The notes under the pieces were generated by a model that saw only the letters and a program-made list of their open reading frames with translations, was not told where the DNA came from and did no database searches. 64,000 bases of DNA from Kitasatospora setae KM-6054 (lineage in GTDB: Bacteria; Actinomycetota; Actinomycetes; Streptomycetales; Streptomycetaceae), in assembly GCF_000269985.1 (NCBI RefSeq), contig NC_016109.1, positions 4,154,001 through 4,218,000 on the forward strand, in the 5' to 3' direction. Below, piece by piece: positions 1-64,000 of the stretch. Position 1 is the first letter of the stretch. Every line of letters begins with the position of its first letter. The position numbers and the translations under genes were made by a program.

Positions 1-3000
1 GCACCGCCCTCGGCCTCCGGCTCGACGTCCGCCCCCGCCCCCGCTCCCGGCTTCGACACGGCGGGCGCAGCGGACGGCGACGGTGCCGGCGACAGGGACG
101 GGGTCGAGGCCGGAGCCCGGACGGGCGACGGCGTGGCGGACAGGACCGTCGCGGCGGGCGAAGCCTTCCGAGTCGCACTCGGACCCACCACGGACGGCGT
201 ACCGACCGGCACCGGCGTCCCCGAAGCCGACGGCCGCCCGGTCCCGGACGGCGCCCCCCGCCCCGGCGCGACCGCCGCGGGCTCGACCGGCCGGTCCGGC
301 ACCCCGGGAGGCGCGGGCACCGCGGCGACCTGACCGTCCATCGGCTCGACCACCGACGGCACCGGCACCCGGACCACCTCCGACGGCACCGGCACCCCGG
401 GCGCCCCGGACACGTCCGGCACCGCAGGCAGCGCAGGAGCGGACGGGACCGACGGAACCGCAGGGACCGGAACCGACGGACTCGACGGCGCGGACGGCGC
501 CCCCACCACCGGCACCACGACCGGCAGCACGTCCGGCGGCACCGGCAGCGCCGGCTCGGCCACCGCCTCCGAGGCGGACGGAGACGGCGAAACGGACGGG
601 GAAGCCGAAGGCGACGCGGACGCACTCGGCGAAACGGAAGCCGACGGCGACGGGCTCGGCGCCCCGGACGGCTCCCCTGCCACCGGCACCACGATCGGCA
701 GCACATCCGGCGGCACCGGCACCGACTCGGCCGCCGTCTCCGAGGCGGACGGGGACGGCGACGCGGACGGGGAGACAGCGGCAGCGGAGGACGGGGACGC
801 ACTCGACGAGGCGGAGACCGACGGCGAGGCACTCACGGACGCGGACGGCGAGGGCACCGGACCGGCCGTCGGATCGTCCTGGCCGTCCATCGGCGGCACC
901 ACGATCGGCAGCACCGGCACGTCCGGCGTCTCCGGCGTCTCCGGCACCGTCGGCACTGCCGGGGACGGCAGCGCTGACGGCAAGGCGGGCACCGGGACCG
1001 ACGGCGAGAGCGACGGCGACGCGCTCGACGGCATGTCCGACACCACCACGGCCGGCGAGGCCGTTTCGCTCACCCCCGCACTCGCACTCGGGCTCACACT
1101 CGGGCTCGCACTCGCACTCGGGCTCGTACTCCCGCCCCCGCCCCCGCCCGTAGCCGTCGCCGCGACGTGGACCCGCACCGGGTCGCCCGGGGTGCCGTTG
1201 CCCGCCGGGTCGGTCGCGGTGGGGAGGAGGGTGAGGTCGCCGGGGGCGAGGTCGCGGGCGGGGGTGCAGAACCAGGTGCCGTCGGGGGTGGTGACGGCGC
1301 TGCAGGCGGTGGTGCGTTCGTCGCCGTGGCCGGTGGTGGCGGTGACGGTGACGGTGGTGCCGGGTTCGGCGCGGCCGGTGAGCTTGGGGCGGGCGGTGTG
1401 CAGGAGGTCGCCACTGCCGGGGGAGGTGAGGCGGGGGCGGTCGGGGGCGGTGGTGTCGACGGTGAGGGCGACGGCCTTGCCGTCGGAGCGGTTGCCGGCG
1501 TCGTCGACGGCGTGCGGGGTGAGCTGGTGCGGGCCGTCGGCGAGGTTCTCGACCGGGAGGCAGGACCAGGTGCCGTCGGCGGCGACGGCGGTGGAGCAGA
1601 GTTCGCCGCCGCCGCGGCTGCCGGCGTCCGCGGTGACGGTGACGGTGGAGCCGGGTTCGCCGAGGCCGGTGAGCAGCAGGCCGGGGTCGTTGGTGTAGGC
1701 GGGCAGGGTGAGGACGGGGGCGGTGGGCGGGGTGGTGCGGACGGTCAGCCGGAGTTCGTCGCCGCGCAGCACGATGCCGCCGCGGGTGGTCTCGACCGGG
1801 ACGAGGGTGTGGGTGCCCTCGGCGAGCGCGCGGTCGGGGCGGCAGTTCCACGAGCCGTCGCTGCCGGCCTTGGCCGTGCACAGGGTGGTGCCGTTCTCCT
1901 GGACGGCGATGCTCGCCCCGGCGACCGCGCCGTCGCCGCGGAACTCGGGGCGGGGCTCGCGGGTGGTGGTGCCGGGGAGCGGGAGGGAGACCTGGGGCTT
2001 GGCGGCGCCGATCGCGATGCCGACCTTCTGGTCGATGACCTGGCCGGAGTCGGCGAAGCCGCCGGGGAGGACCAGTTGGGCGCCGCCGCGGGCCAGCCGC
2101 AGCCGGACCCAGGTGTCGCCGCCGGTCGCCCCGGCCGGGACCTGCCACTCCAGGGCGGCGTGGTCCGCCCCGGCGGGGACGTCGGCCTGCACCCGCTCCA
2201 GCGGGTCGAAGCGGCCGTTGTGGTCGAAGTCGATCCAGCCGGCCAGCACGGCGGCGGCGCCGCCCGCGTTGACCGGCACGTCCAGGTGGTAGTAGCGGCC
2301 GACGGCGGTCTCGGCGGGGAAGACCAGCGTCGGGTCGGCGCCCTGGTACTCGGCGCGGCCGGGCTGGAGCAGCGGCGGGGGCGGGCTGGCCCAGGGGCTG
2401 CGGCGGCCCTGGCCGCCGTCGAGTTCCACGCTGGGGGCGACCGGGCCGGCGTCGGGCGGCGGCGCGGGCGGGCCGGGCGGCGGGCCGGGCTGCAGCGGCT
2501 CCTCGACGGCCTGGGCGAGGCCGGGCCGGGAGCGGGTCGTGGTGGTGGCGGCGTCCTGGCCGAGGAACAGGTCGGAGACCAGGTGCGAGACGTTCCCGTA
2601 CGCCTGCGGGGCGCTGCCGAGGCCCTCGTCGAGGGTGACGGTGTACGCCTGGCGGAGCGGGGCGGGCGGGGTGGTGGAGCCGTCCTGGGCGGTGGAGCGC
2701 TGCTCGACCCGGAGCGACACGGTGGAGACGGTGCCGGCCAGTTCGAGGGTGCCGCTGCCGTCGGCCGAGCCGTCCGGGCCGGCGTCGGGGGCGGGGGCGA
2801 GCTCGCCGGAGCCGACCGTCCAGCCGCGCCAGGCGGTGCGGCCGACCAGGGCGGGGGCGGCGGGGCTGCCGCCGGTGACGGTCAGCCGGGTGCTGGTGCC
2901 GGTGCTGCCGTCCTTCGAGGTGGCCGTCGCGCTCAGGCCGCTGACGTGCAGCCGGGGGTTGCGGACCGGGCGGGAGAAGGAGAGTTGGAGGGTGCCGAGG

Positions 3001-3383
3001 GTGTGCCAGGAGCTGTCGGCGCGCGGGCGGCGCTCGGCGGCCAGGAAGGTTTCGGCCGGGTCGCCGGGGCGGATGCCGTCGGTGTAGGGGCTGCTGCCGC
3101 CGCCGGAGCGGTCGGCGAGCCTGCCGGGGGCGGTGTCGACGCTCACCCCGGGGACGGCCGCGTAGTCGAACTGGACGGCCAGGCCGGAGGGCAGCACGGC
3201 GCGCCGCTCGGCGGACCAGGCGTCCGGGGTCTGCTGGGCGGCCGTCGGCGGGGCGCCGAGGCCGGCGAGCAGGCCGGCCGCGAGCAGGGCGGCGGTGCGC
3301 CGCCCGATCCCGGAACGCGGCCGGTCACGGTCGGCCGGGCGGGCGTCGGGGGCCGGGGCCCGGTGCGGGAACTGTCGGCACAT
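1..3383 (-). CDS. Secreted Ser/Pro-rich surface protein with GEVED-like and Ig-like domains (C-terminus cut by window edge)
   Basis: The minus-strand frame is open from an ATG at 3383, preceded by GAGAGGAG, to the left edge, so the C-terminus is missing (more than 1,120 codons seen). The N-terminus has arginines followed by a hydrophobic stretch ending in an Ala-rich cleavage region, a probable signal peptide. A middle region with WIDFDHNGRFD resembles the GEVED domain of cell-surface proteins. Three Ig-like beta modules follow, each with a DG(S/T)W core and Cys residues (about 1170-2040). The last visible kilobase encodes Ser-Pro-Ser-Ala and Val-Pro repeats, typical of wall-spanning stalks. 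Role inferred: exported, possibly wall-attached surface or adhesin-like protein. A sortase or membrane anchor would lie outside the window. The similar long frame on the plus strand is its mirror. Confidence 0.82.
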   Translation of the reverse strand, partial: MCRQFPHRAPAPDARPADRDRPRSGIGRRTAALLAAGLLAGLGAPPTAAQQTPDAWSAERRAVLPSGLAVQFDYAAVPGVSVDTAPGRLADRSGGGSSPYTDGIRPGDPAETFLAAERRPRADSSWHTLGTLQLSFSRPVRNPRLHVSGLSATATSKDGSTGTSTRLTVTGGSPAAPALVGRTAWRGWTVGSGELAPAPDAGPDGSADGSGTLELAGTVSTVSLRVEQRSTAQDGSTTPPAPLRQAYTVTLDEGLGSAPQAYGNVSHLVSDLFLGQDAATTTTRSRPGLAQAVEEPLQPGPPPGPPAPPPDAGPVAPSVELDGGQGRRSPWASPPPPLLQPGRAEYQGADPTLVFPAETAVGRYYHLDVPVNAGGAAAVLAGWIDFDHNGRFDPLERVQADVPAGADHAALEWQVPAGATGGDTWVRLRLARGGAQLVLPGGFADSGQVIDQKVGIAIGAAKPQVSLPLPGTTTREPRPEFRGDGAVAGASIAVQENGTTLCTAKAGSDGSWNCRPDRALAEGTHTLVPVETTRGGIVLRGDELRLTVRTTPPTAPVLTLPAYTNDPGLLLTGLGEPGSTVTVTADAGSRGGGELCSTAVAADGTWSCLPVENLADGPHQLTPHAVDDAGNRSDGKAVALTVDTTAPDRPRLTSPGSGDLLHTARPKLTGRAEPGTTVTVTATTGHGDERTTACSAVTTPDGTWFCTPARDLAPGDLTLLPTATDPAGNGTPGDPVRVHVAATATGGGGGGSTSPSASASPSVSPSASAGVSETASPAVVVSDMPSSASPSLSPSVPVPALPSALPSPAVPTVPETPETPDVPVLPIVVPPMDGQDDPTAGPVPSPSASVSASPSVSASSSASPSSAAAVSPSASPSPSASETAAESVPVPPDVLPIVVPVAGEPSGAPSPSPSASVSPSASASPSASPSVSPSPSASEAVAEPALPVPPDVLPVVVPVVGAPSAPSSPSVPVPAVPSVPSAPALPAVPDVSGAPGVPVPSEVVRVPVPSVVEPMDGQVAAVPAPPGVPDRPVEPAAVAPGRGAPSGTGRPSASGTPVPVGTPSVVGPSATRKASPAATVLSATPSPVRAPASTPSLSPAPSPSAAPAVSKPGAGAGADVEPEAEGG

Positions 3384-3682
3384 CCGGCACTCCTCTCGGT
3401 GTCGTCGTCCGCCGCGATCGCGGTCCGATCGCCGCGTGCCCGAATGCTCATGACGATCCGACAAAAGGGAATCACGATCTGGTTTCGGTCATACCGCGAC
3501 ACCTGGTCATTTCCGCCTACACCACCCGATTGGTGGCCACTCGGTCAGCAGCATCGGGATACCCGTCCGACCCATCGTCAACTCCCGCGAACAGGCATCA
3601 ATCGGACGCTACCGCCCAGTTGTTGACTTCCGGTCAATCTTCTCTGTTCGAATTAGTGGGTTTATCAGTAGAGTCGGCGGGC
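3384..3682. promoter_or_regulatory. Divergent intergenic region between surface protein and globin genes
   Basis: About 300 bases without a convincing gene, less GC-rich than its flanks. It must hold the promoters for the leftward surface-protein gene and the rightward globin pair. The most defined element is the inverted repeat at 3623-3637, listed separately. An open frame runs through it in phase with the globin but has no ribosome binding site or globin-family sequence. Confidence 0.6.
3623..3637 (+). promoter_or_regulatory. Inverted repeat TTGAC-N5-GTCAA upstream of globin operon (putative operator or -35)
   Basis: A perfect 5-bp dyad, TTGAC ttccg GTCAA, lies 46 bases before the globin GTG start. 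Its left arm could also serve as a -35 hexamer, but no good -10 lies 16-18 bases downstream. Flavohaemoglobin operons in actinomycetes are often nitric-oxide controlled; that this is such a site is inference only. Confidence 0.35.
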
Positions 3683-4099
3683 GTGACGATTGATCCCACA
3701 CTCATCAAGAGCAGCTTCGCCGCCGTCGAGCCCCACGGCAGCGCGGTGACCGCCTACTTCTACACGCACCTGTTCGAACACAACCCGGACGTCCGCAAGC
3801 TCTTCGCCGAGCACCTGAACGAGCAGCAGGACCGCCTCTGGGCCGCCCTCGGCACCCTGGTCAACAAGCTCGACGACACCGACACCGTGGTCAACGTGCT
3901 CCAGGGCCTGGGCCGCCGGCACGCCGGCTACGGCGCCCTCCCCGAGCACTTCCCGGCCGTCGGCGCCAGCCTGCTCGCCGCCCTCGCGCACTTCGCCGGC
4001 GACGCCTGGACGCCGGAGACCGAGGCGTCCTGGACGGCGCTCTACGGTGTGGTCACCGAGGTCATGAGCGCGGCGCTGACCGAAGAAGCCGCGGGCTGA
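3683..4099 (+). CDS. Single-domain globin
   Basis: From GTG 3683 the product is 138 residues, the usual size of a lone globin domain. It aligns by eye with the globin part of the next gene: B10-type Tyr27 in AYFYTHLF, Gln48 near helix E, proximal His80 in RRHAGYG, and the PEHFPAVG motif. An upstream in-frame start would add 51 residues of non-globin sequence, so the later GTG is preferred, although its ribosome site (GAGTCGGCGG) is weak. The next gene starts 10 bases after the stop, so the two are probably co-transcribed. Likely role: oxygen or nitric oxide binding; with no reductase domain it would need a partner reductase, perhaps the neighbour. Confidence 0.85.
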   Translation: MTIDPTLIKSSFAAVEPHGSAVTAYFYTHLFEHNPDVRKLFAEHLNEQQDRLWAALGTLVNKLDDTDTVVNVLQGLGRRHAGYGALPEHFPAVGASLLAALAHFAGDAWTPETEASWTALYGVVTEVMSAALTEEAAG

Positions 4100-4109
4100 G
4101 AGCCCCCCG

Positions 4110-5309
4110 GTGCCCTTCGACCCCGCGGTCATCCGCGCCAGCTTCGCCGTCGTCGAGCGCCGCGCCGATCAGCTGACCAAGTTCTTCTACGCCCACCTGT
4201 TCACCAACAACCCCGGTGTCGAAGAGCTCTTCCCGGCCAGGCTCGCCGAACAGCGCGACCGCCTGTTCGCCGCGCTCACCCAACTGGTGACGCGGCTGGA
4301 GGAACCGGAGAAGCTCACCGGCTACCTGGCGGCACTCGGGCGCGACCACCGGAAGTTCCAGGCCGCGCCCGAGCACTACCCCGCCGTCGGCGCCAGCCTG
4401 ATCGCCGCGCTCAAGCACTTCTCCGGCCACTCCTGGACCCAGGAGGTCGAGAAGAGCTGGCTGGAAGCCTTCACCGTCATCTCCCAGGCCATGATCGACG
4501 CGGCCGCCGCCGTCCCCGACACCGTCCCGCGCTGGTGGGACGCCGAGGTCGTCGACCGCCGCCGCGCCACCCCGGACCTCGCGGTGCTCACCCTGCGGCC
4601 CGACCGGCCGTACCCCTACACCGCGGGCCAGTACCTGACCGCCTGCTCCGACCGCCGCCCCCAGGTCTGGCGGCCCTACTCCGTCGCGTGCGCCCCCCGC
4701 ACCGACAACACCCTGGAACTGCACGTCCGCCGGATCCCCGACGGACTGCTGTCCACCGCGCTGGTCAACGACGTCCGGCTCGGCGAAACCGTCCGGATCG
4801 GCCCGCCGCTCGGCGAGGCCGTGCTCGCCCCCGACTCCTACCGGCCGCTGCTGATGGTCGCCGCCGGCACCGGCTGGGCCCCGGTCAAGGCCCTGCTGGA
4901 ACAACTCGCCCAGGACGGCGGACGGCCCACCACGGTCTTCGTCGCCGCCCGCGGCGACGAGGACCAGTACGACCTGGCGGCCGTGCACGCCCTGGTCAAG
5001 GAACACCCCTGGCTGCACGCCGTGCTCGCCGCCCCCGAACGCGGCGGCTCCCGCGCCGAGGGCGTCCGACTGCTGCGCGAGGGGCTGCGCGCGTACGGGG
5101 ACTGCTCCGGCCACGACATCCACCTGGCCGGACCGCCCGACCTCGCCCCCGGCGTCGGCGCCCAACTCCTGGAGCAGGGCGCCGAATCCGCGTACCTCCG
5201 GCACGACCCGGCCACGCCCACCTTCAACCGCAGCCGCCCGCTCACCCCCGCGGAGTGGTTCCTCGAAGAACGCGACGTGCCCTGGATCAACCGGACCGAA
5301 CTCGGCTGA
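4110..5309 (+). CDS. hmp: Flavohaemoglobin / nitric oxide dioxygenase
   Basis: 399 residues. The N-terminal globin domain (about 1-135) has Tyr27, Gln48 and proximal His80. The C-terminal ferredoxin-NADP reductase-like part has the FAD motif RPYS (188-191), a nucleotide-binding GTGWAP (253-258) and a C-terminal NRSRPLTPAEWFLEE segment. This matches the usual globin-FAD-NAD layout of Hmp enzymes, which convert NO plus O2 to nitrate with NAD(P)H. It starts at GTG 4110, ten bases after the single-domain globin, and is convergent with the graspetide operon. The class motifs are clear; the physiological role in NO detoxification is inferred from the family. Confidence 0.93.
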   Translation: MPFDPAVIRASFAVVERRADQLTKFFYAHLFTNNPGVEELFPARLAEQRDRLFAALTQLVTRLEEPEKLTGYLAALGRDHRKFQAAPEHYPAVGASLIAALKHFSGHSWTQEVEKSWLEAFTVISQAMIDAAAAVPDTVPRWWDAEVVDRRRATPDLAVLTLRPDRPYPYTAGQYLTACSDRRPQVWRPYSVACAPRTDNTLELHVRRIPDGLLSTALVNDVRLGETVRIGPPLGEAVLAPDSYRPLLMVAAGTGWAPVKALLEQLAQDGGRPTTVFVAARGDEDQYDLAAVHALVKEHPWLHAVLAAPERGGSRAEGVRLLREGLRAYGDCSGHDIHLAGPPDLAPGVGAQLLEQGAESAYLRHDPATPTFNRSRPLTPAEWFLEERDVPWINRTELG

Positions 5310-5367
5310 CGCCGCTCCTGCCGCCCCCCGTTGTGGTGGTCGGGGGGCGGCAGGACCGGCGACACCG

Positions 5368-6354
5368 TCAGTTCCGCGCCCCCGCCCCCGGGGCGCCGGC
5401 CAGCCAGTCCACCACCGCCCGGGTCACCGGCGCCCCGGTCTCGTTCTCGACCCCGAGGTACTGGCCCGAGGGATTGCACTCCAGGAACCACCAGCGGTCC
5501 GCCGCGTCGACCATGAAGTCGAAGCAGCCGTAGTTCAACCCCATCACCCGCATGTACCGGTGGATGCTCCGGGCGAGCCCCGCCGGGGTGTCGATCAGCG
5601 TGGTCACCAGCTGGTCCGTGCCCTGGTACTGCCGCCAGTCGACCGCGCCGTCCGCCGTCGGGGAGTCCAGCCGGGCGGTGAAGACCCGGTCGCCCACCAC
5701 AGTCACCCGGGCCTCGTACCGCGGCCTGATCCGCCGCTGGAACTGGCAGACCGCGCCCCGCACGCTCTCGTCCAGCTCCGCCGTGGAGACCGCCCGGGTG
5801 TAGAGCGCCATCGCCTGCCAGCCGCCGCGCTCCGGCGCGCCGCGCAGCGGCTTGTACACCGCCTCGCCCTGCGCGCCGACGAACCGCCGCGCCCCGGAGA
5901 CGGTGTTGCCGAACAGCGTCGGCGGCACCGCGAAACCGCAGGCCGCCGCGGTCGCCAGCTGGTAGCCCTTGAGCCCCGCCGTCCGGTTGCGGTCGGGACG
6001 GTTGGCCCAGCGCACCCCCGGCAGGCCGAACAGCACGCCGTACAGGCCCTCGTGGTTCTCCCGGGCGGCCCACTGGTAGGTCCGGTAGGCGTCGGGGTCC
6101 GTCGGACTGCCGAGGACCCGCGGGCTGTTCGGGCGGCGCACGTAGACCGCGGTGATGTCGTCGACCAGCACGCTGTGGTGCGCCGTGAAGATCCGGCCCC
6201 GCCAGGCCCGGCCGGAGTGCTCGGCCTCGATCGCGACGCCCTCCGGGAGGTCGCCGGGGTCGAGCCGCACCACGCCGACCGCCCTGGCCCGCAATCCCTT
6301 GATCACCCGGTCCGCGGTGGGATCGAGTCTGTTCGTCAGTACCAGGACGGTCAT
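5368..6354 (-). CDS. ATP-grasp ribosomal peptide maturase (graspetide ligase, SAV_5884-like)
   Basis: 328 residues, ATG at 6354 with AAGGA upstream. It opens with a Rossmann-like strand (MTVLVLTNRLDPTAD) and has ATP-grasp features: KGYQ, a central VYKPLRG, a TVVGDRVFTARLDS strand, and the metal-binding end MRVMGLNYGCFDFMVD then WWFLECNPSGQYLGVE. That ending is typical of peptide maturases that form side-chain ester or amide links (omega-ester peptides). The 60-residue precursor gene lies 48 bases upstream on the same strand. The methyltransferase that usually follows in the actinobacterial version of this operon is absent: the next gene is the convergent flavohaemoglobin. Confidence 0.88.
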   Translation of the reverse strand: MTVLVLTNRLDPTADRVIKGLRARAVGVVRLDPGDLPEGVAIEAEHSGRAWRGRIFTAHHSVLVDDITAVYVRRPNSPRVLGSPTDPDAYRTYQWAARENHEGLYGVLFGLPGVRWANRPDRNRTAGLKGYQLATAAACGFAVPPTLFGNTVSGARRFVGAQGEAVYKPLRGAPERGGWQAMALYTRAVSTAELDESVRGAVCQFQRRIRPRYEARVTVVGDRVFTARLDSPTADGAVDWRQYQGTDQLVTTLIDTPAGLARSIHRYMRVMGLNYGCFDFMVDAADRWWFLECNPSGQYLGVENETGAPVTRAVVDWLAGAPGAGARN

Positions 6355-6402
6355 CGTGGGTCCTTCGGGGTGAATGACGGGACGACGGAACCGGACGGCC
6401 GG

Positions 6403-6585
6403 TCAGGCGTCGCCGTCCTCCGAGTTGATCAGGGTCGTGGTGTGCGTGGTGTACCCGAGCCCCTCCGCCTCGTCGGCGGGCACCGCGCCGAACCAGCCGA
6501 GCTGGGCGACCGGGTCGTACCGGTAGCCGCCCGCGCACACGTCCGGAGCGTCCACGACCCGGGCCTCCCGCATGCCGAACAACAT
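6403..6585 (-). CDS. Putative ATP-grasp target RiPP precursor (graspetide precursor)
   Basis: 60 residues, ATG at 6585 with a strong AAGGAGG nine bases upstream. The leader holds YRYDPVAQLGWFG (residues 21-33), resembling the conserved leader of actinobacterial ATP-grasp targets. The C-terminus TTHTTTLINSEDGDA supplies five Thr and one Ser (positions 46-55) followed by Glu56, Asp57 and Asp59, the expected donors and acceptors for side-chain ester crosslinks. It is first in a two-gene operon with the maturase. No protease or transporter gene is adjacent, so leader removal and export must use genes elsewhere. Ring topology cannot be deduced from sequence alone. Confidence 0.85.
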   Translation of the reverse strand: MLFGMREARVVDAPDVCAGGYRYDPVAQLGWFGAVPADEAEGLGYTTHTTTLINSEDGDA

Positions 6586-6762
6586 GAGTCCGCCTCCTTC
6601 GCACCTGGCCCCGCCGACGCGAACGCACCCGGAACGGACCCGGAGCGGAAAGGAGATGACGGACGGTCAGCACCTGCCCGATCCGGCCGCCCGGAACGGG
6701 GCCGCCGACACCGCCGCGGCTGCGGGCGGTGGCCTCACCAGATTCCAGCTGATGCATTAACT

Positions 6763-6780
6763 TGTCAAGGAGTAGGTCAA
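6763..6780 (-). promoter_or_regulatory. Putative promoter or operator of graspetide operon: two TTGAC elements 12 bases apart
   Basis: Read on the minus strand, TTGACC (6780-6775) and TTGACA (6768-6763) form a direct repeat with a 12-base period about 180 bases upstream of the precursor start, in a locally AT-richer patch. TTGACA followed 17 bases later by GAATCT is a possible but weak promoter. The spacing could equally suit a two-half-site activator. Confidence 0.3.
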
Positions 6781-6829
6781 ACCTCACCATGCGTAGTCAC
6801 TCGAGAGGCTGAAACGGGCCGGGAAACGA

Positions 6830-6861
6830 CGAAGGCCCCGGGTGGGTACCCGGGGCCTTCG
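6830..6861 (-). terminator. Hairpin terminator downstream of tRNA-Arg pair
   Basis: Perfect 14-bp stem (arm CGAAGGCCCCGGGT) with a four-base GGGT loop, immediately 3' of the tRNA-Arg genes on the minus strand. It lacks a long T run, as is common for terminators in this group. Confidence 0.75.
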
Positions 6862-6866
6862 GCTGG

Positions 6867-6939
6867 TGCGCTCAGCAGGATTCGAACCTGCAACCTCTTG
6901 ATCCGTAGTCAAGTGCTCTATCCGTTGAGCTATGAGCGC
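6867..6939 (-). tRNA. tRNA-Arg(ACG), copy 1
   Basis: 73-base cloverleaf on the minus strand. Acceptor stem GCGCTCA/TGAGCGC, D-loop AGCTCAACGGATAGAGC, anticodon loop CTACGGA (anticodon ACG), T-loop GGTTCGAATCC, discriminator A. CCA is genome-encoded (complement of 6864-6866). Identical over its full length to the second copy. Confidence 0.97.
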
Positions 6940-6977
6940 TCGGACGGATCCTTGCGGAACCGCGAGCGGAGTTGTGG

Positions 6978-7050
6978 TGCGCTCAGCAGGATTCGAACCT
7001 GCAACCTCTTGATCCGTAGTCAAGTGCTCTATCCGTTGAGCTATGAGCGC
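6978..7050 (-). tRNA. tRNA-Arg(ACG), copy 2
   Basis: Identical 73-base tRNA with anticodon ACG and encoded CCA (complement of 6975-6977). The copies repeat with a 111-base period and probably share one transcript ending at the 6830-6861 hairpin. Confidence 0.97.
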
Positions 7051-7248
7051 TCGCCCCGGCGGACTGGCCTCCTGGGCGGTGCGGGGACAACATTACATGA
7101 CCGTCGACCAGGGGCGAAATTGATTGCCGCCGACCCCGCCGGGCCCCGCCCCGGCCCCGCCGGCGCCCCCGTCAAGGGCGCCTCCGCCGGGCGCCCCGGT
7201 GAACATTCGGCAACGGTCGGGGCACGGTCCGGGCGGGCCGGAGACGAC

Positions 7249-7283
7249 GGGAGCCCCGTCGGTCAGTGACCGACGGGGCTCCC
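7249..7283 (-). terminator. Hairpin terminator downstream of tRNA-Ser(GCT)
   Basis: Near-perfect long dyad with arm GGGAGCCCCGTCGGTCA and its complement centred on base 7266, directly 3' of the tRNA-Ser gene on the minus strand. Confidence 0.75.
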
Positions 7284-7290
7284 GGTGAAG

Positions 7291-7381
7291 CGGAGGCGGA
7301 GGGATTTGAACCCTCGATGGACGATAAAGCCCAAACCGCATTAGCAGTGCGGCGCCATAGACCGGACTAGGCGACGCCTCC
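7291..7381 (-). tRNA. tRNA-Ser(GCT)
   Basis: 91 bases with the long variable arm of serine tRNAs. Acceptor stem GGAGGCG/CGCCTCC, anticodon loop CTGCTAA (anticodon GCT), T-loop GGTTCAAATCC, discriminator G, no encoded CCA. Confidence 0.96.
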
Positions 7382-7582
7382 AACAGCCGGACCGCCACCG
7401 GTACTCCGGTGCGTTCCGTGCGACTGCGATGATGCCACAGCCAACGGCCCCGGCACCAACCACCACAACGATACTGGCCGGGTCGACCACGGCGCAAAGA
7501 AGAATGAGATACTTCGGTCTCCGAGGAGAGCCAGAGCCGCCCGTGGCAGCGGCGGCCCGAAGCCGTGAGGAGACCTGTCGAC

Positions 7583-10500
7583 GTGAGCAGCAGGCCGACC
7601 CGAGGCGCTGCTCGCCTCGCCGCGATACTCGATGCACTGCCCGACCCGCTGCTGCTGGTGAACAGCAACGGCACCGTGGTCGACGTCAACAAGGCCGCCG
7701 TGGAGAGCCTGCAGGCACCCGGCACCTCGCTGGTCGGAATGGGCGTGCTGGACCTGCTGCCGGAGTTCGACCCCAGTCGGATCCCGGGTTCCATGCGGCC
7801 CCCCGCGAGCGAGACCGAGAGCCTTGACCGACCGGTCCGGATGACCGCCCGACGCACCGACGGCACCGCCTTCAGCGTCGAGGTCTCCGGCAACGACTTC
7901 ACCGACGAGGGCGGCGGGGAGGCACACGGATTCCTGTCCTTCGCGACCAACGACCAGGACCTGTTGCTGCTCCTGGTCCGCGACATGTCGGCCCGGCTCG
8001 GGGTGGAGTCCGAACTCCGGCGCCAGCACAAGCAGACCGAGATGATCCTGCGGGCCGCCGCCGAGGGCGTCCTCGGCGTCGACCTGGAAGGCCGCGTGGT
8101 GCTGGTCAACCCGGCCGCCGCGCACATCCTGGACTTCCGGGCCAGCGAGCTCGGCGGCCGCGAGCTGCACCCGCTGATCCAGCACTCGCAGCCCGACGGC
8201 AGCCCGCTGGCCGCCGAGAGCTCCGCGCTGATGGACACCCTGCACTCCGGCCGCAAGCACCGGATCCGCAACACCGTGCTGTGGCGCAAGGACGGCCGGC
8301 CCGTCACCGTCGACCTGACCACCGCCCCCGTGCGGGACGGCGAGCAGCTGGTCGGCGCCGTGATGACCTTCACCGACCGCACCCACGAACTCGCCCTCGC
8401 CGCCCGCAACGAGCACCTCACCGCCGTCCTGGAGTCCGAGCTCGGCGGCGCCCTCACCGCGCTGCACGGCCGGATCGACGCACTGGCCGCCGACCCGGCC
8501 GGCCAGCTCTGGCCCGAGGCGAACTGGACGCTGCGCCGGCTCGCCGACGAGTGCCGCCGGTTCGGGAAGCTGATCGACGGCGTGCTGGAGCACCAGCGCT
8601 TCGAAGCCGACGCCGACCGCGGCAAGGCCGCGCTGGAGCGCGAGCGGATCGGCCTGGACGAGGTCGTGCAGCTCGCCGTCGACCGGGCCGGCGAACTGGT
8701 CGGGCCCGGCCGGGTCCGCTACTCGGTGCACGCCGCCGCCGTGAAGGTGCTCGCCGACCGCGAGCGCCTCGCCCAGGCCCTCGCCCACCTGGTCGCCGAC
8801 GTCAGCGGCGTCACGCCCGTCCCCGGGCCCGCCCGGGCCGAGGGCGAGCCCGCCCCCGCCGGGGTGCCGTTCGCCGGGCCCGCACCGGCCGGCGAGCAGC
8901 CCCCGATCGTGGTGCTGGCGGCCGCCCGGCGCGGCGACGTCGCCCGGGTCGAGGTGCGCGGCCCCGCCCGCACCTCCAGCGCCGTGCACCTGCCGATCGC
9001 CCGGGCCGCCGTGCTCCGGCACGGCGGCGTGCTGCAGCGGCACGACCTGCCCGACGGGGCCGGCGCCACCTACGTGGTGGAACTGCCGCTCGACCCCGAC
9101 GGCGAGGCGTCCGGCGGGCCGGACAAGCGGCAGCACGTCCCCAAGGACTCCGACACCGCGATGATCCCGGACCTGCCGGGCCAGGGCGTCCCGCCCGAGC
9201 TGCGGCCCGCCGCGGCCGAGCCCGCGGACGCGGAACGGCCGGCCGAGGCCCGGGCCGACGACACCCAGGGCTCCGGCCGGCGCCGGGCCCGGGCGGCCGC
9301 CGCTGCCGCTGCCGCGGGCCAAGACGCGCCGCAGGCCGAGCAGGCCCCGCGCGGGCCGATCGCGCTCGGCCCCGGACCCGGCGCGGACGACACCGCCGGC
9401 GGCGGCCTCGCCGGCGGCGGTGAGGGGGCCGAGGGCGCCGAGGGCGGCACCCGCTCCGGCCGCCGGGCCCGCCGGGCCGCCGCGCCCGCTGCCGGGGACG
9501 GCTCCGGGGCGCTGCACATCCCCGGCGTGCCCGACCCCGGGACGCCGGTCTACCCCGGCCTGGAGAGCGCGCTGGCGGCCTCGACGCCGGAGCCGGTCAC
9601 CCCGACCGCCCAGCCCACCGGGCGCCGGCGGCGGCTCGCGCTGCCCGCCGACACCACCGAGGGCGCGGAGGAGGTCACGGCGGTCCTGCCGCCGGTGCCG
9701 GCCGCGCCGCCCGCCGACGCGGCCGCCGGGGCTGCCCCCGCCCCTGCCTCCGCTCCCGCTTCCGCTCCCGGCTTCGCCGGCGAACCCGTCGCGCCCGCGC
9801 CGCAGGCCGTCCCGCCGCAGCCCGCCGAGCCGCCCGCGGCGCCGGCCGGCGGCGCGTTGGAGGTCGCCCGGTCGGCCGCGCCCGCGCTGCCGGCGGCGGA
9901 CGCCCCGGCCGAGGACGAGCGGCCCCGGCCGGTCGGCAGCGGGCTGGGCGAGCTGCTGCCGCCGCGCACGCTGGGCGGCTTCCAGACCGCCTTCCCCGCG
10001 CCCCCGGTCCCCGGCCAGCCGCCCGCCGCGAACGCGCTGCCCCCGGCCGGGAGCACCCCGTCCGCCGTCGATCCGGCGCTGCTGAACGGGCAGCGGCTGG
10101 GCGGCGCCGGCGAGGGGGCCGGGCCCGGGGCGGCCCTGGCGCTGTCCGGCGCACCGGCCGCCGGGAACGGCCAGGTCGAGGGGCGCACCCCGCCCCGGCC
10201 GGTCGCCGAGCTGGCCCCCGCCAAGGACCACCCGCAGGACGGCCCGCGCCCGCTGCTGGTGTGGCCCGAGCCCGACCCGTCCACCCGGAACGCGCTGGAG
10301 GTCCGCGGCTTCGAGCCGGTCGTGGTCGCCTCCCGCGAGGAGGTGGACGCGCAGGTCGGGCGGACCCCCGCCGCGCTGTTCGTCGACCCGCTGACCGGCC
10401 CGATCACCCGGACCGCGCTGCAGTCGCTGCGCACCGCCGCGCTGGCCGGGCGGATCCCGGTGCTGCTGGCCGCCGGCCTCGGCCAGGCCACCCGGGACGC

Positions 10501-10981
10501 CGCGTACGGCGCCGACCCGGCGGTGCTGCTGCGGGCGCTCGCGCCCCGGGACGGCGAGAACCACGCCGCCCGGGTGCTGCTGGTGGAGTCCGACCCGGAG
10601 GTCGCCGCCGCGCTGGTGGCCAGCCTGGAGCGGCGCGGCATGCACGTCGAGCACGCCTCGGACGAGAACGAGGCGGTGGCCCGGGCCAGCAGCATCCAGC
10701 CGAACCTGGTGGTGCTGGACCTGCAGCGGATCGAGCGGCAGCACCTCGGGCTGCTCGACTGGCTGCGCGCCAACGACCGGCTGCACCGCACCCCGCTGGT
10801 CGTCTACACCTCGGCCGACCTGGACCCGCAGGCCCGGGCCGGACTGCGCACCGGCGCGAACGTGCTGTTCCTCGCCGAGCGCTCCACCACCGAGGACGTG
10901 CAGGGCCGGATCGTCGAACTGCTGGCCCGGATAGGCGCGTTGGGCCAGGCGGTACCGGCTGTCAGCGGCGCGTCCTTCTGA
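7583..10981 (+). CDS. Multidomain PAS / pseudo-histidine-kinase / tandem receiver regulatory protein
   Basis: About 1,132 residues from GTG 7583 (GAGGAG ten bases upstream); an in-frame GTG at 7565 is less well placed. Order: PAS domain 1 (LAAILDALPDPLLLVNSNGTVVDVN), PAS domain 2 (AAAEGVLGVDLEGRVVLVN), then a region aligned with HisKA and HATPase. In that region the usual SHELRTPL is ESELGGAL, so the phospho-His is gone, and the ATPase N-box Asn is missing. A long Ala/Pro-rich linker follows, then a degenerate receiver-like unit (PLLVWPEPDPSTRNALEVRG) and a C-terminal receiver with candidate Asp in NLVVLDLQRIE. No membrane segment or output DNA-binding domain is seen. Likely a cytoplasmic signalling scaffold; the partner is unknown. 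Confidence 0.8.
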   Translation: MSSRPTRGAARLAAILDALPDPLLLVNSNGTVVDVNKAAVESLQAPGTSLVGMGVLDLLPEFDPSRIPGSMRPPASETESLDRPVRMTARRTDGTAFSVEVSGNDFTDEGGGEAHGFLSFATNDQDLLLLLVRDMSARLGVESELRRQHKQTEMILRAAAEGVLGVDLEGRVVLVNPAAAHILDFRASELGGRELHPLIQHSQPDGSPLAAESSALMDTLHSGRKHRIRNTVLWRKDGRPVTVDLTTAPVRDGEQLVGAVMTFTDRTHELALAARNEHLTAVLESELGGALTALHGRIDALAADPAGQLWPEANWTLRRLADECRRFGKLIDGVLEHQRFEADADRGKAALERERIGLDEVVQLAVDRAGELVGPGRVRYSVHAAAVKVLADRERLAQALAHLVADVSGVTPVPGPARAEGEPAPAGVPFAGPAPAGEQPPIVVLAAARRGDVARVEVRGPARTSSAVHLPIARAAVLRHGGVLQRHDLPDGAGATYVVELPLDPDGEASGGPDKRQHVPKDSDTAMIPDLPGQGVPPELRPAAAEPADAERPAEARADDTQGSGRRRARAAAAAAAAGQDAPQAEQAPRGPIALGPGPGADDTAGGGLAGGGEGAEGAEGGTRSGRRARRAAAPAAGDGSGALHIPGVPDPGTPVYPGLESALAASTPEPVTPTAQPTGRRRRLALPADTTEGAEEVTAVLPPVPAAPPADAAAGAAPAPASAPASAPGFAGEPVAPAPQAVPPQPAEPPAAPAGGALEVARSAAPALPAADAPAEDERPRPVGSGLGELLPPRTLGGFQTAFPAPPVPGQPPAANALPPAGSTPSAVDPALLNGQRLGGAGEGAGPGAALALSGAPAAGNGQVEGRTPPRPVAELAPAKDHPQDGPRPLLVWPEPDPSTRNALEVRGFEPVVVASREEVDAQVGRTPAALFVDPLTGPITRTALQSLRTAALAGRIPVLLAAGLGQATRDAAYGADPAVLLRALAPRDGENHAARVLLVESDPEVAAALVASLERRGMHVEHASDENEAVARASSIQPNLVVLDLQRIERQHLGLLDWLRANDRLHRTPLVVYTSADLDPQARAGLRTGANVLFLAERSTTEDVQGRIVELLARIGALGQAVPAVSGASF

Positions 10982-10988
10982 CGCTCAG

Positions 10989-12632
10989 TCAACTGCCCTG
11001 GCGTGGTGGCTCGGCCAGCGGAATCCGAGCCACCAGCCGTGCACCGCACGGGCGTTCGTCGCCCGGGTGCTCGCCGTCCTCCGGCTGCCCGGCGACGTAC
11101 AGGGTGCCGCCGTGGTGCTCGGCGAGATCCCGGGCGATGGCCAACCCCAGACCGGCGCCGCCGAGTTCGCGGCTGCGGGCGTCGTCGAGCCGGGTGAAGC
11201 GCTCGAACACCCGCTCGCGGTCCGGCTCCGGGATGCCCGGACCGTCGTCGCGCACCTCCAGCACCGCCTCGCCCTCCTCGGCGGCCAGCCGGACCTCGAC
11301 CCGGCCCTCCGCGTAGCGCTGGGCGTTGTCGACCAGGTTGGTGAGCAGCCGGGTCAGCCAGGTGATGTTGCCCGACACCCGTACGCCGTCCGCGAGTTGG
11401 GCCGCGACCGGGACCCGGTCGGCGACCCGGGCATCCAGCACGTCGGCCACCAGCACGTCCAGGTCGACGATCCGGGTGGCGACCGGGTCGGCGGCGTCCA
11501 GCCGGGCGAGCAGCAGCAGGTCGGTGGCGAGGTCCTGCAGGCGGACGGTGTCCTGCAGGGCGTCGGCGAGCAGGTCGGGCCAGAGTTCGGGGTCGGGGTG
11601 GGCCAGCGCGACCTCCAGCTGGGTGCGCAACACCGCGATGGGGCTGCGCAGTTCGTGCGAGGCGTCGGCGATGAAGCGGCGCTGGCGCTGCCCGGCGTCC
11701 TCCAGCCGGTCCAGGGTCGAGTTGACCGTGGCGGCCAGCCGGGAGACCTCGTCGCCGGTGCGCGGCACCGGCACCCGGCGGTGCAGGTCGTGGCCGGTGA
11801 TCTCGGCCACCTCGGAGCGGATCGCCTCCACCGGGCGCAGCGCCCGGCCGGTCACCCGCCAGGTGACCATCGCCACCAGGGCCACCAGCAGCGGCAGTCC
11901 GACGGCGAGCGCGGCGGTGGCGGTCCGACCGGCCGCCTCCACCGGGCGCAGCGAGGCGGCAGAGTAGACCGTGAGTTCGCCGTCCGGGCCGTTGACGGTC
12001 ATCGAGACCACCTGTCGCCGCGAGTCGGTCACCAGCTGCCCGGCGTAGCTCCTCTTGAAGCCCTGCTTGGCGTAGTAATTCCCCTTGGCATCAAGGAGGT
12101 TGTCCATTTCGTCGGTGCTCGGGTAGCCGGTGCTCGGGTCGCCGGCGCCGGGCGGCCTCGGGACCTTCGGGGGCAACGGGACCATCCGCCCCGTCCCGAC
12201 CGTCAGGCCCGGCTGGACCCGCCACCCCGGCGCCAGGCTCTCCGGGTCTTCGCCGGGCAGCAGGTCGGGCGTGGTCGCGACCAGTTGCCCGGTCGAGTCG
12301 ACCACCCGGACGGGACCGTCGACGTACCCCACGATGATCTGCGGCAGGTGCTCGCGCCCCGCCAACTCGACCACCCGGTCGGCCTGTCGGACGGCGGTGG
12401 CCCGGACGTCCCGGGTCAGGTTGGCCTGCAGCACGGCGAGCAGGGCCAGCGCGGTGCCGCCGAGCGCGAGGGCCACCACGGCGGTGGCGGCGAAGGTCGC
12501 CCGGGCCCGGACCGAGCGCGGCAGCAGGCGGCGCGGCGACAGGCGGCCGCGCAGTGGCGGGCGGCGCGGGGGCCGGGGCGGGCGGTGCGGGGGCCGGGGC
12601 GGGCGGTGCGGGGACCGCGTCCGGTCAGCCAC
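10989..12632 (-). CDS. Two-component sensor histidine kinase
   Basis: 547 residues, GTG start overlapping the upstream regulator stop by 8 bases. The N-terminus has a 7-residue HRPPRPP repeat, then TM1 (about 45-68), an extracytoplasmic sensor of about 165 residues, TM2 (about 238-258), HAMP (about 259-312) with GRALRPVEAIR, HisKA with phospho-acceptor His326 in DASHELRSPIAVLRTQLE, and an intact HATPase (NLVDNAQRYA, VRDDGPGIP, GGAGLGLAIARDLAEHHGG). Co-transcribed with the response regulator upstream. The divergent PepSY membrane gene is the obvious candidate target. The ligand is unknown. Confidence 0.95.
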   Translation of the reverse strand: MADRTRSPHRPPRPPHRPPRPPRRPPLRGRLSPRRLLPRSVRARATFAATAVVALALGGTALALLAVLQANLTRDVRATAVRQADRVVELAGREHLPQIIVGYVDGPVRVVDSTGQLVATTPDLLPGEDPESLAPGWRVQPGLTVGTGRMVPLPPKVPRPPGAGDPSTGYPSTDEMDNLLDAKGNYYAKQGFKRSYAGQLVTDSRRQVVSMTVNGPDGELTVYSAASLRPVEAAGRTATAALAVGLPLLVALVAMVTWRVTGRALRPVEAIRSEVAEITGHDLHRRVPVPRTGDEVSRLAATVNSTLDRLEDAGQRQRRFIADASHELRSPIAVLRTQLEVALAHPDPELWPDLLADALQDTVRLQDLATDLLLLARLDAADPVATRIVDLDVLVADVLDARVADRVPVAAQLADGVRVSGNITWLTRLLTNLVDNAQRYAEGRVEVRLAAEEGEAVLEVRDDGPGIPEPDRERVFERFTRLDDARSRELGGAGLGLAIARDLAEHHGGTLYVAGQPEDGEHPGDERPCGARLVARIPLAEPPRQGS

Positions 12633-13302
12633 CGTCGGCCGCCAGCCGGTAGCCGGCGCCGCGGACGGTGCCGACGGAGGTACGGGCGAAGGGGGCGTCG
12701 ATCTTCCGGCGCAGGGCGCTGATGTGCACCTCGACGATGTTGGGGTCGCCGTCGAACGCGGCGTCCCAGACGCTCTCCAGGATCTCCCGCTTCGACACCA
12801 CCCCGCCGGCCGCCCGGGCCAGGCACTCCAGCACCGCGAACTCCCGCGTGGTCAGCCGCACTTCGACCCCCGCCCGGGTGCACGTCCGGCGGGCCGGATC
12901 GATCGCCAGGTCACCGAACTCCAGCGTCTGCGGCAGCCGGCGCCCGGTGCGGCGGACCAGCGCGCGCAGCCGGGCCACCAGCACCACGTACGAGAACGGC
13001 TTGGAGAGGAAGTCGTCGGCGCCGGTGTCCAGGGCCTCGGCCTCGTCGAGTTCGCCGTCCTTGGCGGTGAGCATCAGGATCGGGGTGTCGTCACCGGCCG
13101 CGCGCAGCCGGGAGCAGACCCGGTAGCCGTTCAGCCGGGGCAGCATGATGTCGAGCACGATCACGTCGTAGTCGTGCTCGGTGGCCAGCCACAGGCCCTC
13201 CTCGCCGTCGTGGGCGAGGTCGACGGCGAAGCCCTCGGCCCGCAGCCCGCGCTGCAGCGTGGCGGCGAGCCGCCGTTCGTCCTCGACCACCAGTACGCGC
13301 AT
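12625..13302 (-). CDS. OmpR/PhoB-family response regulator
   Basis: 225 residues from ATG 13302. Receiver domain with acidic pocket VVEDE, phospho-acceptor Asp51 in VIVLDIMLP, Thr79 and Lys101 (SKPFSY); C-terminal winged helix (LTTREFAVLECLARAAGGVVSKREIL, VHISALRRKID, VRGAGYRLA). No Shine-Dalgarno is visible before the start, so the mRNA may be leaderless. Overlaps the kinase gene by 8 bases. A longer in-frame extension upstream has no receiver homology and crosses the divergent promoter. Confidence 0.95.
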   Translation of the reverse strand: MRVLVVEDERRLAATLQRGLRAEGFAVDLAHDGEEGLWLATEHDYDVIVLDIMLPRLNGYRVCSRLRAAGDDTPILMLTAKDGELDEAEALDTGADDFLSKPFSYVVLVARLRALVRRTGRRLPQTLEFGDLAIDPARRTCTRAGVEVRLTTREFAVLECLARAAGGVVSKREILESVWDAAFDGDPNIVEVHISALRRKIDAPFARTSVGTVRGAGYRLAADGG

Positions 13303-13438
13303 GGGAGACAGCGTCGCAGGCGTCCGGCGGAACGGACAGGGCGGCTTCAGCCTGGCTTCAGGCGGGCGGGGGCAAGCTGGGCGCCCGGCCGGAGGGGATC
13401 GTCCGTCGGCCGTGTTCCCACGAGGGGGTCGTACGCAC

Positions 13439-14191
13439 ATGTCCGAACCGCAGTCGCAGCCGTCACAGCCGTCGCCGCAGCCGGGACCGTCGGCGCAGTC
13501 GGGGCCGTCGGGCTCCGGGCCGGTCCAGCCGACCGGGCTGACCAAGCCGTCCGTGCCGGGGGCGGGAGCGGCACCGGAGCCGGAGCCGTCGGGCGGGCCG
13601 GAGCCGGTGGCCGAGCAGGTGCCCGTGGCGCGGCCGGCGCTGCGGCTGCCGGGCCGGCGCGGGGTCCGCTGGGTGATCGGCATCGCCGCGGTGGTGGTGC
13701 TGGGCGCGGTGGCCGTCGGCGCCGGGGCCGCGCTGGAGCGCCACCACGAGCGCGAGGTGGTCGCGTTCGACCGGGGCTACGCCGAGAAGCGGGGGGCGGT
13801 GTTCGCCCCCGGCGTGCCGGACGCCCCCAAAGTGCCGGGCGCGCCCGGGCAGCTGGTCATCCGCGACGGGGACGGCTCCGTCCGGTCCCTCCCCCTCGGC
13901 GGCCGGGTCGGCGGCATCGGCCCGGACAGCGTGAACGGTCGCGGCGGCGTCGCCCCCGGCTGGTCGCTCGCGCCCGCCGCGCTGCCCGCCGTCCCCGCCG
14001 ACCAGGCGCTGGCCAAGGCCGTCGCGGCCGTCCCGAACGGGAAGGCCGCCGCCCTCACGGTGGTCAACCGCGAGGGCGGCGGCAGCTCCTGGTCGGTGGA
14101 GGTGCTGGGCGCGGACGGCGTCCGCCACCTGGTGACCGTGGACGGCACCGACGGGTCGGTCACCGGCAACACCACCACCGACGGGCGCTGA
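13439..14191 (+). CDS. PepSY-domain membrane protein
   Basis: 250 residues, ATG 13439 after AGGGGG. An N-terminal cytoplasmic Pro/Ser/Gln-rich tail (MSEPQSQPSQ, about 75 residues) precedes one membrane segment (VRWVIGIAAVVVLGAVAVGAGAA) and an extracytoplasmic domain. That domain ends in a PepSY-like unit: DQALAKAVAAVPNGKAAALTVVNREGG, then SWSVEVLGADGVRHLVTVDGTDGSVTG. Divergent from the response regulator with 136 bases between starts, which suggests it is a regulon member and perhaps modulates the sensor. Function otherwise unknown. Confidence 0.8.
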   Translation: MSEPQSQPSQPSPQPGPSAQSGPSGSGPVQPTGLTKPSVPGAGAAPEPEPSGGPEPVAEQVPVARPALRLPGRRGVRWVIGIAAVVVLGAVAVGAGAALERHHEREVVAFDRGYAEKRGAVFAPGVPDAPKVPGAPGQLVIRDGDGSVRSLPLGGRVGGIGPDSVNGRGGVAPGWSLAPAALPAVPADQALAKAVAAVPNGKAAALTVVNREGGGSSWSVEVLGADGVRHLVTVDGTDGSVTGNTTTDGR

Positions 14192-14210
14192 GCCCCGGAC
14201 CGGGCCGGGG

Positions 14211-14741
14211 TCAGTGGTAGGCGTGGACCACCGCGTGACCCCGGCCGCGGCCGATCAGCCAGCGGTTGACCGGGACGGTGACCAGGAAGGCCAGCACCAG
14301 CGAACCGGCCAGCGACACCCAGAACAGGAGCTGGCCGAGACCCGCGTCCATCGCCCCCGGGACCGCCACCATGACGCCGTTGTCGATCAGCTCCATGACG
14401 ATGATCGACACGGTGTCGGCGGCCAGCGCGACCTTCAGCGCGTCCTGGAACGACAGGCCGGCCTTCAGCACGCCGCGCATCGTCAGCGCGTAGCCGAAGA
14501 CGAAGGCGAGCGCGATCGACAGCACCACGGTCGCGCCGTTGTGCAGGCCGAAACCGACGCCGATCACCTGGCCGAGCACCTCGCCGATGGCGCAGCCGGT
14601 CAGGCAGTGCAGCGTCGCCTGCGCGGCGGTGCGCCAGCTGGTGCCGACGCCGTGGGCGTGGGTGTGGGCGTGGGCGTGCTGTTCGTGACCCGCGTGGTGC
14701 TCGTGACCCGCGTGGTGCCCGTGCGCGCTGTGCTGTTCCAT
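14211..14741 (-). CDS. DUF4396 membrane protein with His-rich N-terminus
   Basis: 176 residues. The first 32 carry about a dozen His in HAGHEHHAGHE and HAHAHTHAHG repeats, a probable metal-binding tail. Four hydrophobic segments follow; TLHCLTGCAIGEVLGQVIG and MELIDNGVMVAVPGAMD match the DUF4396 family. Convergent with the PepSY gene. The Cys/His content and family suggest a metal-related membrane role, but none is established. Confidence 0.8.
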   Translation of the reverse strand: MEQHSAHGHHAGHEHHAGHEQHAHAHTHAHGVGTSWRTAAQATLHCLTGCAIGEVLGQVIGVGFGLHNGATVVLSIALAFVFGYALTMRGVLKAGLSFQDALKVALAADTVSIIVMELIDNGVMVAVPGAMDAGLGQLLFWVSLAGSLVLAFLVTVPVNRWLIGRGRGHAVVHAYH

Positions 14742-14861
14742 GACGGCCCTCCTCGTCCGACCCGGCGGGGTTCCCGACTCCGAGGAACGTCATACCCCCC
14801 AGGGGTATTCCGAACCGGATTTCCGGATCTTCGCGAGGAGGGCCGCCCGACGGCCCGCGGG

Positions 14862-16553
14862 TCAGCCCCGCACGGCCTTCCCGGCGCCGTCCGCCTTGCC
14901 GCCGAGCACCGTCACGTCCAGCCGGTCGGCGGCGTAGTCCGCGCGGATCACCTTCTTGTCGAACTTGCCCACCGAGGTCTTCGGCACCGACTCGATCACC
15001 GACCAGCGCTCCGGCAGCTGCCAGGAGGCGACCCGCCCGGCCAGGAAGGCCCGCAGCTCGGCGAGGCCGGCCGTGGCGCCGGGGCGCAGCACGACGGTGG
15101 CCAGCGGGCGCTCGCCCCACTTCTCGTCCGGGACGGCCACCACGGCGGCCTCGGCGACCTCGGGGTGCGCCATCAGGTGGTTCTCCAGCGCGACCGAGCT
15201 GATCCACTCGCCGCCGGACTTGATCACGTCCTTGGCGCGGTCGGTGAGCGTCAGGTAGCCGTCGGCGGTGATGGTGCCGACGTCGCCGGTGCGCAGCCAG
15301 CCGTCCGGGCTGAACTTGTCCTCGGGGGCCTCGGCCGCGTTGCCCGCGCCGCCGAAGTACGCCGCGGCGATCCACGGCCCGCGCACCTCCAACTCGCCCT
15401 CGGCGACGCCGTCGTGCGGCATCGTCTCGCCGCCGGGGCCGATCAGCCGGGCCTGCACCGAGGCCGGGAAGACGCCCTGGGTGACCCGGTACGCCCACTC
15501 GTCCTCGCCGGTGACGCCGGCCGGCGGGTGGGCGACGGTGCCCAGCGGGGACGTCTCGGTCATGCCCCAGGCGTGGACCACCCGGATGCCGTGCCGCTCC
15601 TCGAACGCCTTCATCAGCGCGGGCGGGCAGGCCGAGCCGCCGATGACGACGGTCTCCAGGGTGGAGGTGTCGTAGCCGCCGGCGTCCAGCTCGTCCAGCA
15701 GGCCGGTCCAGATGGTCGGGACAGCGGCGCCGAAGGTCGGCTTGACCCGGTCGATCATCGCGGCGAGCGGCTTGGGCTGCAGGAAGCGGTCCGGCATCAG
15801 CAGGCTCGCGCCGGTCATGAACGCCGCGTGCGGGATGCCCCAGGCGTTCACGTGGAACATGGGCACGACCGGGAGCACGGTGTCGCGGGCGGTCAGGCCG
15901 AAGCTGGACGCGGCGATGATCTGCATCGAGTGCAGGTAGATCGAGCGGTGGCTGTAGACCACGCCCTTGGGATCGCCGGTGGTCCCGGAGGTGTAGCAGA
16001 GCGCGGCGGCCTGCTTCTCGTCGATGTCGGTCTGCCACGGGTAGTCGGTCGGCCGGCCGGCCAGCAGCTCCTCGTAGCCGTGCACCGTCCCGCCGAACCC
16101 GGCCAGCAGCGCCGGGTCGTACGCCCCCGCCACCACGACGTGCTCGACGGTGCCGGCCAGCTGCGGCAGCACGGCGGCCAGCAGCGGCAGCACCGAGCCG
16201 TTGACGATGACCACCCGGTCCGCGGCGTGCTTGACGATGTAGACCAGCTGGTGGGCGGGCAGCCGCAGGTTCAGGGTGTGCAGCACCGCGCCCATCGACG
16301 GTATCGCCAGGTACGCCTCCTGGTGCTCGGCGTTGTTCCACATCAGCGTGCCGACCGGCTCGCCCTCCGCCACCCCGAACTCCTCGCGCAGCGCGTGCGC
16401 GAGCTGCCCGGCGCGGGCGCCGACCTCGGCGAAGGTCCGCACCACGGGGCCGTCCTCGGTCCAGGTGGTGACGGTCGACCGGCCGTGGATGGTGGACCCG
16501 TGCTGCAGAATTCGGGCGACGGTGAGCGGAACGTCCTGCATCGTGCTGTACAC
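14862..16553 (-). CDS. Long-chain fatty acid-CoA ligase (AMP-dependent synthetase)
   Basis: 563 residues, GTG at 16553 with AAGGAGG well spaced upstream. Diagnostic motifs: P-loop-like YTSGTTGDPKGVVYSHRS, VPMFHVNAWG, AWGMTETSPLG, the acceptor-site DGWLRTGDVGTITADGYLTLTDRAKDVIKSGGEWIS, and the C-terminal catalytic Lys in SVPKTSVGKFDKK. The enzyme activates a fatty or related acid as acyl-AMP and transfers it to CoA. It is transcribed alone; a perfect dyad 28 bases upstream of its start looks like an operator. Confidence 0.95.
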   Translation of the reverse strand: MYSTMQDVPLTVARILQHGSTIHGRSTVTTWTEDGPVVRTFAEVGARAGQLAHALREEFGVAEGEPVGTLMWNNAEHQEAYLAIPSMGAVLHTLNLRLPAHQLVYIVKHAADRVVIVNGSVLPLLAAVLPQLAGTVEHVVVAGAYDPALLAGFGGTVHGYEELLAGRPTDYPWQTDIDEKQAAALCYTSGTTGDPKGVVYSHRSIYLHSMQIIAASSFGLTARDTVLPVVPMFHVNAWGIPHAAFMTGASLLMPDRFLQPKPLAAMIDRVKPTFGAAVPTIWTGLLDELDAGGYDTSTLETVVIGGSACPPALMKAFEERHGIRVVHAWGMTETSPLGTVAHPPAGVTGEDEWAYRVTQGVFPASVQARLIGPGGETMPHDGVAEGELEVRGPWIAAAYFGGAGNAAEAPEDKFSPDGWLRTGDVGTITADGYLTLTDRAKDVIKSGGEWISSVALENHLMAHPEVAEAAVVAVPDEKWGERPLATVVLRPGATAGLAELRAFLAGRVASWQLPERWSVIESVPKTSVGKFDKKVIRADYAADRLDVTVLGGKADGAGKAVRG

Positions 16554-16898
16554 GCGGGTCCTCCTTGACCGGCCGGCACGTTGCTACCCGCAGGTAGCAA
16601 GCGATTCATCCGATTCTTTCCCCGGGGCACCCCCGCTGTCAGTAGTCGCAACCGAGATGAGACCGACCCCTCGCCCCGCAGGTCGCGCGGCGTGTCCGCC
16701 CGGAACCGGGGTGTGGCGACGCCGGGGGCGGAGACGCCGGGACCCCGGGACCCCGGGACGACAGGGGCGCGGGGCCGGAGTACGGGGACGGGGCGCACGG
16801 AGGCGTGCGGGACGGCGACCGGGCCGCAGCGCGGCCGCGCCGGTGACGAGCGGGGCGGGACCGCCCGTCCCCGTACCTCTCCCCCTGTTCCTACCCGC
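16554..16898. other. Intergenic region upstream of acyl-CoA ligase
   Basis: 345 bases without a supported gene. The part next to the ligase holds its promoter region and the 16581-16600 dyad. The rest is GC-rich and repetitive (several GGACCCCGGGA-type units around 16730-16765). Both flanking genes are on the minus strand, so it also contains the 3' region of the glycosidase-like gene. Confidence 0.6.
16581..16600 (-). promoter_or_regulatory. Perfect inverted repeat TTGCTACC-N4-GGTAGCAA (putative operator of acyl-CoA ligase)
   Basis: Two 8-bp arms flank CGCA, 28 bases before the ligase GTG, where a TetR- or GntR-type repressor of fatty acid catabolism would be expected. The regulator gene is not adjacent. 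Confidence 0.5.
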
Positions 16899-17996
16899 TC
16901 AGCGGGCGACCGGACCGTCCAACTGGTCGCGGTCGATGGTCAGCGCGGCGCCGCCGTACGTCTCCTGGACGTTGCCGTGGTGCTGGTGGATCCGGGCGTG
17001 GTCGACCCACAGGTCGTCGCCGAGCCGGCCCGCGCCGTCGGTGGTGGTCGCCCGGTCGTCCCAGCGGGCGTACCAGACCGCGTCCGGCAGCGGGCCGCTG
17101 CCGGCCCGGGCGGCGGCGGCCAGGTCGGCCACCCCGGCGTCGGTCGAGGAGTAGAAGCCCGACCGGAAACCGGCCTTGTGCAGCGCCTGCGTCCACCCGA
17201 CGGTGAAGTCCGTCACCGCCTGGCTGCACGCCGAATCGCCGCGCGGGTACGCCTCGATGTCCAGGTAGACCGGGGTGCCGGTGCGCAGGCCGAGGTCCTT
17301 CACCGCGCGCACCGCCTCGGCCGCCTCCTCCTTGCCCTGCTGCACCGCCTTCGCCGGATCGATCCGCTGCGACTTCCCGCCCGCCGCCATGCACGGCGCC
17401 TGCCGCCCCACGTGCGTCGGGATCAGCCGCCAGCCCATCGCCCGCGCCTCGCGCACCCAGGCGGCGGTCAGCCGGGGCTGGGCACAGGCCCGCTGCCGCC
17501 CGCTGCTGTAGATCCCGACCGCGCCGTACGGAGAGGTGCCCCACCAGGCGCGCAGGGTCTCCAGCGGGGGCGCGGTGCACGCGTCGAACCCCGCTCCCGT
17601 GAACACCTCGGCCGGCAGCGGGCTCCGGCGCGAGCGCAGCGGGTCGGCCAGCAGCGTGCGGCGCAACCGGACGGGCGGCGCCTCGGCCGGCACGGCGGCG
17701 GTGAGCGCGGCGGCCGTCAGCGCGACGGCCTGGTGCGCGACGGCCTGGTGCGCGACGGCGGGCAGGCGCTGGGCGGCGAGCTCCGGGGCGAGCAGCTGCT
17801 GCGCTCCGGCGGCAGGCTCCGCCCGTGATCCGGCCGGGGCAGCGGCCTGGGCCCCGGCCCGGGACTCCGCCCGGGACTCCGCCCGAGCAGGGGCGGCCGA
17901 CGGACCGGCCGCCAGCATTCCGATGGCGTCCTGGTCGGTGGCGAGCAGCAGAACGAGTGACGCGGCCGTCAGGGCCGCCGGGCCGAGGTAGCGCAC
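16899..17996 (-). CDS. Secreted DUF1906 glycoside-hydrolase-like protein
   Basis: 365 residues from GTG 17996. A hydrophobic N-terminus (AALTAASLVLLLATDQDAIGMLAAG) is likely a signal peptide, followed by an Ala-rich spacer of about 100 residues. The C-terminal 220 residues have DUF1906 (Rv2525c-like) features: GFDACTAPPLETLRAWW, AVGIYSSG, LIPTHVGRQAP, a TPVYLDIEAYP strand with acidic residues, and DGAWYARWDD-like strands ending in TIDRDQLDG. Family members are predicted to act on the cell wall or on glycans; activity is unproven. GGAGG directly abuts the GTG with no spacer, so the exact start is uncertain. Confidence 0.82.
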   Translation of the reverse strand: MRYLGPAALTAASLVLLLATDQDAIGMLAAGPSAAPARAESRAESRAGAQAAAPAGSRAEPAAGAQQLLAPELAAQRLPAVAHQAVAHQAVALTAAALTAAVPAEAPPVRLRRTLLADPLRSRRSPLPAEVFTGAGFDACTAPPLETLRAWWGTSPYGAVGIYSSGRQRACAQPRLTAAWVREARAMGWRLIPTHVGRQAPCMAAGGKSQRIDPAKAVQQGKEEAAEAVRAVKDLGLRTGTPVYLDIEAYPRGDSACSQAVTDFTVGWTQALHKAGFRSGFYSSTDAGVADLAAAARAGSGPLPDAVWYARWDDRATTTDGAGRLGDDLWVDHARIHQHHGNVQETYGGAALTIDRDQLDGPVAR

Positions 17997-18100
17997 CCTC
18001 CAGAACTACTGAGGTGCCGCCAGGTCGCCCGGCAGGACACGCCGCCGGTGCCGACCGGTCACCCGGGTGGCCCCGTGACGCAGCCCACCGGTAACTGGCT

Positions 18101-18129
18101 TTGACCATATGCAGTCCTTACGTCAGACT
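18101..18129 (+). promoter_or_regulatory. Promoter of EamA exporter gene (leaderless arrangement)
   Basis: TTGACC (18101-18106), a 17-base spacer, then CAGACT (18124-18129). The predicted start of transcription, about 7 bases further, falls on or next to the ATG at 18137, and no ribosome site is present. Together these suggest a leaderless mRNA. Confidence 0.6.
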
Positions 18130-18136
18130 CGATCAC

Positions 18137-19123
18137 ATGTCAGGCGCGTCCCTCACCGTTGAAAGCACAAGAGAAATCCCGAGCAGCACCTCCGTTTCGA
18201 AGGTCACCTCCGCTTCGAAGGCCGCCACCGGATCCGGGCGGGTCGGCCGGGCCCGGCGACGGCTCGGGCGGGTGCCCGCGCCGGTGCTGTGCCTGGTGTC
18301 GATGCTGGCGGTGCAGCTCGGTGTGGCGGCGTCGAAGCCGCTGTTCGGCGTGCTGGGGGTGGCGGGCGCGACCTTCCTGCGAATCTCCTTCGCCGCCGCC
18401 GTCCTGCTCGCCTTCACCCGGCCCCGGCTGCGCGGCCGCAGCCCGCGCGACCTGGCGATGGCCGGCCTGCTCGGCGTCGCCTCCGCCGGGATGACCCTGC
18501 TGTTCGCCGGCGCCGTCGACCGGCTGCCGATGGGCACCGCCGCCACCATCGAGTTCCTCGGCCCACTGGCCGTCGCCCTGGTCTTCGCCCGCCGCGCCGG
18601 ACACGTGCTGTGGGCCCTGCTCGCGGCCGGCGGCGTCGCCCTGCTCACCCTGCTGGGCGGCGGCGAGGGCGGCTCCGGCGGCCTCGACCCGGTCGGCCTG
18701 GCCTACGCGTTCGGCGCGGCCGCCTGCTACGCCGGCTACATCCTGTTCACCCACAAGGTCGGCGCGGCCTTCAAGGGCTTCGAGGGTCTGGCGGTCTCGT
18801 TCACCATCGCCACCGTCGTCCTCGCCCCGTTCGGCGCCGCCGAGGCCGTGCGCGGCCTGGCCGGTTCCGACTCCCCCGGCCTGCTGCTGCTGGCCGTCGC
18901 GGGCGTCGCCCTGCTCTTCCCGGTGCTGCCGTACGCGCTGGAGATGACCGCGCTGCGGCGGATGTCGCAGCGGGTGTTCAGCGTGATCGTCAGCCTCGAC
19001 CCGGCGGTCAGCGCCCTGGTCGGCCTGCTGGTGCTCGGCCAGGTGCTGGGCCTGCCGCAACTGCTGGGCATCTGCTGCGTGGTCGCCGCGAGCGTCGGCG
19101 CGACGCTCACCGCGCGGCGCTGA
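18137..19123 (+). CDS. EamA-family (RhtA-like) small-molecule exporter
   Basis: 328 residues from ATG 18137. After a basic cytoplasmic N-terminus of about 45 residues there are ten hydrophobic segments forming two EamA repeats. GTAATIEFLGPLAVALV, YAGYILFTHKVGAAF and ALEMTALRRMSQRVFSVIVSLDPAVSALVG match threonine/homoserine exporter RhtA-type proteins. Substrate not determinable; amino acids or purine-like metabolites are typical. No partner gene is adjacent. Confidence 0.9.
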   Translation: MSGASLTVESTREIPSSTSVSKVTSASKAATGSGRVGRARRRLGRVPAPVLCLVSMLAVQLGVAASKPLFGVLGVAGATFLRISFAAAVLLAFTRPRLRGRSPRDLAMAGLLGVASAGMTLLFAGAVDRLPMGTAATIEFLGPLAVALVFARRAGHVLWALLAAGGVALLTLLGGGEGGSGGLDPVGLAYAFGAAACYAGYILFTHKVGAAFKGFEGLAVSFTIATVVLAPFGAAEAVRGLAGSDSPGLLLLAVAGVALLFPVLPYALEMTALRRMSQRVFSVIVSLDPAVSALVGLLVLGQVLGLPQLLGICCVVAASVGATLTARR

Positions 19124-19169
19124 CGCCCCGCCCCGCCCCGCGCCCCGTCGGGGAACGCCTCGGGGAACG

Positions 19170-19215
19170 CCTCGGGGGCGCGGTGACCGCCGTGGCGGTT
19201 GCCGCGCCCCCGAGG
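19170..19215. terminator. Bidirectional terminator hairpin
   Basis: A perfect 14-bp stem (CCTCGGGGGCGCGG with its complement at 19202-19215) encloses a smaller ACCGCC/GGCGGT stem. It lies between the convergent EamA and secreted-protein genes. Confidence 0.75.
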
Positions 19216-19342
19216 GGTTCTGTTCGTCGTCTGTGCCCGTGCCCCGAGGCGGTTGACCCTTTCCACTCCCGGGTGTCGCGGCGGTCCGTGCTCCGTCCGG
19301 TCCGGCGCCCCCGCCGTCCCGTCCGCACCTCCCGCCGGCGGG

Positions 19343-19675
19343 TCAGTACGAGTAGACCGGCGCGAAGACGAAGTTGAAGTTCTTGTTGGACTGGTCCGCG
19401 TAGACGATGCCCGCGTTGTCCTTCACTCCGAGGGTGTTGTTCTGGTTCGACGCACCGGCACCGGTCGCCGTCTGCTGGGTGGAGTTGTAGTTGCCGTCGA
19501 CCGATCCGAAGATGTTGCCGCTGCCGAAGTTCGAGACCACGCCGCTGTTCGAGCCGTGGCCGGCAGCCGCACCGTTGTCGGCCGCCGCGGCACCCGCCCC
19601 GGCCAGCAGCAGACCGGCGGCGAGCGGGACGGACGCGACCAGCGCGGCCAGGCGTGTGGTGCGGAAGCGCGCCAT
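19343..19675 (-). CDS. Small secreted Asn/Ser/Gly-rich protein, unknown function
   Basis: 110 residues from ATG 19675 with GGAGG upstream. A clear signal peptide (RLAALVASVPLAAGLLLAGAG) ends at AAAADN. The mature part of about 75 residues is rich in Asn, Ser, Gly and aromatics, has no Cys, and ends FNFVFAPVYSY. Composition resembles surface-coat or aggregation-prone proteins, but it lacks the chaplin and rodlin hallmarks I know. Monocistronic, with a terminator 130 bases downstream. I do not recognise the family. Confidence 0.75.
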   Translation of the reverse strand: MARFRTTRLAALVASVPLAAGLLLAGAGAAAADNGAAAGHGSNSGVVSNFGSGNIFGSVDGNYNSTQQTATGAGASNQNNTLGVKDNAGIVYADQSNKNFNFVFAPVYSY

Positions 19676-20226
19676 GGGATTTCCTCCGTTGGTTCTTGCC
19701 GGGCACTGACAGATGGAAAAGGTGTTCCGGAGTCCGTGGCCAGACGGGGCTCCGGGGGCTGCGACGCCGAGGAACAGACTTCCGCAACAAATCGACAAAG
19801 CACCAGCATCACTGAGCCTTTTCCCCCATTAGCGTGACGCGGCAGCAGCGGCGCATAATCCCGCGCGGATCGGTTCGTCGACAGACACACCGCCTACGAG
19901 CTGGCATTTCCCTCGTACGGCCGCAGCCGGACCCCCACCCGGACGGGCGCACACCGACCGGTTTTCGGCGAGTCGCACGAGCCTCGGGGCGCACGAACGA
20001 ACCGCTCGCGCCCTGCGGAGGTGAGGTGACCGCACGATGTCGATATTTCGCCATTCACCGGATTTCTCATACCATCCGGATGTCCGATGATGATGAGCAG
20101 ATTAATTGCATGTGAATTTCCCGACCATCATCTTGTGATGGTCGGGAAGTAGCCCTGCGCGTTCGATTCGGCAGGCGCGGCAGCAGCCCGGAAAAAGCAC
20201 CCGAAGGGCCGGAGACACCCGAGGGG
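19676..20226. other. 550-base intergenic region, no supported gene
   Basis: Two short frames can be read on each strand but lack ribosome sites and codon bias. The left part should hold the promoter of the secreted-protein gene. 20041-20110 is unusually AT-rich for this genome and includes a CCGGAT/ATCCGG dyad. The hairpin at 20118-20148 is listed separately. Confidence 0.55.
20118..20148 (-). terminator. Hairpin terminator downstream of GlcD-type oxidase gene
   Basis: Perfect 13-bp stem (TTCCCGACCATCA and complement) with a five-base TCTTG loop, 79 bases past the stop codon of the leftward oxidase gene. No long T run. Confidence 0.65.
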
Positions 20227-21603
20227 TCAGAGCATCTTGCCCGGGTTGAGGATGCCCAGCGGGTCGAACGCCGCCTTGATCTGCCGCTGCAGCTCCAGGC
20301 CGACCGGGCCGAGCTCCCGGGCCAGCCACTCGCGCTTCAGCAGGCCGACGCCGTGCTCCCCGGTGACCGTTCCGCCGAGTTCCAGGCCGAGGGCCATGAT
20401 CTCGTCGAAGGAGGTCCGGGCCCGGGCGGTCTGGTCCTCGTCCTTGGCGTCGAAGATCACCACCGGGTGGGTGTTGCCGTCGCCCGCGTGCGAGACCACG
20501 CCGATGGTGAGGCCGTGGCGGTCGGCGATGGCCGCGACGCCGTTCAGCATCGCGGCCAGCGCGCTGCGCGGGACGGCCACGTCGTCGATCATCGTGGTGC
20601 CCAGCCGCTCCAGCGCGGGCAGCGAGAGCCGCCGGGCCTGCAGCAGCAGCTCGGACTCCGCCCGGTCCTCGGCCGGGACCACGCCGGTCGCCCCGGCGGC
20701 CTTGCACAGCGCCTCCACCTCGGCCAGCCGTTCGCGCTGGTCCGGGCCGTCGAAGGCGACCAGCAGCAGGGCCCGGGTCGACTCCGGCAGTCCCATCCGG
20801 GCCATCTCGTTCACCGCGCGGACGGTGGTGGCGTCCATCAGCTCCATCAGCGAGGGCGTGTGCCCGGCCGCCATCACCTCGCACACCGCGGCCCCCGCCG
20901 CGTCCACCGAGTCGAACTCCGCGGCCAGCACCAACTGCGGCCCCGGCGCGGGCCGCAGCGCCAGCGCCGCCTCGACGACCACGCCCAGCGTGCCCTCCGA
21001 GCCGACCAGCAGCCGGGTCAGGTCGTAGCCGGCGACGCCCTTCGCGGTGCGCCGGCCGGTCCGCAGCAGCCGGCCGTCCGCCAGCACCACGTCGAGCCCG
21101 AGCACGTACTCGGCGGTCACGCCGTACTTCACGCAGCACAGGCCGCCGGCGCCGGTGCCGATGTTGCCGCCGATGGTGCAGGACTCCCAGCTCGACGGGT
21201 CCGGCGGGTAGGACAGTCCGACGGCCTCGGCGGCCCGGGACAGCTCGGCGTTGACCACGCCCGGCTGGACCACGGCGATCCGGTCGACCGGGTCGATGCT
21301 CAGGATCCGGTTCATCCGGGTCAGCGAGAGCAGGATGCAGCCGTCCACCGCGTTCGCCCCGCCCGAGAGCCCCGTCCGGGCGCCCTGCGGCACGACCGGC
21401 ACCCGCAGCTCGGTCGCCGTCCGCAGCACGAACCGCACCTGCTCCACGTCCTCCGGGAACACCAGCACCGCCGGCTCGCCCGCCTCGCAGAACCCGGCCA
21501 TGTCCCGCGCGTACGCGGCCGTCACGTCCGGATCGACCGCGACCGCCCCGTCCGGCAGCCCCGCGCGCAACCGTTCGACCAACTCGCCCACCGCAACCTC
21601 CAC
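20227..21603 (-). CDS. FAD-linked oxidase, GlcD / D-lactate dehydrogenase type
   Basis: About 458 residues if started at GTG 21603. An in-frame start at 21708 would overlap the divergent small gene; neither site has an ideal ribosome site. The FAD-binding PCMH domain shows VVPQGARTGLSGGANAVDGCILLSLTRMN, PPDPSSWESCTIGGNIGTGAGGLCCVKYGVT and GSEGTLGVVVEAALALRP; the C-terminal cap has DDVAVPRSAL, SHAGDGNTHPVVIFD and GEHGVGLLKREWL. This matches glycolate or D-lactate oxidoreductases that oxidise 2-hydroxy acids. No GlcE/GlcF partners are nearby, so a single-subunit FAD oxidase is likelier. Substrate uncertain. Confidence 0.9.
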   Translation of the reverse strand: MEVAVGELVERLRAGLPDGAVAVDPDVTAAYARDMAGFCEAGEPAVLVFPEDVEQVRFVLRTATELRVPVVPQGARTGLSGGANAVDGCILLSLTRMNRILSIDPVDRIAVVQPGVVNAELSRAAEAVGLSYPPDPSSWESCTIGGNIGTGAGGLCCVKYGVTAEYVLGLDVVLADGRLLRTGRRTAKGVAGYDLTRLLVGSEGTLGVVVEAALALRPAPGPQLVLAAEFDSVDAAGAAVCEVMAAGHTPSLMELMDATTVRAVNEMARMGLPESTRALLLVAFDGPDQRERLAEVEALCKAAGATGVVPAEDRAESELLLQARRLSLPALERLGTTMIDDVAVPRSALAAMLNGVAAIADRHGLTIGVVSHAGDGNTHPVVIFDAKDEDQTARARTSFDEIMALGLELGGTVTGEHGVGLLKREWLARELGPVGLELQRQIKAAFDPLGILNPGKML

Positions 21604-21698
21604 ACTCGCATCGTCCGCACTCTCCTCCCCCGCCCCACCCCCGGCAACCACCGACCGCCCCCTGTCCGGCTGTCGGTCCGTTCCGGCACCCTGGACCC

Positions 21699-21935
21699 AT
21701 GCGCGCACCCCGGATCCAGTGCCCCGACTGCGACCGCCCGGTCGCCCTCATGCCCACCCGCCGGGCCGGCTACGGCATCGTCCACGACCACAAGCGCGAC
21801 CGCCGCTCACTCAGCCTCTGCACCGGCAGCATGCGCCAACTCCCGCTCACCGACGCCGTGCTGTGGCAGGACGCGCTACCCGGCCTGCCCGGAGCACCAG
21901 GGCAGGCCGCCGACGCGCCGCCGACGCTGTTCTGA
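21699..21935 (+). CDS. Small CxxC zinc-ribbon-like hypothetical protein
   Basis: 78 residues from ATG 21699. The N-terminus IQCPDCDRPVALMPTRRAGYGIVHDHKR carries one CxxC pair and a later His and Cys, suggesting a small metal-binding fold. The C-terminus is Pro/Ala-rich and probably disordered. Codon use fits a real gene, but no strong ribosome site is seen. Divergent from the oxidase gene. Function unknown. Confidence 0.55.
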   Translation: MRAPRIQCPDCDRPVALMPTRRAGYGIVHDHKRDRRSLSLCTGSMRQLPLTDAVLWQDALPGLPGAPGQAADAPPTLF

Positions 21936-22043
21936 GCTGCGGACGGGCGCCACGACCCTCAAACCCTGACTCGAAGAAGCCGTTGCCCCACTCCACGGCT
22001 TCCCAGTTCGGGATCCGTCACGCGGCGGCGCCCCTTCCCTGGC

Positions 22044-22496
22044 TCACCTACTGTCGACATCGACCCGCGTGTCTGTCCAGCGGCTCGGCGCTGGCCGTAG
22101 ATCCCTTCCTGACCAGTAGGAAACCACCAGGAAAAGCGCCGCCAGGGCAGCCGCCAGAATGAACCACAGGGTTCCCACGACCACGAGGAACACCGCCGCC
22201 GCCCCGGCGCCGACTCCAGCGAACGAAAGAGCTTTCCGCGCCCCGGGAAGTTCCTCGTACACGCGCGCAAATTGTTGACGCATCTCGATCTCGGCCAGGC
22301 GTTCCGCATCGCCGCGCGCCGAAATGTACTCGTTCGCAGAATGCAGGCTCTGCAGAACGCTTTCGGAATTGAGGTCCCACCGGTAACCGTCCTCACTCAG
22401 ATCATGGTCAATCGAATCGGAGTCGACCCCAGGAGGAGAACCGAACGGGGAGGTGAAGCGACGGAATCTAGGCCCTCGGGCCGCAGGCGTGGACAT
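22044..22496 (-). CDS. Two-TM membrane protein (TRADD-N-associated-TM-like), low-GC island
   Basis: 150 residues from ATG 22496. The N-terminal 45 are polar and disordered. A charged helix (SVLQSLHSANEYISARGDAERLAEIEMRQQF) follows, then two hydrophobic helices separated by a short turn (ALSFAGVGAGAAAVFLVVVGTLWFILAAALAALFLVVSYW) and a basic tail. The helix-plus-2TM layout resembles membrane modules reported in bacterial conflict/signalling proteins, but the match is by eye only. Base composition is clearly lower in GC than the flanks. The next gene upstream is 18 bases away, so they form an operon. Confidence 0.6.
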   Translation of the reverse strand: MSTPAARGPRFRRFTSPFGSPPGVDSDSIDHDLSEDGYRWDLNSESVLQSLHSANEYISARGDAERLAEIEMRQQFARVYEELPGARKALSFAGVGAGAAAVFLVVVGTLWFILAAALAALFLVVSYWSGRDLRPAPSRWTDTRVDVDSR

Positions 22497-22514
22497 AGAA
22501 TGCCTTCCTTGTCG

Positions 22515-23270
22515 TCAGTTGGCGCCGATGGCGGCTGCGAGTACATCCGCGTAGAGCAGAAGCTCTCGGACGTCCCGCGCAGCGAATCCCGGATCCTGGG
22601 CGGACTTCGACATCTTCCCGTCCATGGCCAGGATGCCGATCACCTTGTTGTTGACCTTCACCTGCACCGCCGCAACCCTCTCGTCCGGAGTGGACGGCGA
22701 CGTCCAGTTGAACGGGGAGACCGTATTTTTACGCACGAGGACCTGGCCGTCCTTCGCTACCAACTCGAGCACTGCGTAGGCGGGCATCCCGCCGTTGATC
22801 GCTGAAACCGCCGATGCGGGCCACTGCGACACCAACGTGAAGACGCTGCTCCCGTCCCACTCGTAATAGATTCCCCGCACTCCTTCGGCAATTTCCGAAA
22901 CACCCACCACGATCGACTGGTCGAGTCGCCCCCTACGAACGTTCTGATCGGCCGCCGAAAGCGAGCGGTCCGCTATGACAGCGGCCTGGGCGGCGGTAGG
23001 GGCAAGGTTGGCAACGAGGTTCTCGTAGTTCCGCTCCGCTCGTGTCGCCAACCTCATCATCTTCTCGCGGTATGCCGAGAGCCTAACCTTCTCCGTATTA
23101 CCGGCATATACAGCCAGGGCGGAAGCAATCACGCCAGCCATGATCCAGTACTGCTGATTCCCTCCGTCCTTCCCGCCAAAAATACTGGCAGCGAAGGCGA
23201 AAGCGGTGAAGAAAATGGTAGCCGCACCGAGAGCGAAATTGATGATGCGGTCCTTGACCTCAGGTGACAT
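22515..23270 (-). CDS. Two-TM membrane protein with C-terminal GAF-like domain, low-GC island
   Basis: 251 residues from ATG 23270, preceded by GGGGGGAAC. Two N-terminal membrane helices (INFALGAATIFFTAFAFAASIFG and WIMAGVIASALAVYAG) precede a helical linker and a sensor-like domain with GIYYEWDGSSVFTLVSQWP and VQVKVNNKVIGILAMDGKM, resembling a GAF fold. It is co-transcribed with the 2-TM gene downstream. Both have lower GC and less biased codons than neighbours and sit between a tRNA-Ser gene and core genes, consistent with horizontal gain. Function unknown; a membrane stress-sensing pair is a guess. Confidence 0.65.
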   Translation of the reverse strand: MSPEVKDRIINFALGAATIFFTAFAFAASIFGGKDGGNQQYWIMAGVIASALAVYAGNTEKVRLSAYREKMMRLATRAERNYENLVANLAPTAAQAAVIADRSLSAADQNVRRGRLDQSIVVGVSEIAEGVRGIYYEWDGSSVFTLVSQWPASAVSAINGGMPAYAVLELVAKDGQVLVRKNTVSPFNWTSPSTPDERVAAVQVKVNNKVIGILAMDGKMSKSAQDPGFAARDVRELLLYADVLAAAIGAN

Positions 23271-23460
23271 GTTCCCCCCAGTGACGTGGGTGTTCCGCGA
23301 CGCGTGACCCCGGTCCCTCACTACCCCGAAGTTTTTCCACTTACGCGGCGCACGGCGGCCACTCGACTGGTGGCGGTGGGTTGGGCAGACCCGGCCCACG
23401 GCTGGCCCACGAACACTGACCGGAGGCGGCACAGCGGTGGGACAGCCCGGCACGGAACGA

Positions 23461-23501
23461 CTCAGGGCGGGTATCGGAGAGGCTCCGATACCCGCCCTGA
23501 G
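23461..23501 (-). terminator. Strong hairpin terminator downstream of tRNA-Ser(TGA)
   Basis: Perfect 19-bp stem (arm CTCAGGGCGGGTATCGGAG, complement at 23483-23501) with a three-base AGG loop, 22 bases beyond the tRNA 3' end. It separates tRNA transcription from the low-GC gene pair. Confidence 0.8.
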
Positions 23502-23522
23502 CTGGTGGTTCAGCCACCTGCG

Positions 23523-23608
23523 CGGAGGGTGTGGGATTTGAACCCACGGTGGCGCGAGGCCACGACAGTTTTCAAGACTGGTCCCTTAGGCCGCTCGGGC
23601 AACCCTCC
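23523..23608 (-). tRNA. tRNA-Ser(TGA)
   Basis: 86 bases with a long variable arm. Acceptor GGAGGGT/ACCCTCC, anticodon loop CTTGAAA (anticodon TGA), T-loop GGTTCAAATCC, discriminator G, no encoded CCA. Confidence 0.96.
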
Positions 23609-23666
23609 TCGGCGGAGGCCAGCCTAACGGGTCGGAGCGGTGCAGGTGCACTCCGTTTCGGGACGG

Positions 23667-25367
23667 TCAGTTGTCGCCCTTGCGTTCGCCGAGGGTGACG
23701 GTGGTCTTGGCGGGCTTGTCGTCGCGCTTGTACTCGATCTCGACCTTCTCGCCGGGCTTGTGGGTCCAGATCTCGCTGACCAGGGTGGGGCCGCTGTCGA
23801 TGGCGATGCCGCCGAGCTTGGTGATGACGTCGCCGGCCTTGAGGCCGGCGAGGTCGGCGGGGCCGCCGGGGGTGACGGCGGGGGTGCCCTGGACGGGGGC
23901 GGTGGCGATCTGGGCGCCGTCGCCCTTGTAGTTGTCGTTGCGGAGGACGCCGAGGATGGCGTAGACGGGGGTGCCGTCCTTGATGAGGGTCTGGGCGACC
24001 CACTTGGCCTGGTTGATCGGGATGGCGAAGCCGAGGCCGATGGAGCCGGCCCGGCCGCTGCCGCTGGTGTTGGACTGGATGGCCGAGTTGATGCCGATCA
24101 CGGAGCCGGAGGCGTCGAGGAGCGGGCCGCCGGAGTTGCCGGGGTTGATCGAGGCGTCGGTCTGCAGGGCGTTCATGTAGGAGGCCTGGGCGCCGGTCTC
24201 GTCGCCGGAGGCGACCGGGCGGTCCTTGGCGGAGATGATGCCGGTGGTGACGGTGCCTTCGAGGCCGTAGGGGGCGCCGATGGCGATGGTGGCGTCGCCG
24301 ATGGCGACCTTGTCGGAGTCGCCGAGCGGCAGCGGGGTGAGCTTGTCGGTCGGCGGGTTGTCCAGGCGGACGACGGCGACGTCGTAGCCCTGGGCGCGGC
24401 CGACCACGGAGGCGCTGTACGAGGAGCCGTCGGAGAACTTGACGGTGAGCTTGCCGCCGTTGGCGGCGGGGGCGACCACGTGGTTGTTGGTCAGGATGTG
24501 GCCCTCGGTGTCGAAGACGAAACCGGTGCCGGTGCCGGACTCGCTGGAGCCCTCGGCCTTGATGGTGACGGTGGACGGCAGGGCCTTCGCGGCGATGCCG
24601 GCGACCGACTCGGGGGCCCGGTCGAGGTTCTGGTGGGTGTTGCCGACCGCGACGGTGGTGGAGCTGTGGTTGGCGCCGCCCGCGCTGTTCTCCTTGCGGT
24701 GGTCGGTGACGGAGGCGCCGATCGCGCCGCCGGCCAGGCCCGCGAGCAGGGCGACGGCCGCGACCAGGGCGACCAGCGAGCCGCGCTTGCGCTTGCCGGG
24801 GCCGCCCGCGCCGGGCTGCTGGACGGCCCAGGGGGAGCCGGGGCCGCCGGGGCCGGCCGGTCCGCCGGGCAGTTCTCCGCCGGACGGGTTGCCCCAGCCG
24901 CCGACCGGCTGGCCGGCGCCGAACGGGTGGTGCGGCTGCTGCGGGGCGGCCGGGCCGCCGTCCTGGAGGAGCGGAGCGGACGCGGCGGGCGCGAAGGGCG
25001 CGGCGGGTGCGGCGGGCACGGCCGGGGCGATCGCGGTCTGCGCCTCGTCGGGCCGGCCGTACGGGTGCGGAGCCGGGGCCGGGGCCGGGGCCGGGGCGGC
25101 CGGCGGCGGCGCGTCCAGGTAGGAGGGCGCGGCGGCGGGCGCGGACGGGACCTTGCCGAGCTGGATGGTCTGGTCGACCGCGGGCGCCTCCGGAGCGGCC
25201 GGAGCCGGAGCCGGGGCCGGAGCCGGGGCCGGGGCGGCCGGCGGCGGCGCGTCCAGGTAGGAGGGCGCGGCGGCGGGCGTACCGGAGCCGGCGGCCACCG
25301 CCTCGGTGCCGGACGGCTCGTTGGCCTTCTCCGGCGGGGTGGTACCACTCGCGTGCTCGGTGCTCAC
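23667..25367 (-). CDS. Membrane-anchored HtrA/DegP-like serine protease with PDZ domain
   Basis: 566 residues from GTG 25367 with GGAGG seven bases upstream. The N-terminal 190 residues are Pro/Ala-rich and contain two copies of AAAPSYLDAPPPAAPAPAP (DNA repeats near 25087-25141 and 25225-25279). One membrane helix follows KRKRG (about 196-219). The trypsin-like domain has the triad His296 (TNNHVV), Asp329 (YDVAVVRLD) and Ser412 (GNSGGPLL); the PDZ domain spans about 465-555 (PADLAGLKAGDVITKLGG). Topology predicts a cytoplasmic Pro-rich tail and an external protease acting in envelope quality control. Confidence 0.95.
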   Translation of the reverse strand: MSTEHASGTTPPEKANEPSGTEAVAAGSGTPAAAPSYLDAPPPAAPAPAPAPAPAPAAPEAPAVDQTIQLGKVPSAPAAAPSYLDAPPPAAPAPAPAPAPHPYGRPDEAQTAIAPAVPAAPAAPFAPAASAPLLQDGGPAAPQQPHHPFGAGQPVGGWGNPSGGELPGGPAGPGGPGSPWAVQQPGAGGPGKRKRGSLVALVAAVALLAGLAGGAIGASVTDHRKENSAGGANHSSTTVAVGNTHQNLDRAPESVAGIAAKALPSTVTIKAEGSSESGTGTGFVFDTEGHILTNNHVVAPAANGGKLTVKFSDGSSYSASVVGRAQGYDVAVVRLDNPPTDKLTPLPLGDSDKVAIGDATIAIGAPYGLEGTVTTGIISAKDRPVASGDETGAQASYMNALQTDASINPGNSGGPLLDASGSVIGINSAIQSNTSGSGRAGSIGLGFAIPINQAKWVAQTLIKDGTPVYAILGVLRNDNYKGDGAQIATAPVQGTPAVTPGGPADLAGLKAGDVITKLGGIAIDSGPTLVSEIWTHKPGEKVEIEYKRDDKPAKTTVTLGERKGDN

Positions 25368-25564
25368 GGACGACCTCCATCGCTGAACAGAACCTTCGGT
25401 CGCGAACCGCGGCGCTGGGGCACGGTGCGGGACCTCGGGGCACAGTTTTTCCTATGCCGGATTCGGACACCGTAAGCGGGCCCCTGAATAAATCATGAGA
25501 AGCCTTAGGCCGCTCTGACATGGACATCAGTGGTCCCGCGGTGCGGACGCCCGACCCCCCGGTC

Positions 25565-25593
25565 TTGGCGTTCCCCCGCCCGGAGGCTAGCCT
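25565..25593 (+). promoter_or_regulatory. Promoter of the TPP-riboswitch transcript
   Basis: TTGGCG (25565-25570), a 17-base spacer and TAGCCT (25588-25593) place the transcription start near 25600, just ahead of the riboswitch aptamer. Confidence 0.55.
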
Positions 25594-25616
25594 GTCGCTC
25601 CTGTAAACCGAAGAAC

Positions 25617-25745
25617 GTCGCGGGAGCTTGGACCAGCCAGGCTGAGAGTGCGCCGGTTCGACCGTAGGGCATGGCGGTGACGCCACCACGGGCGAGGGGG
25701 CGCTGACCGCCGGAACCTGTCCGGATAATGCCGGCGTAGGGAGTA
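25617..25745 (+). ncRNA. TPP riboswitch (THI element)
   Basis: Contains the diagnostic aptamer segments: GGGAGCTTGG at the 5' side, GGCTGAGAGTGCG, then ACCGCCGGAACCTGTCCGGATAATGCCGGCGTAGGGAG near the 3' side in consecutive pieces. The closing strand includes AGGGAG, which is also the ribosome site of the next gene (ATG 25752), so thiamine pyrophosphate would most likely block translation initiation. Confidence 0.95.
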
Positions 25746-25751
25746 TCGGCC

Positions 25752-27134
25752 ATGACGGCTGTTCCGTCTGCCCAAACGAACGATCTCGCCCCCGAGGCCC
25801 GGCCCGGGGCGCGGCCCGAGGCCCCGCTGACCCTCGACACCGCCCCGCCGCGCACCCTGGACTTCCGGGCGCTGTTCGCGCTCTGGGCCAATCTGGGCGT
25901 CAGCCTGATCGGCTTCACCAGCGCCGCGACGGTGCTCGGCGAGCAGGGCCACGAGCTGGGCTTCACCGCGGCGGTGACCGCGATCGTGGCGGGCACCGCG
26001 ATCGGCACCGCGATGCTGGCGGTGGCGGCCCTGGTGGGTGCCCGCACCGGCGCGCCGGCGATGGCGGTGCTGCGCGGCCTGTTCGGCACCCGGCTGTCGT
26101 ACGTGCCGACGGTGCTGAACATCGTGCAGTGCGTCGGCTGGGGCGTCTACGAGCTGACGGTGGTCGCCTGGGGCGCGCAGACGGTGGCGGGCACGGCGGG
26201 CTGGCGGTGGCTGTTCGTGCTGCTGGCGGGCGTGCTGACCACGGTGCTGACGATCTGGCCGCTGGGCGCGATCGCGGTGCTGCGCAAGTACGTGGCGGTC
26301 GCGGTGGGCGTGGCGATGGTCTACTTCACGGTGCAGTTCGCCCGGCAGGGCTTCCCCGACCCGGGCGCGGGCAACTGGGACGGCTTCCTGGGCGCGACGG
26401 ACGCGGTGATCGCGGTGTCGGTGTCCTTCGTGCCACTGGCCGCGGACTACACCCGGCACGCGCGCAGCTCGGCGAAGGCGTTCTGGGCGACGTTCTCCGG
26501 CTACACGGTGGCCCAGGTGTGGTGCTACGTGCTGGGCGTGGTGGCGCTGCTGCAGTCCGGCGGCGACCCGAACCGGATCTTCGACTCGTTCACCGGCGTC
26601 GCGGCGGGCTGGGCGTTCCTGCTGGTGCTGGTGCTGCGGGAGACCGACCAGTCGTTCGCGAACGTGTACTCGACGGCGATGTCGGTGCACAACCTGTGGC
26701 CGCGGGTGGACCGCCGGGTGCTGACCGCCGGGATCGGCGTGCTGGTGACGGTGCTGGCGCTGCGGATCAAGGAGTTCACCGACTCGTACTACGGCTTCCT
26801 GGGCCTGATCGGCTCGGTGTTCGTGCCGCTGTTCGCGGTGCTGGCCGCGGACTACTTCCTGGGCGCGGGCCGGCGCGGCTGGAACCTGGGGCAGGACGCC
26901 CCGGCGCGCTGGGTGATGCTGCTGCCGTGGGCGGTGGGCTTCGCGGTGTACCAGCTGCTCGCCCCGTCGAGGATCGGCGGCTGGTGGACCGGGATCTGGG
27001 AGGGCCTCCGGCGGGCGCTGCACTTCGAGCCGCGGGCCTGGACCTCGGCCTCGCTGTTCTCGTTCCTGGTCGCCGCGCTGGTCACCCTCGCGGTGACCGC
27101 GCTGGAGCGGCCGAAGGCGGACCGGGCCGGCTGA
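25752..27134 (+). CDS. cytX: NCS1-family permease under TPP control (CytX-like hydroxymethylpyrimidine transporter)
   Basis: 460 residues, ATG 25752 directly behind the riboswitch. Twelve hydrophobic segments with NCS1 features: FALWANLGVSLIGFTSAATVLGEQG, GARTGAPAMAVLRGLFGTR, NIVQCVGWGVYELTVVAWGAQ, FVPLAADYTRHARS and VPLFAVLAADYFL. The family imports cytosine, purines or related bases. TPP control points to a thiamine precursor such as hydroxymethylpyrimidine, hence CytX. No other thiamine gene is adjacent. Family is certain; substrate is inferred from the riboswitch. Confidence 0.92.
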   Translation: MTAVPSAQTNDLAPEARPGARPEAPLTLDTAPPRTLDFRALFALWANLGVSLIGFTSAATVLGEQGHELGFTAAVTAIVAGTAIGTAMLAVAALVGARTGAPAMAVLRGLFGTRLSYVPTVLNIVQCVGWGVYELTVVAWGAQTVAGTAGWRWLFVLLAGVLTTVLTIWPLGAIAVLRKYVAVAVGVAMVYFTVQFARQGFPDPGAGNWDGFLGATDAVIAVSVSFVPLAADYTRHARSSAKAFWATFSGYTVAQVWCYVLGVVALLQSGGDPNRIFDSFTGVAAGWAFLLVLVLRETDQSFANVYSTAMSVHNLWPRVDRRVLTAGIGVLVTVLALRIKEFTDSYYGFLGLIGSVFVPLFAVLAADYFLGAGRRGWNLGQDAPARWVMLLPWAVGFAVYQLLAPSRIGGWWTGIWEGLRRALHFEPRAWTSASLFSFLVAALVTLAVTALERPKADRAG

Positions 27135-27212
27135 GGCTGAGGGCCTGTTGTTCACCCGCCCGTCGCCGTGCCGGGGGACGGCGGCCGGCGGGCGCCGCGT
27201 ACGGTGGGCGGC

Positions 27213-28013
27213 GTGGACACCACGTACGGCGCGAACGGGCGCGCGGACCGCTCGGCGGTGAAGGTGATCGCCCACCGGGGCTCCTCGGCGGCGCTGCCGG
27301 AGCACACCGAGGAGGCGTACCGGCGGGCGCTGGAGGAGGGTGCGGACGGGCTGGAGTGCGACGTCCGGGTCACCGCCGACGGGCACTTGGTGTGCGTGCA
27401 CGACCGCACGGTGGCCCGCACCTCGGACGGGCGGGGCACGGTGTCGTCGATGACGCTGGCGCAGCTGTCCGCGCTGGACTTCGGCTCCTGGAAGCACCCC
27501 GGGGCGCCCCGGCCCGGCTCGGTGCTGACCCTGGAGCGGCTGCTGGAGCTGGTCGCGGACGCCGGGCGCCGGGTGGAGCTGGCGATCGAGACCAAGCACC
27601 CGGTGCGGTACGCGGGCCGGGTGGAGGCCGAACTGCTGCGCGCGCTGGGCCGGTTCGGGCTGCTGCCGGCCGCCCCCGAGGAGTCCGCGGTGCGGGTGAT
27701 GAGCTTCTCCGAGCTGGCCCTGCACCGCGTCCGGCGGGCCGCCCCGGCGGTGCCCCGGGTGTACCTGTGGGAGCGCCGGCTGCCGGTGCTCGGCCGGACC
27801 AGGTCGCTGCCGGGCGGCGCCGCGATCGCCGGCCCGGGCATCGACCTGGTGCGCCGCGACCCGGGCCTGGTGACGGCGCTGCGCCGGGCCGGGCACCGGG
27901 TGCACGTGTGGACGGTGGACCGCCCGGAGGACGTCGAACTCTGCCTGGAGCTGGGCGTGGAGGCGCTGATCACCAACCGCCCGGCCGAGGTGCTGGCCCG
28001 GCTCGGCCGCTGA
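27213..28013 (+). CDS. Glycerophosphodiester phosphodiesterase
   Basis: 266 residues from GTG 27213. The GDPD TIM barrel has VIAHRGSSAALPEHTEEAYRRALEEGADGLECDVRVTADGHLVCVHDRTVARTSDG (in sequence), with catalytic His-Arg and metal-binding Glu/Asp, then VELAIETKH and VHVWTVDRPEDVELCLELGVEALITNRP. It hydrolyses glycerophosphodiesters to glycerol 3-phosphate and an alcohol. No signal peptide, so cytoplasmic. A TACGGT -10-like hexamer ends 7 bases before the GTG, suggesting a leaderless mRNA. An earlier in-frame GTG at 27168 adds no family sequence. Confidence 0.93.
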   Translation: MDTTYGANGRADRSAVKVIAHRGSSAALPEHTEEAYRRALEEGADGLECDVRVTADGHLVCVHDRTVARTSDGRGTVSSMTLAQLSALDFGSWKHPGAPRPGSVLTLERLLELVADAGRRVELAIETKHPVRYAGRVEAELLRALGRFGLLPAAPEESAVRVMSFSELALHRVRRAAPAVPRVYLWERRLPVLGRTRSLPGGAAIAGPGIDLVRRDPGLVTALRRAGHRVHVWTVDRPEDVELCLELGVEALITNRPAEVLARLGR

Positions 28014-28156
28014 GCCGCCGAGCCGCTGATCGGACGGCGGATCGGGTGGTGAAACCATCCAATCAGGCGACAGAAATACCGAACGGGGTATTTCCGGCCG
28101 GGTTTCCCGTCGCCCGCCACAACGGAACGTGAGACCCGGCTCACCTTTTGCCCACT

Positions 28157-28168
28157 GTCCGTACGGAC
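28157..28168 (+). promoter_or_regulatory. 12-bp perfect palindrome GTCCGTACGGAC upstream of RsbW-like gene
   Basis: Located 95 bases before the start of the anti-sigma-type gene, in an otherwise non-coding, less GC-rich stretch. A further dyad (TAATGCGTC at 28174-28182, GACGCATTA at 28209-28217) lies just downstream. Likely regulator sites; the factors are unknown. Confidence 0.4.
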
Positions 28169-28262
28169 GCCGTTAATGCGTCCATCGGATCGTCGAACGC
28201 CCGTTTCCGACGCATTACCGGCGGGCATCCATCCCTCGGCAGAAGCTGAAGGAGGTCCGGGG

Positions 28263-28787
28263 GTGGCGTTGATGGTGGCGCGAGCTGTGCCAGTTCAGGC
28301 CGGGTCGACCTCATCGGCCATGGCGGTTCCGCACGGGCCGGCCAGCGTTTCGACCGCGCGGCGCAGGCTGCGCGGCGATCTCGGTGACCGGTCGATCCCG
28401 GAAGCGGTGATTGACGACGCGGTGTTGATCCTCTCCGAACTGCTCAGCAATTCCTGTCGGCACGCGAGACCGCTGCGCGCGGTGGGCCCGGCCGGCGAGC
28501 AGCACGGCGACGGTGGCGACGGCGACGACGACGCCGGCACCGTGCTGGTGAGTTGGCGGATGCGCGGCGACGGCCTGCTGACCCTGGAGGTGACGGACGG
28601 CGGCGCCAGCACCCGTCCCGTCCCGGCCCGGCCGTCGGTGACGGCGCACGGCGGCCGGGGGCTGAGCATCGTGGGCGAGCTGGCGCAGGACTGGGGGGTG
28701 CGGCACGCACCCGGTCAGGTGACGGTCTGGGCCGAGCTGTCCGCGTTCGGGCAGGTCGCGGGGGGCGGGCGGCGGCGCAGCGCCTGA
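28263..28787 (+). CDS. RsbW-like serine/threonine-protein kinase (anti-sigma-type ATP-binding protein)
   Basis: 174 residues from GTG 28263, after a near-perfect AAGGAGGTC. A single HATPase_c_2 domain: N-box LILSELLSNSCRHA, G1-like LEVTDGGAST, G2 GGRGLSIVGELAQDWGV, all intact. In actinomycetes such small kinases bind sigma factors or phosphorylate anti-anti-sigma proteins. A His/Asp-rich acidic insert (EQHGDGGDGDDDAG) lies between strands. It is followed 77 bases later by the SEC-C gene. The partner sigma factor is not in this window; the PP2C-like protein 2.3 kb away is a possible opposing phosphatase. Confidence 0.88.
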   Translation: MALMVARAVPVQAGSTSSAMAVPHGPASVSTARRRLRGDLGDRSIPEAVIDDAVLILSELLSNSCRHARPLRAVGPAGEQHGDGGDGDDDAGTVLVSWRMRGDGLLTLEVTDGGASTRPVPARPSVTAHGGRGLSIVGELAQDWGVRHAPGQVTVWAELSAFGQVAGGGRRRSA

Positions 28788-28864
28788 GCGCGGCCGGGGC
28801 CGGGCGGCGCGGGCGAAGTAGGCTGCCCGGTGCAACCGTCCGACCTCCCCGGGAGAGCCGCACC

Positions 28865-29842
28865 ATGGCCAAGAAGGCCGCGAAGAAGCAGCCCAGCCAG
28901 TCCACCGCCGTCGAGGGCGAGGTCCCCGTCGTCGGGGCGCGCGAGGCGTGCCCGTGCGGCTCCGGCCGCCGCTACAAGGCGTGCCACGGCCGTCAGGCCG
29001 CGCACGCGGTGCAGGAGTTGGTGCACCGCCCGTTCGAGGGCCTGCCGGGCGAGGCCGACTGGGTCGCGCTGCGCGAGCTGGTCCCGGCCGCGACGGTGCC
29101 GCTGGCGCTGGCCGCCGGGGTGGCCGAGCAGGCCGTCGGCGAGGTGCCCTCGGTGACGCTGGCGACCGTGCTGCCGCTGGCCTGGCCGGCGCTGCGCCGG
29201 GCGGACGGGTCGATCCTGCTGGGCCTGCAGACGCAGTCCTCCTCGGGCGACCTGAGCCGTGACCTGGCGGACGCGCTGGAGCTGGCGCTGGCCACCGAGC
29301 CGGGCACCCCGGTGCCGGCCCGCCGGACCAACCCGGGCGGCCGCCGGCTGCAGGAACTGCTGGACACCACGGCCGCGTTCGAGCCCGCGGTGCACACCGG
29401 CTTCGAGTTCTGGCTGGAGGACGCCGAGACGGCGGCCGGCGAGGTCGCGGCCTCGCTGGAGCGGGCCAACGCCTCGGCGATCCCGACCGAGAAGCTGGCC
29501 GGCGTGGACTCCGCGTACTGGTGCGGCACCCCGGACAAGAACCACCTGCGCTGGGTGATGACCGTCCCCGAGGAGCAGCTGCTGGACGCGCTGGCCCGGC
29601 TGTCGGCGGCCGGCGAGAGCTCGCTGGGCGAGGGCACCAAGCTGGTCGGCTCGTTCCGGGCGCACGGCCTGACCGTCCCGGTGTGGGACCTGCCGGTGGA
29701 CATGACCGCCGCCGAGGTGGAGAAGCCCGCCGTGGAGTTCGCCGCGAAGCTGGCCGAGGTGCTGGCCGCACCCGCCCCGCTGACCGCGGAGGAGCGCCGG
29801 GCCCGGGCCAACCTGGTGAGCCGTCAGATCACCCTGAACTGA
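28865..29842 (+). CDS. DUF5926 family protein with SEC-C metal-binding motif
   Basis: 325 residues from ATG 28865 in good context. A Lys-rich N-terminus (MAKKAAKKQ) precedes a SEC-C zinc motif, CPCGSGRRYKACHG, at about residues 31-44, then a long alpha/beta domain ending SRQITLN. The SEC-C motif occurs in SecA and in many uncharacterised proteins and binds zinc. The rest matches the actinobacterial DUF5926 family; no enzymatic motif is visible. Function unknown. Confidence 0.85.
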   Translation: MAKKAAKKQPSQSTAVEGEVPVVGAREACPCGSGRRYKACHGRQAAHAVQELVHRPFEGLPGEADWVALRELVPAATVPLALAAGVAEQAVGEVPSVTLATVLPLAWPALRRADGSILLGLQTQSSSGDLSRDLADALELALATEPGTPVPARRTNPGGRRLQELLDTTAAFEPAVHTGFEFWLEDAETAAGEVAASLERANASAIPTEKLAGVDSAYWCGTPDKNHLRWVMTVPEEQLLDALARLSAAGESSLGEGTKLVGSFRAHGLTVPVWDLPVDMTAAEVEKPAVEFAAKLAEVLAAPAPLTAEERRARANLVSRQITLN

Positions 29843-29911
29843 GCGCAATCGTCCGCCGAGTGAGTTGAGTCACATTTCCGGCTCCTTCAACGCCCTTTCC
29901 ACCTGGACAAA

Positions 29912-29940
29912 TTGGCGCGGAGCCGGATCTTTGTTACTGT
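29912..29940 (+). promoter_or_regulatory. Consensus-like promoter directly upstream of intrinsic terminator
   Basis: TTGGCG (29912-29917), exactly 17 bases, TACTGT (29935-29940). The predicted start near 29947 coincides with the first base of the hairpin at 29948. Confidence 0.45.
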
Positions 29941-29946
29941 TTGAAA

Positions 29947-29992
29947 GGTCCGACCGCTGGTGCATCCCCCGTCGCCAGCGGTCGGACTTTTT
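29947..29992 (+). ncRNA. Candidate hairpin small RNA of about 46 nucleotides
   Basis: If the promoter at 29912-29940 is active, the transcript would be a single 13-bp hairpin with a C-rich 14-base loop (TGCATCCCCCGTCG) and a T5 tail. Alternatively the element is only a terminator for the convergent flanking genes and the promoter match is chance. No similarity to a named RNA family is claimed. Confidence 0.35.
29948..29992 (+). terminator. Intrinsic terminator with T run between DUF5926 and prim-pol genes
   Basis: Perfect 13-bp stem (GTCCGACCGCTGG, complement 29975-29987) followed by TTTTT. One of the few hairpins in this window with a classical T tract; it can terminate the rightward DUF5926 transcript. 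Confidence 0.85.
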
Positions 29993-30048
29993 CGCGCTCC
30001 GGGCAGCCTATCTGACTGCACATCATCAAGACAGTCCGGCGGGCCCGC

Positions 30049-30711
30049 TCAGCGCTGCGGCAGCGCCACCGCGCTGGCCGTGATCAGCCCGCCCAGCAAC
30101 GTCCCGACCTCCGGCAGCCAGGGCCGCCCCGGCTCTGGCCGGCGCACCCAGTGCACCGGGCCCGCCGCCGTCCGGGACGGCGGCAGCACCAGGTAGCCGC
30201 CCGGCCCGTGGTAGCGCAACACCCCAGGCACCCAAGGCCGTTCGGCCAGCAGCCCGCCCAGCTCCGGCAGCGTGTACGGCGCGGTCAGCAGCACGAACCG
30301 GCCCGGCGTGCCCAGCACCGGGCCGTACGGGACGCCGATCTCCTCCAGGTGCCGCAGCAGCCACGGCCCGGCCGGCCGCGGCAGGCTCACCGCGCCCAGC
30401 GCCCGCCCGGTGGCCGCCAGCACCGGGGCGCCCGGCGCGCGCCGCTCCCACCACCAGCGCACCATCCGCGGGTCGGTGGTGGCCGCCTCCAGCGGCGGGT
30501 CGTGCGGGTGCCCGCCGGGCAGCGCGCAGGACCGGTCGGCGCACGAGCAGGGCCCGTCCGCGCCGCGCAGCGCCCGCGCCCCCGGCAGGACCGGCCAGCC
30601 GCACCCGACGGCGGCCTCCAGGGCAGCGGCGAGGGCCAGCGAACGACTCCGGCGGCCCGGCCACCACCGGCCGACGCGCTCCGGCAGCTGCTCTCGGCGG
30701 GATGGGCGCAT
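30049..30711 (-). CDS. Bifunctional DNA primase/polymerase-like (prim-pol) domain protein
   Basis: 220 residues from ATG 30711 with AAAGGA upstream. The N-terminal prim-pol-like region has ALEAAVGCGWPVLPGARALR, Cys-rich CSCADRSCALPGGHP, and TTDPRMVRWWWERRAPGAPVLAATGRALGAVSLPRPAG. The family usually has Asp-x-Asp metal ligands at the last strand; here the corresponding position reads AVSLPR, so catalysis is doubtful. Stand-alone chromosomal copies of this family are common in Streptomyces with no known role. Divergent from the PP2C-like gene. Confidence 0.78.
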   Translation of the reverse strand: MRPSRREQLPERVGRWWPGRRSRSLALAAALEAAVGCGWPVLPGARALRGADGPCSCADRSCALPGGHPHDPPLEAATTDPRMVRWWWERRAPGAPVLAATGRALGAVSLPRPAGPWLLRHLEEIGVPYGPVLGTPGRFVLLTAPYTLPELGGLLAERPWVPGVLRYHGPGGYLVLPPSRTAAGPVHWVRRPEPGRPWLPEVGTLLGGLITASAVALPQR

Positions 30712-31104
30712 GGCGGCTCGTTCCTTTCCGCGTCCAAGGGGCGCACGGCACGGTCGGTGCGATCGTCTGATCGTTCGGATCGGCGTGGTCGGGGTGCGGG
30801 CGGTGCCTGGCGGTGCGTGTGCGTCTCGGCTACCCGCCGCTGGAACGAGAATCCCCCATACGTCCGGATGGACGCGGCCGGGCGGGCCCCGGTTCCACCG
30901 TACGAGTGAGCCCGCGCCGCCCCGACTGGCGCCCCGGCGGCCTGCGCATACGATCCCTGGCACGTTCGGCCGCCACACTCCTGGACATGCCCCGATCGGC
31001 CTGTGTACAAGTGGGGGAAACATGCCGAGTAGTGAGTAAAGACATCGTTTCGGTCGGTCTCGGTGGTCTTGCGTGACACGTTCCGGATTGTGGGGAGTTG
31101 CGAC
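30712..31104. promoter_or_regulatory. Divergent intergenic region between prim-pol and PP2C-like genes
   Basis: 393 bases without a supported gene. It contains both promoters. The right half (31000-31090) is AT-richer, consistent with the PP2C-like promoter, but no hexamer pair is convincing. No dyad longer than 8 bp was seen. Confidence 0.5.
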
Positions 31105-32664
31105 ATGACCGACGTCCACCCGTTGACGTCCGCCGCCCCGGCGGCCACCGCCCCGGCGGCCTGCACCAGCGCCCCGGCGGCGCCGGAGGCCGGTCCGGCG
31201 CTGCCGCCGGACCGGTGCGCGGATCCGCTGGCCGACCCGCTGGCGGATCCGCTGGCCGCGCTGCTGCCGGAGCTCGGCGAGGGCCCCGGGGCCGACCTGC
31301 AGGACCGTTTGGCCGGATGGCTGTCCGATTTCACCAGCCTCCAGGAGCACCTGGAGCTGCTGGCCCGCGCCGACGGCCTGCCCGGCACCCTGGACGCGCT
31401 GCTGGACTCCGGCGCGGCCCTGCTCGGCGCCCGCCGCGGCCTGGTGGTGACGCTCTCCCCCGGCCACGCCCCCGACCGCACCGCCGGCCACTCCGCGGGC
31501 CACTCCGCCGGCCGGGGCACCGAGCGCTCCGCCGACCGCGGCGCCGACCCGGACCGCTCGCCGTCCCGCCCGGTCGGGCTCGGACTGGACCGGGCGATGC
31601 TCGGCGCGCTGGAGACCGTCCCGGTCGAGCACGGCCCGTTCGCCGGGCTGCTCGGCCGGCCCGGCCCCGAGGGCCGGCTGCTGATCGCCGACCTGGCCGC
31701 CGACCCCGCCGTCGGCCCGCGCTTCCGCGAGGTCGCCGCCCAGCTCGGCCTCGGCGCCTGCTACGCGCTGCCGCTGACCGCCGCCGACGGGCAGCCGCTC
31801 GGCGCCGCCGCCTGGTTCTACGACGAGCCCGGCAGCCCGGACGAGCGCCGCGAGCAACTCGTCCGCCGCTACTGCGAGTTCGCCGCCCCGCTGGTGGACC
31901 GGCAGCTGGCCGCGGACCGGGCGGTGCGGGCCGCCGAGACGCTGCGCCGCGCGCTGCTGCCCGACCACCTGCCGACCCGTCCCGGCCTGAAGGTCGCCGC
32001 CCGCTGCGTCCCCGCCGTGCTGGAGCGGGCCGCCGGCAGCGACTGGTACGACGCGATCGCGCTGCCCGACGACACCATGGGCCTGACCGTGGGCAGCGTG
32101 CTCGGCGGCGGCCCGAGCGCCGGGCCGGGCGCGGGGGTCGGCGCGGCCGCCGCGATGGGCCGGGTGCGGGCCGCGCTGCGCGCCTACGCGGTGCTGGAGG
32201 GCGAGGACCCGGTCTCGGTGCTCGGCGACCTCGAACTGCTGCTGAAGACCACCGAGCCGACCCGCTCCGCGACCGCCGTCTACGCCTGCGTCGACCCGGC
32301 CGAGCGCCGGATCGCGCTGGCCGGCGCCGCGAACTGCCCGCCGGTGCTGCTCACCCGCTACGGCGCGAACTTCGTGGAGACCTCGCTCTCCGCCCCGCTC
32401 GGCATGCTCAGCTGCTGGGAGGCGCCCGGCGTGGAGCTGACCGCCGAGCGCGGCGACGTGCTGGTGCTGTACACCGAGGGCCTGGCCCGCCGCTTCGCCC
32501 CGAGCCTGCACGCCGGGCAGAGCGCGCTGCGCCGGGCCGCCGCCGACGCCCCGCGGGACGTCCGGCTCGACCCCGAGCGGCTCTGCGCCCACCTGCTGGA
32601 GCAGGCCGGCGGCGGCGAGCCGGGCGTGGACGACCTGGTGCTGCTGGCGGCCCGCTTCGAGTGA
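31105..32664 (+). CDS. PP2C/SpoIIE-family protein with GAF domain and altered metal-site residues
   Basis: 519 residues from ATG 31105 (GGGGAG upstream). After an Ala/Pro-rich N-terminus, residues of about 60-260 form a GAF-like domain (LLIADLAADPAVGPRFREVAAQLGLGACYALPL). The rest is a SpoIIE-type PPM fold: ALRRALLPDHLP, SDWYDAIALPDD, AAAMGRVRAALRAYA and LSAPLGMLSC. Two expected metal ligands are changed: the usual VGDVxGHG is VGSVLGGG, and YTDGL is YTEGL. Possibly a weak phosphatase or a pseudophosphatase binding anti-anti-sigma factors. Confidence 0.88.
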   Translation: MTDVHPLTSAAPAATAPAACTSAPAAPEAGPALPPDRCADPLADPLADPLAALLPELGEGPGADLQDRLAGWLSDFTSLQEHLELLARADGLPGTLDALLDSGAALLGARRGLVVTLSPGHAPDRTAGHSAGHSAGRGTERSADRGADPDRSPSRPVGLGLDRAMLGALETVPVEHGPFAGLLGRPGPEGRLLIADLAADPAVGPRFREVAAQLGLGACYALPLTAADGQPLGAAAWFYDEPGSPDERREQLVRRYCEFAAPLVDRQLAADRAVRAAETLRRALLPDHLPTRPGLKVAARCVPAVLERAAGSDWYDAIALPDDTMGLTVGSVLGGGPSAGPGAGVGAAAAMGRVRAALRAYAVLEGEDPVSVLGDLELLLKTTEPTRSATAVYACVDPAERRIALAGAANCPPVLLTRYGANFVETSLSAPLGMLSCWEAPGVELTAERGDVLVLYTEGLARRFAPSLHAGQSALRRAAADAPRDVRLDPERLCAHLLEQAGGGEPGVDDLVLLAARFE

Positions 32665-32799
32665 CCCGGACGGCCGCGATCGGATAGCGGACGCCCTTCC
32701 TCCGCTCGAACGGGTCTACGTACCATGGGGGCGACATCCGCCCGCACGCCCCGCGATCCGGGGACGGGCGGGCGGTAGCGCGCGCGAGGAGGCGACGTA

Positions 32800-34293
32800 G
32801 TGACCGAGGACCGCAGCCCGGCGGTGGCCGAGAACCCCGAGGGTTCCGTCGAGGGCGAGGAGGCCGAGAAGCCGGTCAAGAGCCGCAAGAACGGCCTGTA
32901 CGGCGAGATCTCGGACGAGCTCGCCGCGTCCATGCGGGCCGGCTGGGCCGACACCGAGCTGCACGGCCTGGAGCCGGACGTCCAGGCCCCGTACGCGGCC
33001 GAGCGCCGCGCCCGGCTGTCGGCCGCGTTCCCCGGCGAGCGCCTGGTGGTGCCCGCGGGCAACCTGCGCACCCGCGCCAACGACACCGAGTACGCGTTCC
33101 GGGCCGCCAGCGAGTACGTCCACCTGACCGGCAACCGGACCGAGGACGCCGTCCTGGTCGGCGAGCCGGTCGACGGCGGCCACGACTTCGCGCTGTACCT
33201 GCTGCCGCGCTCCGACCGGGAGAACGGCGAGTTCTGGCTGAGCGGCCAGGGCGAGCTGTGGGTCGGCCGCCGCTACTCGCTGGCCGAGTCCGAGCAGCTG
33301 TACGGCCTGCCGGTGCGGGACGTCCGCAAGGCCGCCGAGGAGCTGGCCGCCGCCACCGTCCCGACCCGGATCGTCCGCGGCTACGACGCCGGCCTGGAGG
33401 CCGCCCTCGCCGAGCAGCTCGACGAGGAGAGGGACGACGAGCTGAAGGTGTTCCTGTCCGGGCTGCGCCTGGTCAAGGACGCGTGGGAGGTCGGCGAGCT
33501 GCGCGCCGCCTGCGACGCCACCGTCAAGGGCTTCACCGACGTGGTGCGCGAGCTGGACCGGGCCGTCGCCAGCTCCGAGCGCTGGATCGAGGGCACCTTC
33601 TGGCGCCGCGCCCGGGTCGAGGGCAACGACGTCGGCTACGGCACCATCGCCGCGGCCGGCCCGCACGCCACCACCCTGCACTGGGTCCGCAACGACGGCG
33701 ACGTCCGCCCCGGCGAGCTGCTGCTGCTGGACGCGGGCGTGGAGACCCACACCCTCTACACCGCCGACGTCACCCGCACGCTGCCGGTCAACGGCATCTT
33801 CGACCCGCTGCAGCGCAGGATCTACGACGCGGTGTACGACGCCCAGGAGGCCGGCATCGCCGCGGTCCGGCCGGGCGGGCGGTTCCGCGACTTCCACGAC
33901 GCCGCGCAGCGGGTGCTCGCCGCGCGCCTGCTGGAGTGGGGCCTGATCGACGCCTCGGTGTACGACCTGGAGAAGGTCCTGGAGCTCGGCCTGCAGCGCC
34001 GCTGGACCCTGCACGGCACCGGCCACATGCTCGGCCTCGACGTGCACGACTGCGCGCACGCCCGCCGCGAGCAGTACGTGGACGCGCTGCTGGAGCCCGG
34101 CATGGTGCTGACCGTCGAGCCCGGCCTGTACTTCCAGGCCGACGACCTGACCGTGCCGGAGGAGTACCGGGGCATCGGCGTCCGGATCGAGGACGACATC
34201 CTGGTCACCGCCGACGGCAACGAGAACCTGTCCGCGGGCCTGCCCCGCCGGGCCGACGAGGTCGAGTCCTGGATGGCCGGGCTCACCGCCTGA
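32800..34293 (+). CDS. pepP: Xaa-Pro aminopeptidase (aminopeptidase P family)
   Basis: 497 residues from GTG 32800 with GAGGAGG upstream. The N-terminal creatinase-like domain (NLRTRANDTEYAFRAASEYVHLTG) precedes the pita-bread metallopeptidase with metal ligands in LLLLDAGVETHTLYTADVTRTLPVNG (both Asp), TGHMLGLDVHD (His), VLTVEPGLYF (Glu) and GIGVRIEDDILVT (Glu). It removes N-terminal residues before proline. Cytoplasmic; no signal peptide. Appears monocistronic. Confidence 0.95.
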   Translation: MTEDRSPAVAENPEGSVEGEEAEKPVKSRKNGLYGEISDELAASMRAGWADTELHGLEPDVQAPYAAERRARLSAAFPGERLVVPAGNLRTRANDTEYAFRAASEYVHLTGNRTEDAVLVGEPVDGGHDFALYLLPRSDRENGEFWLSGQGELWVGRRYSLAESEQLYGLPVRDVRKAAEELAAATVPTRIVRGYDAGLEAALAEQLDEERDDELKVFLSGLRLVKDAWEVGELRAACDATVKGFTDVVRELDRAVASSERWIEGTFWRRARVEGNDVGYGTIAAAGPHATTLHWVRNDGDVRPGELLLLDAGVETHTLYTADVTRTLPVNGIFDPLQRRIYDAVYDAQEAGIAAVRPGGRFRDFHDAAQRVLAARLLEWGLIDASVYDLEKVLELGLQRRWTLHGTGHMLGLDVHDCAHARREQYVDALLEPGMVLTVEPGLYFQADDLTVPEEYRGIGVRIEDDILVTADGNENLSAGLPRRADEVESWMAGLTA

Positions 34294-34699
34294 CCCGCCG
34301 CGCTCTCCACGGAGCCCCCGTCCGGCCCGCCCGGCGGGGGCTCCGGCGCGCTCAGTGGCGCCGCCCCCAGCCCGAACAGGCCGAGCAGACCGGGATACTC
34401 TTCGCATAACGGACACAATTCGACGTGGACATCTGAAGCTCTCCGAACGTGGTGGTGGAAGCGGGGGATCGGGAACGGCCGCACCGGCCCCCTATGGTGA
34501 CGCCCCATCTTCCCGGGTGGTTGTCCCCCGGTTCCAAAGGTTTTCCGCCGCCGTCCGGGCCCGTCCGATCAGCCTCCGCCGCGGTCCGTGCGCACCCGTC
34601 CACCCGCGGCCCACCGGTCGGCCGCTCCCGCCGCCCGTCCCGCCGCCCGCACTAGACTCGACGCGAACCCCCGCCGACGGCCGCCCCCGGGAGCACCAG
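34294..34699. other. Intergenic region upstream of GlxA-type regulator
   Basis: 406 bases. The left part holds a GC-rich dyad (around 34313-34340) that may terminate pepP, and a possible 26-residue minus-strand ORF listed separately. The right part is the regulator promoter region, with no clear hexamers. Confidence 0.5.
34352..34432 (-). CDS. Possible 26-residue Cys-containing small ORF
   Basis: ATG 34432 is preceded by GGAGAG at good spacing and reads 26 codons to TGA: MSTSNCVRYAKSIPVC then SACSGWGRRH. It has three Cys and a basic C-terminus. The surrounding bases are AT-richer than usual. No family is recognised. It could be a leader or regulatory peptide, or chance. Confidence 0.25.
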   Translation of the reverse strand: MSTSNCVRYAKSIPVCSACSGWGRRH

Positions 34700-35716
34700 A
34701 TGCCCGAGCCCGTACCCCTCACCATCGGCAAGCGCCCGCCGCCGGTGCACACCGTCGCCGTGTACGCCTTCGCGGGCATGGCCCCGTTCGAACTCGGCGT
34801 GGTGGTCGAGGTGTTCGCGCTGGCCCGGCCCGAGCTCGCCGGGCTGCTGGCCGCCCCCTGGTACGACGTCCGGGTCTGCGCCGAGCGGCCCGGGCACCCG
34901 CTGGAGGTGGTCGGCGGGTTCTCGCTGACCCCCCGGCACGGGCTGGAGGAACTGGCCGCCGCCGACACCGTCGTGGTCGCCGGGGTCCCCGACCCGTACG
35001 GCGAGGTCCCGCCCGCCGTGACCGCCGCGCTGCGCACCGCGCACTCCCGCGGCGCCCGGATGGTGTCGATCTGCTCCGGCGCCTTCGCGCTGGCCGCCGC
35101 CGGACTGCTGGACGGCCTGCCCGCGACCACGCACTGGCGGTACGCGGCGGAGCTGGGCCGCCGCCACCCGGAGGTCCGGGTCGACCCGGACGTGCTGTAC
35201 GTCGACAACGGGCAGGTGCTGACCAGCGCGGGCAGCGCCGCCGGCATCGACCTGTGCCTGCACCTGGTCCGGCAGGACCACGGCGCCAAGGTCGCCAACA
35301 CCGTCGCCCGCCGCTTCGTCGTCCCGCCGCACCGGGACGGCGGGCAGGCCCAGTTCATCCAGGCCGCGGTCCGGCCGGTCGAGGAGCCGGAGGACGGGGT
35401 GGCCCGGTCGATGCGCTGGGCGCTGGACCAGCTCGCCCGGCCGCTGACCGTGCCGCTGCTGGCCCGGGCGGCCGGCATGTCCGACCGCTCCTACCTGCGG
35501 CACTTCACCGCCCGCAACGGGGTCAGCCCGATGCGCTGGGTGGCGATCCAGCGCATCGCGGCCAGCCTGCCGCTGCTGGAATCGCCGGAGGGCAGCGTCG
35601 AGGAGATCGCCGCCGCGGTGGGCTTCGAGTCGGCCGCGACCTTCCGGCACCACTTCGGCCGCACCATGCGCACCTCGCCGACCGCCTACCGGCGCACCTT
35701 CGGCCGGGCCGCGTAG
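34700..35716 (+). CDS. GlxA-type AraC-family transcriptional regulator
   Basis: 338 residues from ATG 34700 (GGGAG upstream). The N-terminal DJ-1/PfpI-like domain has YAFAGMAPFELGVVVEVFALARPE and the nucleophile-elbow region MVSICSGAFALAAAGLLDG; the Cys is kept, as in many non-enzymatic GlxA regulators. The C-terminal AraC domain has two helix-turn-helix motifs (LARAAGMSDRSYLRHFT and EEIAAAVGFESAATFRHHFGRTM). A regulator of unknown target; terminator hairpin downstream at 35792. Confidence 0.93.
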   Translation: MPEPVPLTIGKRPPPVHTVAVYAFAGMAPFELGVVVEVFALARPELAGLLAAPWYDVRVCAERPGHPLEVVGGFSLTPRHGLEELAAADTVVVAGVPDPYGEVPPAVTAALRTAHSRGARMVSICSGAFALAAAGLLDGLPATTHWRYAAELGRRHPEVRVDPDVLYVDNGQVLTSAGSAAGIDLCLHLVRQDHGAKVANTVARRFVVPPHRDGGQAQFIQAAVRPVEEPEDGVARSMRWALDQLARPLTVPLLARAAGMSDRSYLRHFTARNGVSPMRWVAIQRIAASLPLLESPEGSVEEIAAAVGFESAATFRHHFGRTMRTSPTAYRRTFGRAA

Positions 35717-35740
35717 CCGGGGCACGCAGCCGGGCCGGAC

Positions 35741-35793
35741 GGGAAGCGGGCGCCGCGCCGGGAAGCGGGCGCCGCGCCGGGAAGCGGGCGCCG
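35741..35793. repeat. Tandem 19-base repeat, about 2.8 copies
   Basis: The unit GGGAAGCGGGCGCCGCGCC occurs at 35741-35759 and 35760-35778, with a third partial copy to about 35793. Non-coding, between convergent genes. Confidence 0.85.
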
Positions 35794-35827
35794 GACGGCC
35801 CGGCCCCCCGTCGGGCCGGGCCGTCCG
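35792..35827. terminator. Convergent hairpin terminator
   Basis: Perfect 14-bp stem (CGGACGGCCCGGCC and complement at 35814-35827) with an 8-base loop, between the GlxA-type gene and the TipA-type gene. Confidence 0.75.
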
Positions 35828-35835
35828 GCGGGTCG

Positions 35836-36633
35836 TCAGCCCTGCTCGCCGCCGCGCTCCAGCCGGTCCGCGTTGGCGTGGATCGCGTCGCGCAGCCACT
35901 GTGCCAGGCCCGGCGCGAGCTTCTCGTACGTCTCGGTGAACCGCGGGTCGGCGACGTACATGTCGCCGAGGCAGCGGTGCATCCGCGGGCCGCAGTCGTA
36001 GAAGTTCAGGCCGATGTGCTCGCGGTGCCGCTCGACCGCGGCCGCGGCCGACTCGCCGTCCGGGGCCGCGCCGGCCGTGTACGCCGCCACCAGGGCGTCG
36101 TTGACGGCGTCGGCCTCGGTCTTGATCCGCTCCCAGTCCGCCTTGGTGTAGCGGGCGGTGCGCTGCCGGGACTGCTGCCAGGCGGCGGTCTCGCCCCAGC
36201 GCTGCTGGGCCTCGTCCTCCCAGTCCTCCTGGTAGTCCGCGCCGAACACCTCGAACTTCTCCTCCGGGGTCAACTGGATCCCCAAGGTCCTCGCCTCCAT
36301 CGCTCGTTCGACTGCCGCGGCGAGTTCCTCCAGCTTGCGGATCCGGTCGCCGATCAGCTCGCGCTGCCGGCGCAGGTGCTCGCTCGGGCCGACCGTCCGG
36401 TCGTCCAGGATCGCCGCGATCTCCTCCAGCGGGAAGCCGAGTTCGCGGTAGAACAGGATCTGCTGCAGCCGGTCCAGTTCGGCCTCGCCGTAGCGCCGGT
36501 AGCCGGCCGGGGTGCGGCCGCCGGGCGACAGCAGGCCGATCTCGTCGTAGTGGTGCAGGGTGCGCACCGTGACCTTGGCGATCCCGGCGAGCCGGCCGAC
36601 CGTGTAGCCCGGGTCGTGGTCCCCGTCGTCCAT
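35836..36633 (-). CDS. tipA: TipA-type MerR-family transcriptional regulator with TipAS ligand domain
   Basis: 265 residues from ATG 36633 with GGAAGGAGG upstream. The MerR DNA-binding domain (YTVGRLAGIAKVTVRTLHHYDEIGLLSP, GYRRYGEAELDRLQQILFYRELGF) and a coiled coil are followed from about residue 120 by the TipAS domain: TPEEKFEVFG and FYDCGPRMHRCLGDMYVADPRF, with the Cys that binds thiopeptides in the S. lividans prototype. Known TipA genes also make a short ligand-domain form from an internal start; an in-frame ATG at 36300 (Met112) is in the same place here. Probably a multidrug-sensing activator. Confidence 0.93.
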   Translation of the reverse strand: MDDGDHDPGYTVGRLAGIAKVTVRTLHHYDEIGLLSPGGRTPAGYRRYGEAELDRLQQILFYRELGFPLEEIAAILDDRTVGPSEHLRRQRELIGDRIRKLEELAAAVERAMEARTLGIQLTPEEKFEVFGADYQEDWEDEAQQRWGETAAWQQSRQRTARYTKADWERIKTEADAVNDALVAAYTAGAAPDGESAAAAVERHREHIGLNFYDCGPRMHRCLGDMYVADPRFTETYEKLAPGLAQWLRDAIHANADRLERGGEQG

Positions 36634-36716
36634 CGCGTTCCCTCCTTCCCGTTCGCCGCGACCAGCCTGGGGGCTCACGCGGCGTGAGGGTCAAGCCGGT
36701 GGCGGCGGGCGGGGGT

Positions 36717-37142
36717 TCAGTCGGCGACGCCGCCCTGGGCGATGACCTTGTCGATCCGCAGCCGGACCAGCAGTTCGCCGGGGACGCCGTTGCGGGCCGC
36801 GTACTCCTCGGCGCGGTCCTCGCCCATGTAGCGGGCGGCGATCCGGCCCGCCCAGTGCCGGACCTCGGCGAGCTCCTCGCTGACCGCGGCCACCCCCTCG
36901 ACCAGCACGAAGGCGAACGGCGGCCGGTCGTCGTCCACGCACAGCGCGGCCCGGCCGTCGCGCCGCAGGGTGCGGCCCTTGACGGTGTCCCGGCCGGTGT
37001 TGAAGACCAGGTCGCCGCCGTCCAGCAGGAACCAGACCGGGGCGACGTGCGGGCGGCCGTCGGCGCGGGTGGTGGCGAGTTTTCCGGTTCGGGTGCCGTG
37101 GGCGAGGAAGGCGCGCCACTCGGGCTCGGTCATCGTGGGCAT
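36717..37142 (-). CDS. PPOX-class flavin/F420-dependent enzyme (pyridoxamine 5'-phosphate oxidase family)
   Basis: About 141 residues from ATG 37142; ATGs at 37151 and 37133 are alternatives. The split-barrel fold shows GTRTGKLATTRADGRPHVAPVWFLLDGGDLVFNTGRDTVKGRTLRRDGRAALCVDDDRPPF in consecutive parts, as in the Rv1155-like F420-dependent class TIGR03618. Such enzymes reduce diverse substrates with F420H2 or FMN. It follows the MarR gene by 34 bases on the same strand, so may be in its regulon. Confidence 0.88.
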   Translation of the reverse strand: MPTMTEPEWRAFLAHGTRTGKLATTRADGRPHVAPVWFLLDGGDLVFNTGRDTVKGRTLRRDGRAALCVDDDRPPFAFVLVEGVAAVSEELAEVRHWAGRIAARYMGEDRAEEYAARNGVPGELLVRLRIDKVIAQGGVAD

Positions 37143-37176
37143 GGCCGCCATCCTCGCGACTGCCCCGCCCCCGCGC

Positions 37177-37599
37177 CTACTCGGACTCGCCGTAGCGGAC
37201 CAGATAGGCGGCGAACCGGTCCAGGTCCTCGTCGCCCCACGAGGTGAAGCGGTCGGTGAAGGCCCGCCGGCGCTGCTCGTACGCCTCCGCGAGGAGCTGC
37301 TCCCCGGCGTCCGTCAGGTGCAGCAGCTGGCCGCGCTGGTCGTCCGGGTCGGCCTTGCGGCCGAGCAGCCCGAGCCGTTCCAGCGCGCCGACCTGCCGGC
37401 TGACGGTCGACTTGTCGAGCATGAAGTGCGCCGCCAGGTCGGCGGCCCGGCAGGAACCGCGCTCCTTGACCAGGTCGAGCATGCTGTACGTGACCAGCGA
37501 GAGCTCGGGGTGCAGCTGGGCTGCCTTGTGGCGGGCCCGGCGGGCGAACGCGGTGAGCTCGCGCTGGATGGTCTCCAGCGCGGCGTCGCGGTCGGGCAT
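37177..37599 (-). CDS. MarR-family transcriptional regulator
   Basis: 140 residues from ATG 37599. The winged helix has the recognition helix SCRAADLAAHFMLDKSTVSRQVGALERLGLL and a wing KADPDDQRGQLLHLTDAGEQ, flanked by dimerisation helices. It is between the membrane transport-like gene (55 bases upstream) and the PPOX gene, all leftward, so an operon regulating the first gene is likely. The paired GTTG-N7-CAAC sites at 38707-38745 are the candidate operator. Confidence 0.93.
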   Translation of the reverse strand: MPDRDAALETIQRELTAFARRARHKAAQLHPELSLVTYSMLDLVKERGSCRAADLAAHFMLDKSTVSRQVGALERLGLLGRKADPDDQRGQLLHLTDAGEQLLAEAYEQRRRAFTDRFTSWGDEDLDRFAAYLVRYGESE

Positions 37600-37653
37600 G
37601 GCGGTGGCTCCTTCGTCGTGCGGTGTTGCCGACCACGGTAGGGCCAGCCGCGG

Positions 37654-38694
37654 TCAGACGCCGACCGCCTCCTCCATCTCCTCCTCCTCGGCGGGCTGCC
37701 CGGGGGTGCGCGCGAGGGTCCGCCGCCGCTCGGCGCGACCCGCCAGGACGAGCAGCGCGGCGCCGGCCGCGAGCCAGCCGAACAGGGTCGCGAGGTGGCC
37801 GCCGAGGCCGGCCCGGCCGCCGAAGTAGACGTGGTCGCGGGCGGCCTCCAGGAAGCCCGCGCCGTTCCAGAACGAGTGCAGCGCGCCGTAGAAGCCGTTC
37901 TGCAGCTCGGGCTGGAAGATGCCGCCGGAGCTGGTGAAGTTGAGCATCACGAACAGCGCCATCATGGTGAGCGTGGTCCACCGGCCGAGGAAGGTATGCA
38001 GGGCGGTGCCGATCGCGACGATGCCCGCCGCGTACAGCCAGCTCATCGCCCAGACGCCGAACAGCCCGTGGTCGACCAGGTGGAACACCGGCCCGGCCAG
38101 CGCCGCGCCGAACAGGCTGACCACCAGCGCCACGCCCAGGCCGAGCAGCGCCCGCACCCGCATCGCCAGCGCCCCGCCGGCCGCGCCGAGCACCGCGACC
38201 GAGCCGTAGGAGCCGATGCTCAGGGCCACCAGCAGGAAGAACAGGCCCTGCCCGGTCGGGTCGCCGGCCGCCATCGGGGTCAGCTCCTGGACGGCCAGCG
38301 GCCTGCCCTGCTGGGTGGCGACCTGGGTGAAGACCTTCTCGGCGGCGCTCGCCGAGGTCTCCGAGTTCGCGGTGGCCACCAGCAGGGTCGGCGCGTCGGC
38401 GTCCGGCAGGTAGGCGGCGGCCAGCCCGCGGTCGAGCAGCCGGGTCCGGGCGGCGTCGGCGTCGGCGGCGGTGGTGACCTCCAGCTTGTCGCCGGCCTTC
38501 TCCTGGAGTCCCTGGGCCAGCGCCCGGGCCTGCGGGCCCTCGCCGACCACGGCCACCGGGAGGTGGTGCGGGGCGGGGGCGTGGAAGGCGGAGAGGTACG
38601 CGATCCCCATGCCCAGGCACATCAGCAGCGGGGTGACCAGGTGGGTGAGGACGTGCCGCAGGGCGGGGGCGGAGGCTGCCGAGGGCGAGGACAT
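37654..38694 (-). CDS. YhgE/Pip-like (ABC-2 type) membrane protein
   Basis: 346 residues from ATG 38694 (TATGGAG upstream). One N-terminal membrane helix (LVTPLLMCLGMGIAYLSAF) is followed by an external domain (LPVAVVGEGPQARALAQGLQEKAGDKLEVTTAADADAARTRLLDRGLAAAYL) and five C-terminal helices ending in an acidic tail (EEEEMEEA). This is the layout of DUF3533/YhgE-Pip proteins related to ABC-2 permeases and often MarR- or TetR-regulated drug-response genes. No ATPase partner is adjacent. Probably an export or envelope-stress function; substrate unknown. Confidence 0.85.
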   Translation of the reverse strand: MSSPSAASAPALRHVLTHLVTPLLMCLGMGIAYLSAFHAPAPHHLPVAVVGEGPQARALAQGLQEKAGDKLEVTTAADADAARTRLLDRGLAAAYLPDADAPTLLVATANSETSASAAEKVFTQVATQQGRPLAVQELTPMAAGDPTGQGLFFLLVALSIGSYGSVAVLGAAGGALAMRVRALLGLGVALVVSLFGAALAGPVFHLVDHGLFGVWAMSWLYAAGIVAIGTALHTFLGRWTTLTMMALFVMLNFTSSGGIFQPELQNGFYGALHSFWNGAGFLEAARDHVYFGGRAGLGGHLATLFGWLAAGAALLVLAGRAERRRTLARTPGQPAEEEEMEEAVGV

Positions 38695-38706
38695 CGCAAC
38701 TCCATA

Positions 38707-38745
38707 GTTGGCAAGTACAACTAATATTTAGTTGCACTTTACAAC
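38707..38745 (-). promoter_or_regulatory. Tandem operator: two GTTG-N7-CAAC sites and overlapping dyad
   Basis: Two 15-base sites (38707-38721 and 38731-38745), both GTTG N7 CAAC with TA before the last CAAC, lie 24 bases apart. Between them runs an imperfect palindrome GTACAACTAA tat TTAGTTGCAC (9 of 10 pairs). This AT-rich block sits just upstream of the membrane gene start, where MarR-family repressors bind. Confidence 0.6.
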
Positions 38746-38831
38746 GCGAAGATGCTTCGCATCCACCCCGCACCCCGCTCCGTGACCCACCTCACCCACC
38801 CCGGACACCCGGCAGGCCGCCGGGCGGCCGG

Positions 38832-39146
38832 CTACAGCAGGTCGTCCAGCTCCCGCAGCAGCCGGCTCTTCGCCCGCGCCCCCACCAGCGACCGCACCGG
38901 CTCGCCGCCCTTGAACACCATCAGCGTCGGCATCGACATCACCCCGTACGCGATCCGGGTCTCCGGGTTCGCGTCCACGTCCAGCGCCACCACCTCCAGC
39001 CGGCCCGCCAACTCCGCCAGCACCGGCGCCAACTGCCTGCACGGCGGGCACCACTCGGCGGTGAACTCCACCAGCACCGGGCCCTGGGCCGCCAGCACCT
39101 CCCCCGCGAAGTCCCGGTCCGTCACACTGCGCACCACGCCACCCAT
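38832..39146 (-). CDS. trxA: Thioredoxin with WCPPC active site
   Basis: 104 residues from ATG 39146 with GAGGAGG upstream. Thioredoxin fold: VRSVTDRDFAGEVLAAQGPVLVEFTAEWCPPC (in parts), Cys33-Pro-Pro-Cys36, cis-Pro in MSMPTLMVFKGGEPV. The usual WCGPC is replaced by WCPPC, which may shift redox potential. It starts 26 bases after the MerR gene on the same strand, so the regulator and thioredoxin form one redox- or metal-responsive operon. Confidence 0.95.
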   Translation of the reverse strand: MGGVVRSVTDRDFAGEVLAAQGPVLVEFTAEWCPPCRQLAPVLAELAGRLEVVALDVDANPETRIAYGVMSMPTLMVFKGGEPVRSLVGARAKSRLLRELDDLL

Positions 39147-39171
39147 CACGTCCTCCTCGTCCCTGTCGTCG

Positions 39172-39588
39172 TCACCCGTCGGTGCGGACCAGCTCGCAGC
39201 GCGGCTCACCGCCCCCGGCCCCCGCCAGCGCGTCGCGCGCCGCCTCGGCCCGGGCCAGCTGCCCCGCCACCTCCTCCCGGACCTCGGTCAGCCGGGCCAC
39301 CATCGCGTCCAGCTCGGCCAGCTTCGCCCGGTACACCTCCAGCGAGGCCGGGCACGAGTCGCCCTCCGGATGACCCGCCCGCAGGCACTCCACGAACGGC
39401 CGGGTCTCCTCCAGCTCGAACCCGAAGTCCCGCAGCACCCGGATCTGCCGCAGCAGCCGCAGGTCCTCCTCGTCGTACGCCCGGTAGCCGTTGCCGCCGC
39501 GCCGCGCGGGCAGCAGCCCGCGCGACTCGTAGTACCGCAACGCCCGCGTGGTGGTGCCCGCCCGCCGTGCCAGTTCGCCGATCCGCAT
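39172..39588 (-). CDS. MerR-family transcriptional regulator
   Basis: 138 residues from ATG 39588. N-terminal MerR helix-turn-helix (MRIGELARRAGTTTRALRYYESRGLLPARRGGNGYRAYDEEDLRLLRQI in parts), then a coiled coil. Cys residues in VECLRAGHPEGDSCPASLEVY and near the C-terminus (PRCELV) could bind metal or sense redox. A -10-like TAGCGT ends 6 bases before the ATG, suggesting a leaderless mRNA. Co-directional with the downstream thioredoxin, its likely target. Confidence 0.92.
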   Translation of the reverse strand: MRIGELARRAGTTTRALRYYESRGLLPARRGGNGYRAYDEEDLRLLRQIRVLRDFGFELEETRPFVECLRAGHPEGDSCPASLEVYRAKLAELDAMVARLTEVREEVAGQLARAEAARDALAGAGGGEPRCELVRTDG

Positions 39589-39685
39589 GCCACGACGCTA
39601 GACCTTCACCCCCGCGTCAACGCCAGCCCCGATCCGTCCGCGGCCGCTCCGCCGGCCCCCTTGCGATGATCGTTACGCTCGCCTG

Positions 39686-40486
39686 ATGACCGAACTGACC
39701 ACGGCCCTGCTCGCGGCCTACGACGAGCACATGCGCGGCCTCGGCGCCCGCGGCGAGGACGAGACCCACGACAGCGACGGACCGCTGCTGCGCAAGTACG
39801 GCGGCTTCCGCGGCTTCGTCACCTCCCCCCGCCCCGACCTCGGCCTGCGCGGCCCCGAACTCGACGAACTCATCACCCGCCAGCGCGAGTTCTTCGCCGC
39901 CCGGGGCGAGTCCGTCGAGTGGAAGACCCGCGGCCACGACCTCCCCGCCGACCTCCCGGACCGGCTCGCCGCCGCCGGCTTCGTCGGCGAGGACCCCGAG
40001 ACCGTCCTGATCGGCCTCGCCGCCGAACTCGCCACCCCCACCCCCGCCCCCGAGGACATCACCATCCGCCGCGTCACCGACCCCGCCGACATGCGGCGGA
40101 TCGCCGCGATGGAGACCGAGGTCTGGGACGAGGACTGGTCCTGGCTCGCCGACGACCTCACCACCCGGGCCGACCACGCCGAGGACTTCCTCGTCCTGGT
40201 CGCCGAGACCGACGACCCGCGCCCCCAGGTGGTCTCCGCCGCCTGGCTCACCCGCACCCCCGGCAGCGAGTTCGGCGGCCTCTGGGGCGGCTCCACCCTC
40301 GCCGCCTGGCGCGGCCGCGGCATCTACCGCGCCCTGGTCGCCCACCGCGCCCGCTGGGCCCTCGACCACGGCATCCGCTACCTCCAGGTCGACGCCTCCC
40401 CCGACAGCACCCCGATCCTCCGCCGCCTCGGCATGCACGCCGTGACCACCACCACCCCGTACGTCTGGACCCCGCCCACCGCCTGA
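39686..40486 (+). CDS. GNAT-family N-acetyltransferase
   Basis: 266 residues from ATG 39686. The C-terminal GNAT domain includes VVSAAWLTRTPGSEFGGLWGGSTLAAWRGRGIYRALVAHRARWALDHGIRYLQVDASPDSTPILRRLGM (in consecutive parts), with the acetyl-CoA pyrophosphate loop at WRGRGIYRALV. The N-terminal half is a related but degenerate acyltransferase-like region. TACGCT lies 6 bases before the ATG and no ribosome site is seen, so it may be leaderless. Substrate unknown. Confidence 0.92.
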   Translation: MTELTTALLAAYDEHMRGLGARGEDETHDSDGPLLRKYGGFRGFVTSPRPDLGLRGPELDELITRQREFFAARGESVEWKTRGHDLPADLPDRLAAAGFVGEDPETVLIGLAAELATPTPAPEDITIRRVTDPADMRRIAAMETEVWDEDWSWLADDLTTRADHAEDFLVLVAETDDPRPQVVSAAWLTRTPGSEFGGLWGGSTLAAWRGRGIYRALVAHRARWALDHGIRYLQVDASPDSTPILRRLGMHAVTTTTPYVWTPPTA

Positions 40487-40633
40487 CCCCCGCGACCGTG
40501 CGCGGCAGCGGGGGCGCTGCGCGCGGCGGGAACAGGACAGCGGGCAGGCGGGGGCGGCGACGCGCCGCCGAGCTGGGCGGACGTGCCGGTGGCGAACCCG
40601 TCCGGAAAATTTCCGAGAATTCTCCGGGGAGCG

Positions 40634-40660
40634 TGTAGAGAACCGCTCCCCCGGCTCCGA
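40634..40660 (+). promoter_or_regulatory. Candidate ECF42-type promoter upstream of DGPF gene
   Basis: TGTAGA (40634-40639) differs at one base from the TGTCGA -35 motif reported for ECF42 sigma factors. After 18 bases comes CGA (40658-40660), like the reported CGA/TC -10. It lies 55 bases before the DGPF gene start. Autoregulation by the downstream sigma factor is inferred. Confidence 0.4.
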
Positions 40661-40714
40661 CCACTGGACGCAAGCACGACACCGCACGACGCACCAGACG
40701 AGGAAGTGGTCCAC

Positions 40715-41068
40715 GTGAAGTACCTGCTGATGACCTACGGCAACCAGGAGAAGTGGGACTCGCTGCCGGCCGAGGGCTGGACCGAGGCGATCGCCCAGCA
40801 GGACGCCTTCAACAAGCGCTACCAGGAGAGCGGCGAACTCATCGGCGCGTACGGCCTCGGCGACGCCGCGGCCTGCCGGATGGTCGGGCGCCAGGACGGG
40901 CTGCCGGTGGTCAGCGACGGGCCGTACCTGGAGACCAAGGAGTACATGGCCAGCTTCTACCTGCTCGACGTCGACAGCGAGCAGCGCGCCCTGGAGATCG
41001 CCGCCGACATGCCGTGGGCCGACCGCGAACCGGTCGAGCTCTGGCCGATCCTGCACGAGGCGAAGTGA
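40715..41068 (+). CDS. YCII-related DGPF-domain protein
   Basis: 117 residues from GTG 40715 (AGGAAG upstream). YCII/DGPF fold: KYLLMTYGNQEKW at the start, VSDGPYLETKEYMASFYLLDVDSEQRALEIAADMPWA in the middle, VELWPILHEAK at the end. These small proteins are regularly encoded beside ECF42 sigma factors. The stop overlaps the sigma factor start (GTGA), so the two are translationally coupled. Biochemical role unknown. Confidence 0.93.
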   Translation: MKYLLMTYGNQEKWDSLPAEGWTEAIAQQDAFNKRYQESGELIGAYGLGDAAACRMVGRQDGLPVVSDGPYLETKEYMASFYLLDVDSEQRALEIAADMPWADREPVELWPILHEAK

Positions 41069-42351
41069 CCCTCCCCGCCCCGGCCGGCCAGGACCTGCTG
41101 CGCGCCCTCGCGCCTCAGGTCCTGGCCGCGCTGCTGCGCCGGCACGCCGGGGCGTTCGACGCCTGCGAGGACGCCGTGCAGGAGGCGCTGCTCGCCGCCG
41201 CCGAGCAGTGGCCCCGGGACGGGACCCCGGAGAACCCGCGCGGCTGGCTGGTGACCGTCGCCTCCCGCCGGCTGGTCGACCTGGTCCGGTCCGACCGGGC
41301 CCGGCGCGAACGCGAGGAACGGCTGTTCCTCGCCACCCCGCAGTCCGAACTCCTCGGCCGCCCCGCCGACGCCGGCCCGGACGCCGACCGGGACGACTCG
41401 CTCGCCCTGCTCTTCCTCTGCTGCCACCCCGCCCTCACCGCCCCCAGCCGGATCGCGCTCACCCTGCGCGCCGTCGGCGGCCTGAGCACCGCCCAGATCG
41501 CCGCCGCCTTCCTGGTGCCCGAGGCGACGATGGCGCAGCGGATCAGCCGCGCCAAACAGACCATCCGCACCTCCGGCCTGCCGTTCGCGCTCCCCGGCCC
41601 CGACGAGCAGGACGGCCGGCTCCGCGAAGTCCTGCAAGTGCTCTACCTGGTCTTCAACGAGGGCTACACCGCCACCACCGGCGACGGCCTGACCGCCCCC
41701 GCCCTCTCCGACGAGGCGATCCGGCTGACCCGGCTGCTGCACCGCCTACTGCCCGCCGACGCAGAAGTGACGGGCCTGCTCGCCCTGATGCTGCTCACCG
41801 ACGCCCGCCGCCCCGCCCGGACCGGCCCGCACGGCGAACTCGTCCCGCTCCCCGAACAGGACCGCGGCCGCTGGGACGCCGCCGCCATCGCCGAAGGCAC
41901 CGCCCTCGTCGAACGCGCCCTCCCGACCGGCCGACCCGGCCCCTACCAACTACAGGCCGCGATCGCCGCCCTGCACGACGAGGCCCCCGACGTCGCCGCC
42001 ACCGACTGGCCGCAGATCCTCGCCCTGTACGACCTGCTGCTGCGCGTCGCCCCCGGCCCGATGCCCGCCCTCAACCGGATCGTCGCCCTCGCCGAAGTCC
42101 GCGGCCCCGAACCCGCCCTGCGCGAACTCGCCGCCCTCGAACCCGCACTCGCCCGCCACCACCGCTACCACGCCGTCCGCGCCGAACTCCTCACCCGCAC
42201 CGGCCACACCCCCGCCGCCACCCAAGCCTTCCGCCGAGCCGCCACCCTCGCCCCCAGCCTCCCCGAACGCCGCCACCTCACCGAACGCGCCAACACCACC
42301 GCTGCCACCACCGCCGACATGGCCAACCCCGGCCCGGAAAACGGCGGTTGA
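41065..42351 (+). CDS. ECF-type RNA polymerase sigma factor (ECF42-like, with C-terminal TPR-like extension)
   Basis: 428 residues from GTG 41065. Sigma2 (RRHAGAFDACEDAVQEALLAAAEQWPRDGTPENPRGWLVTVASRRLVDLVRSD), then sigma4 (SRIALTLRAVGGLSTAQIAAAFLVPEATMAQRISRAKQTIR). A C-terminal extension of about 240 residues contains VLYLVFNEGY, LLALMLLTDARRPARTG and a TPR-like end (YHAVRAELLTRTGHTPAATQAFRRAATLAP). No anti-sigma gene is adjacent, fitting ECF42, where the extension and DGPF partner replace it. Confidence 0.93.
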   Translation: MTLPAPAGQDLLRALAPQVLAALLRRHAGAFDACEDAVQEALLAAAEQWPRDGTPENPRGWLVTVASRRLVDLVRSDRARREREERLFLATPQSELLGRPADAGPDADRDDSLALLFLCCHPALTAPSRIALTLRAVGGLSTAQIAAAFLVPEATMAQRISRAKQTIRTSGLPFALPGPDEQDGRLREVLQVLYLVFNEGYTATTGDGLTAPALSDEAIRLTRLLHRLLPADAEVTGLLALMLLTDARRPARTGPHGELVPLPEQDRGRWDAAAIAEGTALVERALPTGRPGPYQLQAAIAALHDEAPDVAATDWPQILALYDLLLRVAPGPMPALNRIVALAEVRGPEPALRELAALEPALARHHRYHAVRAELLTRTGHTPAATQAFRRAATLAPSLPERRHLTERANTTAATTADMANPGPENGG

Positions 42352-42403
42352 CGACAGCACCTGCCCCAAAGCCCCGCGCAGCGAAAGCCCCGCGCAGCGG
42401 GTC

Positions 42404-43600
42404 TCAGCGGGTGGTGGCGGTGGCGGTGGCGATGGCCGCGTCGATGGCGCCGTAGAGCTCGGAGCGGAGGCCGAGGCGGGAGGCGCGGATGTCGACGGCT
42501 TCGGCGACGGCGGGTTGGGCGTAGCGGTCGACGGATTCGCGGATGCCGTGGACGAGGGGGGCGCCGGCCTGGCCGAGTTCGCCGCCGATGATGATGGCGG
42601 CGGGGTTGAGGCAGTTGACCAGGTCGGCGAGGACGCGGCCGATGGTGCGGCCGGCTTCGCCGATGACGCGGGCGGCGGCCGGGATCTCGGCGAGGCGGTC
42701 GAGCGGCGGGAGGTCGACGGTCTCGCCGGGGCGGGCGCCGGGGGCGAGGACGTGGACGAGCCGGCGGCGGACCTCGACGATGGAGGCGACGGACTCCAGG
42801 CAGCCGCGGTTGCCGCAGCGGCACCAGGTGCCGGTGTCGGGGAGCTGGATGTGGCCGATCTCGCCGGAGATGCCGCTGGCGCCGCGGTAGATGCGTCCGT
42901 CGAGGAGGAGTCCGGCGCCGATGCCGGTGGACGCCTTGACGTAGACGAGGTCGTTGACGGTGCGGCCGGTGCCGTAGGCGCGTTCGCCGCGGGCGCCCAT
43001 CTCGGCGTCGTTGCCGACGGTGACGGGCCGGTCGAAGAGGCGGCCGAGTTCGGCGGCGGGGTCCATGCCGATCCACTGGGAGAGGGTGGAGGGGGCGCGG
43101 ACCACGTTGGTGCGGGTGTCGAGGGCGCCGGGGATGCCGGCGGCGATGGCGGTGATCTCGTCGAGGCGGTGGCCGGCGGCGTCGAGGGCCTGCCGGGCGA
43201 GGTTCTCGGCGGCGTCGAGGACTTCGCGCGGGTGGTTGTCGACGTCCAGGTGGGCGGTGGCCTCGCCGAGGAGGGTGCCGGTGGTGTCGGCGACGGCGGC
43301 GGTGACGTGGGTGTGGCCGAAGTCGAAGGCGAGCACCAGGGCGTGGGCGCGGCGCAGGGTGACGGCGGCGGCGCGGCGGCCGCGGCCGGCCGCGGCCGGC
43401 GAGGGCGAGGTGGTCTCGCTGACGAGCCCTTCGTCGAGCAGGTCGGTGACGGCGCTGCTGACGGCGGAGCGGGAGAGCCCGGTGAGCCGGCTGATCTCGG
43501 CGCGGCTGAGGGTGCCGTGCTCGCCGAGGGCGGCGAGCAGGGTGGCCCGGGTGCGCAGGCGGCGGGCCGAGGGCGCGGGGGCGGCGGCGGGGGCTGTCAT
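42404..43600 (-). CDS. ROK-family transcriptional regulator
   Basis: 398 residues from ATG 43600; in-frame starts to 43636 exist. N-terminal winged helix (TLLAALGEHGTLSRAEISRLTGLSRSAVSSAVTDLLDEGLV) and C-terminal ROK sugar-kinase fold: LAFDFGHTHVTAAVAD, VGNDAEMGARGERAYG, VKASTGIGAGLLLDG and the zinc motif IGHIQLPDTGTWCRCGNRGCLESVAS. A transcriptional repressor that likely senses a sugar; no sugar-uptake gene is adjacent. Divergent from the small gene at 43762. Confidence 0.93.
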   Translation of the reverse strand: MTAPAAAPAPSARRLRTRATLLAALGEHGTLSRAEISRLTGLSRSAVSSAVTDLLDEGLVSETTSPSPAAAGRGRRAAAVTLRRAHALVLAFDFGHTHVTAAVADTTGTLLGEATAHLDVDNHPREVLDAAENLARQALDAAGHRLDEITAIAAGIPGALDTRTNVVRAPSTLSQWIGMDPAAELGRLFDRPVTVGNDAEMGARGERAYGTGRTVNDLVYVKASTGIGAGLLLDGRIYRGASGISGEIGHIQLPDTGTWCRCGNRGCLESVASIVEVRRRLVHVLAPGARPGETVDLPPLDRLAEIPAAARVIGEAGRTIGRVLADLVNCLNPAAIIIGGELGQAGAPLVHGIRESVDRYAQPAVAEAVDIRASRLGLRSELYGAIDAAIATATATTR

Positions 43601-43671
43601 GAACGGAACGGTAGCGGACCCGTTCCCCATTTTCACCGTTGAACGGATTATTTGACGTTCTGCTCGTCCTC

Positions 43672-43701
43672 TTGACGGACGAATTGGCCTATACCTATGG
43701 T
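43672..43701 (+). promoter_or_regulatory. Promoter of small hypothetical gene
   Basis: TTGACG (43672-43677), 18 bases, TATGGT (43696-43701); predicted start near 43708, 54 bases before the ATG at 43762. Confidence 0.6.
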
Positions 43702-43761
43702 CTAGGGCAGTAGCAGCACCTCATGCGCCGGTACGGAGGACGCGCCGGGAGAGGAAGGCCG

Positions 43762-43989
43762 ATGAACGCCACCCAGAGCCGTCATCGCTGGTGCGTCGAG
43801 ATTCCGCACGCCAACGAGATCCGCTCCGGCCGCCACCTGTTCATCGTGGACGCCGCCGCCGAGGACGACGCCCGCCGCGAGGCGATCGAGCGCGCCGAGT
43901 CGGCCGAGGCCCGCCGCCACCGACGCGACGCCGACCTGGACCTCGCCCAGGTCACCGTGGTCCACCTCGGACTGCTCCGCTCGCACTGA
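43762..43989 (+). CDS. Small hypothetical protein
   Basis: 75 residues from ATG 43762 with GAGAGGAAGG upstream and a consensus-like promoter. HRWCVEIPHANEIRSGRHLFIVDAAAEDDARREAIERAESAEARRHRRDADL is a short beta strand followed by a highly charged helix, then LDLAQVTVVHLGLLRSH. No family recognised. Expression signals are strong for such a small gene. Confidence 0.65.
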   Translation: MNATQSRHRWCVEIPHANEIRSGRHLFIVDAAAEDDARREAIERAESAEARRHRRDADLDLAQVTVVHLGLLRSH

Positions 43990-44187
43990 TCCCCCGCCGC
44001 CCCCGGCCGCGGGGGATCCGGCTTTCCCGCACCACCCCGTACCGCCCCGCAGCACCTCCGCGCCCCGCACGCCGCGCGCCGCCCCGGTGACCACCCCCGG
44101 CCGGCCCTCCGGCGCCCCCGCGCCCCCGCGCCCCGCGCCTCCGCGCCCCCTCCTCCGGACGGGTGTGACTTCACCGAATCGGGTTTG

Positions 44188-44193
44188 TATGCT
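44188..44193 (+). promoter_or_regulatory. -10 hexamer of LCP gene (TATGCT)
   Basis: TATGCT preceded after 18 bases by TGTGAC (44164-44169). The predicted transcription start near 44200 is the first base of the 22-bp palindrome at 44201. Confidence 0.5.
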
Positions 44194-44200
44194 TCGCTCG

Positions 44201-44222
44201 ACTTCTACAGACCTGTAGAAGT
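44201..44222 (+). promoter_or_regulatory. 22-bp perfect palindrome at the LCP gene start of transcription (operator)
   Basis: Arms ACTTCTACAG and CTGTAGAAGT flank AC. The site begins at the predicted +1, 31 bases before the ATG, an ideal repressor position. The arm sequence suits a TetR- or GntR-family dimer; the regulator is not in the neighbourhood. Confidence 0.65.
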
Positions 44223-44252
44223 TCGGTCGGCGGCTACGGACGAGGGGGCGCC

Positions 44253-45791
44253 ATGTCGGCGCGCAGGGCGAAGAGCGGCCACGGCGCACGCGCACACGGC
44301 CGGGACCGCGGCCGCGGCCACCGGGGCAGGCGGATCGCCCTGTGGACCACCGCGAGCGTGGTCGCGCTGGTCGTGCTGGCCGGCGGCCTCGTCTACTACC
44401 GGCTGAACGGCAACCTGAGCACCTTCGGCAGCGACGGCGTCAGCAAGGACCGCCCGGCCGCGGCCAGTGCCGACGCCGAGGGCCGCACCCCGGTCAACCT
44501 GCTGCTGATCGGCTCCGACTCGCGCTCCGGCTCCAACAAGAGCCTCGGCGGCGGCGACGACGGCGGCGCCCGCTCGGACACCGCGATCCTGCTGCACGTC
44601 TACGCCGACCACAAGCACGCCGTCGGGGTGTCCATCCCGCGCGACTCGCTGGTCGAGATCCCGCCCTGCATGCTGCCGAACAAGAGCTGGACCAAGGACC
44701 AGCCCAGTGCCATGTTCAACAGCGCCTTCTCGGTCGGCGACACCGACGCGGGCAACCCGGCCTGCACCCAGAACACCGTCGAGAAGCTCACCGGGCTGCG
44801 GATCGACCACACCATGGTGGTCAACTTCCAGGGCTTCGCCGACATGACCAAGGCCGTCGGCGGCGTCGACGTCTGCCTGCCCAAGGCCGTCTACGAGGGC
44901 GACCTCAACCCCAACCTCGGCCACCGCGGCCAGGAGCTGTTCAAGGCCGGCCACCAGACCATCTCCGGCCAGGCCGCGCTCGACTACGTCCGGATCCGGC
45001 ACGGCCTCGGCGACGGCTCCGACATCGGCCGCACCAAGCGCCAGCAGGCCTTCCTCTCCTCGCTGATCAAGCAGGTCAAGTCGGCCGGCATGGACCCCAC
45101 CACCCTGCTGCCGCTGGCCGACGCCGCCACCAAGGCGCTCACCGTGGACGAGGGCCTGGGCTCGGCGAGCAAGCTGATCGACTTCGCCATGACGCTCAAG
45201 GGCGTCGACCTGCACGACATCAAGTTCCTCACCGTCCCCTGGCGCTACCAGGGCGAACGCGTCGCGATCGTGCACCCGGACGCCGACCAGCTGTGGGCCG
45301 CGCTCCGCTCCGACCACACCCTGGACGGCCAGGACGCCTCGGCCGTCCCGTCCGCCACCCCCACCGCGACCGCCACCCCCGCCGCCCCCGCGTCCACCGC
45401 GCCGCCGAAGCCCGACGGCGCCGGCGTCCGGGTCGCCGTCTACAACGGCACCGAGACCGCCGGGCTGACCGGCCGGGCCGCCGAGGCGCTGGAGAACTCC
45501 GGATTCACCGTCACCGGCCGGGCCAACGCCGCCTCCCGCACCCACCGCACCACCCTGGTCGAGTACGGGACGGGTGAGCGGGCCGCCGCCGAGAAGGTCG
45601 CCGCGCTGTTCCCCGGCGCCGTCCTGCAGCCCGGCTCCCGCACCGGGATCGCCCTCACCCTGGGCGCCGACTACGCGGCCGGCGGCGGCACCGCCGCCGC
45701 CCCGCCGGTCCCCACCGGACCGCTGCCCAGCAGCGTCAGCCAGGCCCGCTCCGCCGACCAGGACGCCTGCGCCGACCTCACCTACGGCTGA
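44253..45791 (+). CDS. LytR-CpsA-Psr (LCP) family cell-wall ligase with LytR_C domain
   Basis: 512 residues from ATG 44253. A basic N-terminus and one membrane helix (about 30-48) precede the LCP domain: NLLLIGSDSRSG, GARSDTAILLHVYADHKHAVGVSIPRDSLVEIP, VVNFQGFADMTKAVGGVDVCLP, GQAALDYVRIRHGLGDGSDIGRTKRQQAFL with the polyprenyl-phosphate-binding Arg residues. After a Thr/Pro/Ala linker, a LytR_C domain follows (about 390-480, VRVAVYNGTETAGLTGRAAEALENSGF). LCP proteins attach wall polymers to peptidoglycan outside the membrane. Confidence 0.96.
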   Translation: MSARRAKSGHGARAHGRDRGRGHRGRRIALWTTASVVALVVLAGGLVYYRLNGNLSTFGSDGVSKDRPAAASADAEGRTPVNLLLIGSDSRSGSNKSLGGGDDGGARSDTAILLHVYADHKHAVGVSIPRDSLVEIPPCMLPNKSWTKDQPSAMFNSAFSVGDTDAGNPACTQNTVEKLTGLRIDHTMVVNFQGFADMTKAVGGVDVCLPKAVYEGDLNPNLGHRGQELFKAGHQTISGQAALDYVRIRHGLGDGSDIGRTKRQQAFLSSLIKQVKSAGMDPTTLLPLADAATKALTVDEGLGSASKLIDFAMTLKGVDLHDIKFLTVPWRYQGERVAIVHPDADQLWAALRSDHTLDGQDASAVPSATPTATATPAAPASTAPPKPDGAGVRVAVYNGTETAGLTGRAAEALENSGFTVTGRANAASRTHRTTLVEYGTGERAAAEKVAALFPGAVLQPGSRTGIALTLGADYAAGGGTAAAPPVPTGPLPSSVSQARSADQDACADLTYG

Positions 45792-45838
45792 CCGTGCCCC
45801 CTTCCACCCCCGACTCCACCCCTCACGGAGGGACGGCG

Positions 45839-46483
45839 ATGGACGACCCGCACCCCCGCGACCCGCACCCCCACGACCCGCACCCCCACGACCCGCTTCC
45901 CGGGACCGCCCCGACCCAGCAGGACCGGGCCGACTTCGAGCACGCCCTCGGCCTGGCCCTGGCCGACCCCGCCGTGCGCGCCGCGACGGCCGGCGACCCC
46001 CGGCGGGCCGCCCGGCTGCGCGCGCTGGCCCGGCAGCAGGCCGCACCGATCCTGGCCGCCGCCGCACCCGAGTACCTGGCCTACCGCCGGCTGCGCGACG
46101 CCGCCCCCGCGCCGCCCGCCCGCGCCACCGCCCCCGGCGAGCGGCTGACCGGCTGGCTGGGCGCCCTGGCCCTGGTCGTGCCGGTGGTCAGCGGCAGCGC
46201 GGCCGCCGTGTTCTTCCTGCTCGGCGCCGTCCTCGACCTGTCGCACCCGCACCCCGGCGTCACCGACGCACTGCGCACCGCCGCCTGGAGCGCCGTCGCG
46301 GTCGCCGTCACCGGCGCGCTGACCGGGCTGGCCGGGCTGCTGCTGACCGCCGCCCTGCGGCGCGCCGACCCGCCCGCCGACCCGCGGCACGCCGGGCAGC
46401 TGGCCGCCGCCCGGTCCGCCTGGCGGACCGCCCTGCTGGAACGCGGCCTGCTGCCCTTCCTGCGCTCCCGCCCGGACGCCTGA
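45839..46483 (+). CDS. Hypothetical membrane protein with His/Pro-rich N-terminal repeat
   Basis: 214 residues from ATG 45839 with GGAGGG upstream. Begins with a DPHPHDPHPHDP tandem, then a helical domain (DFEHALGLALADPAVRAATAGDPRRAARLRAL) and two membrane helices (LGALALVVPVVSGSAAAVFFLLGAV and AWSAVAVAVTGALTGLAGLLLTAAL). Starts 48 bases after the LCP gene, so probably co-transcribed and envelope-related. No known family recognised. Confidence 0.72.
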   Translation: MDDPHPRDPHPHDPHPHDPLPGTAPTQQDRADFEHALGLALADPAVRAATAGDPRRAARLRALARQQAAPILAAAAPEYLAYRRLRDAAPAPPARATAPGERLTGWLGALALVVPVVSGSAAAVFFLLGAVLDLSHPHPGVTDALRTAAWSAVAVAVTGALTGLAGLLLTAALRRADPPADPRHAGQLAAARSAWRTALLERGLLPFLRSRPDA

Positions 46484-46782
46484 GACCGGACGCCCGAGAC
46501 CGGACGCCCGAGCCGGGCGCCCCAGCCCGGGCGCCCGCTGTCGGCTCGAAAGGGCGTCAGGAACGGCGGCGGCCCGGGCGGTTAACGGGCCGTCGGAACG
46601 GAAATAACCTCGTCGGAGCGCTTCACAATGCGCGGCAATTCGCGGGCAAATGCCGGATTGCGACCGGTTGAAAGGTAAAGAGCGGGCAATATTTCCCCCG
46701 CGAACGCCGCTTTCCACGCGGTGCGGGCGTCTACGCTTCGTCGGCCTGTCCGCCTCTCGCGCCGCCGAAGGAAGAGCACCCA

Positions 46783-47406
46783 GTGAGCACACCCCAGCCG
46801 GGCCAGTACCCGCCGCCGGGCCAGTACCCCCCGCCCACCGGGGGCTACCCCCCGCCGCAGCCCGGCCCGTACGGCCAACCCGGCCCGGCCCCGTACGGCC
46901 AGCCCGGCTCGTACCCGCCGCCCGGCCCGTACGGCCAGCCCGCCCCGGCCCCGTACGGCCAGCAGTACCCGCCGCCCCCGCCGCCGCCCGCCCAGTACGC
47001 CCCGCCCGGGCAGCAGTACCCGCCGCCCGGCCAGCCCGTGGTGTACCCGCCGCCGGGCGGCTACCAGGCGCGCACCGTGTCGCGCTGGCGGCCGAAGCAG
47101 GTCCTGACGGTGGTCGCGGCCGTCGTCGGGGCGCTCGTCCTCGGCGCCGTCTGGCTGTTCGCGCCGGACGACGGCGCGGACAGCGCCAAGGTCGGCGACT
47201 GCATGTACAAGTCCGGCGGGACGTCGACCCGGCCGACCCTCACCGTGCTGCCGTGCAGCGACAGCAAGGCCGTCTACAAGGTGGTCAAGGTCGTACAGAG
47301 CTACGACCCGTCCGCCTGCGACGGCCTGCCCGAGGAGACCGGGCGCTACTCCGAGTCGAGGAAGCGCAAGGCCTTCACGCTCTGCTTCGTCGCGAAGACG
47401 CCCTGA
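46783..47406 (+). CDS. Pro-rich LppU/SCO3897-like membrane protein
   Basis: 207 residues from GTG 46783. The first 95 are PPPGQYPPP- and PYGQPG-type repeats, then one membrane helix (QVLTVVAAVVGALVLGAVWLF) and an external domain with four Cys (VGDCMYKSG, LTVLPCSDSKAVYKVVKVV, DPSACDGLPEE, FTLCFVAK), likely two disulfides. The domain resembles the LppU/SCO3897 family. Function unknown; a cell-surface location is predicted. Confidence 0.78.
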   Translation: MSTPQPGQYPPPGQYPPPTGGYPPPQPGPYGQPGPAPYGQPGSYPPPGPYGQPAPAPYGQQYPPPPPPPAQYAPPGQQYPPPGQPVVYPPPGGYQARTVSRWRPKQVLTVVAAVVGALVLGAVWLFAPDDGADSAKVGDCMYKSGGTSTRPTLTVLPCSDSKAVYKVVKVVQSYDPSACDGLPEETGRYSESRKRKAFTLCFVAKTP

Positions 47407-47503
47407 CCCCTCCCGGCCTGCGGTTTTATTCGGAGCGCGGCGCCCCCGAGGGTGGTTAGACTCCGAACCCCTTCACCCGCGGGCCGAGAGGACGGTGTTC
47501 CCC

Positions 47504-49264
47504 ATGCGCTGGTCGCAGCTGTACGTACCCACTCTGCGGGAGGACCCGGCCGACGCCGACGCCGCGAGCCACCGCCTGCTGGTCCGGGCCGGCTACGTGC
47601 GGCAGTTGGCGGCCGGCCACTACTCGCTGCTACCGCTGGCGGCCCGGGTCCGGGCCCGGATCGTCGCGGTGGTCCGCGAGGAGATGGAGCGGATCGGCGC
47701 CCAGGAGTTCCTGCTGCCCGCGCTGCACCCGGCCGAGCTGTGGCGGCGCACCGGGCGCTGGGAGTCGATGGGCGAGGAGATGTTCCGCCTGACCGACCGC
47801 AAGGGCGCCGAGCAGGCCCTCGGGATGACGCACGAGGAGGTCTTCGCGCACCTCGCCGAGGAGCTCCGCTCGTACCGGCAACTGCCCCAGACCTGGTACC
47901 AGTTCCAGACCAAGTTCCGGGACGAGGCGCGCCCCCGCTCGGGCCTGCTGCGGGTGCGCGAGTTCACCATGAAGGACTCGTACAGCTTCGACCTCGACGA
48001 GGCCGGGATGGCCCGCTCCTTCGAGGCGCACCGGCTGGCCTACCTGCGGATCTTCGAGCGGCTCGGGCTGCCCGCGTTCGGGGTGCGGGCCTCCAGCGGG
48101 GCGATGGGCGGCAGCGGGTCGGTCGAGTTCATGAGCCCCTCGGCGGCCGGCGAGGACCTGGTGGTGCGCTGCCCGGGCTGCGGCTACGCGGCCAACACCG
48201 AGAAGGCGCTCTCCGCACTGCCCGCCGTCGCCGACCCGGCCGAGCGGACCGAGCGGACCGGCCCGGCCGAGCAGACCGAGCGGACCGACCGGAGCGACCA
48301 GGCCGGGACGTTCGCGGTCGAGGAGTTCGCGACGCCCGGCGCGCGCGGCATCGAGGAGCTGGCGGAGCGCCACGGCATCGCGCCCGAGCGGCAGCTGAAG
48401 ACCCTGGTGCAGGTGGTCGACGGCGCGCTGACGCTGGTGCTGCTGCGCGGCGACCACGCGCTGGTCGAGCAGAAGCTGCTGGACGCGCTGGGCGCCTCGG
48501 CCGCCCGCCCCGCCACCGCCGAGGAGATCGCGGCGGCGCTCGGCGCCTCGCCCGGCAGCCTCGGCCCGCTCGGCGGGCACGGCCTGCCCGTGCTCGCCGA
48601 CGAGGCGCTGCGCGGGCGCACCGGCCTGACCTGCGGCGCCAACCGGGACGGCTTCCACCTGCGGGGCGTGTCGATCGGGCGGGACGTCCGGGTCACCCGC
48701 TGGGCGGACCTGCGCGAGGTCACCGCCGGCGAGCCCTGCGCCGAGTGCGGCGCCGCGCTGGAGGTGCTGCGCACCATCGAGGTCGGCCACATCTTCCAGC
48801 TCGGCCGCCGCTACACCGAGGCGCTCGGCGTCGCGGTGGCCGGCCCGGCCGGTGAGCGGGTGGTGCCGCTGATGGGCAGTTACGGCATCGGCGTGGAGCG
48901 GCTGCTGGCCGCCCTGGTCGAGGCGCACCACGACGAGCGGGGCATCCGCTGGCCCGCCGCCGTCGCCCCGTTCGACCTGGTGCTGACGGTGCTGCCCGAC
49001 CGGGGCGGCGCGGTCGCCGAGGCCGCCGAGCGGCTGTGCGGCGAGCTGGGCGCGGCGGGCGTGCGGGTGCTGCTGGACGACCGGGCCGAGCGCCCCGGGG
49101 TGAAGTTCGCGGACGCCGAACTGATCGGCGTGCCCTGGCGGCTGACCCTGGGCGCGCGCGGGCTGGCCGCGGGCACCGCCGAGCTGACCGCCCGGGCGGA
49201 CGGCTCGACCCGGGAGCTCGGGCTGGACGCGGCGGTGCCGGAGCTGCGCGCGCTGGCCGGCTGA
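47504..49264 (+). CDS. proS: Prolyl-tRNA synthetase (bacterial type)
   Basis: 586 residues from ATG 47504 (GAGAGGACGG upstream). Class II motifs: motif 1 region LLPLAARVRARIVAVVREEME, TXE-like MTHEEVFAHLA, motif 2 FRDEARPRSGLLRVREFTMKDSYSFD, motif 3 MGSYGIGVERLLAALVE; anticodon-binding domain VLLDDRAERPGVKFADAELIGVPWRLTLG. The long insertion (about 220-390) is the editing domain of bacterial ProRS, here with an Arg/Thr/Glu-rich stretch (AERTERTGPAEQTERTDR). It charges tRNA-Pro. Confidence 0.96.
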   Translation: MRWSQLYVPTLREDPADADAASHRLLVRAGYVRQLAAGHYSLLPLAARVRARIVAVVREEMERIGAQEFLLPALHPAELWRRTGRWESMGEEMFRLTDRKGAEQALGMTHEEVFAHLAEELRSYRQLPQTWYQFQTKFRDEARPRSGLLRVREFTMKDSYSFDLDEAGMARSFEAHRLAYLRIFERLGLPAFGVRASSGAMGGSGSVEFMSPSAAGEDLVVRCPGCGYAANTEKALSALPAVADPAERTERTGPAEQTERTDRSDQAGTFAVEEFATPGARGIEELAERHGIAPERQLKTLVQVVDGALTLVLLRGDHALVEQKLLDALGASAARPATAEEIAAALGASPGSLGPLGGHGLPVLADEALRGRTGLTCGANRDGFHLRGVSIGRDVRVTRWADLREVTAGEPCAECGAALEVLRTIEVGHIFQLGRRYTEALGVAVAGPAGERVVPLMGSYGIGVERLLAALVEAHHDERGIRWPAAVAPFDLVLTVLPDRGGAVAEAAERLCGELGAAGVRVLLDDRAERPGVKFADAELIGVPWRLTLGARGLAAGTAELTARADGSTRELGLDAAVPELRALAG

Positions 49265-49875
49265 GCCGCTTCACCGCCGCTCCCCGCCGCTCCCTCGTCC
49301 ACCCCTCTCGCCGCCCCTCTCGCCGCCCTTCTCCCCCTGCCCTCGCCGGTCCGCTGCCGTTCCCTCGCCCGTCCCCCGCCGGGGCTCCCGGGTGCGGATC
49401 GGCGGCGGATTCGGTGGAGACTTCGTGCCGGAGGGCGCTGCGGCCGGCCCTGGCCGCCCGTCGGCCCGGCGGGCGTGTGTCCGTGCCTTAACAGCAGGTT
49501 GCGCGCCATGACGTTCCGGCCCGCGGCGGCGGCCTAGCAGCTCGTCGGGCCCCAGCCGGACGGTTCGTCAGAAAAAGCCGGGAACTCGCGCGTTGCTCCC
49601 TCCCGCCCGGCTGCCCCTGTGGTAAATGGCCCGGTGGGAGGCGGTGCGGCGGCCGGATCCGGCGTCCGGGCGGGTGCGTTGACCGACGATCAACGCTCTG
49701 ACCTGGGCTTCCAACTACCCTTGTGCACGCCGGAGGAGACGGATCTTCACGTCGATGTGGGCGACCGTTCACCTGTTCGCCCGATGATACGATCATCCCG
49801 CTTGGGGGAGCGGCGGGTTCACCCTGCGATGACGGGGATTCAGCAGTCGGCCGCCAGTCGCCTGAAGAGAGTCTT
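49265..49875. promoter_or_regulatory. Long intergenic region upstream of the conservon
   Basis: 611 bases without a supported gene. It holds the 3' region of proS and the conservon promoter. Two dyads stand out: GCGTTGA-N7-TCAACGC (49676-49696) and GATGAT-ACG-ATCATC (49783-49797), the second overlapping a -10-like TACGAT (49788-49793) about 80 bases before cvnA. No RNA gene recognised. Confidence 0.55.
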
Positions 49876-51150
49876 ATGACGAAATACACAGCGAACCCGT
49901 TGCTCTGGGTTCTCTTCCTCGTCCTGGCCGCCGCGGTCCTCGTCGTGGTCCGCCAGCGCAAGGCGTCCGCGGCACTCCGACAGGAGATCGGCGGGCTCCG
50001 GGAGCACTACACCGACCTGGAACACCACTATACGCAGTCGGTCGCCTCCGCTCAGGAACAAGCTGACGAAGCGACCAAGACGGTGTTGAAGTCCGCCATG
50101 CGGACGCTCCAGGGCCTCGCGGCGGAGCAGCAGTTGATCCTCTCCCGCCTGCAGGACAAGTACGGCGAGTCGGTGATCCTGCAGGACCTGCTGGAGGTCG
50201 ACCACACGAACTCCCAGTTCGGCCGCCGCGCCCAGTCCATCGCCGTCCTGTGCGGCGGCTGGCTCGGCCGCCACCGGGACGTCGCCTCGGTCTACGACGT
50301 GGTGCGCTCCGCGCAGGGCCGCATCCGCCACTACCGCCGGGTGGAGATCCTCTCCCAGGTGGACTTCGGCGTCTCCAGCCGCGCGGTGGAGCCGGTCGCC
50401 CTGGCGCTGGCCGAGCTGCTCGACAACGCGACCTCGTACTCCAGCCCCGACACCGTGGTGGAGATCAACATCCGCACCGTGCCCAAGGGCGTGGTGATCG
50501 TGGTGGACGACGCCGGCGTCGGCATGAACGACGAGGAGCGGAACCGCGCCGAGCGGCTGCTCACCACCGAGCGGGTCACCGGCGTCAGCGGCCTCGGCAA
50601 CCCGCCGCAGTTCGGCCTCGCCGTGATCGGCGTGCTCTCCGAGCGCTTCGGCTTCGAGGTGTCGGTGGACTCCTCCTCCCCGTACGGCGGCGTGCGCTCG
50701 GTGCTGCTGCTGCCGCACGAGCTGCTGACCGGCGTGCCCGAGCGGCGCTCCCAGCCGCCCGCGCCGCAGGCCGACCGGCCGCAGCTCGACCGGCAGCAGG
50801 CGCAGGCCCCCGTGCCGCCCGCCCGACCGGTGGCGCGCCCGGCGGCACAGCCGGCCGCCCCCGCCGCCGCGGTTCCCCCGCAGCCGATCGAGTCGTACGG
50901 CTCCACCGAGGACGGGCTGCCGATCCGCCGCCGCAAGCGGCCGATGGCGATCGTCCCGGCGACCGAGACCGACCCCTACGGCGCGCCCGTGGCGCCCGCC
51001 GCCGGCGCGTCCCGCTCCGGGGCGCAGACCGCGGCGATGCTGGGGGCTTTCCAGCGCGGCACCAGGTCGGGTCGGGCGACGCAGCACGACGACGCGCACC
51101 AGACGACCAGCACCCGCGGTACAAGCAGTGAAGGGCATGAGTTCTCGTGA
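49876..51150 (+). CDS. cvnA: Conservon CvnA: membrane sensor-like ATPase (histidine-kinase-like)
   Basis: 424 residues from ATG 49876. One N-terminal membrane helix (PLLWVLFLVLAAAVLVVV), a coiled coil (LRQEIGGLREHYTDLEHHY), a DHTNSQFGRRAQSIAVLCGG dimerisation-like segment, and an intact HATPase domain (ALAELLDNATSYSSPDTVV, VVDDAGVGMNDEERNRAE, GNPPQFGLAVIGVLSERFGF). There is no transmitter His. The C-terminus is Pro-rich. First gene of a translationally coupled operon (GTGA overlap with cvnB). In S. coelicolor the Cvn proteins form a membrane complex resembling eukaryotic G-protein systems. Confidence 0.95.
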   Translation: MTKYTANPLLWVLFLVLAAAVLVVVRQRKASAALRQEIGGLREHYTDLEHHYTQSVASAQEQADEATKTVLKSAMRTLQGLAAEQQLILSRLQDKYGESVILQDLLEVDHTNSQFGRRAQSIAVLCGGWLGRHRDVASVYDVVRSAQGRIRHYRRVEILSQVDFGVSSRAVEPVALALAELLDNATSYSSPDTVVEINIRTVPKGVVIVVDDAGVGMNDEERNRAERLLTTERVTGVSGLGNPPQFGLAVIGVLSERFGFEVSVDSSSPYGGVRSVLLLPHELLTGVPERRSQPPAPQADRPQLDRQQAQAPVPPARPVARPAAQPAAPAAAVPPQPIESYGSTEDGLPIRRRKRPMAIVPATETDPYGAPVAPAAGASRSGAQTAAMLGAFQRGTRSGRATQHDDAHQTTSTRGTSSEGHEFS

Positions 51151-51548
51151 ACGACGATCTGTCTTGGATGCTCGACAGCGCGCTGGAGATCCCGGGGGCC
51201 CTGCACGCGGTCCTGATCTCCGCCGACGGCCTGCTGATGGCCCGCACCAGGGACATCGACAAGGACAACGCCGACCGGGTCGCCGCCGCGATGAGCGGCG
51301 TCCAGTCGCTCAGCCGCTCGCTCGGCTTCTTCTGCGACAACCCGACGCAGCGCTGGCAGCAGACCCTGGTGGAGTTCGACGGCGGCTGGGTGTTCCTGAT
51401 CTCGGCCGGTGACGGCGCCTACCTGGGCGTCTCCGCGCTGCCGGACGTCGACATGCAGGACATCACCTTCCGGATGCAGCAACTGGTCGGTCAGCTGGGC
51501 AAGTTCCTCGCCGCACCGCCGCGCGAGGACATCGGGCTCCGCCGGTGA
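51147..51548 (+). CDS. cvnB: Conservon CvnB: roadblock/LC7 domain protein
   Basis: 133 residues; GTG start overlaps the cvnA stop by 4 bases. Roadblock/LC7 fold: LSWMLDSALEIPGALHAVLISADGLLMARTRDIDKDNADRVAAAMSGVQSLSRSLG, then WVFLISAGDGAYLGVSALPDVDMQDITFRMQQLVGQLG. Expected to act as a GTPase-associated regulator of CvnD. Confidence 0.96.
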   Translation: MNDDLSWMLDSALEIPGALHAVLISADGLLMARTRDIDKDNADRVAAAMSGVQSLSRSLGFFCDNPTQRWQQTLVEFDGGWVFLISAGDGAYLGVSALPDVDMQDITFRMQQLVGQLGKFLAAPPREDIGLRR

Positions 51549-51925
51549 GGGCCGAGGGGGAGGACTTCGAGTTCGAACCCGTGGACTTAGTCCGCGCCTA
51601 CATCATCACCAAGGGCCGCGACCTGCCGGACGAGCAGCAGCTGTCCCTGATCACCCTGGTCACCGCCACTCCCGAGGAGCGCCGCCGCCCCGGCCGGCTC
51701 ACCCCGGAGGAGCAGCGGCTGCTGGACATCTGCTCGGCCGGCTACCTGTCGGTCGCGGAGGTGGCCGGCCACACCCGGCTCCCGCTGGGGGTGGTGCGCA
51801 TCGTCCTGGCCGCGCTCACCGACAGCGGCCACCTGATGACCCGTCCGCCGGTCCCGAGGGCCCGGACCGCCGACAAGGACCTTCTGGAGGAGGTGCTCAA
51901 TGGGCTCCACCGCAAGTTCGGGTGA
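51545..51925 (+). CDS. cvnC: Conservon CvnC: DUF742 protein
   Basis: 126 residues; GTG start overlaps the cvnB stop by 4 bases. DUF742 features: VDLVRAYIITKGRDLPDEQQLSLITLVTA, SAGYLSVAEVAGHTRLPLGVVRIVLAALTDSGHLMTRPPVPR, with a winged-helix-like middle. C-terminal end overlaps the cvnD start by 26 bases. Confidence 0.95.
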   Translation: MRAEGEDFEFEPVDLVRAYIITKGRDLPDEQQLSLITLVTATPEERRRPGRLTPEEQRLLDICSAGYLSVAEVAGHTRLPLGVVRIVLAALTDSGHLMTRPPVPRARTADKDLLEEVLNGLHRKFG

Positions 51926-52511
51926 CCGGCGCGGGCTGACCACCGACGACTACGTCGCCGGCGGCGCGACCCAGACCGCCGTGAAGATCCTGGTGGTCGG
52001 GCACTTCGCGGTCGGCAAGACCACCTTCATCGGCTCGATCTCCGAGATCGAGCCGCTGTCGACCGAAGAGACCATGACCCAGGCGGCCGAGGCCGTCGAC
52101 GACCTCAAGGGCGTCCGCGGCAAGACCACCACCACGGTCGCGCTGGACTTCGGCCGCCTCACCCTCAGCGAACGCGTGGTGCTGTACCTGTTCGGCACCC
52201 CCGGCCAGACCCGCTTCGTCCAGATGTGGGAGGACATGGCCCGCGGCGCCCTCGGCGCGCTGATCCTGGTCGACCCCGAACGGCTCGCCGACTCCTTCCC
52301 CGTCATCGACCTGATCGAGCAGTACGGGCTGGACTACGCCATCGCCGTCAACCACTTCGACGGCAACCCGGAGCGCGCCGAACGGGCGCTGCGGGAGGCC
52401 CTCGACCTGCTCGACGAAACCCCGGTCGTCACCTGCGACGCGCGCAACGAGCAGTCGTCTGCCGCCGCACTCACCACTCTCGTCCGCTATTTGCTGGACC
52501 GCGCCAGCTAG
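51900..52511 (+). CDS. cvnD: Conservon CvnD: Ras-like small GTPase
   Basis: 203 residues from ATG 51900, with AGGAGGTG upstream inside cvnC. G1 P-loop GHFAVGKT (34-41), switch region RGKTTTTVALDFG, G3-like FGTPGQTRF, G4-like NHFD. Length and motifs match the MglA/Ras-like GTPases of conservons. Last of the four core genes; the P450 follows 15 bases later. Confidence 0.96.
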   Translation: MGSTASSGDRRGLTTDDYVAGGATQTAVKILVVGHFAVGKTTFIGSISEIEPLSTEETMTQAAEAVDDLKGVRGKTTTTVALDFGRLTLSERVVLYLFGTPGQTRFVQMWEDMARGALGALILVDPERLADSFPVIDLIEQYGLDYAIAVNHFDGNPERAERALREALDLLDETPVVTCDARNEQSSAAALTTLVRYLLDRAS

Positions 52512-52526
52512 GAGCAACACGCAGCC

Positions 52527-53855
52527 ATGGACACCCACTCCTCCGCCCCGGTCCCCCCGCCCGGGTGCCCGGCCCACGGCGGCCGAGTGCCGCTGTACGG
52601 GGCCGAGTTCGCCGCCGACCCGCAGTCGTACTACGACTACCTGCGGCACTACGGTCCGACCGCTCCGGTCGAGATCGCCCCCGGGGTGGAGGCCACCCTG
52701 GTGACCGAGTACTCGGCCGCCCTGCAGCTGCTGCAGGACCCGTCCTCCTACCGCCGGGACTCCCGGCGCTGGCGGGACCTCAACGAGGGCCGGATCCCGA
52801 TGGACAGCCCGGTCCTGCCGCTGCTGGTCTACCGTCCGAACACCCTGTTCACCGACGGCGCCGAGCACCTGCGGCTGCGCCAGACCATCACCGACTGCCT
52901 GGCCCGGATCGACCAGCGCCGGCTGGCCCGCACCACCCGGCAGACCTCCGACTTCCTGATCGCCCAGTTCGGCTACCGCGGCTCCGCCGACCTGCTGAGC
53001 TCGTACGCCAAGCAGCTGCCGCTGTTCGTCTTCAACCAGCTGTTCGGCTGCCCCGCCGACATCGGCGACCGGGTGATGTTCGGCATCGCCGGCATGTTCG
53101 ACGGCATCAACGCCGAGAAGGCCGCCCAGGTGATGTTCGGCGCGATCGGCGAGCTGATCGCGCTCAAGCGCAGCCGCCCCGGCGACGACGTCACCTCCTG
53201 GATGCTGCAGCACCACGCCAACCTCACCGACGAGGAGATGACGCACCAGCTGGCCGTGCTGCTGGGCGCCGGCGCCGAGCCGCTGGGCAACCTGATCGGC
53301 AACACCCTGCACCGGCTGCTCACCCACGACACCTACGCGCACCAGGGCGGCCTGATCGACGAGGCGATCGACGACACCCTGTGGGAGAACCCGCCGATCA
53401 CCAACCTCGGCCCGCACTACCCCGCCGCCGACGGGGAGTTCGCCGGCCAGAAGGTGCAGGCGGGCGAGCTGCTGATGGTCAGTTACGCGGCCGCCAACAG
53501 CAGCCCGATCCTGGCCGCCGAGCGCCGCGCCAGCAGCCGCGCCCACCTGGCCTGGAGCGCCGGACCGCACGCCTGCCCGGCCAAGGACCCGGCCCGGCAG
53601 ATCGCGATGACCGCGCTGGAGAACCTGTTCAACCAGCTCCCGGACATCGAACTGGCCGTCCCCGGCGAGATGCTGAGCTGGCGTCCGGGCCCGTTCAACC
53701 GCGCCCTGGTCTCGCTGCCCGCCCGGTTCACCCCGGACGAGTCGGTGCGGCGCCCGCAGGCCGCCACCGAGGCCCCCGCCAAGCCCGCGCAGAGCGCCAA
53801 GTCGACCGAGAAGATAGGGCGTTGGAGCCAGTTCCTCAACTGGCTCGCCAAGTGA
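52527..53855 (+). CDS. cvnE: Conservon-associated cytochrome P450, CYP157-like, lacking the ExxR motif
   Basis: 442 residues from ATG 52527. The heme-ligand loop is AWSAGPHACPAKDPARQIAM with Cys350. The K-helix where P450s have ExxR reads AIDDTLWENPP: aligned Glu becomes Asp283 and Arg becomes Trp286. The I-helix has GAGAEPLGN instead of AG(D/E)T. CYP157 proteins of streptomycete conservons are known for a missing ExxR, so this is probably a native variant, not decay. Its position after cvnD matches rarE-type genes of S. griseus. Whether it oxidises a substrate or is a structural or sensor subunit is open. Confidence 0.92.
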   Translation: MDTHSSAPVPPPGCPAHGGRVPLYGAEFAADPQSYYDYLRHYGPTAPVEIAPGVEATLVTEYSAALQLLQDPSSYRRDSRRWRDLNEGRIPMDSPVLPLLVYRPNTLFTDGAEHLRLRQTITDCLARIDQRRLARTTRQTSDFLIAQFGYRGSADLLSSYAKQLPLFVFNQLFGCPADIGDRVMFGIAGMFDGINAEKAAQVMFGAIGELIALKRSRPGDDVTSWMLQHHANLTDEEMTHQLAVLLGAGAEPLGNLIGNTLHRLLTHDTYAHQGGLIDEAIDDTLWENPPITNLGPHYPAADGEFAGQKVQAGELLMVSYAAANSSPILAAERRASSRAHLAWSAGPHACPAKDPARQIAMTALENLFNQLPDIELAVPGEMLSWRPGPFNRALVSLPARFTPDESVRRPQAATEAPAKPAQSAKSTEKIGRWSQFLNWLAK

Positions 53856-53925
53856 CCTAGGCAACATTTATGTGCCCATGATTACGGCATGGACCCCCAA
53901 AAACCCGGGTAATCAGCGCGAATGC

Positions 53926-53948
53926 CGATGCCATATGCCGTGGCATCG
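53926..53948 (+). promoter_or_regulatory. Inverted repeat CGATGCCA-N7-TGGCATCG upstream of prenyltransferase gene
   Basis: Perfect 8-bp arms flank TATGCCG, 26 bases before the prenyltransferase ATG, in an AT-richer stretch after the conservon. Candidate operator of the prenyltransferase gene. Confidence 0.5.
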
Positions 53949-53974
53949 ATGTTTCCGGAGAACAGGAGGGTGTT

Positions 53975-55207
53975 ATGGACCACATATCCAGGAACACCGC
54001 CCAGACCCGCGGCCCGCTGGTTCCCGGGCCGACCGTCCCCGGTCGGCTCCCACTCGGCACCGACGTCCCCCGGCCCCTCGGCCGGGGGACGTCGGTGTTG
54101 CCACCCAGACCCGCCGGACGCACGGTCGGGAGCCACACGGCACGTCAACTGCTCGCCCTGTCCGAGCTGGTGGGTCTGGACGGGGGCGACTCCGCGAGTT
54201 ACGCCCGCGCCCTGACCGATGCGCTCGGGCCGGTGGTGCACCGGACCCTCGACCTGCCGCCCGCCGTACCGACCTTCCTCTCCGACGACCACACCCCCGT
54301 CGAGTTCTCGCTGTCGATGTCCCCCGGCGGCACCCCCGCCCTCCGGGTGCTGCTCGAACCCGCCAGCGGCTTCGGCGACCTCGGCGAGAGCAGCCGGCTC
54401 GGCCTGCGCGCGCTCCGCTCCCTCGCCCGCCGCTGGGACATCGCCACCGACCAACTCGACCTGGTCCAGGACCTCTTCCTGCCCGACGACCCGCAGGGCA
54501 GCTTCGCCCTCTGGATCGCCCTGGAGCTCACCCCCGGCGGCACCCCCCGGATGAAGGTCTACCTCAACCCCGCCGCCACCGGCCCCGACCGGGCCGCCGC
54601 CACCATCCGCGAGGCCCTGCGCCGGCTCGGCCACCACCAGGCGTACGACAGCCTCCCGCCCGCCGACCGGCTGCTCTTCCTCGCCCTCGACCTCGGCGCC
54701 TGGGAGACCCCCCGGCTCAAGGTCTACACCGCCCACCACGGGCTGCGGGCCTCCACCGTCGGCACCCTCAACCGGATGGCCGGCGGCCCCCCGGCCGCCG
54801 AGACCGAAGCCTTCCTGCACACCGCCGCCGGACTGCCCGCCGACCAGGACGCCGTCTTCGACCGGCGCCCCGTCCTGAGCTGCCACTCCTTCACCGACCC
54901 GGCGGCGGACCGCCCCAGCGGCTTCACCCTGCACGTCCCGGTCCGCGACTACGCCCAGGACGACCGCGAGGCGCTCGGCCGCGCCGAGACCCTGCTGACC
55001 CGGTACGGGATCGCCCCCGGCATCCTCGGCGACGCCCTCGGCGCCCTCACCCCGCGCCGCCCCGAGGACGGCGTCGGCCTGATCGCCTACCTGGCCATGG
55101 TCCACCAGGACGGACGCCTCCCCCGGCTGACCGCCTACCTCTCCTCCGAGGCCTACCGCGTCCGCACGCCCAACCGACGACCGACCGGTCCGCGCCCCGT
55201 CCGCTGA
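53975..55207 (+). CDS. DMATS-type aromatic (indole) prenyltransferase
   Basis: 410 residues from ATG 53975 with AGGAGGGTG upstream. ABBA-fold prenyltransferase features of the bacterial DMATS family: VEFSLSMSPGGTPALRVLLEPASG, FALWIALELTPGGTPRMKVYLNP, LALDLGAWETPRLKVYTAHH, and FTLHVPVRDYAQDDREALGRA, with the Lys/Arg/Tyr strands that bind dimethylallyl diphosphate. Bacterial members prenylate tryptophan at C5, C6 or C7. A flavin monooxygenase follows convergently, as in the S. coelicolor SCO7467/SCO7468 pair. Regiochemistry cannot be read from sequence. Confidence 0.9.
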   Translation: MDHISRNTAQTRGPLVPGPTVPGRLPLGTDVPRPLGRGTSVLPPRPAGRTVGSHTARQLLALSELVGLDGGDSASYARALTDALGPVVHRTLDLPPAVPTFLSDDHTPVEFSLSMSPGGTPALRVLLEPASGFGDLGESSRLGLRALRSLARRWDIATDQLDLVQDLFLPDDPQGSFALWIALELTPGGTPRMKVYLNPAATGPDRAAATIREALRRLGHHQAYDSLPPADRLLFLALDLGAWETPRLKVYTAHHGLRASTVGTLNRMAGGPPAAETEAFLHTAAGLPADQDAVFDRRPVLSCHSFTDPAADRPSGFTLHVPVRDYAQDDREALGRAETLLTRYGIAPGILGDALGALTPRRPEDGVGLIAYLAMVHQDGRLPRLTAYLSSEAYRVRTPNRRPTGPRPVR

Positions 55208-55460
55208 ACAGCACCACCCGCCCCCGCATGCCCGCATGCGGCCCGCCGCACCGCGCCACACACGCTGCCCGGCGACGCCGCACGCACCGCACCACCCGTC
55301 CCCCGCACCGCGCCGGCCGTACGCACCGCACGCACCGCACGACCGGTCGGCCGCAGCTGCCGGCGAACACCCGTGACCCCCTGCATCACGGGCGTCCTCC
55401 GGCCCCCTCCACTGCGGCCGCCCGGCTACCCGGGCCTCCCGGGCTGCCCGGGCCTGCCGG

Positions 55461-56750
55461 CTAGAGCTCCGCGAGCCGGCGCTGGTAGGGCGTCACGTCG
55501 ACGTGCACCGAGGCGCCCGCCGACAGGCCGTACCGGCGCTCGATCCCGGCCAGGAAGTCGTCGACCTCCTTGTGCATCACGTCGGCCGCCGGCAGCACCG
55601 ACTCGCCCTTGGCCAGCCGCACCACCCAGCGCGCCTGCGCCTCCACCAGCCGGGTGATCGACCCCACCGGGCGGATCAGGCCCAGGAAGAACAGGCCCGG
55701 CCGGTCCGGGTCCACCATCCGCTGGTACAGCCGCACCGGCCCCCGCCCGCCCGCCGGGTGGTCCTCCGCCAGGAACGGCATCCGCCACCCGAACCCGGTG
55801 CAGAACACGATCGCGTCCGCCTCCTCCGTGCTCCCGTCCGTGAACCGGACGGTCGACCCGGACAGCGACTCGATGCCCGGCCGCGGCCGGACCGCCCCCT
55901 GCCGGATCCGCGGCAGGATCTCGTCCGAGACCGTCACCGGCGACTGGAAGATCCGGTACGGCGGCTCCGGCAGCCCGTAGTCGGTCAGCGGGCCGCGCGC
56001 CACCCGCAGCGCCTCCTCGATGAACTCCTGCTGCTCCGGCAGCGACTTCTCGGTGAACCACGGCGCCACCGCGATCGCGTCCACCGAGACGCCGAACAGC
56101 TGCTTGGGCACCACGTGCTGGCCGTTGCGCACCGAGAGCACCGTGCGCTCCGCGTGCCGCGACACGTCCGCCGCGATGTCCACCGCCGACGCCCCGAGGC
56201 CCACCACGACCACCCGGCGCCCGGCGAACTCCGCGCCGTCCACGTAGTCCATCGAGTGCAGCAGCCGACCCGTGAACGACTCCGCGCCCGCCGGCAGCGG
56301 GTTCGGCAGCAGCGCCACGTCGTGGTGCCCCGCCGCCACCACCACCTGGTCGAAGGTCCGGACCGACTCCGCCCCGTCCGCGCCCCGGCTCACCACCGTC
56401 CATATGCCGTCCGCGCCCTGACGCACCGACACCGCCTCGGTGCCGAACTCGATGTGCGGCAGCAGGCCCGCCCACTCCGCGAACTCCCGCAGGTAGACCG
56501 CCATGTCCCGGTGGCTCGGGTACATCCCGTGCTCCTCGTCCATCGGGAACGCCTCGAAGCAGGTCAGCTCCCGCGCACTGTTCAGGTGCAGCGCCCGGTA
56601 CGCCGGGCCCGGCTCCCCCGCCGCCGACCGCCGCCAGATCCCGCCCACGCCGGGGGACTTCTCCAGGCAGACGAAGTCCAGCCCGCCCTCGCGCAACGCG
56701 TACGCCGCCGCCAGGCCCGACAGGCCCGCACCGATCACACAGACACTCAC
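55461..56750 (-). CDS. Flavin-containing monooxygenase (FMO-like)
   Basis: 429 residues from ATG 56750. FAD Rossmann motif [17 protein letters not shown] (7-23), [23 protein letters not shown] fingerprint [17 protein letters not shown] motif [19 protein letters not shown], and FCTGFGW near the C-terminus. Such enzymes N- or S-oxygenate substrates. Paired with a DMATS prenyltransferase, the precedent is N-oxidation of prenyl-tryptophan to aldoxime or nitrile products. Transcribed toward the prenyltransferase, with the SARP gene divergent upstream. Confidence 0.92.
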
Positions 56751-57153
56751 CGCTTACCTCCACGACTCGTCAGGAACCAACCGACCGCTTCCCCAACGAT
56801 CTTGACTCCCCCACACGGACGCCCTTCACACCGGCCCCCGGAATCACGGGGCAGCCGCTCCGACATCCGACCATCCGACTGTCCGGTTGTCAGCCGTTCC
56901 GCCTTTCCCACCATCCGCCCAGCCGCTTATCCGCCCAGCCGCTCATCCGGTATCCAGCCCAGCCGATCCTCGGAATCTCCCACCATCCGACTTCCCTACC
57001 GTCCTTCTGACCGTCCGTCCTTCCATCCGTCTGTACGGTTGTCCGGTCGGCCACTGATCCGGTCGTCGGGCCGTCGACCCATCACACTGTCGAACTGTCG
57101 GGCTGTCGGAATGTCGGGCCGTCGGGATGTCGGACGACGGATGAGGGGGCGCC
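56751..57153. promoter_or_regulatory. Divergent promoter region between FMO and SARP genes, filled by octamer repeats
   Basis: 403 bases with no gene. About 270 bases of it form the 8-base repeat array described separately, so both promoters must lie in or beside the repeats. I could not identify standard hexamers. Confidence 0.7.
56863..57134. repeat. Degenerate 8-base tandem repeat array, 34 units in register
   Basis: Every 8 bases from 56863 to 57134 falls on one lattice with consensus close to CCATCCGN on the left and CTGTCGGN on the right. TC occupies positions 4-5 in 26 of 34 units. Examples: ACATCCGA, CCATCCGA, CTGTCCGG, CCATCCGC, TTATCCGC, and at the right end CTGTCGAA, CTGTCGGG, CTGTCGGA, ATGTCGGG, CCGTCGGG, ATGTCGGA. 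The array ends 19 bases before the SARP ATG. I see no comparable array elsewhere in the window. Confidence 0.85.
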
Positions 57154-60100
57154 ATGGCGGAGCACGGGACGGACCAGCCGTCCGCCTTCGGCCCGCTGCT
57201 CCGCGACCTGCGCACCCGCGCCGGGAGCAGCCAGCAGGCCACCGCCGCCCGCGCCGGGATCAGCGCCCGGGCGCTGCGCGACCTCGAACACGGGCGGGTG
57301 CGGCGGCCCCGCGAGCAGACCGTCCGGCGGCTGGCCGACGCCCTCGGCCTGAGCGCCGGCGAGACCGGCGCGCTGCGCGCGGCCGCCGCCCGCGGCGGCG
57401 AAGCCGACGGGCCGCCCGAGCCCGGCCGGACCACCCTGCTGGTGCTCGGCCCGCTCTCCCTGCGCCGCGGCCGCGACACCGTCCCGGTCGGCAGCCCCAC
57501 CCTGCGCCGGCTGCTCGGCCTGCTCGCCCTCGCCCACCCGGCCGCCGCCACCCGGCAGGAGATCACCGACACCCTGTGGCCGTCCGGGCCGCCCGACTCG
57601 CAGCAGAGCCTGATCCACACCTACGTCAGCCAACTGCGCCGCCTCCTCGACCCCGAAGGACCGGCCCCCGCCGTCGCCCGCACCCCCGCCGGCTACCGGC
57701 TCGACCTGCCTCGCCACCGGATCGACCTCGGCCGCTTCGACGAACTCCTGGCCCGCACCACCTCCCTGCGGCACGCCCCCGACCCGGACGCCGCGCACCA
57801 GGACCTCACCCGCGCCCTGCGCTGGTGGCGCGGCCCCGTCCTCGCCGACGCCGACCCGGTCCTGCGCCGCCACCCCGCAGCGGTCGCCGCCAACGAACGA
57901 CGGATCCGCGCCGCCCTGCTGCACGCCGACACCGCGCTGCTGCTGCGCCGCCCCGACCACGCCGTCCCCCTGCTGCGCGAACTCGCCCACACCGAGCCCC
58001 TGCACGAGGGCCTGCACGCCCGGCTGGTCCTCACCCTCGCCGCGAGCGGCCGCCAGGACGCCGCCCTCGACGCCTACGCCCGGCTGCGCGCCCGCCTCGA
58101 CGAGGAGCTCGGCGTCACCCCGGGGCCCGAACTCCAGGACGCCCACCTCCGCGTCCTGCGCGGCCACCCGCGCACCACCCCCGCCCCGGCCCCCGCCTCC
58201 ACCACCCTCCCCGTCCCCGTCCCCGCCCAACTCTCCTCCCCACCACGCCAGTTCGTCGGCCGCGACCGCCAACTGCGCGAACTCGACGCCCTGCTCCCGG
58301 CCGCCCCCGCCGACGGCTCCCCGCTCGTCGCGGTGGTCGGGCCGCCCGGCGTCGGCAAGAGCGCCCTCGTCGCGCACTGGGCGCACGGGCACCGCGACCG
58401 CTTCCCCGACGGCCGGCTCCACGCCGACCTGCGCGGGCACGCCGACCGGCCCCCGGCCCGGCCCGACACCGTCCTCGCCCGCTTCCTGCGCGCCCTCGGC
58501 ACCCCACCCGACCGGCTGCCCGCCGACCCCGACGAAGCCGCCGCGCTCTACCGCACCCTGCTCGCCGACCGCCGCCTGCTGATCGTCCTCGACGACGCCC
58601 GCGACGCCGCCCAGGTCCGCCCGCTGCTCCCCGGCGCCCCCGGCTGCACCGTCCTGGTCACCGGCCGCGGCCGGCTCACCGGCCTGCTGGCCGGCGACGG
58701 CGCCCGCCGCCTCACCCTCGACCCGCTCGACCCTGCGGAGGGCAGCCTGCTGCTCGGCACCGTCCTCGGCCCCTCCCGGGTCGCCGCCGAACCCGCCGCC
58801 GCCCGCCGCCTCGTCCACGCCTGCGGCGGCCTCCCCCTCGCCCTCCGGATCGCCGCCGCCGACCTGACCACCCGCGGCACCGCCCTCACCGACTACGCCC
58901 CCGCCCGCCCCGACGCCGCCCTGCTCGCCCGCCTCGACCTCCCCGACGACCCGCACACCGGCCTCCGCGTCGCCTTCGACCGCTCCTACCGCGCCCTCCC
59001 CGCCCCCGCCCGCCACCTGTTCCGCCTCCTCGGCCACGCCCCCGCCGCCGGCCTCACCGCCGAAACCGCCGCCACCCTGGCCGCCACCACCCCCGCCGAG
59101 ACCGCCACCCAGCTCGCCCGACTCGCCGACGCCCACCTCCTCCACGAACGTCCCCCCGGCCACTACCGGCTGCCCGGGCTGCTCCACCCGTACGCCGCGG
59201 GGCTGCCGGACGAGACCGGTCGGCCGCTTGACGTCAATCAACTGCCTGACGCCAAGCGGGCGAGCGACCTCGATCGCGACCCCGAGCACAATCAACTGAT
59301 TGACCTCACTCGAACGACCGACCGCAAGGTGCTGCCCCTCCTCACTCCCTCCCTCTCCCGCACCCCCTCCCTCCCCCGCACACCCGCCCGGCAGCCCCAG
59401 CCCGGCCCGTACCCCGACGACATCACCGTCCTGGGCCTGATCTGCTGGAAGCTCGGCCGACTGCCCGAGGCCGCCGACCACTTCGCCCACGCCGCCCGGC
59501 TGCTCGGCGCTCCGAGCCGCGACGACGGCCCCGGCGGGGCGGCCGACCGGGAGGACCGCGACCGGGAGGACCGCGACCGGGAGGACGCCGACCGGGAGGC
59601 GATCGCCCGGACCAACCTGGCCGTCGTCCAGCGGGCGCTGGGGCGGCCCGCGGAGGCGATCCGGCTGCTCGGCGAGACGCTGCCGGTGCACCGCCGGCAC
59701 CACAACCGGTTCAGCGCGGCGGTCGCCCTGACCTGCCTCTCCGCCGCCCACACCGACCTGGGCGACCACGCCACCGGACAGCTGCTCGCCCACAGCGCGC
59801 TCACCGCCGCCCGCGCGGTACGCCACCGGGCCCTCCAGGCGAACGCCCAACTCGCCCTGGCGGAGTCCCACTTCACCGCCCGGCGGACCGCCGAGGCGGC
59901 CGCGGCCCACCGCGAGGCGCTGGCGCTGGCCGAGGCGTCCGGCGACCGCCACCCGCAAGCCGCCGCCCTGGCCGGCCTGGCCGCCGCGCTGCTCGACACC
60001 GACCCGCGGGCCGCGCTGCGCACCGCCGAACGGGCGCTGGCGCTCGCCCGCGCGGCCGAGTTCCGGGTGCTGGAGGGCGAGGCGCTCACCGTCCTGACCC

Positions 60101-60321
60101 GGGTCCGGGCCCGCCTCGGCGATCCGCACACCGCGCTGTCCCTCGGCCGCGACGCCCTCGCCCGGCAGCGCGAGACCGGCCACCGCCCCGGCGAGGCCCG
60201 GGCCCACCTCGCCCTGGCCCAGGCCGCCGCTGCGCTCGGCTCCGACGCCGAGGCCGTCCGGCACCGCCGGGAGGCCCTGCTGATCACCCGGGCCGCGGCC
60301 GGCAGCATCCCGCCGAACTGA
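57154..60321 (+). CDS. XRE-SARP-NB-ARC-TPR fusion transcriptional regulator (AfsR-like)
   Basis: 1,055 residues from ATG 57154 (GAGGGGG upstream). Order: XRE helix-turn-helix (about 12-70, LLRDLRTRAGSSQQATAARAGISARALRDLEHGRVRRP); OmpR-type winged helix and BTAD of the SARP family (about 90-330, VPVGSPTLRRLLGLLALAHPAAATRQEITDTLWP, DELLARTTSLRHAPD, LDEELGVTPGPELQDAHLRVL); NB-ARC ATPase with P-loop GPPGVGKSALVAHWAHG (about 396) and DDARDAAQVRPLLPGAPGCTVLVTGRGRL; C-terminal TPRs (about 750-1045). Typical pathway-specific or global antibiotic regulator. Oddities: an AT-rich in-frame patch at 59228-59302 and a DREDRDRE repeat at about 59550. Confidence 0.94.
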   Translation: MAEHGTDQPSAFGPLLRDLRTRAGSSQQATAARAGISARALRDLEHGRVRRPREQTVRRLADALGLSAGETGALRAAAARGGEADGPPEPGRTTLLVLGPLSLRRGRDTVPVGSPTLRRLLGLLALAHPAAATRQEITDTLWPSGPPDSQQSLIHTYVSQLRRLLDPEGPAPAVARTPAGYRLDLPRHRIDLGRFDELLARTTSLRHAPDPDAAHQDLTRALRWWRGPVLADADPVLRRHPAAVAANERRIRAALLHADTALLLRRPDHAVPLLRELAHTEPLHEGLHARLVLTLAASGRQDAALDAYARLRARLDEELGVTPGPELQDAHLRVLRGHPRTTPAPAPASTTLPVPVPAQLSSPPRQFVGRDRQLRELDALLPAAPADGSPLVAVVGPPGVGKSALVAHWAHGHRDRFPDGRLHADLRGHADRPPARPDTVLARFLRALGTPPDRLPADPDEAAALYRTLLADRRLLIVLDDARDAAQVRPLLPGAPGCTVLVTGRGRLTGLLAGDGARRLTLDPLDPAEGSLLLGTVLGPSRVAAEPAAARRLVHACGGLPLALRIAAADLTTRGTALTDYAPARPDAALLARLDLPDDPHTGLRVAFDRSYRALPAPARHLFRLLGHAPAAGLTAETAATLAATTPAETATQLARLADAHLLHERPPGHYRLPGLLHPYAAGLPDETGRPLDVNQLPDAKRASDLDRDPEHNQLIDLTRTTDRKVLPLLTPSLSRTPSLPRTPARQPQPGPYPDDITVLGLICWKLGRLPEAADHFAHAARLLGAPSRDDGPGGAADREDRDREDRDREDADREAIARTNLAVVQRALGRPAEAIRLLGETLPVHRRHHNRFSAAVALTCLSAAHTDLGDHATGQLLAHSALTAARAVRHRALQANAQLALAESHFTARRTAEAAAAHREALALAEASGDRHPQAAALAGLAAALLDTDPRAALRTAERALALARAAEFRVLEGEALTVLTRVRARLGDPHTALSLGRDALARQRETGHRPGEARAHLALAQAAAALGSDAEAVRHRREALLITRAAAGSIPPN

Positions 60322-60432
60322 CCCGGAAGTTCCCCGGAACTTCCGCCCCGCCCCAAAACCCCACCCCCACAGGCCAGTTGCCGCGCCCGACCGCTCTGGT
60401 TCCGCTACAGCCGACCGCACAGCCCGGCTCCC

Positions 60433-60438
60433 TACGGT
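60433..60438 (+). promoter_or_regulatory. Putative -10 (TACGGT) of PPOX-MFS operon
   Basis: TACGGT lies 37 bases before the TTG start of the PPOX gene; no strong -35 is visible upstream. Confidence 0.3.
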
Positions 60439-60475
60439 GGTCGCACCTCCCCGCCCCGGACCCCGAGGTGACACC

Positions 60476-61123
60476 TTGAGCCGCTACGACCGACTCGCCC
60501 ACACCCCCGCCGTCCGCCGCCTCCAGCAGGAGATGGGCAGCGCCGCCGCGGCCGACCGCCGCCGGCACGCGCCCGGCGGCGACCGGCCCGACCCGCTCAC
60601 CGACACCGAGGCCGCCTTCGTCCGCAGCCTGGACGGCTTCCTGTTCGCGACGGTCAACGAGGACGGCTGGCCGTACATCCAGTTCCGCGGCGGCCCGCCC
60701 GGCTTCGTGCACGTCCTGGACGCGCACACCCTCGGCTACCTCGACGTCCGCGGCAACCGGCAGTACCTGACCACCGGCAACCTGCGCGGCGGCGACGGCC
60801 GGGTCGCCCTGTTCTTCCTCGACCACGCCCGGCAGGCCCGCCTCAAGGTCTTCGGCCGCGCCACCGCCGTCCCCGCCGCGCAGGACCCGGCCCTGGCCGA
60901 GCGCCTCGGCACCCCGCGCACCGAGGGCCGGGTCGAACAGCTCGTCACCGTCCGGGTCGAGGCGCACGCCTGGAACTGCCCCAACCACATCACCCCGCGC
61001 TTCACCGAACGCGAACTCGCCGACGCCCTGAACCCGGTCCGCGACCGCCTCGCCCTGCTGGAACGGGAGAACGCCCGGCTCCGCGCCGAACTCGCCGCCC
61101 GCACCGACCCCTCGAAGGACTGA
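60476..61123 (+). CDS. Pyridoxamine 5'-phosphate oxidase-family flavoprotein
   Basis: 215 residues from TTG 60476, chosen because GAGGTGA is eight bases upstream; an upstream in-frame start at 60437 adds 13 residues without support. Split-barrel core: LTDTEAAFVRSLDGFLFATVNEDGWPYIQFRGGPPGFVHVLDAHTLGYLDVRGNRQYLTTGN, FFLDHARQARLKVFGRA, and a C-terminal WNCPNHITPRFTERE, then a coiled coil. The CPxHIxPR(F/Y) ending is typical of a distinct PPOX clade. The MFS gene starts 8 bases later, so they form an operon. Confidence 0.88.
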   Translation: MSRYDRLAHTPAVRRLQQEMGSAAAADRRRHAPGGDRPDPLTDTEAAFVRSLDGFLFATVNEDGWPYIQFRGGPPGFVHVLDAHTLGYLDVRGNRQYLTTGNLRGGDGRVALFFLDHARQARLKVFGRATAVPAAQDPALAERLGTPRTEGRVEQLVTVRVEAHAWNCPNHITPRFTERELADALNPVRDRLALLERENARLRAELAARTDPSKD

Positions 61124-61130
61124 CCCCGCC

Positions 61131-62414
61131 GTGTCCGCCCACCTGACCGACCAGCCCGCGCCCTCCTCTCCTTCCCCCTCGTCCCTCCCCTCTTCCTCCC
61201 CCTCCCCCGAACCCGCCATCTGGTCCCGCAACTTCCGCCGCTACTTCACCGCCCGCAGCGCCGGCCTGCTCAGCTGGGCGATGCTGCCCGTCGCCGTCTC
61301 CGCCGGACTGCTGTCCGCCGGGCACGGCCTGGACACCGCGGGCTACGCGATGGCCTTCCTGGTCGCCCCGTTCGCCGGCCTGGTGCTGTTCGGCGGCGTC
61401 CTCGCCGACCGGTTCACCGCCCGCCGGATGATGATCATCGCCGACCTGGCCAACCTCACCGCGCACGTCCTGCTGGCCGTCCTGTTCTGGCACGGCGTCG
61501 ACCGGCTCTGGCAGCTGTACGCCCTGCTCGCGGTGGCCGGTACCGCCAACGCCCTGTTCCAGCCGGGCGCCTCCTCGACCGTCCCGCTGATCGCCCGCGA
61601 CGTCCAGGGCGCCAACGGCGTGCTGCGCACCTCCGAGGCGATCACCGGCCTCGGCGGCCCGGCCCTGGCCGGCGTGCTGGTCGGCTTCGGCTCCACCGGC
61701 GCGGTGATGGCCCTCTCCGCGCTCGCCTACGCCACCAGCGCCGCCTGCCTGTTCGCGCTCCGCCTCGGCACCGTCCCCGCCCCGCCCGCCGGGCACTCGC
61801 TCTGGCACAACCTGGCCGTCGGCTGGCACGAGTTCCGCTCCCGCGACTGGCTGTGGAGCGTCATCCTGATCTGGATGGTGTACGCCGTCCTCGCCTGGGG
61901 CCCGCAACTCTCCCTCGCCGCGGGCGTCATCGTCCCCGCCCACGGCCCCACCGCGTTCGGCCTGATCAACTGCGCCCTCGGCGCGGGCACCGTGGCCGGC
62001 GGCCTGCTCGCCATCCGCTACAAGCCCCGCCGCCCGCTCGCCGCCGGCGCGGTCGCCATGTTCGCCTACCCCCTCTACCCCCTCGCCATCCTGCTGAACG
62101 CCCCGGTCTGGCTGCTCGCCGCCGCCCAGGTCCTGGTCGGCGCCGGCATCGGCGTCTGGGGCGTCATGTGGTCCACCGCCGTCCAGACCCAGGTCCCCGG
62201 CGAGGTCCTCAACCGCGTCCACGCCTACGAAGTCGCCGGCTCCGTCGGCCTCTACCCCCTCGGCTCCGCCCTCACCGGCCCCGCCACCCACGCCTTCGGC
62301 ACCACCCAAGTCCTCACCGCCGGCACCCTGGTGGCCCTCCTCACCCCCCTCGCCCTCCTCCTCACCCGCCCGATCCGCACCCTCCCCCGCGTCCCCGACC
62401 GCCCGGCCGACTGA
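61131..62414 (+). CDS. Major facilitator superfamily transporter
   Basis: 427 residues from GTG 61131. After a Ser/Pro-rich cytoplasmic N-terminus there are 11-12 hydrophobic helices. LVLFGGVLADRFTARRMMIIADLANL is the MFS loop 2-3 signature, and GTANALFQPGASSTVPLIARDVQGANGVLRTSEAI matches the MFS_3/TIGR00900 efflux subgroup. Probably a drug or metabolite exporter; substrate unknown. Operonic with the PPOX flavoprotein upstream. Confidence 0.93.
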   Translation: MSAHLTDQPAPSSPSPSSLPSSSPSPEPAIWSRNFRRYFTARSAGLLSWAMLPVAVSAGLLSAGHGLDTAGYAMAFLVAPFAGLVLFGGVLADRFTARRMMIIADLANLTAHVLLAVLFWHGVDRLWQLYALLAVAGTANALFQPGASSTVPLIARDVQGANGVLRTSEAITGLGGPALAGVLVGFGSTGAVMALSALAYATSAACLFALRLGTVPAPPAGHSLWHNLAVGWHEFRSRDWLWSVILIWMVYAVLAWGPQLSLAAGVIVPAHGPTAFGLINCALGAGTVAGGLLAIRYKPRRPLAAGAVAMFAYPLYPLAILLNAPVWLLAAAQVLVGAGIGVWGVMWSTAVQTQVPGEVLNRVHAYEVAGSVGLYPLGSALTGPATHAFGTTQVLTAGTLVALLTPLALLLTRPIRTLPRVPDRPAD

Positions 62415-62532
62415 CCCATCCCAATCGCTCCACGGTCAAAACCCAGGGCCAGTGGCGAGCCCGAACTCCATCGAGTCCAGGGCTCGACCAGCCCCTGCCC
62501 CACAAGTCACCACCACCTTGGTGGGAGGTGGC

Positions 62533-63222
62533 CTATGCCTCAGACTCGACGACCTCGACGGTCTCGCCCGCGAAATGGGCAGCGATCCGTTGCCGTGACT
62601 GCTCGGGAGACATCAGGCTCGGCGTGGGCATGTGATGCGGGTGGGACCACCAACGCCCGGGGTGAAGCTCGTCCCACGGAGGGCGCTTACCGGTCCGTCG
62701 ACGCTCAGCCCCGGGGTCATGGTTACCGAAACCGTCGATGACGCTGTTCCAAACCGGCCGAGCGTCTTTGATCATGACTCGTTCGGCAAGGGATACGAAG
62801 GCTTCGATGGCGACCAGGTAGCGGACCTTGAAGTCGGTTATATTCAGGTCTTCCACTTGTTCGATGGATATCCGGTGCTCGCCGAGCCGGTCCCACAACG
62901 GGCAGCCGATCTTCGACGGATCCGCGTTGCCCTTTCGGGTACCCACAGGACGCGCCTGGCCGACGTAGATCGGTCTTTCGGTGCCACGAATGGCTTGATA
63001 GAGCGGGTGAGAGCCGGTGTAGTAGAGCGCGTATACACCCGCCCCCTTCATGATCGCTATGGAGTCGAGCCGTTCCGGAGTGTGCTTCAGCAGTTCCAAC
63101 TCGACACTTCGGCCGAGATTATCCAGCTCAAGCGGGTTATACGGCGTTGGTTCCAGCGCCTTGGCCTGCCAGTTCTTCGGCTTTACGGGCTTGCTCGGCC
63201 AACGCTCCGGCGGGGTTGCCAT
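62533..63222 (-). CDS. Eco29kI-family GIY-YIG type II restriction endonuclease
   Basis: 229 residues from ATG 63222 with GAGAGGAAG upstream. GIY-YIG nuclease core: AGVYALYYTGSHPLYQAI (GVY 62-64), RPIYVGQARPVGTRKG (YVG 86-88), PLWDRLGEH (Arg112, His116), IEAFVSLAERVMI (Glu147) and PVWNSVIDGFGNHDPGAERR (Asn159). The Arg-His and Glu-Asn spacings equal those of Eco29kI catalytic residues as I recall them. Eco29kI cuts CCGCGG; this enzyme may or may not share that site. The coding sequence is lower in GC than its left neighbours. A protective methyltransferase is not in the window and would be expected to the right. Confidence 0.9.
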   Translation of the reverse strand: MATPPERWPSKPVKPKNWQAKALEPTPYNPLELDNLGRSVELELLKHTPERLDSIAIMKGAGVYALYYTGSHPLYQAIRGTERPIYVGQARPVGTRKGNADPSKIGCPLWDRLGEHRISIEQVEDLNITDFKVRYLVAIEAFVSLAERVMIKDARPVWNSVIDGFGNHDPGAERRRTGKRPPWDELHPGRWWSHPHHMPTPSLMSPEQSRQRIAAHFAGETVEVVESEA

Positions 63223-63273
63223 CGGGCTTCCTCTCATGATCCACATCTCGGCGTCCGAGCCCGGGGAACCCGG

Positions 63274-64000
63274 CTACTCCGGGTCCGCCGCTTCCGAATC
63301 CGCTTCGTCGACGGGCTCGTCACTGACGGACTCCGCTTCGGGCTCCGCGTCGACGACCTGACCACCGCGGTAATACCGCCACGCGCTCTTGTAGTGCGCC
63401 GGACTGTCGTCGTACATGATCACGTAGCCCATGAGCGCGGCAATCTGCCACCCGTCGGGCATCTCGGCGGAGATCAACCGGAAGACCTCGTCAGCCGTCA
63501 TCCGGTCGGCCGAAACCTGGATCACCCGCTTCTTGAACTCGGCGGATTTCCCGTACCTGAAGTTGTACGGAAGGCCCGCCTTCACCCTCTCCAACAGGTC
63601 ATGGAGTGTGAATTCACCGACCTCCAGCCCTTCGACAGGCCGCCCGAGATCAATGGGGAACAGTACATCGAAGTGATTCCGCTTCAGGATGGTGCTGTCC
63701 CGCTGGCGGCCAGGGTCCTTGTTGCCGAAGCCGTTGTTGTTCCAGGGAATATTTCCCATCTCCTTGTGGTGGCTGATCAACAGCTGCTCCGGGGCGAGCG
63801 CGGAGAAGTCCTCCGCCACATAGAGACATGAGAAGGTCATCTCACCCAGGGCGATCCGGCGACGGCCGGAGAGCTTGCGGAGGTGGTTGCGCAGTCGGGC
63901 CGGGAGGGACTTGTCGGCCTTGCCGACATATACGAACTCACCGTCCAGGTAGAGCTGGTAGACGCCGGCCCGCTCCTTGAGCTCCTTGATGCTCTCCTCG
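63274..64000 (-). CDS. GIY-YIG nuclease-family protein (N-terminus beyond window edge)
   Basis: The frame is open to the right edge, so the start is missing; 241 codons are seen. The visible N-terminal part is a GIY-YIG domain: ERAGVYQLYLDGEFVYVGKADKSLPARLRNHLRKLSGRR (in parts) with GVY, YVG, Arg and His, then EQLLISHHK and WNNNGFGNKDPGRQRD with the catalytic Asn. The C-terminal half (FTLHDLLERVKAGLPYNFRYGKS, ISAEMPDGWQIAALMGYVIMYDDSPAHYKSAWRYYRGG) is unrecognised and ends in an acidic tail. It is 51 bases upstream of, and co-directional with, the Eco29kI-like gene. The shared GFGNxDPG motif suggests common ancestry. Confidence 0.82.
   Translation of the reverse strand, partial: EESIKELKERAGVYQLYLDGEFVYVGKADKSLPARLRNHLRKLSGRRRIALGEMTFSCLYVAEDFSALAPEQLLISHHKEMGNIPWNNNGFGNKDPGRQRDSTILKRNHFDVLFPIDLGRPVEGLEVGEFTLHDLLERVKAGLPYNFRYGKSAEFKKRVIQVSADRMTADEVFRLISAEMPDGWQIAALMGYVIMYDDSPAHYKSAWRYYRGGQVVDAEPEAESVSDEPVDEADSEAADPE

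Follow-up and report, generated by a model that had tools for sequence, protein, structure and literature searches.

A degenerate array of 34 octamers lies in the 403-bp spacer between two divergent genes of Kitasatospora setae KM-6054, which encode a flavin-containing monooxygenase (FMO) and an XRE-SARP regulator. The array is probably a lineage-specific degenerate promoter minisatellite that was built locally and has replaced ancestral promoter elements. The window, i.e., the whole stretch of DNA that was analysed, comprises 64,000 nucleotides and corresponds to positions 4154001–4218000 of the host genome (8.78 Mb, single contig). The features of the locus are listed below in window coordinates, with the basis of each in brackets.

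53975–55207, + strand: aromatic prenyltransferase gene, Trp_DMAT family (Pfam PF11991, E 1.7e-11)
55461–56750, − strand: FMO gene, left member of the divergent pair (Pfam FMO-like, E 1.2e-73)
56751–57153, no strand: spacer of the divergent pair, 403 bp (ORF list; Pfam)
56797–56806, − strand: CGATCTTGAC block, kept or nearly so in the aligned relatives (alignment)
56863–57134, + strand: degenerate octamer array, 34 units (lag-8 identity against shuffles; register)
56863–57030, + strand: left part of the array, C-rich, CCATCCGN / CCAGCCGC type (GC skew; local duplications of 16 and 24 bp)
57063–57134, + strand: right part of the array, G-leaning, CTGTCGGN type (GC skew; identity of 0.775 in units 29–34)
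57083–57089, + strand: CACACTG, possible remnant of the ancestral right-hand block of the SARP gene (second-best site for that block)
57154–60321, + strand: XRE-SARP regulator gene, right member of the divergent pair, ORF of 1055 aa (Pfam; ORF list)

The Pfam domains of the regulator were HTH_31, Trans_reg_C, BTAD, NB-ARC, and TPR. Each of the other 16 FMO loci with an identity of 61% or more (L058–L073) also had a relative of the prenyltransferase, and the FMO and the Trp_DMAT prenyltransferase may form a small prenylation gene set.

Register and internal structure of the array

Identity within the array at lags of 8, 16, 24, and 32 bases was 0.598, 0.586, 0.577, and 0.487, respectively. At lag 8, the mean of 2000 dinucleotide shuffles was 0.285 (sd 0.028), and none of them reached the value of the array. 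The mean identity between units was 0.41–0.60 at every distance from 1 to 30 units, indicating that the register runs without slip over 272 bp. The 34 consecutive in-register units described by a sequence-only reading of this DNA were thus borne out. C occupied position 5 in 33 of the 34 units, and TC occupied positions 4–5 in 26, the same count as in that reading; 18 of the 20 TCSG cores shared one phase, and position 8 carried almost zero information. The consensus drifted from CCATCCGN to CTGTCGGN, in agreement with the change toward the SARP gene reported there, and the six best units (57087–57134; mean identity 0.775) end 19 bases 5′ of the ATG at 57154, where they had been placed before. 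The poorest-fitting units were those at 56951 and 57047.

Lag-8 autocorrelation across the genome had been proposed as a check, and the array, besides exceeding all shuffles, was the top lag-8 site among 272-bp segments of a 2,064,000-base sample consisting of 100 stretches of 20 kb and the window; the runner-up reached 0.50. Among 136-bp segments, a GC-rich array at L152:582 surpassed it (0.688 vs 0.633), and values comparable to that of the octamer array were observed in 272-bp segments at other periods (0.624 at lag 14 and 0.627 at lag 17). Tandem Repeats Finder detected pieces of the octamer array and not the whole, because its units differ so much.

GC skew was −0.41 and −0.54 in the two halves of the left part and +0.11 in the right part. 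The turn from CCATCCGN to CTGTCGGN, from C-rich to G-leaning, hence accompanies a change of skew between the divergent genes. Units one to three apart were more alike (0.587) than those at least ten apart (0.495), and this difference of 0.092, reached by 0 of 5000 permutations of unit order, was carried by unit positions 3, 6, and 8. Furthermore, pieces of 16 and 24 bp were repeated within the array at 81–90%. The likeness of neighbours and these repeated pieces are traces of stepwise local duplication, as in a minisatellite, and the units likewise stand head to tail with constant length and a single register. Changes between neighbouring units were spread unevenly over unit positions (2 at position 5 vs 9–21 at the others; dispersion P 0.017), which is a weak hint of constraint on the array. 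A coding origin was rejected: by reasoning, the long ORFs across the array were ascribed to its stop-free units, and the spacer differs in relatives.

The spacer and its promoter-like blocks in relatives

Among the matches listed in a search of 70 genus genomes, the FMO/SARP pair was identified in at least six relatives (G023, G024, G025, G042, G011, and G012), and further, more distant pairs are possible. Each spacer was tested on its own against 500 shuffles. None of the six relatives showed significance at lag 8 (33 to 500 of 500 shuffles reached the observed value), and 0 of 500 reached it for the host spacer. Periodicity of other kinds was found in the relatives: a 10-bp array with an identity of 0.89 in 64 bp in G042, a 10-bp array (0.83) together with an 18-bp repeat (0.78) in G025, and a 14-bp array (0.82) in G012, with 0 of 500 shuffles at any lag for each of these three spacers. 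Periodicity was weak in G024 (0.60 at lag 24; 16 of 500 shuffles), and no array of any period was found in the spacers of G023 and G011 (57 and 183 of 500 shuffles, respectively). These results indicated that the spacer bears unrelated short arrays which differ from species to species, and that the octamer array is seen in the host lineage alone. The sequence-only reading had named a register kept by no relative as one result that would refute it, and none of the six relatives with the gene pair kept it; in this comparison of copy number, which covers other species only, an 8-bp array was present in 0 of 6 spacers. In G024 (L055), the N-terminus of the SARP protein and the right-hand promoter block appear to have been lost to the right of the FMO gene, with the FMO and prenyltransferase genes kept.

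Upstream regions of SARP orthologues were fetched from 15 loci, of which 12 were scanned; the other three were excluded because the right-hand block is deleted (G024), the locus lies at a contig edge (G046), or the identity is only 47% (G061). Eleven of the 12 had a TTGCC block followed 24–25 bp further on by an A(C/A/G)ACTG block, and the twelfth, G044, had a variant block with a score of 13.5. In a leave-one-out test of the two-block model, the 11 orthologues scored 9.2–42.2 and the host spacer −2.6 to 1.2. On 1000 random 403-bp stretches of the host genome, the model gave a mean of −3.5, a 95% point of 3.8, and a maximum of 13.1, under which the weakest orthologue (G050, 9.2) falls. The host spacer scores like random host DNA, and the TTGCC...ACTG block was not found in it. 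Of the 16 other FMO orthologues, 13 had a TATGCT-type motif beside the CGATCTTGAC block on their side of the spacer, and this motif was absent from the host spacer. The TTGCC...ACTG and TATGCT blocks may be promoter elements, and in relatives these putative elements sit in the spacer.

Displaced copies of the ancestral blocks inside the array (at 56901, 57082, and others) were sought and rejected, since shuffling the unit order gave scores just as good (P 0.56 for either block). The CACACTG at 57083–57089 was likewise indistinguishable from chance within the lattice, the best score of the array having P 0.56 against unit-order shuffles. A simple scan for sigma-70 promoters and terminators gave none in the spacer, with almost none expected in such DNA. 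Upstream of the SARP orthologues of G020 and G055 (L019/L048 and L021/L050), GGTCTAGTCCA immediately precedes AACTGATCG, an arrangement that we take to resemble a DasR-type site.

Other repeats in the host genome and the family

Short matches to the octamer array were found in at least 10 of 69 other genus genomes (up to 10 candidates per genome scored) and, at E 1e-6, in at least 6 of 248 other genomes of a family draw (3 candidates per genome scored); the two sets overlap. Among the same numbers of candidates, no full-length match was found in either set, and many of the matches elsewhere were short homogeneous arrays. The reversed array, used as a control, gave matches in at least 15 of the 69 genomes, and in 16 of 70 including the host (up to 10 candidates per genome). 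Because the control matched as often, the count shows merely that such octamer arrays are common, and an element shared across genomes was rejected, as the reversed array yields no fewer matches (15/69 vs 10/69). When reversed, CTGTCGGG is its own rotation, which makes the control imperfect. A genome-wide octamer family was also rejected: a four-unit GTCSG pattern had 7 matches in the host, vs 14 for the reversed control.

The unit of the right-hand part recurs at another site in G011 (L212:1455–1569), where 14.4 copies of CGGGCTGT are 99% identical. Near-perfect arrays were also found at other sites, of CCATCCGC in G152 and of CCCGACAG in G131, G193, and G076. Near-perfect octamer arrays of Streptomycetaceae thus share the CTGTCGGG and CCATCCGC octamers with the host array. 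They are homogeneous and shorter (14.4 copies, 99%), unlike the degenerate host array, and their count is not above that of the reversed control. In the 2.06-Mb host sample, Tandem Repeats Finder reported 400 loci (at least 3.5 copies, period of at least 5), and the period was not a multiple of three at 111 of these and was 8 at 7 of them. A perfect TCCCGGC array of 14.9 copies is located at L196:2548–2651 of the host genome.

The host also contains dispersed degenerate lattices in which TGWCRYGWCA-like palindromes recur every 14/15 bp (20 bp in some cases). The 2.06-Mb sample held six clusters, and a whole-genome search starting from one strong lattice gave 20 further host sites (42 match rows, counting both strands and self). 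The loci are as follows.

Host lattices: L201–L210, L152:17–264, L172:10776–11024, L107:18295–18608
Further host lattices: L184:4709–4913, L143:4441–4588, L190:17671–17853
G042 lattices: L227, L233–L238

Among the 70 genus genomes, such lattices were numerous only in the host and G042, with one short match in each of five others; in the family draw (249 genomes, 3 candidates per genome scored), at least 3 genomes matched at E 1e-8, all of the same genus. The octamer array falls outside this palindromic family: it was not among the sites listed in the host family search, and the window held no cluster of at least five cores. Matching flanks were found for 4 of 10 host lattice loci compared with seven G042 loci, indicating that at least those four lattices predate the split of host and G042 and stay in place. 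The four 14-bp lattices of the host were 0.68–0.71 identical to their G042 counterparts, with 0 to 43 gap columns, and identity in the 400-bp flanks, part of which may be genic, was 0.85–0.95. The period was kept in both copies (lag-14 identity 0.60–0.73), and the sequence difference of the lattices was approximately two to five times that of the flanks. Lattices of the host genome hence change fast yet remain periodic, a behaviour that the flank comparison shows but does not explain. They may be more interesting than the octamer array.

Origin of the octamer array

The reality of the lattice, the lack of an 8-bp period in the six relatives, and the missing promoter-like block together lead to the reading as a lineage-specific minisatellite. 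Under this model, local duplication and slippage would have assembled the octamer array in the host lineage, and the growing array would have overwritten or displaced the old promoter elements. Later duplication and fast substitution would then have diverged the units, with the 8-bp register retained. In this way, the ancestral promoter of the SARP gene would likely have been lost, possibly along with that of the FMO gene, and the affected genes may now be silent or rewired. The sequence-only reading had suggested a young minisatellite. The second word gains support from the arrays of the spacer, which vary by species, and from the near-perfect arrays of the same octamers at other sites in other species; the first does not fit, as the mean unit identity is only about 50–60%.

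This divergence speaks against the minisatellite reading. The silent divergence of the FMO gene (NG86) was 0.152 from G024 and 0.146 from G009, and the SARP distances among G000 (host), G023, and G042 were 0.203, 0.218, and 0.118, which assign about 0.15 to the host lineage. In a simulation, an array growing from a single unit under even substitution required approximately 0.5–0.8 substitutions per site to give the observed identities. At the silent-site rate, simple slippage is thus not fast enough, and the units are too divergent for it at an even rate (0.5–0.8 vs ~0.15). Spacers may, however, change faster than silent sites of GC-rich genes, and the other host lattices compared with G042 likewise diverge faster than the DNA around them.

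The units would no longer be too divergent for the age of the lineage if the array had been imported already degenerate, or were old and lost in relatives, an origin that we regard as improbable. No full-length match was found in the 69 genus and 248 family-draw genomes (up to 10 and 3 candidates per genome, respectively; overlapping sets), and loss in relatives would require separate survival of the SARP promoter-like block in five of them.

It is similarly doubtful that the array is a multi-site platform under selection, in which a regulator would bind the TC[C/G]G core cooperatively once per 8 bp and control both genes. The C at position 5 of 33 of the 34 units, the uneven change over positions, and the 272 bp without a register slip are in line with such a platform, and a new control may be needed where the ancestral promoter-like block is missing. 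Against it, the 8-bp period was significant in none of the six relatives with the gene pair, 8 bp does not equal a whole helical turn, the strong likeness of neighbouring units is a duplication signal, and the simple scan gave no sigma-70-like promoter, of which almost none is expected in such DNA. The spacing is also unlike that of SARPs. TCGAG, a SARP operator motif, was absent from the array, and identity was not raised at lag 10 (0.195) or lag 11 (0.268); a SARP box was rejected for the lack of this motif and of a 10/11-bp period. The earlier proposal of a multi-site platform for a SARP is not supported, given these results and the 8-bp period in 0 of 6 relatives. SARP operators are described as heptamer direct repeats with 11-bp (or 10-bp) spacing, those of PimR with two to three repeat copies (PMC5930380). 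The array resembles them as direct repeats in a SARP-linked promoter region, and differs in its 8-bp unit and 34 copies.

More broadly, the lattice might be a working, fast-evolving cis-element in place of the conserved divergent promoter, with a DNA-binding protein imposing selection on the 8-bp register and the TC core and the other unit positions free to drift; this seems quite unlikely. If true, degenerate lattices of Kitasatospora, including those of 14/15 bp, would form a class of DNA of their own, with a role in regulation or chromosome organisation.

A chromosomal clt-like site, whose 8-bp repeats would serve a TraB/FtsK-type conjugation translocase, is very unlikely: GACCCGGA, presumably the TRS octamer of pSVH1, has no site of at least 7/8 in the array on either strand, so this TraB TRS was rejected, and the array is not conserved in relatives. 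TRS may vary between plasmids, hence the absence of GACCCGGA is not decisive. Streptomyces TraB is reported to recognise the 8-bp TRS repeats of clt loci (PMC4170104, PMC3583192, PMC3218068), and chromosomal clt-like sequences have been reported in Streptomyces (PMC4170104, PMC3218068), in favour of such a site. The array has the 8-bp period of clt loci, unlike which it lacks that octamer.

Tandem repeats directly 5′ of genes are known from another actinobacterium. Promoter VNTRs occur in Mycobacterium tuberculosis, e.g., at dop, lpdA, and cysG, and the cysG and lpdA units are 54–58 bp with strain-level copy-number variation (PMC12817950). The host array is similar in its position directly 5′ of genes and in differing between relatives, and both kinds are likely to alter promoter function. 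Unlike the VNTRs, its units are 8 bp and highly degenerate, and its differences are those between species only. A survey of bacterial satellites tabulated 38 tandem arrays for Streptomyces coelicolor (PMC6749651); these are tandem like the host array, and degenerate promoter arrays are not described in the part of the survey used here. In the titles and abstract openings of the open-licence papers listed by literature searches, no such octamer array is described for Kitasatospora or Streptomyces.

The array looks like an ordinary kind of fast-changing repeat and not a novel control element; a striking promoter lattice need not be an operator. Its most specific trait appears to be the replacement of a conserved promoter. 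It is apparently a natural instance in which the conserved promoter of a pathway regulator, whose gene lies beside those for a monooxygenase and a prenyltransferase, has been erased by a tandem repeat. If so, promoter turnover through short repeats in these actinomycetes becomes directly testable.
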